Of a stretch of 22,073 nt of DNA, positions 1-22,073 are shown one piece after another. The DNA lies in the IMG/VR virus record IMGVR_UViG_3300025942_000019, positions 1-22,073 of that record; one strand, given 5' to 3'. The DNA is from a virus. The notes under the pieces are model-generated. The model saw nothing but the letters and a program-made list of their open reading frames with translations. It made no database searches and was not told where the DNA came from. The stretch's first letter is position 1. Each line of letters opens with the position of its first letter. Made by a program: the position numbers and the translations under genes.

Positions 1-68
1 TGAGCGGCCTGGTGGGCGTCCCGTTCGACCTGCTGGTGAACGCTGCGAGCGGTAGGGTGCCGGCGTGA
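1..68 (+). CDS. C-terminal end of an unidentified protein (partial)
   Basis: An open frame enters from the left edge, with its first full codon at base 3, and ends at TGA 66-68. The visible tail is 21 residues, ending NAASGRVPA. The stop overlaps the GTG start of queD by four bases (GTGA), the same coupling used throughout this operon, so this is probably the preceding gene of the same transcript. Too little is visible to name a family. It could equally be an open frame by chance, but the overlap style argues for a real gene. Confidence 0.45.
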   Translation, partial: SGLVGVPFDLLVNAASGRVPA

Positions 69-472
69 TCCGCATCGGCAAGACGTTCCGGTTCGAGGCA
101 GCGCACGTGCTGCCGAACCACGACGGGAAGTGTTCGCGTCCGCACGGGCACTCCTACCAGGTGGAGGTGGTGTTCGCCGCGCCGGCGCTGCCCGAGCGCC
201 AGCCCGGAGCTTCGAGCGAGGGGATGCTGATCGACTTCGGCGACGTGTCGAGCGCGTGGAAGCTGGTCGAGGACGAGTTCGACCACCGCAACCTGAACGA
301 CCGCATCCCGGCGAGCTTCCACCCGACCACCGCTGAGAACATCGCGCGCTACCTGCTCGCCTACTTCCAGTCGGAACTGCCCGACCACCTGGCCGAGGCG
401 GAGGCCGGCGTGATGGTCGAGAAGGTGCGGGTGTGGGAGACGGCGACCGGGTGGGCGGAGGCGTGGGCATGA
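65..472 (+). CDS. queD: QueD, 6-carboxy-5,6,7,8-tetrahydropterin synthase
   Basis: Converts dihydroneopterin triphosphate to 6-carboxytetrahydropterin, the second step toward preQ0. The 135-aa length is normal for the family. Visible features are the zinc histidines His14 (FEAAH), His27 and His29 (PHGHSY), the catalytic Cys23 of the CxxxHGH motif, the LIDFGD segment (55-60), Asp73-His74 (FDHRNLND) of the catalytic relay, and Glu125 (VWET) that anchors the pterin. GTG start at 65 is preceded by GGTAGGG at 51-57 and overlaps the upstream stop. The end overlaps queE by four bases (ATGA). It sits first in the visible queD-queE-folE-queC-dpdA block, which fixes its role as a QueD rather than a eukaryotic-type PTPS. 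Confidence 0.95.
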   Translation: MIRIGKTFRFEAAHVLPNHDGKCSRPHGHSYQVEVVFAAPALPERQPGASSEGMLIDFGDVSSAWKLVEDEFDHRNLNDRIPASFHPTTAENIARYLLAYFQSELPDHLAEAEAGVMVEKVRVWETATGWAEAWA

Positions 473-1218
473 GCGCCACGCAGCGCGACACGCTGACGGT
501 GCCGATCAGCGAGGTGTTCGGTCCGGTGGTGCAGGGCGAAGGGCCGCTCGCCGGCCACGTGACCGCGTTCGTGCGCGTCGCCGGCTGCGACTACCGGTGC
601 AGCTGGTGCGACACGCCGTACGCGGTGCTGCCCGAGCAGTGGGCACGCACCGCCGAACGACTCACGTACCTGGAGATCGTGGAGCGCGTGGTGGCGTGCG
701 CGCCCGGCGCGCCGTGGGTGACGCTGAGCGGCGGCAACCCCGCGCTGTACGACCTCGAGCACCTGGTGGACGAACTGTCGGTCAACGGGTACAAGAGCGC
801 GATCGAGACGCAGGGTTCGACGTGGAAGCCGTGGATGGAGTTCCTGTCCCTGGTGGTGTGGTCGCCGAAGCCGCCTTCGAGCGGGTGGAGCGCGCGGGCC
901 GAGGCGGAGGCGCCGGCGTTCGCGGCGCACGTGCTCGACTCGGGTGTGCCGGTCGCGATGAAGGTGGTCGTGTTCGACCGCGAGGACTTCCTGTGGGCGC
1001 GAGCGATGCACGACCTGTCCGGGTTCGCTGACGCCGGCCGGCCGCTGTACCTGTCGGTCGGCACCACCCCGGGCGGTGACCTGGCAGAGGTGCGGCGCGA
1101 CGTGGGCGACCGGTACGCGTGGCTGATCCAGCAGGTGTGCGACGCGACGCCACCGCTCGAAGCGATCGTCCTGCCGCAGCTGCACGTGCTCGCGTACGGC
1201 CACGCGCGGGGCGTCTGA
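469..1218 (+). CDS. queE: QueE, 7-carboxy-7-deazaguanine synthase (radical SAM)
   Basis: Radical-SAM enzyme that ring-contracts 6-carboxytetrahydropterin to 7-carboxy-7-deazaguanine. The 249-aa product shows the N-terminal [12 protein letters not shown] segment (15-26) and the iron-sulfur cluster motif Cys40-x3-Cys44-x2-Cys47 ([11 protein letters not shown]), followed by a LSGGNPAL segment matching the SAM-binding GGEP-like region. I chose ATG 469 because it makes an ATGA overlap with queD and has GGCGGAGG just upstream. A GTG at 433 in the same frame would add 12 residues lying inside queD. The gene ends in TGATG shared with folE, so translation is probably coupled. Confidence 0.94.
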
Positions 1219-1796
1219 TGGACAGCGACGTCACGTACCGCTCGCTCCAGCGCACCGTCGGCGACATGCTGCTGGCGATCGGTGAAGACCCCGACCGTGA
1301 CGGGCTGCAGGAGACACCGCGCCGGTTCGCGGACGCGCTGCTCGACATGACCTCCGGGTTGGGTGAAGACCCCGGGATGCACCTGCGCACGTTCGACTCG
1401 GACGGGTACGACGAGATCGTGGTCGTGAAGGACATCCCCGTCCGCAGCCTGTGCGAGCACCACCTGCTGCCGTTCGTGGGCGTCGCGCACGTCGCGTACC
1501 TGCCCGCCGGACGGATCGTCGGCCTGTCGAAGCTCGCACGGCTGGTGGACGGGTACGCGCGCCGCTTGCAGGTGCAGGAGCGGTTGACGATGCAGGTCGC
1601 GTCCACCCTCGCCGAGTCGCCGGTGGAGCCGCGCGGCGTGGCAGTCGTGATCGAGGCCGAGCATATGTGCATGACGATGCGCGGCGTGAAGGCACCCGGC
1701 ACGCGCACCACCACATCGGTGATGCTGGGCCGGTTCCGCGAGCACCCGCCGGCACGCGCCGAGGTGCTCGACCTACTCCGAGGGGGACCCCGATGA
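1218..1796 (+). CDS. folE: FolE, GTP cyclohydrolase I
   Basis: Opens GTP to 7,8-dihydroneopterin triphosphate, the committed step that feeds QueD. The 192-aa protein has the canonical core: zinc ligands Cys79 and His82 (LCEHHLLPF) and Cys151, catalytic His81 and His149 ([10 protein letters not shown]), the [17 protein letters not shown] segment (102-118) and the TRTTTS end of the active site. ATG 1218 shares its A with the queE stop (TGATG). Another in-frame start at 1119 lies wholly inside queE and adds an arginine-rich, non-family tail, so it is rejected. A phage copy of folE placed among que genes suggests the phage boosts precursor supply beyond what host folate synthesis gives. Confidence 0.95.
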
Positions 1797-2506
1797 CTAG
1801 CGCACTCGTCCTGTTCAGCGGCGGGCAGGACTCCACCACCTGCCTCGCGTGGGCACTGCACGAGCAGACCGAGAACCGGATCGGGTTCGACGAGGTGGCT
1901 GCGCTCAGCTTCGACTACGGCCAGCGGCACGCGGTCGAGCTGCACTGCGCGGACGAGATCACCGACGCGTGGGGCGTGCCGCACTGGTCGCTCGGGCTGC
2001 CGATCCTGCACGAGCTACACGGCGGCGCGCTCACCGACGGTGGCCGCAAGATCGAGGCGCAGGCAACGACCGGCTACCAGGCCGACAAGGGCCTACCGTC
2101 CACGTTCATCCCGGGCCGGAACCTGTTGTTCTTCACGGCCGCTGCGGCGTTCGGCGTGCCGCGCGACTTCAAGACGCTCGTGACCGGTATCTGCCAGGCC
2201 GACGACGCCGGCTACCCGGACTGTCGCGGCACGTTCGCGCACGCCGCGGAGGCCGCGATCCGCCTCGCGCTGGACGAGCCGACCTTCACCATCGAGGCGC
2301 CGCTGTTGTACCGCTCGAAGGCGGAGACGTGGAAGCTCGCGGACGAGCTCGGGGTGCTGCAGGACGTGATCCGCCGGACGCACACGTGCTACCAGGGCAA
2401 CCGCTCGGTGCTGCACCCGTGGGGGTACGGGTGCGGTGAGTGTCCCGCGTGCGGCGAGCGTGCGAAGGGCTGGGCGCAGGCGTTCGGCGATCGCGCTGTG
2501 GTGTGA
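1793..2506 (+). CDS. queC: QueC, 7-cyano-7-deazaguanine (preQ0) synthase
   Basis: ATP-dependent ligase that turns CDG plus ammonia into preQ0. The 237-aa protein starts with the PP-loop SGGQDST (9-15) used for adenylation. It carries the FDYGQRH segment, the [11 protein letters not shown] loop, and the C-terminal zinc site Cys199, Cys214, Cys217, Cys220 ([11 protein letters not shown]). ATG 1793 overlaps the folE stop (ATGA) and follows CCGAGGGGGA. A frame extension back to 1451 lies inside folE and is a shadow. The stop overlaps the GTG start of dpdA. No fusion to an amidotransferase domain is present, so this QueC should stop at the nitrile, preQ0. Confidence 0.95.
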
Positions 2507-3345
2507 GGCTGCACCTTGCAGGCATCCCCGCACAGGTCGCCGCGGACGCCGGCGTGAGGATGCACCTGGCCGGCGGCACCGGCGGGCACTACAGCGTGGA
2601 CCGCGACATGCGCATCGGCGTCGAGGCGATCAACCGCAACCGCTACCCGTACCACCTGATCACGTTCGCGTACGCCAAGGAACGCCGCGAGTTGATGCCG
2701 GCCTGGAAGCACCACCCGTGCACCGTGATGATCGACTCCGGGGCGTTCACCGCGTACACGCAGGGCAAGCACATCAGCCTCGCGAAGTACGCGCAGTTCA
2801 TCCGCGACTTCGAGCGGTTGTGCCCGGACGTGGCGGAGAGCGTGTTCGTGTCGCTGGACGTGATCGGCGACCAGGCGGCGACGTGGACGAACTACCGCCG
2901 GCTCACCGACCGCGGCTGCGAGGTGCTGCCGGTCGTCACGATGGGCGCCGGCATGGACGACGTGCGGCGCGCGGTGGACGCCTACCCGTACGTCTGCCTG
3001 GGCGGGCTGGTCGGCAGGGGGCAGGCCGCGTTCGACTGGCTCGACCAGGTGTACGACACCCTCGCGAAGCTGCCCGAGCTACCGCGGACGCACCTGCTCG
3101 GGATCGCGACGAAGCGGGCGGTGCTGCGCTACCCGTGCTTCTCGACGGACTCGTCCTCGTGGCTGTCGCCGTTCCGGTGGGGCGGCCAGCTGCGGTCGGG
3201 CCACCGCCTGCCGAACTACCACGAGTCGCACGAAGCCTCAGCCGCGATGCGGCACCACATGAGCGGCGTCGTGGCCGGGTACGCTCGGCTGATGCAGCAC
3301 GCAACGAGCTACTGGACTCAGAGAGGTGTGACGTGGCCGGAGTGA
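2503..3345 (+). CDS. dpdA: DpdA-type DNA guanine transglycosylase (TGT-like)
   Basis: Predicted to swap guanine in DNA for the 7-deazaguanine made by the four preceding enzymes. The 280-aa protein resembles phage DpdA, a shortened relative of tRNA-guanine transglycosylase. It begins MRLHLAGI and has DSGAF (78-82, candidate general base Asp78), FVSLDVIGD (115-123), LPVVTMG (142-148), CLGGLVGRG (165-173, equivalent to the TGT GGL motif) and STDSSSW (214-220, candidate nucleophile Asp216). The C-terminal four-ligand zinc site of tRNA enzymes is not obvious, as expected for the DNA-acting class. GTG 2503 overlaps the queC stop. GTG 2554 (giving MRMHLAGG) is an alternative start. Assignment to the family is firm; DNA as substrate is inferred from family and context. 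Confidence 0.88.
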   Translation: MRLHLAGIPAQVAADAGVRMHLAGGTGGHYSVDRDMRIGVEAINRNRYPYHLITFAYAKERRELMPAWKHHPCTVMIDSGAFTAYTQGKHISLAKYAQFIRDFERLCPDVAESVFVSLDVIGDQAATWTNYRRLTDRGCEVLPVVTMGAGMDDVRRAVDAYPYVCLGGLVGRGQAAFDWLDQVYDTLAKLPELPRTHLLGIATKRAVLRYPCFSTDSSSWLSPFRWGGQLRSGHRLPNYHESHEASAAMRHHMSGVVAGYARLMQHATSYWTQRGVTWPE

Positions 3346-4013
3346 AGCCGATCGAGGTCGTGCACGTACCAGCGGACACGCTGCGAGCGAACGCGTGGAA
3401 CCCGAACGAGCAGACGCCGCGGGTGCGCGAGGCGGTCGGCGAGTCGGTCGCCGAGTTCGGGTTCATCGACCCGATCCTGGTGCGGCCCCACCCGGACGGG
3501 TCCGGGTACGAGATCGTGGACGGCGAGCACCGGTGGGAAGCCGCGCTCGCCGCCGGCGCGACGGACGTGCCGGTGATCGTGCGTGACCTGTCCGACGCGG
3601 ACGCGAAGCGGTTGACGGTGATCCTGAACGAGACGCGGGGGCAGGCGGACACGATCGGCCTCGCGCAGCTGCTGGCGCAACTGGACGACGAGATCGGCAC
3701 CGACGCGCTGCTGAAGGGCCTGCCGTACACCGGCGACGAGTTGGCGGACCTGGTGAAGATGGCGGACGTGGACTGGGGTCACGTGGACATGCGTCGCGGC
3801 GGGCCGGTCGAGTCGAAGCGGCGTGGCGGTGGGGCGGTCACCGATCCCGGGTGGCACACGATCAACGTGCGCGTGACGGACGAGCAGCACGCCGTGCTCG
3901 CAGACGCGTTCACCCGGTACATGGCGGATCGGGACGGGGAGATCGCGGAGGACGTCGCGTGGGGCTTGTTCGTGGAGCACCTGGCGGCGGACTACCTCGC
4001 CGGCCCCGGTTGA
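3333..4013 (+). CDS. ParB-like (ParB/Srx fold) protein, possible partner of DpdA
   Basis: A 226-aa protein with an N-terminal ParB/Srx domain at about residues 5-105: WNPNEQ (22-27), GFIDPILVRP (43-52), the nucleotide-binding VDGEHRWEA motif (62-70, replacing the GERR of chromosomal ParB) and ILNETRG (98-104). No central helix-turn-helix typical of partition ParB is evident. Residues 176-226 form a separate module that recurs as the small gene at 4918-5172. GTG 3333 lies inside dpdA and follows GAGAGG (3321-3326) at good spacing; GTG 3342 is an alternative. Bacterial Dpd systems need a ParB/DndB-like ATPase (DpdB) with DpdA, so the overlap with dpdA suggests a similar accessory role. A partition or nuclease role is the alternative. 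Confidence 0.82.
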   Translation: MAGVKPIEVVHVPADTLRANAWNPNEQTPRVREAVGESVAEFGFIDPILVRPHPDGSGYEIVDGEHRWEAALAAGATDVPVIVRDLSDADAKRLTVILNETRGQADTIGLAQLLAQLDDEIGTDALLKGLPYTGDELADLVKMADVDWGHVDMRRGGPVESKRRGGGAVTDPGWHTINVRVTDEQHAVLADAFTRYMADRDGEIAEDVAWGLFVEHLAADYLAGPG

Positions 4014-4078
4014 TGAAGCGTTCGTGAAGCTGAGTTCCATGGGGAGACAACGCGAAGCGTTCGTGTGAACCTACGTAC
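4012..4078 (+). promoter_or_regulatory. Promoter cassette copy A (leaderless-type)
   Basis: This 67-base element runs from the stop codon of the ParB-like gene to the ATG at 4079. It opens with GATGAAGCGTTCGTGAA (4012-4028), then GGGGAGACA (4041-4049). GAGACA at 4044-4049 serves as a -35-like hexamer (TTGACA at 4 of 6). A 17-base spacer separates it from GAACCT (4067-4072, preceded by TGT, an extended -10 feature), then six bases to ATG. No Shine-Dalgarno lies at normal distance from ATG. Copies B, C and D elsewhere keep the same geometry. The promoter reading is inference; the repeat itself is directly visible. Confidence 0.7.
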
Positions 4079-4324
4079 ATGGGAACCACGCAGAACACCA
4101 CCGAGAACCTGACCGCCGCGATCGCCCGCCTCGACGCTGGCAAGGCGTACTGGATGGTCACGCGCTACCTCAGCGACGACGCCTACGACCTGGCGACCCG
4201 CGCCTCCGAGAACCTGCACGGCGTCGGCCTCACCGGGCTGTGCGAAGACATCCGCGACGGCCACGCCGACTACAGCGACCTTCGCGACGCGCTCGCCACC
4301 GCGCTGAACGTCACGCTCCACTAG
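4079..4324 (+). CDS. Small phage protein of unknown function, MGTT start
   Basis: An 81-aa protein that begins MGTTQNTTENL, the same opening found in two other cassette genes (8513 minus, 20237 plus). The remainder is helical and mildly acidic, with no Cys, no membrane segment and no recognised domain (TAAIARLDAGKAYWMV, LTGLCEDIRDGHAD). It is preceded by promoter cassette A and followed 13 bases later by a strong hairpin, so it forms a self-contained transcription unit. Codon use is like its neighbours. Function unknown. Confidence 0.75.
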   Translation: MGTTQNTTENLTAAIARLDAGKAYWMVTRYLSDDAYDLATRASENLHGVGLTGLCEDIRDGHADYSDLRDALATALNVTLH

Positions 4325-4337
4325 CGGCGCGAATGCG

Positions 4338-4371
4338 GGGGGCGGGGAGCCGGCGGCGGCACCCCGCCCCC
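4338..4371 (+). terminator. Strong GC hairpin after the 4079 gene
   Basis: GGGGGCGGGG (4338-4347) pairs perfectly with CCCCGCCCCC (4362-4371) over 10 bp with a 14-base loop. No T-tract follows, which is common for terminators in GC-rich actinophages. It lies 13 bases after the stop at 4324. Confidence 0.65.
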
Positions 4372-4464
4372 TCCGCCGTCCTGGGTTGCTGCTTCCTCCC
4401 GGAAGGTTCAGGGTAAGAAAGAACAGGCCGGACTTTCCCACACCCCCCGGCCCGGGAGGAACCC

Positions 4465-4884
4465 ATGCTCAAGCGACTGCTCGTGATCGCGCTCGCAGCG
4501 GTCGGAGTGCTGGCACTGCCCGCCGCCGCATCGGCGTGCAACGCCACCTCGGCCGGCGCCCCGGTCTACGTGGACGGTCTGACCCGCATGACGGCGGGCA
4601 TCCACTGCGACAGCTACACGGGCGGCACGTACGAGATCCGGGTCTACTTGCAGGGCTCGGCCGGCGGCTATCACAGCGTCCACGTCCCGACGCCGCTCAA
4701 GCGGACGGTCACCCCCCCGAACGTCGTGCCCTACAACCGGCTCGACGACTACTACGAGCAGTGCCAGTACCTGACGCCGCAGGACACGTCGATGCGGATC
4801 AAGACGGTGATCGAGAATCTCGGCACAGGCTCGATCGACGTCGCCTACTCAGGCGGTGTCGCGCGGCCCGCGGCCTGCCAGTGA
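4465..4884 (+). CDS. Secreted or surface-anchored small protein with signal peptide
   Basis: A 139-aa protein with a clear export signal: MLKR, a hydrophobic core (residues 5-18), then AAASA-C with cleavage likely after Ala24. Cys25 right after the site could be lipidated, but the lipobox ASAC is weak, so ordinary signal peptidase cleavage is also possible. The mature part is about 115 residues and beta-rich, with three further Cys that could form disulfides. ATG 4465 follows GGGAGGA (4454-4460) at four bases. The region upstream (4372-4453) has an unusually A-rich patch (GGTAAGAAAGAACAGG, 4412-4427) that may be a promoter. No family recognised; an envelope role such as superinfection exclusion is only a guess. 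Confidence 0.75.
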   Translation: MLKRLLVIALAAVGVLALPAAASACNATSAGAPVYVDGLTRMTAGIHCDSYTGGTYEIRVYLQGSAGGYHSVHVPTPLKRTVTPPNVVPYNRLDDYYEQCQYLTPQDTSMRIKTVIENLGTGSIDVAYSGGVARPAACQ

Positions 4885-4888
4885 GGGG

Positions 4889-4919
4889 CCGCCACGCACG
4901 GGTTGCGTGGTGGTACTAT
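4889..4919 (+). promoter_or_regulatory. Hairpin followed by an extended -10-like sequence
   Basis: CCGCCACGCA (4889-4898) pairs with TGCGTGGTGG (4904-4913), ten pairs including one G-T, around the loop CGGGT. It is followed by TGG-TACTAT (4911-4919), a good match to an extended -10 element. No T-tract follows the hairpin. It could be an operator overlapping a promoter for the next gene, or a processing site after the secreted protein gene. No convincing -35 is visible. Confidence 0.4.
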
Positions 4920-5172
4920 GGGGGTGGCTCCCGCCATGCCCGACCCCTCCTACCTGACGAACCTGACGGTGCGCTGCAGCCCGGACGCGATCCGGCTGAT
5001 ACGCCTGTGCGCTGACCGGTTCTACGGCGACGGCCCGCGGCCGGTCACCGACCCGGTGGCGATCGGGTGGATGCTGGAGCTACTCGCGGCCGACTACCTT
5101 GCAGGCCCGAGGCAGCCTCATCCGGGGGCCGGCCTGCGCCGGCTCGTGGAGAACCGTCGGAGGGACGCATGA
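4918..5172 (+). CDS. Small protein homologous to the C-terminal module of the ParB-like protein
   Basis: Up to 84 aa. Its central part, LTVRCSPDA to ADYLAGP, aligns without gaps over 49 residues to residues 177-225 of the ParB-like protein (17 identities, 13 of them in the last 18 positions, including LAADYLAGP). This is therefore a stand-alone copy of that domain, perhaps an oligomerisation or protein-binding module. The start is uncertain: ATG 4918, GTG 4924 or ATG 4936, the last having GGGGGTGG upstream. If TACTAT at 4914-4919 is the -10, the later starts are more likely. The end overlaps the next gene by ATGA. Function unknown, but the shared module hints at interaction with the ParB-like protein or its partners. 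Confidence 0.7.
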   Translation: MGVAPAMPDPSYLTNLTVRCSPDAIRLIRLCADRFYGDGPRPVTDPVAIGWMLELLAADYLAGPRQPHPGAGLRRLVENRRRDA

Positions 5173-5531
5173 GCACGACGCACACGTACCACCCGGACAG
5201 CCTGGAGCACGGCCTGTCGGACGACTGTCCGCGCTGCTCGGAGCACGCGAACGACCCGCTCGTGTCGCTCGACCAGGCGCACGTGGAGGCGCTGTGGCGG
5301 CAGATGGTGGCGGTCGAGTTCGGCGGCGGCGGCATGTACCGGTCGCACGCCGAGGCGCGGGCGTGCCGGCACCTCTACAGCCTCGGGCTGTTCCTGCAGC
5401 GGATCGGGATCGACCCGCGGGCGGTGCAGCTCGACCCGCCCGCGGTGATCGACACGCCGTGCATGGACTGCGGCCAGCTGCACCACGCAGCCCGTTGTCC
5501 CCGCTGCGGGACGGCCCGTAGGCGCACATGA
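5169..5531 (+). CDS. Small zinc-binding phage protein
   Basis: A 120-aa protein with an N-terminal DDCPRCSEHANDP segment (about 18-30), of a style frequent in actinophage small proteins, and a C-terminal zinc ribbon with two CxxC knuckles (CMDCGQ and RCPRCG). The middle is helical. ATG 5169 overlaps the previous stop (ATGA) and follows GGAGGGA. Earlier in-frame starts back to 5067 lie in the previous gene. It is the last gene of the rightward block. It may bind nucleic acid or a protein; no specific role is known to me. Confidence 0.75.
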   Translation: MSTTHTYHPDSLEHGLSDDCPRCSEHANDPLVSLDQAHVEALWRQMVAVEFGGGGMYRSHAEARACRHLYSLGLFLQRIGIDPRAVQLDPPAVIDTPCMDCGQLHHAARCPRCGTARRRT

Positions 5532-5543
5532 CCCGCAGCGGGG
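5499..5543 (+). terminator. Inverted repeat spanning the end of the zinc protein gene
   Basis: CCCCGCTGCGGG (5499-5510) is exactly inverted as CCCGCAGCGGGG (5532-5543), 12 bp arms with a 21-base loop containing the stop codon (TGA 5529-5531). It is placed as expected for an end-of-operon hairpin. There is no T-tract. Confidence 0.5.
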
Positions 5544-5637
5544 GCACAGCGCGGCCCTGTCGCGCGTTGAGGGGCCTAGGCACCCTACCCCACAGGGTCG
5601 GCACCTTTGGCCGGCAGACGGCCGCTATGCGCCGCAT
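5544..5637. other. First part of the non-coding stretch 5532-5904
   Basis: No gene is supported here. Two weak hairpins can be drawn (ACCCT...AGGGT at 5582-5598 and GGCCG...CGGCC around 5609-5623). The rest of the 373-base gap is taken up by promoter cassette B, a possible non-coding transcript and the convergent terminator, listed separately. Confidence 0.5.
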
Positions 5638-5703
5638 GATGAAGCGTGCGTGAACCTGGGCGCGGAGGGGAGACAGCGCGAGCGTCCCGTGCGAACGTTG
5701 TTG
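5638..5703 (+). promoter_or_regulatory. Promoter cassette copy B
   Basis: The element aligns gaplessly to copies A and C. GATGAAGCGTGCGTGAACCT (5638-5657) has one change in its first 17 bases relative to A and C. GGGGAGACA is conserved, with GAGACA at 5670-5675. A 17-base spacer follows, then GAACGT (5693-5698, preceded by TGC). Five bases later is GTG at 5704, where copies A, C and D have ATG six bases after the -10. Unlike the other copies it does not lead into a recognisable gene. Confidence 0.65.
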
Positions 5704-5898
5704 GTGCAGGGCCGGGAGCGCGAGTTAGTAACCCGGCCGGGACGGCAGCGGTAACCACTCCGCACGGATCGCCCGAAGCCCGAGCTACGAACTAGGGGGC
5801 CACGGCGGCAGAGATCGCGCCCGGTGTCGTTGGCATCCGCCGATGGCCCTGCACATGAGCGAGCACTAGGAGGGCCGGCACCGACGGGTGCCGGCCCT
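5704..5898 (+). ncRNA. Candidate short transcript without a gene, from cassette B to terminator
   Basis: Downstream of promoter cassette B lies about 195 bases ending in the strong terminator at 5871-5898. The only reading frame at the expected start position is 16 codons (GTG 5704 to TAA 5752-5754), encoding a short Arg-rich peptide unlike the MGTT genes. A hairpin GGCCGGG (5710-5716)/CCCGGCC (5732-5738) lies at the 5' end. No tRNA cloverleaf or T-loop could be fitted. It may be a small RNA, a leader peptide, or the remains of a lost cassette gene. Speculative. Confidence 0.35.
5871..5898. terminator. Bidirectional terminator between convergent operons
   Basis: AGGGCCGGCACC (5871-5882) and GGTGCCGGCCCT (5887-5898) form a perfect 12-bp stem with a four-base GACG loop. 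It lies six bases beyond the endolysin stop on the minus strand and at the end of the rightward region, so it can serve both directions. Confidence 0.8.
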
Positions 5899-5904
5899 CG
5901 GTGT

Positions 5905-6459
5905 CTAGGCGTTCGGCGCGGCCAGCCAGCCGTGCTGATGGTAGAACCGCACGGTGTCCATGAACCACGCGAGCGGGAAGTTCCGGCCCGGGTCGGTGTG
6001 GTTCGACACGTGGTACGCGGCGCTGTACATGCCGTGCGTGGCGATGCCGTGCACGGTGCTCAGCGCGATCGGGATCGAGTGCGTCTCGCACCAGTACGCG
6101 CACCATTTCGCGCCCTGCTTCAGGCCCTTCGTCATCGCCACCCACTGCGCACGGGTGAGCGCCGCGGAGCCGATGAACTCGATGTGCAGCCGCCCGGTGT
6201 TCGCGCCGGCGACCGCCCAACACTTGCGCACGTCCAGCGCACACTTCGCGGTCAGGCCCTCGCCGTCGATCACCAGGTGCGCGTTGTAGCCCGCGCCCTG
6301 GTTCTTCCAGAAGTTCGGGATCGCGAGCACGTCCGAGATGCCCGGCCGGTTCATCGACTCGGTGCAGTGCAGCACGATCGCGGACGGGTCTTGGCTGCCG
6401 TGCGTGGCGCCGGCGACCCGCTTGTTGATCACCGGATGGTCGTGCGTGCGCGCCGCCAT
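5905..6459 (-). CDS. Endolysin, N-acetylmuramoyl-L-alanine amidase (Amidase_2/PGRP fold)
   Basis: A 184-aa zinc amidase predicted to cut between MurNAc and the stem peptide of host peptidoglycan at lysis. Visible motifs are IVLHCTES (28-35, zinc His31), GYNAHLVID (57-65), GRLHIEF (89-95), THGMYSAAYH (141-150, candidate zinc His142) and NHTDPGRNFP (153-162), the typical DPG end of Amidase_2 enzymes. It consists only of a catalytic domain: no cell-wall-binding repeats and no signal peptide, so release should depend on the holin at 6605-6781. ATG 6459 overlaps the stop of the upstream small acidic gene (TGATG). It is the last gene of the leftward late operon, directly before the bidirectional terminator. 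Confidence 0.88.
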   Translation of the reverse strand: MAARTHDHPVINKRVAGATHGSQDPSAIVLHCTESMNRPGISDVLAIPNFWKNQGAGYNAHLVIDGEGLTAKCALDVRKCWAVAGANTGRLHIEFIGSAALTRAQWVAMTKGLKQGAKWCAYWCETHSIPIALSTVHGIATHGMYSAAYHVSNHTDPGRNFPLAWFMDTVRFYHQHGWLAAPNA

Positions 6460-6602
6460 CAGGTCAACTCGTCGTCTTCGCTGGACAGGTCTTCGTCGGA
6501 CAGCTCGTCGAGCTTCGAGCGATCCTCCGCCGCGCGCTCCGCTGCCAGTTCCGCTTCCAGGTCGTCGTCGTCCGGATGCGGCTCGTGCAGGTCGTCAGGC
6601 AC
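6459..6602 (-). CDS. Small very acidic protein between holin and endolysin
   Basis: About 47 aa, rich in Asp, Glu and Leu (runs such as HPDDDDLEAE and DELSDEDLSSEDDEL), with no Cys and no membrane segment. I place the start at GTG 6602, seven bases after AAGGAG; GTG 6608 gives two more residues and would overlap the holin stop as GTGA. The stop overlaps the endolysin ATG. The frame fits neatly between two genes with shared ends, supporting a real gene. Function unknown; it might regulate lysis or simply couple translation. Confidence 0.6.
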   Translation of the reverse strand: MPDDLHEPHPDDDDLEAELAAERAAEDRSKLDELSDEDLSSEDDELT

Positions 6603-6604
6603 CG

Positions 6605-6781
6605 TCACTCTCCTTCCGCGCTAGGCACCAGCCACGCGAGCGCGAAGCCGCACAGCGTCGAGATGGCAGCGCCGACCTCCGCCGGCACGTCCAGCCCGAG
6701 CGGGCCGGCGAGCACCCACGTGATCACAACTCCGAGCGCGCCGCCGGCACCGCCGGCCTGCACCTTCCGCTTGACTGGCAT
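6605..6781 (-). CDS. Putative holin, two-helix small membrane protein
   Basis: A 58-aa protein with a basic start (MPVKRK), a first hydrophobic helix at about residues 11-29 ([11 protein letters not shown]), a short loop containing DVPAEV, and a second helix at about 36-52 ([16 protein letters not shown]), ending in an acidic tail. This layout and the [11 protein letters not shown] segment resemble short holins of actinophages. It lies upstream of the amidase endolysin, separated only by the acidic small gene. It would form membrane holes that release the endolysin, which lacks a signal peptide. ATG 6781 is the only sensible start. The alternative is an antiholin or another small membrane protein. 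Confidence 0.68.
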
Positions 6782-6797
6782 ACGGACAGCGTACCGA

Positions 6798-7559
6798 TCA
6801 CGGACGACACGTGAACGTGCCGTCCCCGTTGTCGGTGCACGTCAGCACCGCCGGGAACTGCGCGTCCGCGCCGGCCGGCCCTGGCGGCCCCTGCGGCCCT
6901 TCCGGCCCCGGGTCACCCTGCGGCCCCTGCGGACCAGGCGGCCCTGTGGCGCCGTCCTGGCCGGCTGGACCGGCCGGCCCCTGCGACCCGTCCGCACCAG
7001 CTGCGCCCTGCGCGCCCTGCGCACCCGTCGCGCCGGCGTCGCCCTGCACCCCCGGCGTGCCCTGCGGCCCCTGCGGGCCGCGCAGCCCCGGGATGCCCTG
7101 CGACCCCGGCCGGCCCGGCGTGCCCGGCACACCCGGCGTTCCCGGCCGGCCCGGCGCGCCCGGCTGCAGGCCGAGGCACCGCGCCACCTCCAGCGCCGTC
7201 TTCTTGAACAGGCACTTCACGATCAGCGTGCCCTGCGCCTGGGCCGACTGCGCCTTCGCGTCCGCGAGCGCCGCGTCCAGCTTCGAGCTCGTCGCGTCCG
7301 CCTTCGCCTGTGCGGCCTTCGCAGCGACCAGCGCCGCCGCGCGATCCTGCTTGTCCGACCGCTCGCTCGCAGCCTGCACCGACAGGTAGATCGCGACGCC
7401 GGACAGCAGCGCGGTCAGCACCACCCCGATCCCGACCATCAGCACCGCCCGGTGCGTGCGTCGCAGCGACGCCAGGTACACCTGCCCCGTCTGCTCGATC
7501 GCGTGCAGCGCCTCCGTGCCGGCCGGCGTTGGATCGTGATGCGGTACCAGGTCAGACAC
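6798..7559 (-). CDS. Membrane-anchored collagen-like protein in the lysis region
   Basis: A 253-aa protein in four parts: a cytoplasmic N-terminus (1-37), one transmembrane helix (about 38-60, [20 protein letters not shown]), an Ala/Lys/Asp-rich coiled-coil stalk (about 61-115) and, after a linker with two Cys, 33 unbroken Gly-X-Y triplets (residues 134-232), closed by a short tail with [11 protein letters not shown] that may form a disulfide. A trimeric rod projecting from the host membrane is expected. GTG 7559 follows GGGGGGA and overlaps the 7552-7887 gene by eight bases; the longer reading from 7616 lies inside that gene. Collagen repeats are common in phage fibres, but here membrane anchoring and position beside the holin suggest an envelope or lysis role. 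Confidence 0.78.
6864..7160 (-). repeat. Collagen-type Gly-X-Y repeat tract
   Basis: This stretch encodes 33 consecutive Gly-X-Y triplets with Pro, Gln and Ala common at X and Y. At DNA level it is an imperfect 9-base periodic GC-rich repeat, a likely site of length variation by slippage or recombination between related phages. Confidence 0.85.
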
Positions 7560-7887
7560 TCGTCCCCCCGTCCACGCTGCCGCGCTGCTCCCACCGCCAC
7601 CGCGCGATCTCGCCACGCAACTCGTGCGCTTCCTCGCGCGTCTTCGCCGACTCGTCGCGGCACAGACGCAGCTCGCGCTCCAGGTGGTCGCGCTGCGCCC
7701 TCATCCGTTCGAACCCCTCCGTCGCCTCGTCCACGATCGTCTGCATCGAGGAGAGTACGACCTGGTGCTGCGCGAGGATCTTCCCGGTCTCCTGCCGTTG
7801 GAACCTCAGGATCGTCAGCAGACCGCCGACACCGACCGCTCCGAGCAGCGTCAGCACGCCGGCGAAGATGCTGGGGAGGCTGGGCAT
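7552..7887 (-). CDS. Small membrane-anchored coiled-coil protein
   Basis: A 111-aa protein with an N-terminal transmembrane helix (about residues 5-27, [19 protein letters not shown]) followed by a charged helical stretch to about residue 105 ([28 protein letters not shown]), likely a coiled coil. It ends overlapping the collagen-like gene. The pairing of two adjacent single-span coiled-coil proteins upstream of a holin suggests a lysis accessory role, for example spanin-like or holin-regulating, but no family is certain. The start ATG 7887 has GGCAGGG immediately before it, closer than usual, so the start is less certain. A terminator-like hairpin lies about 30 bases upstream. Confidence 0.65.
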
Positions 7888-7917
7888 CCCTGCCGAAGCC
7901 TACGCGCACCACCACGC

Positions 7918-7950
7918 GCGAAGGGCGCCCCGAGGTGGAGCGCCCTTCGC
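7918..7950 (-). terminator. Hairpin after the zinc-finger cassette gene
   Basis: GCGAAGGGCGC (7918-7928) and GCGCCCTTCGC (7940-7950) form a perfect 11-bp stem with an 11-base loop, 54 bases past the stop of the minus-strand gene at 8004. A second small hairpin (GCCGGC-CTG-GCCGGC) lies at 7975-7989 between them. No T-tract. It closes the transcription unit opened by promoter cassette C. Confidence 0.65.
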
Positions 7951-8003
7951 TCGTGCAGCCCGTAGGCGTCTGGCGCCGGCCTGGCCGGCTCTCACCGCGG
8001 AGC

Positions 8004-8513
8004 CTACAGCAGCCCCGCCGCCTCCCACACCTGCCGCTTCAGTTCGTTCAGCTGCTCGGTGGTGTAGCCGCGGTTCGCGCGGATCGTGTCCTGGTCGGTG
8101 TGCCAGCGGTGCGTGCCGAGCGTGATGATCCACTTGGCCGGCACCAGCCGCCGCGCCTCGCCGAACGAGAACCGGTACGCCGGGTCGCTCGGGTCGATCG
8201 TCGGGTCGGCGATCAGGGTGCCGCCGTCGTCCAGCGTGCCGCGGCGGATCTCGGTGACCCGCTGCCAGGCGTTGCCGCCGCCCGACCGCGCCGCGAAGAC
8301 CTTCCAGCCAACCTGCACGTCCTCGACCGGCGTCTCCAGCGCGGCGAGGTACAGGTCGCGCTGCTGCTCGCCCTTGGCGGTCCGCTGCTTGCCAGTGCCG
8401 CCGCAACCCCAACAGGTGTCGCCGTCGCGCATGTTGAAGCTGTACCGGCCCGAGCCGCCGCAGCGCGTGCACTCGGTGGTGTCGTACTTGAGGGTGTCAG
8501 CGGTGGTTCCCAT
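8004..8513 (-). CDS. DnaJ-type zinc-finger small protein, MGTT start
   Basis: A 169-aa protein that begins MGTTADTLKYDTTE and then has two CxxCGGxG knuckles (CTRCGGSGR at about 17-25 and CWGCGGTGK at about 36-44), the pattern of the DnaJ central zinc domain. The remaining 120 residues are mixed alpha/beta with no recognised motif. I use ATG 8513 because it matches the start position in cassettes A and D; an in-frame ATG at 8534 lies in the promoter. It sits between the fibre genes and the lysis genes with its own promoter cassette and hairpin, so it looks like an inserted accessory gene (moron). Role unknown; zinc-mediated binding is likely. Confidence 0.75.
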   Translation of the reverse strand: MGTTADTLKYDTTECTRCGGSGRYSFNMRDGDTCWGCGGTGKQRTAKGEQQRDLYLAALETPVEDVQVGWKVFAARSGGGNAWQRVTEIRRGTLDDGGTLIADPTIDPSDPAYRFSFGEARRLVPAKWIITLGTHRWHTDQDTIRANRGYTTEQLNELKRQVWEAAGLL

Positions 8514-8580
8514 GTACCCATAGTCACGCCCCACGTTCGCGCTGTCTCCCCTCTCGCGGAAGGTTCACGAACGCTTCATC
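8514..8580 (-). promoter_or_regulatory. Promoter cassette copy C
   Basis: Read on the minus strand from 8580, the element starts inside the stop codon of the previous gene with the same 17 bases as copy A (GATGAAGCGTTCGTGAA). GGGGAGACA follows, with GAGACA at 8548-8543. A 17-base spacer leads to GACTAT (8525-8520), then GGGTAC and ATG at 8513. The total length of 67 bases is exactly that of copy A. Confidence 0.72.
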
Positions 8581-9017
8581 TAGCGGCCGGCGTCGTCGTC
8601 CTCCAGCGCCCGCACCAGGTCCGCCTTCCGCGCGTCGCTCAGCACCGCCACCCCACGCGCGTCCAGTTCCGCTCGCAGCTGCTCGACGGTGTTCGCGTCG
8701 TACGGCGGCAGCAACCCGCGCGCCGGCGCGCCCGTGTCCGGCGCCTGCGCGGCGTGCTGCGGCGCGTCCGGGATCGGCCCGACGGTGGTGCCGGCATCCG
8801 CGGCCGCGTCGTCCGCGGCGTCCTGCGCGGGCGGCACCGGCGGCTTCAGGTCGAGGCTGAACTCCAGCGGCGTCAGCGGGTACAAAAGCCCCGTCTCCAG
8901 GTAGCCGCGGATGTACGGGTTGTCGGTGTCCACCGTGATCACCTGGCCGGGCTGTGCACTGACGCCGTTCTCGTCGTGCGGCAGGTGCACCTTCACCTCG
9001 ACTTCGATCCTCGCCAT
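8580..9017 (-). CDS. Tail-region protein with a C-terminal SAP/Rho-N-like domain
   Basis: A 145-aa protein. Residues 1-50 (MARIEVEVKVHL, then QPGQVITVDTDN and GYLETGLLYPL) resemble a small beta domain common in phage structural operons, of the pattern K-x-G-x-x-v-x-v-d-x-x-A/Y-x-x-L-i-x-G. A Pro/Ala/Asp-rich linker spans about 60-105. Residues 110-145 (TVEQLRAELDARGV, ARKADLVRALEDD) look like a SAP or Rho-N helical hairpin. A related C-terminal motif occurs in the 20989-21342 protein. ATG 9017 follows AGGAGG at six bases. It is the last gene before the inserted cassette C. Structural or assembly role likely; exact function unknown. Confidence 0.72.
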   Translation of the reverse strand: MARIEVEVKVHLPHDENGVSAQPGQVITVDTDNPYIRGYLETGLLYPLTPLEFSLDLKPPVPPAQDAADDAAADAGTTVGPIPDAPQHAAQAPDTGAPARGLLPPYDANTVEQLRAELDARGVAVLSDARKADLVRALEDDDAGR

Positions 9018-9026
9018 CGGTTCCTC

Positions 9027-9785
9027 CTACGGGGTGTGCCCGAGCCAGCGCAGCCACGCCCGGGTCTGGAAGTCGTTCGACCCGAAGATCGTCAGGCCGC
9101 TCGACAGGTCAGTGCGGATCGCGAACCGGAACCGCGTCGGCGCGGCGCTCGCGTGCAGGTACGGCGACAGCGGCGCGTGCACCGGCCACATCCGCGACGC
9201 GGCGATGATGTGGCACGGCGCGTCCGACAGCGTCGGGGCGGTACTCAGCTGCGCGTCGGGCGACAACCCGGTGCCCTGGCTGAACATCCCGATCCGCTGC
9301 CACGCCGCTCCCACCGGACTGTTCTGCGTCCCGAACGCGATCGCCGGCGCGAGCGGCAGGCCGGGGTAGCCGAAGTCCGTCCAGATGCCCAGCTGCACGT
9401 TGCGGCCCGACGAGTACGGCGTGCTCGGAGTGAACCCGAGCGTGATCCCGACCTCGTACATCCCCTCGCGGCGGATCGTGAACAGGCCGCTCAACGGGTC
9501 GCACGCCAGCGCGGAGTCCCACTCGTTCTCGTCCCACTCGACGCTCGTGAACGTGAGCGGCTGGAACCCCGTCGCGACGCTCACCGGCGACGGCGCGGCG
9601 ACCATGCACGCCTCCAGCCCGAACTGCGGCATCACCTGCACACCGCCACCCGGGATCGTCCCGAAGCTCGTCACCGTCGGGCCGGGGATCGACACCGCCC
9701 CCGACGTGGTGGACGGGTCAACGTCCACCTGCAGCGCGCCGCCGGGCAGCGACGCGAGCGTTCCCTTGCCAGGCTGCACCGGCAT
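9027..9785 (-). CDS. Minor tail/fibre protein, C1q-like jelly-roll (fourth of a series)
   Basis: A 252-aa protein. The N-terminal third is rich in Gly, Pro, Thr and Val. The rest (about 85-252) has the alternating hydrophobic pattern of a jelly-roll, with the signature REGMYEVGITLGF and later VQLGIWTDFG, and ends LRWLGHTP. The same G-x-[WY]-x-[VFS]-G/T core occurs in the three genes upstream on the same strand. ATG 9785 shares its A with the upstream stop (TGATG). By position after the baseplate genes it is probably part of a receptor-binding fibre or tail tip. Receptor unknown. Confidence 0.7.
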   Translation of the reverse strand: MPVQPGKGTLASLPGGALQVDVDPSTTSGAVSIPGPTVTSFGTIPGGGVQVMPQFGLEACMVAAPSPVSVATGFQPLTFTSVEWDENEWDSALACDPLSGLFTIRREGMYEVGITLGFTPSTPYSSGRNVQLGIWTDFGYPGLPLAPAIAFGTQNSPVGAAWQRIGMFSQGTGLSPDAQLSTAPTLSDAPCHIIAASRMWPVHAPLSPYLHASAAPTRFRFAIRTDLSSGLTIFGSNDFQTRAWLRWLGHTP

Positions 9786-10423
9786 CAGACCGGCACCACC
9801 AGGTGCGCGTACAGCTCGGTGCCGGCGAACTCCGCAGCGCCGGCCGTGACGGCCGTCACCCCCGCGCTCGGTACCGTGTTGACGGTGCCGCCGAACGTGT
9901 GGTCGGCGAGCAGCGAGATCGTGGTGCCGGCCCCCGCGAAGATGTAGTCGAAGTTCGACGCGCAGAACGTCTCTGCCGTTCCCGCCTGCGGCGTCTGCGA
10001 ACCGCACACGCTCTGCTGCCCGAAGAAGAACGCGGTGCCGGCGCCGCTCGGAGTCGCCTTGCAGTACGCGATGAAGATGCCGTTCGCGACCGCTCCCAGC
10101 GCGACCGCGAGTTGGTAGCCGACCGCCCACAACCCGGTCACCGGCAGCACCAGCCCGCCGGCGATGGCCATCGTGCCGCCCGACGTGTCCCACCGCACGA
10201 GCGGCCCGGTGAACGCCACCGTGTCACCGGTCGCCATCGCCTGCGCCGTGCCGCGGTACACGCACGCGGTCGGGAACGAGCCGTACTTCGCGACCAGCCC
10301 CGCCGCGTCGATCGACAGTCCGTTGTCCGCGTCCGGGTCGAGCACCAGGTCCGCCGCCAGCCCGCCACCATCGATCCGCCACGCCACGCTCGGCGAGTCG
10401 TACAGGCACGGCATCCGCGTCAC
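9785..10423 (-). CDS. Minor tail/fibre protein, C1q-like jelly-roll (third of a series)
   Basis: A 212-aa protein. An N-terminal part (MPCLYDSPSVAWRI, then DLVLDPDADNGLSID) is followed by a beta-rich C-terminal half with LPVTGLWAVGYQLAVALG, four Cys and an ending LYAHLVVPV typical of trimeric fibre tips of the C1q/TNF type. GTG 10423 makes a GTGA overlap with the upstream stop and follows GGAGG at five bases. The longer reading back to 10813 is a shadow of the upstream gene. Probably a tail tip or receptor-binding component together with its neighbours. Confidence 0.72.
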   Translation of the reverse strand: MTRMPCLYDSPSVAWRIDGGGLAADLVLDPDADNGLSIDAAGLVAKYGSFPTACVYRGTAQAMATGDTVAFTGPLVRWDTSGGTMAIAGGLVLPVTGLWAVGYQLAVALGAVANGIFIAYCKATPSGAGTAFFFGQQSVCGSQTPQAGTAETFCASNFDYIFAGAGTTISLLADHTFGGTVNTVPSAGVTAVTAGAAEFAGTELYAHLVVPV

Positions 10424-11037
10424 GAGATCCTCCAGCCGCTCAGGAACGAGCCGAGCACCGCACCGCCGCCGATCTGCGCGATCGACCCGGCCGTCAGCGT
10501 GTTGAAGTAGTACCAGCGGTGCAGCACTTCCAGGTAGTCGCCGGCGAGCAGGTCCACGTACGTGCGGGCACTGCCCGGCGCAGAGTTCGTGCCGGCGCTC
10601 GCGCCGACCAGCACCGACCGGCCACCCACGAACGTCGCGCCGTTCTTCCGGAACCAGATCATCGCGTCCGCGTTCACGAACGTGCCGCCGCCCTGGATCT
10701 GCACGTACAGGCCGGTGCTCACGAAGTACCGGCCGCTCGCCGGCGCCGTGAACCGGGTCGGCTGCGCGATCAGGTCGAGGATGCCGGTCGGGTCGAACAG
10801 CTTCGAGTCCCACACCACCACGCTGTCCGCGTTCAACGCGGTGCCGATCGTCTGCGTGGACAGCTTCCCGACCCGGAACGCGTTCGTGCGTGTCCCCTTC
10901 CGAGCGAACAGTCCCGCGCTGTGCTGCTGCAGCCCGTTCGTCGGCAGCGGCGACGGGATCACGTCCGCTCGCAGCCGCCGGTCGCTCGTCACCTCGAGCG
11001 CCACCGACGGCGACGTGTTGATCAGCGGGATGCTCAC
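10420..11037 (-). CDS. Minor tail/fibre protein, C1q-like jelly-roll (second of a series)
   Basis: A 205-aa protein. An N-terminal segment (SIPLINTSPSVALEV, SDRRLRADVIPSPLP) resembles the short coiled or beta-spiral connector of phage fibres. The C-terminal domain from about residue 75 shows the C1q-like order: RFTAPASGRYFVSTGLYVQ, WFRKNGATFVGG, TYVDLLAGDYLEVLHRWYYF, ending SFLSGWRIS. GTG 11037 overlaps the upstream stop as GTGA. The long reading to 11571 lies in the upstream gene and is rejected. Of the four proteins in this series, this one fits the C1q-like pattern most clearly. Confidence 0.75.
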   Translation of the reverse strand: MSIPLINTSPSVALEVTSDRRLRADVIPSPLPTNGLQQHSAGLFARKGTRTNAFRVGKLSTQTIGTALNADSVVVWDSKLFDPTGILDLIAQPTRFTAPASGRYFVSTGLYVQIQGGGTFVNADAMIWFRKNGATFVGGRSVLVGASAGTNSAPGSARTYVDLLAGDYLEVLHRWYYFNTLTAGSIAQIGGGAVLGSFLSGWRIS

Positions 11038-11786
11038 GACCCCGGCCCGATCCACGTCAGCGAGAACCGGTTCGGCACCCAGTTGATCGGCGTCGTCGCC
11101 GACCGGTGCAGCGCCAGGTATCGGAGTCGCGCGCCGGCCACGAACACTGCCTTCACCATCAGACTCATGTTGACACCCTCCGCGGCGGTCGCCGCTCCCG
11201 TCCGAGTATCGCCGACGAAGTTCGCGAACGCCCCACCCTGGTTCGAGATCTGCGTCAGGATCGCGCGCTCCGTGTTGTCGGCCACGCCCACCCAGCCGCC
11301 GTACACGCCGAACTCCCACAGCCCCGCGATCGGCATGATCACGCACGAGTTCGCGGCGTCCCACAGGTCGCCGGCGGCGTAGCCCTCCACGAAGATCGTT
11401 GCGCCTGTCAGCGGCACCAGCGTGAACACGCCCGTCGCGACGGACACGTTCGCGCCGCCCGTGACGACCACCGCCGGCTTCGGGATGATGTCGCGGATCG
11501 CGCCGTTCTCGTCGCGCGCGACCAGGCTGTTCGCCGTCGCCGTCCCCAGCCGCTCCAGGTCCCACCGCCACCGGCCGGTGCCCGAGTCGCGGAACTCGAC
11601 CGGCTGCAGCGCCGTCGCGAGCGCGGACAGCACACCGCCGACGGACACGTCACTGGTCGTCTCGACCGACTCCATCGTCAGCGCGCCCTGCACCTTGCGC
11701 CGCGTCAACATCGCGAGCTGAGCATCGACGCGCCGCATCCACGCTTGCAGCTTCTCGTCCGGCGCGACTGCTCGACGGTCGCTCAT
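11034..11786 (-). CDS. Minor tail/fibre protein with N-terminal helix and C1q-like domain (first of a series)
   Basis: A 250-aa protein. Residues 1-36 form a charged helix (DEKLQAWMRRVDAQLAMLTR), likely a coiled coil or trimer stalk. The middle carries ENGAIRDIIPKPAVVV, and the beta-rich C-terminal half has MPIAGLWEFGVYGGWVG, WVPNRFSLTWIGPGS. The same helix-then-barrel plan is common in actinophage minor tail proteins. ATG 11786 overlaps the stop of the upstream baseplate gene (ATGA). It probably attaches the fibre series to the baseplate through the N-terminal helix; this is inference from position. Confidence 0.72.
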   Translation of the reverse strand: MSDRRAVAPDEKLQAWMRRVDAQLAMLTRRKVQGALTMESVETTSDVSVGGVLSALATALQPVEFRDSGTGRWRWDLERLGTATANSLVARDENGAIRDIIPKPAVVVTGGANVSVATGVFTLVPLTGATIFVEGYAAGDLWDAANSCVIMPIAGLWEFGVYGGWVGVADNTERAILTQISNQGGAFANFVGDTRTGAATAAEGVNMSLMVKAVFVAGARLRYLALHRSATTPINWVPNRFSLTWIGPGS

Positions 11787-12838
11787 CCGGTCACCGTCCC
11801 GACCGGCTCCAGCGTCAACTGCACCGACTCGTTGCGACCCTCACCCTTCACGTCCACCTTCGAGATCCGGAACGTGCCGGCCACGTCGATGCCGCTCGAC
11901 CCGAACGCACACCCGACCAACGCACCCGGCACCAGCTGCTCGATCAGCACCGGCGCCGTCGAGTCCAGCAGCACCTCAGACAACACCGTCACCGGCACAC
12001 TCCCGATCGCGAGGGTGCTGCGCGCCTGCGCCGCAGCACTCGCATCATCCCTCACCGACTCCTGCGACTGCACATCGTCCAGCAGGCCGTACGTCGCGAT
12101 CGACGCGGCGTCCTGCGCCTCCCCGAAGATCGGGTCGGGTCCCTCACCACCGCCGGCGCCCGACAGGCCGACGCGGTTGCCGACCGGGAACCCGCGCGTC
12201 GTCTTCGGGATCGCAGCCAGGTGCCGATCCTGCAAGAGCACGATCGGCTCCGCGTCGATGCTGGTGCCGCCGACCAGCGCATCCCGTCCGACGAACGTGA
12301 AGTCCACGCCGCTGTTCGCCAACTCGCGCAGCTGCGGGCCGGCCATCAGATGCTGCCCCGCCAGGTACTTCCGCGTCCCCAGGATGCCGGTCGGCGACGA
12401 CACCACCGTGATGTTCGGCGACGCGTCCTCCAGCATCGCGTCGTCCGCCAGCGTCTCGAAGATCGTCGCCAGGTCGGTCGCCTCGAACACGCGGTCCACC
12501 GGCAGCCTGCGGTGGTCCCACCACAGCGACAGGTCACGCGCGTCGTACCCGCCGCTGGTGCCCTGCGCGTCCTTCGAGAACACCGGCCCCTGCCACACCG
12601 CCACGCCGTCCCGGATGATCGCGAGCTCGTGCTGTCCCGGCTCCGCGTCGCGGATCGCCTCGAAGCACGCGCGGGTGCGGCCCATGCCGGCCAGGTCGGC
12701 TGACGCCTGCGACGTGTCGTCCAGCATCCGTGTCCACGACACGCTCGTGACGGGCAGCCGGTCGAACACGAGCGACCCGCCGCCGCGCGTCCAGATCTGC
12801 GCGGAGTACCGCCCGCACCCGAGGGTGTTGAGCGCCAA
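11783..12838 (-). CDS. Minor tail/baseplate protein, resembles the gp37-like siphovirus tail family
   Basis: A 351-aa protein downstream of the Dit-like and 12843 proteins. Visible segments are RLPVTSVSWTRMLDDTSQAS, ELAIIRDGVAVWQGPV, YDARDLSLWWDHRRL, a central VDFTFVGRDALVG, and a C-terminal beta region (VPGALVGCAFGSS, FRISKVDVKGEGRNESVQL, LEPVG). The pattern of an N-terminal split-barrel then a VDFT-containing core matches the ReqiPepy6 gp37-like tail proteins that form part of the baseplate hub. The start is TTG 12838, five bases after the previous stop; no ATG or GTG fits better. It likely carries the tail tip between Dit and fibres. Family assignment is by recognition of pattern only. Confidence 0.7.
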   Translation of the reverse strand: MALNTLGCGRYSAQIWTRGGGSLVFDRLPVTSVSWTRMLDDTSQASADLAGMGRTRACFEAIRDAEPGQHELAIIRDGVAVWQGPVFSKDAQGTSGGYDARDLSLWWDHRRLPVDRVFEATDLATIFETLADDAMLEDASPNITVVSSPTGILGTRKYLAGQHLMAGPQLRELANSGVDFTFVGRDALVGGTSIDAEPIVLLQDRHLAAIPKTTRGFPVGNRVGLSGAGGGEGPDPIFGEAQDAASIATYGLLDDVQSQESVRDDASAAAQARSTLAIGSVPVTVLSEVLLDSTAPVLIEQLVPGALVGCAFGSSGIDVAGTFRISKVDVKGEGRNESVQLTLEPVGTVTG

Positions 12839-12842
12839 GGCG

Positions 12843-13982
12843 CTACCCGACGGCCAGGCTCACGAGCGGCATCGGCAGGTTGTTCGCGGCCGCCGTCTGC
12901 GCCGCGACGTCCGTGTACGCCGCCAGCGTGTTCGACGCCGGGAACGTGGTGCTGCCCGTCGCGGAGTGGAACTTGCGGTTGCGGTGCGACGCGCCTGGCG
13001 CGGTCACGCTGACGTTGCCCTGCACACCCGAGAACGACAGTGCACTCGCAGCGGTCAGCGGCGCGATGCCGAGCCACACGTAGTACCAGCCCGGCTCGAA
13101 CGTGGTGGCGGTGATCGTCGCGGCCTGCTCCGCGATCGCGTTGGCGCCACCCGCGAACGCGATCGCGCCACTCGTGATGACCACGCGGCCGGACACGTCC
13201 GCCATGCCGATGTTGTAGTTCGTCGCGGCCGGCGTCGCGCCCTGCGCGTACTTCCACCGGATGCGGGTCGCGCCGACGATGCGCCGCGCGAGGTACGCCA
13301 GGTACGCGCCCTGCATGTTGTCGTGCGTCGTCGGGGTCAGCGTCTGCGCGCCGACGACCAGCGACTCGGACGGCTGCAGGAACACCTCGTCACGCGCGGT
13401 GCCGGCGGTCGGCGGGCCGCTCACCGGCGACACCGCCGGGCCGAACACGCCACCGATCGGACGCCGGTCGCGGATGTTCGCGGTCGTGATCGACGTGACG
13501 CCGGCGCCGACCAGCACGTCTGCGAGCAGCACGTACCCCGTCGGCACCGCCTGCGCACCGGTCAGGTTGTCGAGCGTCGCGCCGCCGCTCGGGGTGCCGG
13601 CGAGCACCACCACCTGCGGCACGATCGAGTCGCTGGACGCGGGCGCTGTCAGGCACACCCGATCGACGCGCGGGTTGGTGCCGTCCGCCGTCCCGATCGT
13701 CGCGAGCAGCTGCGCGCCGTTGTACTGGTACCGGTAGATGCCGAGCGCCGCGTCACGCACCCACGCGTTCATCTCCGTCGCGGCGGCGCCGACCCCGACC
13801 TGCATGTTCGCGCCGGCCGGGTTCTGCTTCACCAGGTAGTCGGCGAGGCCGGCGACGCCGACCGCGACCGACTCCGCCGTGGCGTAACTGACGGCCCGCT
13901 GCTCCGCGGCCTTCAAGGCGGTCGAGTTGATCGGGGTCGTCTTCGTGGCGAAGTTCAGCCACGCCTTCGGGGTGTACGCCAC
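12843..13982 (-). CDS. Minor tail / upper baseplate protein
   Basis: A 379-aa protein starting with an actinophage-style opening, TPKAWLNFATKTTPINSTAL (4-23), then a helix (KAAEQRAVSYATAE). It has a conserved-looking segment NAWVRDAALGIYRYQYNG followed by NPRVDRVCLTA, of a type often seen in phage proteins at the tail tip. The C-terminal half is beta-rich (FEPGWYYVWLGIAPL, QGNVSVTAPG) and may be another jelly-roll. GTG 13982 follows AGGAGG at about six bases and lies nine bases from the upstream stop. The probable role is a baseplate component joining tube and fibres. No enzymatic motif seen. Confidence 0.72.
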   Translation of the reverse strand: MAYTPKAWLNFATKTTPINSTALKAAEQRAVSYATAESVAVGVAGLADYLVKQNPAGANMQVGVGAAATEMNAWVRDAALGIYRYQYNGAQLLATIGTADGTNPRVDRVCLTAPASSDSIVPQVVVLAGTPSGGATLDNLTGAQAVPTGYVLLADVLVGAGVTSITTANIRDRRPIGGVFGPAVSPVSGPPTAGTARDEVFLQPSESLVVGAQTLTPTTHDNMQGAYLAYLARRIVGATRIRWKYAQGATPAATNYNIGMADVSGRVVITSGAIAFAGGANAIAEQAATITATTFEPGWYYVWLGIAPLTAASALSFSGVQGNVSVTAPGASHRNRKFHSATGSTTFPASNTLAAYTDVAAQTAAANNLPMPLVSLAVG

Positions 13983-13991
13983 CGCCGCCTC

Positions 13992-15950
13992 CTACCGCTC
14001 TCGATGCTGAGTCTGGATCTGCACGGTCGCCGTATCGTCGCAGGAGCACACCGCGGCAGCGGCAACGCACACGTCGATCGAAGCGCCGGCGCACGTGTCG
14101 AGCCACGTGATCGTGTCGCCCGGCTGCATCATCAGCTTCGGCGCGCCGTCCAGCACCGAGCCGTCTGCGAGCGTCCACCGCAGCTCGCGGCGCGCGTTGT
14201 CGATCACGAACGTCTCACCCGCCCCGAGCGACAGCGTGAACACGAACGGGCACACGTCATCCGACCACTGCGTGGTGCCGTCCGCCGGGAACACGCAGTC
14301 GGACGGCCACAACCCGTCCGACGGGTACAGCCCCATGCTGGAGTACGCCACGCCGCCGTCGATGCCGCTGGTGCCGCCCGTGAACGTGATCACCGGCGCG
14401 TCGATCCCGATCCCCTGGTCGGCGACGGTCGTGCACACGCTGGTGCCCTGCGAGAACAGCCACGTCTCGAACGGCACGATGTTCGCGTCCGACGCGCCGG
14501 CGTTCAACGTCACCGGCCCGACGGCGTTCACGAGCGGCCCGTACAGGTACGGGTTGCCCGCCGTCAGCGTGAACGTGATCGGCACGACGTAGCAGCACTC
14601 CTCACCACCCGACAGGTCGGTGTCCATGTTCGTCAGCCCCACGTCGTACAACCGCCACCGGTTCGTGTTGAAGTCGCCGGCCGGGTCATCCCCGCACGTC
14701 GTGCGCACGTCCATGAACGACAGGTCGCAGCCGGCGCACAACGCGTCTGCGAGCGTCTCCGCCAGCCACCGCCGCGCGTACTCCATCCCTGAGCAGTTCG
14801 CCGCGATCAGCCAACCCTTCACCGTCACCGGCCTGGCGTCCAGCGTCTCCGGTCCCAGGATGCCGCCGATGCCGTCCGCCGCCGGCGACACGTCCCGCGA
14901 GCTCGTGGTGTCCAGCCCCTGGATCTCGTCGATGATCAGTCCGAGGTAGTCGAACCCCTCGGGCCGGTCGCCGTCCGCCCACGGAGCGTTATCGGTGGCC
15001 GGGTCGTGGAACTCGCCGTACAGGGCCGGGTACAGGTCATCGGCCGGGAACAACGTGTCGGACGGGAACAGGTCAGCCTGTGCGTTCTTCGTGCACGGCA
15101 CGTCGATCCCGATGCTGGTGATGACCAGCTCCGAGGTGGTCGGCAGCGGCCCCGTGACGCCACTCACGATCCCGACCTCCGTCGCGCCCGTGAACGACGC
15201 GAACTCGGTCTGACCGGTCGCGGTGAACCACGCGTTCCCGATCGTCGCCTGCGAGTACGTGTACGCGCCCGACCCGATCAGGGTGGTGTTCGGGTTGTCC
15301 GGGTCGCCCGAGTAGAGGCCGGCCGTCATCCCGGTCGGGCCGAACACCACCTCGAACACCCACTGCCCCGTCGCGCCGGCCACCGCCAAGCCGCCGAACA
15401 GGTTCGTGACGCCGGTGCCGAACGACGACACGCCGCCGTCGGGCCGGCGCTCGTGCGCCTGGATCTGCCAGATGTTGCCCGCGCTGACGGTGATGCACAT
15501 GCCCAGCCACCCGGCGTTCGCGGTGCCCGGGTTGATCACCTTCGCCGGCCCGAAGTTATGGCTCGGACTCATCGGTCCCTGCATGTCGATCATCAGCCGG
15601 ACGCGCTGCGTGACGAGGCCGTTGTTCGGCAGCAGCACACCGCCGACGCTCGGCAGGCCGCCCTGGAACCCGACGTACCCGGCCTCGAACCACTTCACCT
15701 CGTTGACGGTCGGCACCGCCCCCGTCAGCACGTTGCGCCACGACGCGATCGGGCTGGCGCCGAGCGTGTCGTCGGTCGCGCCGGCCGGACACGTCGAGAA
15801 CGGCCACGCCTCCAGCAGCAGGTCCGCGCACGGCGTGGACGAGATCGACTGGAACCACGGCCCTCCGAGGCCGCGCGACAGGTACGCCGCGGTGCGCGCG
15901 TTGTTCGCGACCTCGACACCGCCGACGCTCAGGAACCCGGGACTGGTCAC
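13992..15950 (-). CDS. Dit-like large minor tail protein with inserted lectin-like region
   Basis: A 652-aa protein directly after the tape measure gene, where distal tail proteins sit. The N-terminus (FLSVGGVEVANNARTAAYL) and the centre (EGFDYLGLIIDEIQGLD, ARPVTVKGWLIAANC, EYARRWLAETLADALC) look like a split Dit domain. Residues about 80-285 are a beta-rich insertion with a pattern suggestive of a concanavalin/laminin-G-type sugar-binding domain (GNIWQIQAHERR, GQWVFEVVFGPTGMTAGLY). Short aromatic-Pro-Ser/Ala-Asp repeats occur twice, at about 292-311 and 539-557. It contains many Cys. GTG 15950 overlaps the tape measure stop as GTGA. Host surface binding by the insert is inference. Confidence 0.75.
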   Translation of the reverse strand: MTSPGFLSVGGVEVANNARTAAYLSRGLGGPWFQSISSTPCADLLLEAWPFSTCPAGATDDTLGASPIASWRNVLTGAVPTVNEVKWFEAGYVGFQGGLPSVGGVLLPNNGLVTQRVRLMIDMQGPMSPSHNFGPAKVINPGTANAGWLGMCITVSAGNIWQIQAHERRPDGGVSSFGTGVTNLFGGLAVAGATGQWVFEVVFGPTGMTAGLYSGDPDNPNTTLIGSGAYTYSQATIGNAWFTATGQTEFASFTGATEVGIVSGVTGPLPTTSELVITSIGIDVPCTKNAQADLFPSDTLFPADDLYPALYGEFHDPATDNAPWADGDRPEGFDYLGLIIDEIQGLDTTSSRDVSPAADGIGGILGPETLDARPVTVKGWLIAANCSGMEYARRWLAETLADALCAGCDLSFMDVRTTCGDDPAGDFNTNRWRLYDVGLTNMDTDLSGGEECCYVVPITFTLTAGNPYLYGPLVNAVGPVTLNAGASDANIVPFETWLFSQGTSVCTTVADQGIGIDAPVITFTGGTSGIDGGVAYSSMGLYPSDGLWPSDCVFPADGTTQWSDDVCPFVFTLSLGAGETFVIDNARRELRWTLADGSVLDGAPKLMMQPGDTITWLDTCAGASIDVCVAAAAVCSCDDTATVQIQTQHRER

Positions 15951-18900
15951 CGCTCAGCCCCCGCCGCGATCTCACTGAGCGCCGCCAGGAACGCGTCCGT
16001 GTTGCCCGCGTTCGCGAGGTTGATCTGCCCCACCGAGACACCTCCTGCGAGCCGCAGGATGCGCGTCAGCGTCGCGATCATCCGCCGGTCGCGTTCGATC
16101 GCTGCCTTCTCCCGCGCGTCGTCCGACTTCGTCTTCGTCTTGCGCGCGTCGCGCAGGTCGCGCTGGTCTTGCTTCAGGTTCCCCCGCGCGTCGCGCAGCT
16201 GCTCCCGGATCACCGACAACGGGTCGGTCACGTCCTGGTGGAACCCGGCACCGCCGGCCGACCCGCCCTTCATGCCGATCACCGCGGCGATTGCGAGCAC
16301 CTGCTTGTTGACGTCCTGGAGCTGTTCCTTGAACTGCTGCGCGAACGCGAACCCGAGCATCGACCCGACCGACCCGAGCGTGATCTTGTTCTGCGCGAGG
16401 ATCTGGTTCATCGCGTCGTTGAACTGCTTCCCGGTGATCTTGCCGAGGTTGAACATCGTGGTCAGGTCGGCGATGTTCTTCGCGATCATCTCCTTGCGCG
16501 CGTCGCCCTCCGCGCTGATCGCGTCGATCTGATCCTGCAGCTTCTGCTGCCGCTGCTGCTCGTCGAACGCCGCCAGCTGCGCCTGCGCGTCCTTCACCCG
16601 CTGCACGTACGCCTCGGGCGTCTCGTCCGCGCTCATCGCAGACGTGGCCGCGGTCACCAGGTCGGCGCGCTGCTTCGCGATGTCCGCCGCGTTCGACCGG
16701 GCCTGCGCCGCGTTCAGCTGCGACTGCAGCGGCTTGATCTTGGCCGCCACCTGCGCGTCGATGATCTGCCCGATGGTGTCTCCGAGGCCGCCGGCGAGCG
16801 AGTTCATGTTCGCCTTCGCGTCGGCCAGCGCGGACTTCCCGGCACTGGTCAGCGCGGCCTTGATCGCGGGGACGCCCTTCACGATCCCGAGCGCGATGCC
16901 CTGCGCGATCGGCAGGCCCACCTCGTCCGCGAACAGCCGCGACGGGGAGCCGGACTTGATCAGACTGCGAGCGTGCGACAGGGCACTCGTGACCAGGCCG
17001 CTGAGCGCGCTGGCGATGGTGCCCGGCAGCGACCGGATGCCGGACGCGATGCCCTGCACGATCTCCACGCCGACGCTCTTGGCCCACTCGAACGCGGACG
17101 ACGCGGCGTTCGCGATCGCGTTCTTCACGCCGTTGAACGCGTTCACGACTGCGCTGAACAGCGTCGAGAGGCCGCTACTGACGCCGCTGATGACCCGCGA
17201 CGCGAGCGTGTGCGCCGCGCCGACCGCCGCCGAGATCGCTCCGATGATGCCGAGCCGCACCGCGGCCGACACCGCCGCGCGCACCTTCCCCGAGCCGGTG
17301 GACACCAGCCCGATCACACCCTCGATGATGCCGCTGCCGAGGAACCGCGCCGCGCCGATCACCGCACCGCCGAGCTTCAGGAGGCCCGACACCAGCAGCC
17401 GGCCGACGCGACCACCGAACGTCTCCAACGGCCCCAGGATCGCGACCAGCGCCCGCGCGCCGGCGTCACTCATTAGCGGCGCGATGCGAGCACCGAGGCT
17501 CGCGAACGGCTTCAGGAACAACTCGCCGATCTTCAGCAGCTTCCCGGCCGGGAACACCGCGATCGCGACGCCGATCGCGAGTTGCCAGTGCGCCGCCCAA
17601 AAACCGGGGTCGGTCAGCGTCGTCACCATGTTCGCGAGGATCAGCGCGCCGGTGTTCGCGAAGTCGCCGGCGTGCGCCGCGACCGCCGCGTTCATCTGCG
17701 CGATGATCGGGCCGAGCACGTCCTCGCCGGCGGTCAGCGCAGTCTTGATGCCGTCCGTGATCTTCGTGCCGACGCTGCCCCAGTCCACCCCGTTGAACGC
17801 GTCCATCAGCTGCTGCGTGAGGCTGGCCGAGTCCACCATCCCGATCGCGTTGTTGAACCGGCCACCGCCGACGCTCGAGGTGCCGTTCAACGCCTCGTCG
17901 ATGGCGCCCGTGATGGCGTCCTTGATCGACCCGGCCGCGCTCGTGATCTGATCCAGCACGAACTCGGCCTTCAGCTTCAGCGTCGGCTTCGCGGCCAGCT
18001 CCGACACCTTGTCGGTCAGGTCGGAGAAGACACCGATGCCGTCACTGATCACCGGCAGCACCTGCGTGCCGAGCGTGATCGCGGACGCCTGCAGCTTCCC
18101 GATCGCCTTGTCCCACTGGGCGCTGATCGACTTCGCCTGCTCCTGCGCGGCCTTCGAGGTCGCGCCCTGGCTCTTGGCGAGCGCCACCAGGTCAGCGTTC
18201 GCGGACTTCGAGTTCTTCCCGGTCAGCGCCAGCGCACCACCCAGCGCCCGCACGTCCGGGAACAGCTTGCCCATCTCCGTGAGGTTGCCGTGCGTCGCCT
18301 TCTGCAGCAGGTCGAGCGACCCCTGCAGTCCCTTCGACTTGATCATCGCGGCGCCGGACTCGAACCCCTGATCCTTGATCGCCTTGGCCAGATCCTTCGA
18401 CGGCGAGATGAACTGGGTCATCACCGCCTTGATCCGGGTCATCGTCTCCGCGCCGGAGATGCCTTCCTTCGTGAGCGTCGCGATGCTGGCGCCGACGTCC
18501 TGGATCGACACTCCGAGCGTGGACGCGAACGGCAGCACGTCGCCGATGTTCTGCGCCAGCGTCTGGAAGTCGATCACGCCCACGTTGACGGTCTGGAACA
18601 ACGCGTCCGACACCTCGCCGGCGTCCGACGCGCTCTTGTGGTACGCGTTCAGCACCGCCGTGACCGCGCCGGTCGCGGTGGCCGTGTCCGTCAGTCCCGC
18701 CTTCGCGGCCTTGGCGCCGGCGGTCAGGATCTTCATCGCGTCCTTCGCCTTGAACCCTGACGACACCACGTCGTACAACCCGTCCGCGAGCGTCTTCGGC
18801 GCCACCCCCGCGGTGCGGCCCAGGTCGAGTACCTGCTTCTCCAGCGCCTTGAACGACTCCTCGTTCAGCTGCGCGATCGAGTTGACGTTGCGCATCGACT

Positions 18901-19105
18901 TGTCGAAGCCGATCGCCAGGGTGGTGGCTGCTGCCAGCCCGCCGGCGGCGGCCGCGACGGCACCGCCGATGCCGACCGCCATCGCCTTCCCGATCTTCCC
19001 GCCGACGCTCTTGCCGACCCCGGCGGTAGACCGCTCGATGCTGGACTGGAACCCCGTCGTGTTCGGAACGATCCGAACGAACGCTCGGGCGATCTCACCC
19101 GCCAC
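15947..19105 (-). CDS. Tape measure protein
   Basis: A 1052-aa protein, the longest in the window. It sets tail length and is ejected ahead of the DNA. After MAGEIARAFVRIVPNTTGF comes a Gly/Ala-rich hydrophobic stretch (about 35-66), then the conserved tape-measure core at about 70-290 (DKSMRNVNSIAQ, LGRTAGVAPKTLADGLYDVV, ASTLGVSIQDVGASIATL, EGISGAETMTRIKAVMTQF). Hydrophobic segments follow around 500-560 and 620-720 (GFWAAHWQLAIGVAIAVF). The C-terminal third is coiled-coil (QAQLAAFDEQQRQQKLQDQ). No peptidase or transglycosylase motif was recognised. Using about 1.5 angstrom per residue gives a tail near 160 nm. GTG 19105 overlaps the chaperone frame by 11 bases. Confidence 0.93.
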   Translation of the reverse strand: MAGEIARAFVRIVPNTTGFQSSIERSTAGVGKSVGGKIGKAMAVGIGGAVAAAAGGLAAATTLAIGFDKSMRNVNSIAQLNEESFKALEKQVLDLGRTAGVAPKTLADGLYDVVSSGFKAKDAMKILTAGAKAAKAGLTDTATATGAVTAVLNAYHKSASDAGEVSDALFQTVNVGVIDFQTLAQNIGDVLPFASTLGVSIQDVGASIATLTKEGISGAETMTRIKAVMTQFISPSKDLAKAIKDQGFESGAAMIKSKGLQGSLDLLQKATHGNLTEMGKLFPDVRALGGALALTGKNSKSANADLVALAKSQGATSKAAQEQAKSISAQWDKAIGKLQASAITLGTQVLPVISDGIGVFSDLTDKVSELAAKPTLKLKAEFVLDQITSAAGSIKDAITGAIDEALNGTSSVGGGRFNNAIGMVDSASLTQQLMDAFNGVDWGSVGTKITDGIKTALTAGEDVLGPIIAQMNAAVAAHAGDFANTGALILANMVTTLTDPGFWAAHWQLAIGVAIAVFPAGKLLKIGELFLKPFASLGARIAPLMSDAGARALVAILGPLETFGGRVGRLLVSGLLKLGGAVIGAARFLGSGIIEGVIGLVSTGSGKVRAAVSAAVRLGIIGAISAAVGAAHTLASRVISGVSSGLSTLFSAVVNAFNGVKNAIANAASSAFEWAKSVGVEIVQGIASGIRSLPGTIASALSGLVTSALSHARSLIKSGSPSRLFADEVGLPIAQGIALGIVKGVPAIKAALTSAGKSALADAKANMNSLAGGLGDTIGQIIDAQVAAKIKPLQSQLNAAQARSNAADIAKQRADLVTAATSAMSADETPEAYVQRVKDAQAQLAAFDEQQRQQKLQDQIDAISAEGDARKEMIAKNIADLTTMFNLGKITGKQFNDAMNQILAQNKITLGSVGSMLGFAFAQQFKEQLQDVNKQVLAIAAVIGMKGGSAGGAGFHQDVTDPLSVIREQLRDARGNLKQDQRDLRDARKTKTKSDDAREKAAIERDRRMIATLTRILRLAGGVSVGQINLANAGNTDAFLAALSEIAAGAER

Positions 19106-19505
19106 CGGAGAACTCCGACTCGCGCCCCATCAGCCCCATCAGGGAGAGCATAGTCGGGTCGTTCACGGGCGGCACGAGCGCGTTGCCGACGGACGCCGCC
19201 GGCGACACCTCTCCACCCGGCGCGACGGACGGCCGCTCGAAGTGTGGCGCCGGCGGTGCAGCCGTCTCACTGACCGCCCTGCCTTCCAGGATCGCGTCGA
19301 TCGTCTCGACGCCCTCCAGGTCGTGCCCGCGGATCAGGTAGGCGTAGGCTGCGCGGAGAAGTCGTCCGAGGGGGAGATCGGCAGGATCGACGCCACGGAG
19401 GGCGCAGTACCCGTCGAAGGCGCGCCAGGTGCGAGGCTCGCTGAGCCATCGCCAGAGGGCGACGGCTCCGACGTAGGGACCGTGGTCTCCTCCTCGATCA
19501 GCCAC
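19095..19505 (-). CDS. Tail assembly chaperone, downstream frame (GT-type, reached by -1 frameshift)
   Basis: A 136-codon frame in the -1 register relative to the upstream chaperone gene, overlapping it over 19334-19505. It looks like real protein: RWLSEPRTWRAFDGYCALRG, ADLPLGRLLRAAYAYLIRG, then a variable Pro/Ala-rich linker and TMLSLMGLMGRESEFSG. The YCALRG...PL..LL..AYA pattern is characteristic of the second half of actinophage chaperone pairs, which is made as an extension of the first protein by programmed frameshifting. The frame is open upstream to just past a TGA at about 19525, so a slip anywhere between there and 19334 works. GTG 19505 would be the only independent start. It acts with the tape measure during tail assembly. 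Confidence 0.75.
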   Translation of the reverse strand: MADRGGDHGPYVGAVALWRWLSEPRTWRAFDGYCALRGVDPADLPLGRLLRAAYAYLIRGHDLEGVETIDAILEGRAVSETAAPPAPHFERPSVAPGGEVSPAASVGNALVPPVNDPTMLSLMGLMGRESEFSGGG

Positions 19506-19798
19506 TGGATCACCGCCATCACGTCAGCCAGCGTGAGCGGGTCTTCGTCCGCGCCGCGCGCTCGCAGCTGTCCCCACTGCCCCGCGCCGGGCGGCTCGAC
19601 CAACTCGCCGATCAACCCGTCCACGATCCGCAGCACCTCGCCGGCCGCCACCCCACCACCACTGAGCGGGTCGAGCACCGTCATCACGTCCGCCGGCACG
19701 TTCACGCGCCGCACGAACGACTGCCCACCGATCACGAACGTGCGGTCTGCCGCGGGCCGCGACCCGCGCAGCTTCCGTGCCGTGTCGAAGTTCTTCAT
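19334..19798 (-). CDS. Tail assembly chaperone, upstream frame (G-type)
   Basis: A 154-aa protein. Residues 1-100 form the folded part (MKNFDTARKLRG, DRTFVIGGQSFVRRVNVPAD, VLRIVDGLIGEL, DPLTLADVMAVIQWLIEEE). From about residue 105 the frame becomes low-complexity Ser/Pro/Thr, as expected where the -1 frame takes over as the conserved coding frame. ATG 19798 follows GGGGAG at six bases. Position directly before the tape measure, plus the overlapping -1 frame, identifies it as the G-type chaperone that coats the tape measure during assembly. No canonical XXXYYYZ slippery heptamer was found; a five-C run (19374-19370) is a weak candidate. Confidence 0.8.
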   Translation of the reverse strand: MKNFDTARKLRGSRPAADRTFVIGGQSFVRRVNVPADVMTVLDPLSGGGVAAGEVLRIVDGLIGELVEPPGAGQWGQLRARGADEDPLTLADVMAVIQWLIEEETTVPTSEPSPSGDGSASLAPGAPSTGTAPSVASILPISPSDDFSAQPTPT

Positions 19799-19809
19799 GG
19801 CCTGCTCCC

Positions 19810-20139
19810 CTACACCCCCGCCGCGAGGGCCGGCACCAGGTACGGCTGCGCGCGCATGTACCTCGTCCCAAGCTCCACGAACGGGGCGTACTCGACGTTG
19901 GTCCCGACTTTCGCGGACAGGTCGCCGCCCTCCCGCACCACCTCCCAGGTGATGCTGGACCGCAACCTGCCGCCGATGTAGCCAGGCTTATGGGTGGACT
20001 CCGGGGTGCCGACCGGGCACCGCGTCACCGCGGCGCTGTGCACTCGGAGCGCGCGGCGCATCAGGTCGCGACCCGTGGCGCCCTGCTCGGACTCCAGCAG
20101 CACGTACAACTCGCCCGGGTTCCAGATGATGCCGTCCAC
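19810..20139 (-). CDS. HK97 gp10-like head-tail connector protein
   Basis: A 109-aa protein with the HK97-gp10 signature: a helical N-terminus (IIWNPGELYVLLESEQGATG), then CPVGTPESTHKPGYIGGRLR and SSITWEV, VGTNVEYAPFVELGTR and YMRAQPYLVPAL. It would contribute to head-tail joining or tail completion. GTG 20139 is used; a Shine-Dalgarno is not obvious. Upstream lies the inserted cassette D, which separates it from the preceding late gene. On the minus strand the gap also holds two TGAAGCGT copies (20189-20173), recalling the upstream block of the promoter cassettes, so this gene may have gained its own promoter. Confidence 0.8.
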   Translation of the reverse strand: MDGIIWNPGELYVLLESEQGATGRDLMRRALRVHSAAVTRCPVGTPESTHKPGYIGGRLRSSITWEVVREGGDLSAKVGTNVEYAPFVELGTRYMRAQPYLVPALAAGV

Positions 20140-20177
20140 TCGGGGCGACAGCGTACAGGCCGCTCGCCCGGACGCTT

Positions 20178-20236
20178 CATCAACGCTTCACGTTCCAGGC
20201 CGAGACACGGCGAGCGTGCAGCGTGAACATGGGTAC
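20178..20236 (+). promoter_or_regulatory. Promoter cassette copy D
   Basis: This is the most diverged copy. The upstream block is shorter and altered (CATCAACGCTTCACGTTCC, 20178-20196), but the core is kept: GAGACA (20202-20207), a 17-base spacer, GAACAT (20225-20230), GGGTAC, then ATG 20237. The core spacings equal those of copies A and C even though eight bases are missing upstream, which suggests that the core geometry is under selection. Confidence 0.65.
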
Positions 20237-20470
20237 ATGGGAACCACCGCGAACACCACCGCCCCCCGTTACGCCCAGTACGTCGGCCGCACCCGCACCC
20301 ACGCGAAGACCCGCTACCTGCGCCTGCACTACTACGACGTCGTGCGGATCGTGAAGCTCAACGAGAAGACCGCCATCGTCCGGCCGCTGGAGAACATCCT
20401 GCACGAGCCGACCAGCGAGTTCAGCCACGTGTTCACCGTCAAGCTCGACGACCTCCGAGACGCCCGCTAG
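20237..20470 (+). CDS. Small phage protein of unknown function, MGTT start, inserted against the late operon
   Basis: A 77-aa basic protein beginning MGTTANTTAPRYAQ. The rest is rich in Arg, Tyr, Lys and Val (GRTRTHAKTRYLRLHYYDVV, RIVKLNEKTAIVRPL), suggesting a small beta-barrel that might bind nucleic acid; no family recognised. It is the only plus-strand gene within the late region, and its stop overlaps the stop of the minus-strand gene inside a hairpin (20461-20480). Promoter cassette D lies directly upstream. An earlier ATG at 20229 is out of frame; upstream in-frame extension lies in the opposite-strand gene. Confidence 0.75.
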   Translation: MGTTANTTAPRYAQYVGRTRTHAKTRYLRLHYYDVVRIVKLNEKTAIVRPLENILHEPTSEFSHVFTVKLDDLRDAR

Positions 20471-20480
20471 ACGGCGGGCG
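20461..20480. terminator. Bidirectional hairpin containing both convergent stop codons
   Basis: CGCCCGC (20461-20467) pairs with GCGGGCG (20474-20480) around a six-base loop. The plus-strand TAG (20468-20470) and minus-strand TAG (20469-20467) overlap in it. It is suited to end the plus-strand cassette transcript, but the late operon must read through it or restart beyond it. Confidence 0.6.
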
Positions 20481-20988
20481 TGTAGCCGTCCACCTCGACC
20501 AGCACCGGCAGTTGCCACCCGGCACAGCCGCCCTGCGTCGGCATCGGCGTCATCGGTCCCGTCTCCACGCTGCGGCACCACCGGCCGGCGAACAACCGGT
20601 CGGTGCGGATCAGCGTCCGCACGCCGTTCCACATCGCCCACCCATCCAGGTAGATCGTGCGCGCAGCGGCGTCCAGCTTCTGGCCGTCCGGCACGCGCAG
20701 CGTCACGCCGCCCTCGACGATCGGGTAGCACCGCATCGTCGTCACCACGAACGTCGCCATCGGCACCGCCGGCCGTCCCTGCGGCAGCCCCTGGTTCCCC
20801 GCCTCGCGCATCGCGACCTGTGCGTGCAGCTGCACGTGCACCGTCATCTGGTCGCAGCAGTCGATCGCCGGCGGTCCGGCACTCACGTACCGGACCGCCG
20901 GCGCAGCCCCCCCGCCAGCTTCGATCGCCGTCGCAGCGGCGTCCAGCAGCTGCGAGGCAGCGTCGTACAGGTCAGAGGCTGCCGCCAC
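20467..20988 (-). CDS. Putative tail terminator / neck protein
   Basis: A 173-aa protein. An N-terminal helix (SDLYDAASQLLDAAATAIEA) is followed by RYVSAGPPAIDCCDQMTVHV, a motif I associate with actinophage neck or tail-terminator proteins. An alpha/beta core follows (ATFVVTTMRCYPIVEGG, LDGWAMWNGVRTLIRTDRLF), ending with GWQLPVLVEVDGYTPAV. GTG 20988 follows immediately after the upstream TAG, with GGCGGAG nearby. In most phages this protein would be followed by the gp10-like and major tail proteins; here cassette D follows. The role is inferred from position and motif. Confidence 0.68.
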   Translation of the reverse strand: MAAASDLYDAASQLLDAAATAIEAGGGAAPAVRYVSAGPPAIDCCDQMTVHVQLHAQVAMREAGNQGLPQGRPAVPMATFVVTTMRCYPIVEGGVTLRVPDGQKLDAAARTIYLDGWAMWNGVRTLIRTDRLFAGRWCRSVETGPMTPMPTQGGCAGWQLPVLVEVDGYTPAV

Positions 20989-21342
20989 CTACTCCGCCGG
21001 CTCAGCCGCGGTGTCGTCCGCGTGCTCGTCGTCGTAGTCGTACAGCGCCTCGACCAGTTCCGGCTTCGTGAGGCCCGAGTACGCGATGCCGCGCTCCCGC
21101 GCGATCGGCCGCAACTGCTCGACCGTCATCGACTCGTAGTCGGTGTCCTCATCGTCGTCGTGCGCGTTCGTGATCGTCGCCGGCTGCGCAGCCATGTCGC
21201 TGGACGTGTCCTTCGCGAACGCCTCCGGATCGTCCGCGGGTCGCAGCACCTGGCCGACCGACGGGTCCACCGGCACGTCGCCGTGGTACAGGCCGGAGTC
21301 CGGGTCGTGCAGCGGGTTCCGGCTCGGGTCAACAAAGCTCAC
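20989..21342 (-). CDS. Small acidic structural-region protein with SAP/Rho-N-like domain
   Basis: A 117-aa protein. The N-terminal 60 residues are Pro/Asp-rich and apparently unstructured (MSFVDPSRNPLHDPDSGLYH). Residues 70-105 hold a SAP or Rho-N-type helical hairpin (MTVEQLRPIARERGIAYSGL, TKPELVEALYDY), followed by an acidic tail. GTG 21342 overlaps the adaptor stop as GTGA and follows GAGGAGG. It lies between head-tail adaptor and tail-terminator-like genes, where small Rho-N proteins are frequent in actinophages. Its role there is unknown; DNA or protein binding at the neck is possible. Confidence 0.72.
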   Translation of the reverse strand: MSFVDPSRNPLHDPDSGLYHGDVPVDPSVGQVLRPADDPEAFAKDTSSDMAAQPATITNAHDDDEDTDYESMTVEQLRPIARERGIAYSGLTKPELVEALYDYDDEHADDTAAEPAE

Positions 21343-22073
21343 GTGAGCCTCCTCGGGTAGCGCGGCGAGTCAGGACTCCACACCGCCGGGCGGCGCCGCA
21401 GTCCGCGCGGGTTGTAGGCCACCATGAACGCGTCCACGAGCGCCAGGCCACTGCCCTCGGGACTGTCCAGCATGTAGTTCACCAGCGTCGCGAGCCGGCC
21501 CTTCGTTACGCGGATGCCCTGACGCGTGACCTCCTGCACCGCTTCCGGCAGCGCACACCCCGCTCCGGGGATCGCTGCGAGCGCGAACTGGCACGCGAGC
21601 TGGCACGCAGCCATCTTCCCCGCGACCGGCGGATCTACACCGTGCGTGTACGTCACCGACCACGTGCCCTGAGCGGTGTCCGGCAGCGTCAGATCCTGGC
21701 ACGCCGGCCACAGCAGATCGTTCGTGCACACCAGCCGCCGGTACTGGTCGAGCCGGTACGTGCTCGACGCCTGCACCACGCCATTGATCTTCACGCTGGT
21801 GATGCCGGTCACGGGGTAGCCGTCCAGCACCACCTCCGACAGGATGCCGCACCCGCACTGCTGCCCGCCACAGTCCCACGACCCGCCGGTCCAGTTGATC
21901 GGCACGCCGAGCGCCATCGCGCCCTGGATCGCGAGGCCGCCCACGAACCCGCCGCCCCAGCAGCCGCACCCCGTCATGCACGGCCGCACCGTGGACGTGC
22001 AGCCCCCCGAGAACTGGCGACCCGACAGGTCGAACAGCACCTCCGAGGCCATCTGCGCCGCGAACGTGTAGTC
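21339..22073 (-). CDS. Head-to-tail adaptor (5' end beyond the window)
   Basis: At least 245 codons, open to the right edge. ATG 22052 is present, but the frame continues upstream (DYTFAAQ before MASEVLF) and the real start is probably outside. ASEVLFDLSGRQFSG is the hallmark of actinophage connector/adaptor proteins, followed by a Cys-rich part (GCGCWGGG, CGGQQCGCG) and VVLDGYPVTGITSVKINGVV with LDQYRRLVC, typical of the adaptor fold. The C-terminus contains RQGIRVTKGRLATLVNYML and an Arg-rich tail. It should bind the portal ring and start the neck. The many Cys may form disulfides or bind metal. Confidence 0.8.
   Translation of the reverse strand, partial: DYTFAAQMASEVLFDLSGRQFSGGCTSTVRPCMTGCGCWGGGFVGGLAIQGAMALGVPINWTGGSWDCGGQQCGCGILSEVVLDGYPVTGITSVKINGVVQASSTYRLDQYRRLVCTNDLLWPACQDLTLPDTAQGTWSVTYTHGVDPPVAGKMAACQLACQFALAAIPGAGCALPEAVQEVTRQGIRVTKGRLATLVNYMLDSPEGSGLALVDAFMVAYNPRGLRRRPAVWSPDSPRYPRRLT

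Follow-up and report, generated by a model that had tools for sequence, protein, structure and literature searches.

A candidate structured RNA behind a gene-free promoter cassette in an actinophage-type soil virus

The window, that is the whole stretch of DNA analysed here, is a virus record of 22,073 bases and represents a linear fragment of an uncultured soil virus of actinophage type. Its plus-strand genes, which code for QueE-like, QueC-like and ParB-like proteins and for small ORFs, extend to about position 5531, and its minus-strand genes (head-tail adaptor, tape-measure and tail proteins, a collagen-like protein and the lysin) reach down to 5905. The gap between these two converging blocks is occupied by a promoter cassette and the sequence that follows it, hereafter unit B (Table 1). 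A 266-aa frame starting at 5824 was rejected as a product of this unit, as it runs antisense to the lysin. Elsewhere in the window, a QueE-like radical SAM protein is followed by a QueC-like protein of 351 aa with its QueC domain from residue 118 (433-2506, plus strand); with this pair the phage probably makes a 7-deazaguanine, perhaps used for DNA modification. The protein encoded between the lysin and the tail genes (6842-7160, minus strand) carries glycine-rich collagen-like repeats.

Unit B begins with one of four promoter cassettes that are scattered over both strands of the window: A (4012, plus), B (5638-5703, plus), C (8580, minus) and D (about 20171-20236, plus). These copies and their relatives in other contigs share an anatomy in which a 17-nt pseudo-palindrome (GATGAAGCGTTCGTGAA or the reversed form; in some cassettes it is degenerate or missing) is followed by GAGACA or GAGACT, a spacer of exactly 17 nt, a NANNNT hexamer (TACTAT in its best form), 5-6 nt (7 in one case) and a start codon. 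The pattern GAGACA-N17-NANNNT-N5/6-RTG occurs four times in the window against 0.0125 times per random sequence matched for dinucleotide composition, and the operator core three times against none in such random sequences. Over 62 nt, identity is 71% between A and B, 71% between B and C and 65% between A and C, which bears out the sequence-only reading that copy B is as well conserved as the other two. By its look, the cassette would be a sigma-70-type promoter with a leaderless start, since the distance from the -10 to the ATG puts the predicted mRNA start at the ATG itself. A standard sigma-70 scan fails to detect these promoters because GAGACA is a weak match to the -35 element.

Pattern searches recovered relatives of this cassette family in contigs L011, L006, L174 and L176 and in the L008 record (analysed as L171 and L172), while L135 represents a strain nearly identical to the window phage. 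The upstream element of B recurs, in one orientation or the other, ahead of cassettes A and C and of cassettes in L006, L008 and L011, and the invariant 17-nt promoter spacing of unit B is common to 12 gene-bearing cassettes in six phage contigs. The ATG of the gene-bearing cassettes stands almost always in the context ATGGGAACCA, and the protein start of cassettes A, C and D lies at ATGGGAACCAC. The genes behind the cassettes of the window, L006, L011, L171, L172, L174 and L176 are mostly unrelated, yet they begin with MGTT (ATGGGAACCAC), which implies that the conserved DNA element extends past the start codon. In L011, a relative of cassette A's gene is found behind the cassette at C's place. 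Cassette D and its gene lie on the plus strand within the minus-strand structural block, as expected of an inserted accessory gene. A second dispersed element, GCCGGCAGACGGCCGCTAYGC, is located at 5610-5630, directly upstream of unit B, and also before promoters in the related contigs L171 (5348, minus), L172 (5971, minus) and L176 (7056, plus). Matches to the operator 17-mer in L005, L007, L009 and L010 were considered chance, as no promoter follows them, and so were the matches in L136, L173, L175 and L179. The word GTGTCGTTGGCATCC was found in more than 100 stretches, which were taken as chance from the shortness of the word and not from case-by-case inspection.

Table 1 Coordinates of unit B, the neighbouring lysin gene and the other cassettes of the window
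Feature	Position	Strand	Basis or remark
Cassette A with leaderless 81-codon gene (ATG 4079)	4012-4324	+	Comparison
Upstream element GATGAAGCGTGCGTGAA, putative operator	5638-5654	+	Pseudo-palindrome around GAA-N3-TTC in other copies
Promoter: -35-like GAGACA (5670-5675), 17-nt spacer, -10-like GAACGT (5693-5698)	5670-5698	+	Same spacing throughout the family
Body of putative structured RNA	5704-5854	+	Blocks conserved in L011; length 151 nt in the window and 123 nt in L011
Block 1 of the body	5704-5766	+	
Variable hairpin P3 of the body	about 5767-5813	+	
Block 2 of the body	5816-5854	+	
Closing stem P1, 5' strand GTGCAGGGCC	5704-5713	+	Begins at predicted transcription start
Closing stem P1, 3' strand GGCCCTGCAC	5845-5854	+	
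Leaderless GTG frame of 16 codons and TAA, MQGRERELVTRPGRQR, possible peptide	5704-5754	+	Intact in L011
Unconserved linker	5855-5869	+	15 nt here, 60 nt in L011
Perfect GC-rich 13-bp hairpin, loop GACG	5870-5899		Sequence; identical in L011; lacks a T-run
Lysin gene (Amidase_2), convergent	5905-6459	-	Stop codon 6 nt from the 13-bp hairpin; context
Cassette C with leaderless gene (ATG 8513)	8213-8580	-	Comparison
Cassette D, upstream element reversed, with leaderless 77-codon gene (ATG 20237)	20171-20470	+	Comparison

Unit B retains the operator, the -35, the 17-nt spacer and the -10, and GTGCAGGGCC takes the place of the ATGGGAACCA of the other cassettes. As the sequence-only reading had noticed, this promoter is followed by a frame of just 16 codons, and no longer plus-strand frame belongs to the unit: nothing protein-like is present between the TAA and the 13-bp hairpin. 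That reading also placed a terminator here; the hairpin is indeed present, but its stem has 13 bp rather than the 12 bp at 5871-5898 that were proposed. Terminators lacking a T-run are common in actinobacteria. As the lysin stop codon begins 6 nt beyond it, this hairpin can serve both strands; judging from its sequence, it probably terminates the convergent lysin transcript as well as the RNA. At 5750-5758 the RNA would hold GGTAACCAC, one base off the GGGAACCAC of cassette mRNAs, a likeness that could reflect a shared binding site or chance.

Contig L011 (4,015 bp) is the only other contig found with a close relative of the lysin (88% amino-acid identity), and it carries unit B in the same convergent position beside that gene, again with no gene of its own. 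The two copies differ at one position in the 63 nt of block 1 and at one in the 39 nt of block 2, that is two differences in 102 nt (98% identity), whereas 15 of the 83 four-fold sites of the lysin differ (18%). At the latter rate, two or fewer changes would be expected with P of about 2e-7, a value computed on 105 nt and little changed for the 102 nt of the blocks as counted. The hairpin P3, 28 nt shorter and with a UUCG cap in L011, cannot be aligned between the copies, and neither can the linker, after which the terminator hairpin is identical. Given this 28-nt length change, no shared frame can run through the whole unit: the promoter and the hairpin are present in both contigs with no conserved protein frame throughout, and the 16-codon frame is what remains. 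The plus-strand genes upstream of unit B do not align between the window and L011, which indicates that the unit was kept while its neighbourhood changed. Towards its 3' end the lysin gene itself reaches about 95% identity, so part of the identity of the unit may stem from recent sharing. Yet, recent sharing predicts uniform similarity, and the existence of near-identical blocks flanking wholly changed stretches speaks against it.

Positions 1-10 of the predicted transcript are perfectly complementary to the ten bases that end block 2. This 10-bp closing stem, P1, was absent from the sequence-only reading; a perfect downstream complement to the first 10 nt occurs in 15 of 20,000 random 151-mers. 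In L011, P1 is predicted to meet four more arms at one junction, and the pair probabilities are high. The same fold is possible for the window sequence at -66.4 kcal/mol, with one P2 pair lost (A-C), but an alternative made up of a shorter P1 and a 7-bp hairpin is favoured there by 3.8 kcal/mol; this is the hairpin already reported from the sequence (GGCCGGG at 5710-5716 and CCCGGCC at 5732-5738). Since both alternative folds are encoded in both copies, it is conceivable from these models that the RNA switches between them. Compared with shuffles, the folding energy of the core is unremarkable in the window (z = -0.29), so that the core is no more stable than shuffled sequence there, and moderate in L011 (z = -2.18). 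The whole transcript of the window reaches z = -3.2, which is owed largely to the terminator hairpin, given the -0.29 of the core alone. Alignment with related phages, which had been suggested as a way to look for compensatory base changes or an intact gene at this locus, could be made with L011 and revealed neither: between the two sequences (98.7% of cells paired) no pair changed on both sides. It is thus conservation and P1, rather than covariation, that support the proposed structure.

Further copies or known families were sought in several collections. No Rfam family reached its gathering score, permissive scans giving weak matches only, and ARAGORN called no tRNA or tmRNA. There was no significant match in named phages and plasmids, nor in viral contigs beyond L011; GTAACC..GGTAACC patterns gave, apart from L011, unrelated matches only in viral and GTDB contigs. 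A covariance model of the two copies gave no convincing match in 396 Actinomycetota genomes, nor in the other contigs of the cassette family, where absence says little because these contigs are fragments. A 15-nt match, GTGCAGGGCCGGGAG, in L006 and L128 was discarded, as it lies within one homologous coding gene (VQGRE) and not in an RNA. Pairing of the RNA with the mRNA starts of the cassettes and with the lysin start was no better than with shuffled sequences.

Several scenarios may explain a conserved unit with a promoter, a terminator and no gene. The most probable, to which we attribute a probability of roughly 0.68 on the evidence of sequence comparison, is that unit B, carried as an accessory unit, specifies a structured non-coding RNA some 195 nt long, which would probably function by binding protein. 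The small RNA was one of three options left by the sequence-only reading, and the gene-free unit of L011, with 102 nt at 98% identity, makes it the best supported of them. Another of these options, a leader peptide, has its counterpart in the unlikely scenario that the conserved product is the leaderless 16-codon peptide (MQGRERELVTRPGRQR), alone or from a dual-function RNA: a ribosome would start at the 5'-terminal GUG, and the function would be that of the peptide itself or of its translation across P1 and P2. The GTG sits where the leaderless ATG is found in the other cassettes, and the frame is intact in L011, where the single difference is synonymous (TTA/TTG). With a single change, the 17 third positions show no deficit relative to what coding sequence would be expected to have (P = 0.23), so that block 1 taken by itself cannot separate peptide from RNA. 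Yet, the conserved ATGGGAACCAC context is absent, there is no downstream gene to attenuate, and the 39 nt of block 2 (one difference) as well as 12 nt past the stop codon are conserved in the absence of any frame. Moreover, the frame is at its 5' end exactly complementary to the end of block 2. Block 2, the 12 nt past the stop codon and the long-range complementarity of P1 favour RNA, which may have a dual function.

Since 6 nt separate the unit from the stop codon of the lysin in both contigs, and the terminator hairpin is common to the two, one may also think of a cis element of the lysin, whose expression or termination would be tuned by a 3' UTR structure or by a transcript that is convergent or antisense. 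This seems improbable: the unit has its own promoter directed towards the lysin and a strong hairpin separates them, pairing with the lysin start region is no better than that of shuffled sequence, and blocks 1 and 2 are distant from the overlap. The third option of the sequence-only reading, a scar left by a lost accessory gene, would see in unit B a cassette with a decayed gene, in line with the small orphan genes that other cassettes of the family carry. It is now very hard to defend, as L011 has no intact ORF at this place either and the stretch is among the best conserved, better so than the synonymous sites of the lysin, unlike decaying sequence.

The sequences directly show the cassette, the conservation of the unit and the complementarity that closes it; from these we infer transcription, fold and mode of protein binding of the structured RNA as follows. 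The polymerase would start at about G5704 from the sigma-70-like phage cassette promoter and stop at the 13-bp hairpin common to the RNA and the lysin. The RNA would fold as a multi-branched body whose ends are sealed by the 10-bp helix and whose arm P3 is free to vary. The unit would be carried as a self-contained "moron" comprising operator, promoter, product and terminator, as are the small accessory genes driven by copies of this cassette elsewhere, and would therefore probably be expressed when they are. The RNA would then act in trans by binding a host or phage protein, as a scaffold or decoy. Binding to protein seems likelier than an antisense mechanism because the 5' end would be sealed, stems and loops are equally conserved and no pairing with the cassette mRNAs or the lysin start stood out.

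Phages of Actinobacteria offer several points of comparison. Small non-coding RNAs have been detected by RNAseq and Northern blot in the Cluster A2 mycobacteriophages D29, L5 and StarStuff, the main one starting at the early promoter Pleft at the right end of the genome (PMC5712189). Unit B resembles these RNAs in being, as predicted, non-coding and in the type of location, which for the Cluster A2 RNAs is intergenic or terminal (PMC5712189), but it is known from comparison of sequences alone and is a dispersed cassette beside the lysin. According to the available text of PMC3203893 and PMC7302621, the SAS/ESAS elements of Cluster K mycobacteriophages and Cluster EF Microbacterium phages resemble the cassettes in being conserved, dispersed and associated with start codons in part of the phage genes; in some cases a repeat lies upstream. 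As described there, the SAS is a 13-bp element at the position of the ribosome-binding site, whereas the cassettes comprise a promoter and ATGGGAACCAC with a start predicted to be leaderless; that text reports no gene-free SAS/ESAS member. No 13-bp GGGATAGGAGCCC-like element of the Cluster K type was found 3-7 bp before the start in the cassettes, which differ in both sequence and position. Cluster O mycobacteriophages have 17-bp dyad repeats (PMC4351075), and the Cluster DJ phage Vardy has a 50-bp motif proposed to regulate gene expression (PMC9671010). Both are likewise short repeats dispersed in phages of Actinobacteria, but their sequences differ from the cassettes and the Cluster O sites have no tie to start codons. 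Unit B thus shares its kind, but not its sequence, with the elements of Clusters A2, K, EF, O and DJ.

More tentatively, the RNA of unit B could found a new class of structured RNAs in phages: a compact, multi-branched accessory RNA which would inhibit or recruit a host protein, e.g. a defence or transcription factor, under a phage regulon whose other products are small orphan proteins. In phage annotation, transcription units that hold no gene are easily overlooked. The conservation of unit B in a relative goes beyond that of synonymous sites, the promoter grammar of its regulon is readable, and its predicted ends are exact. If real, it would add an RNA product to the small-gene cassettes by which these phages may manage their hosts.
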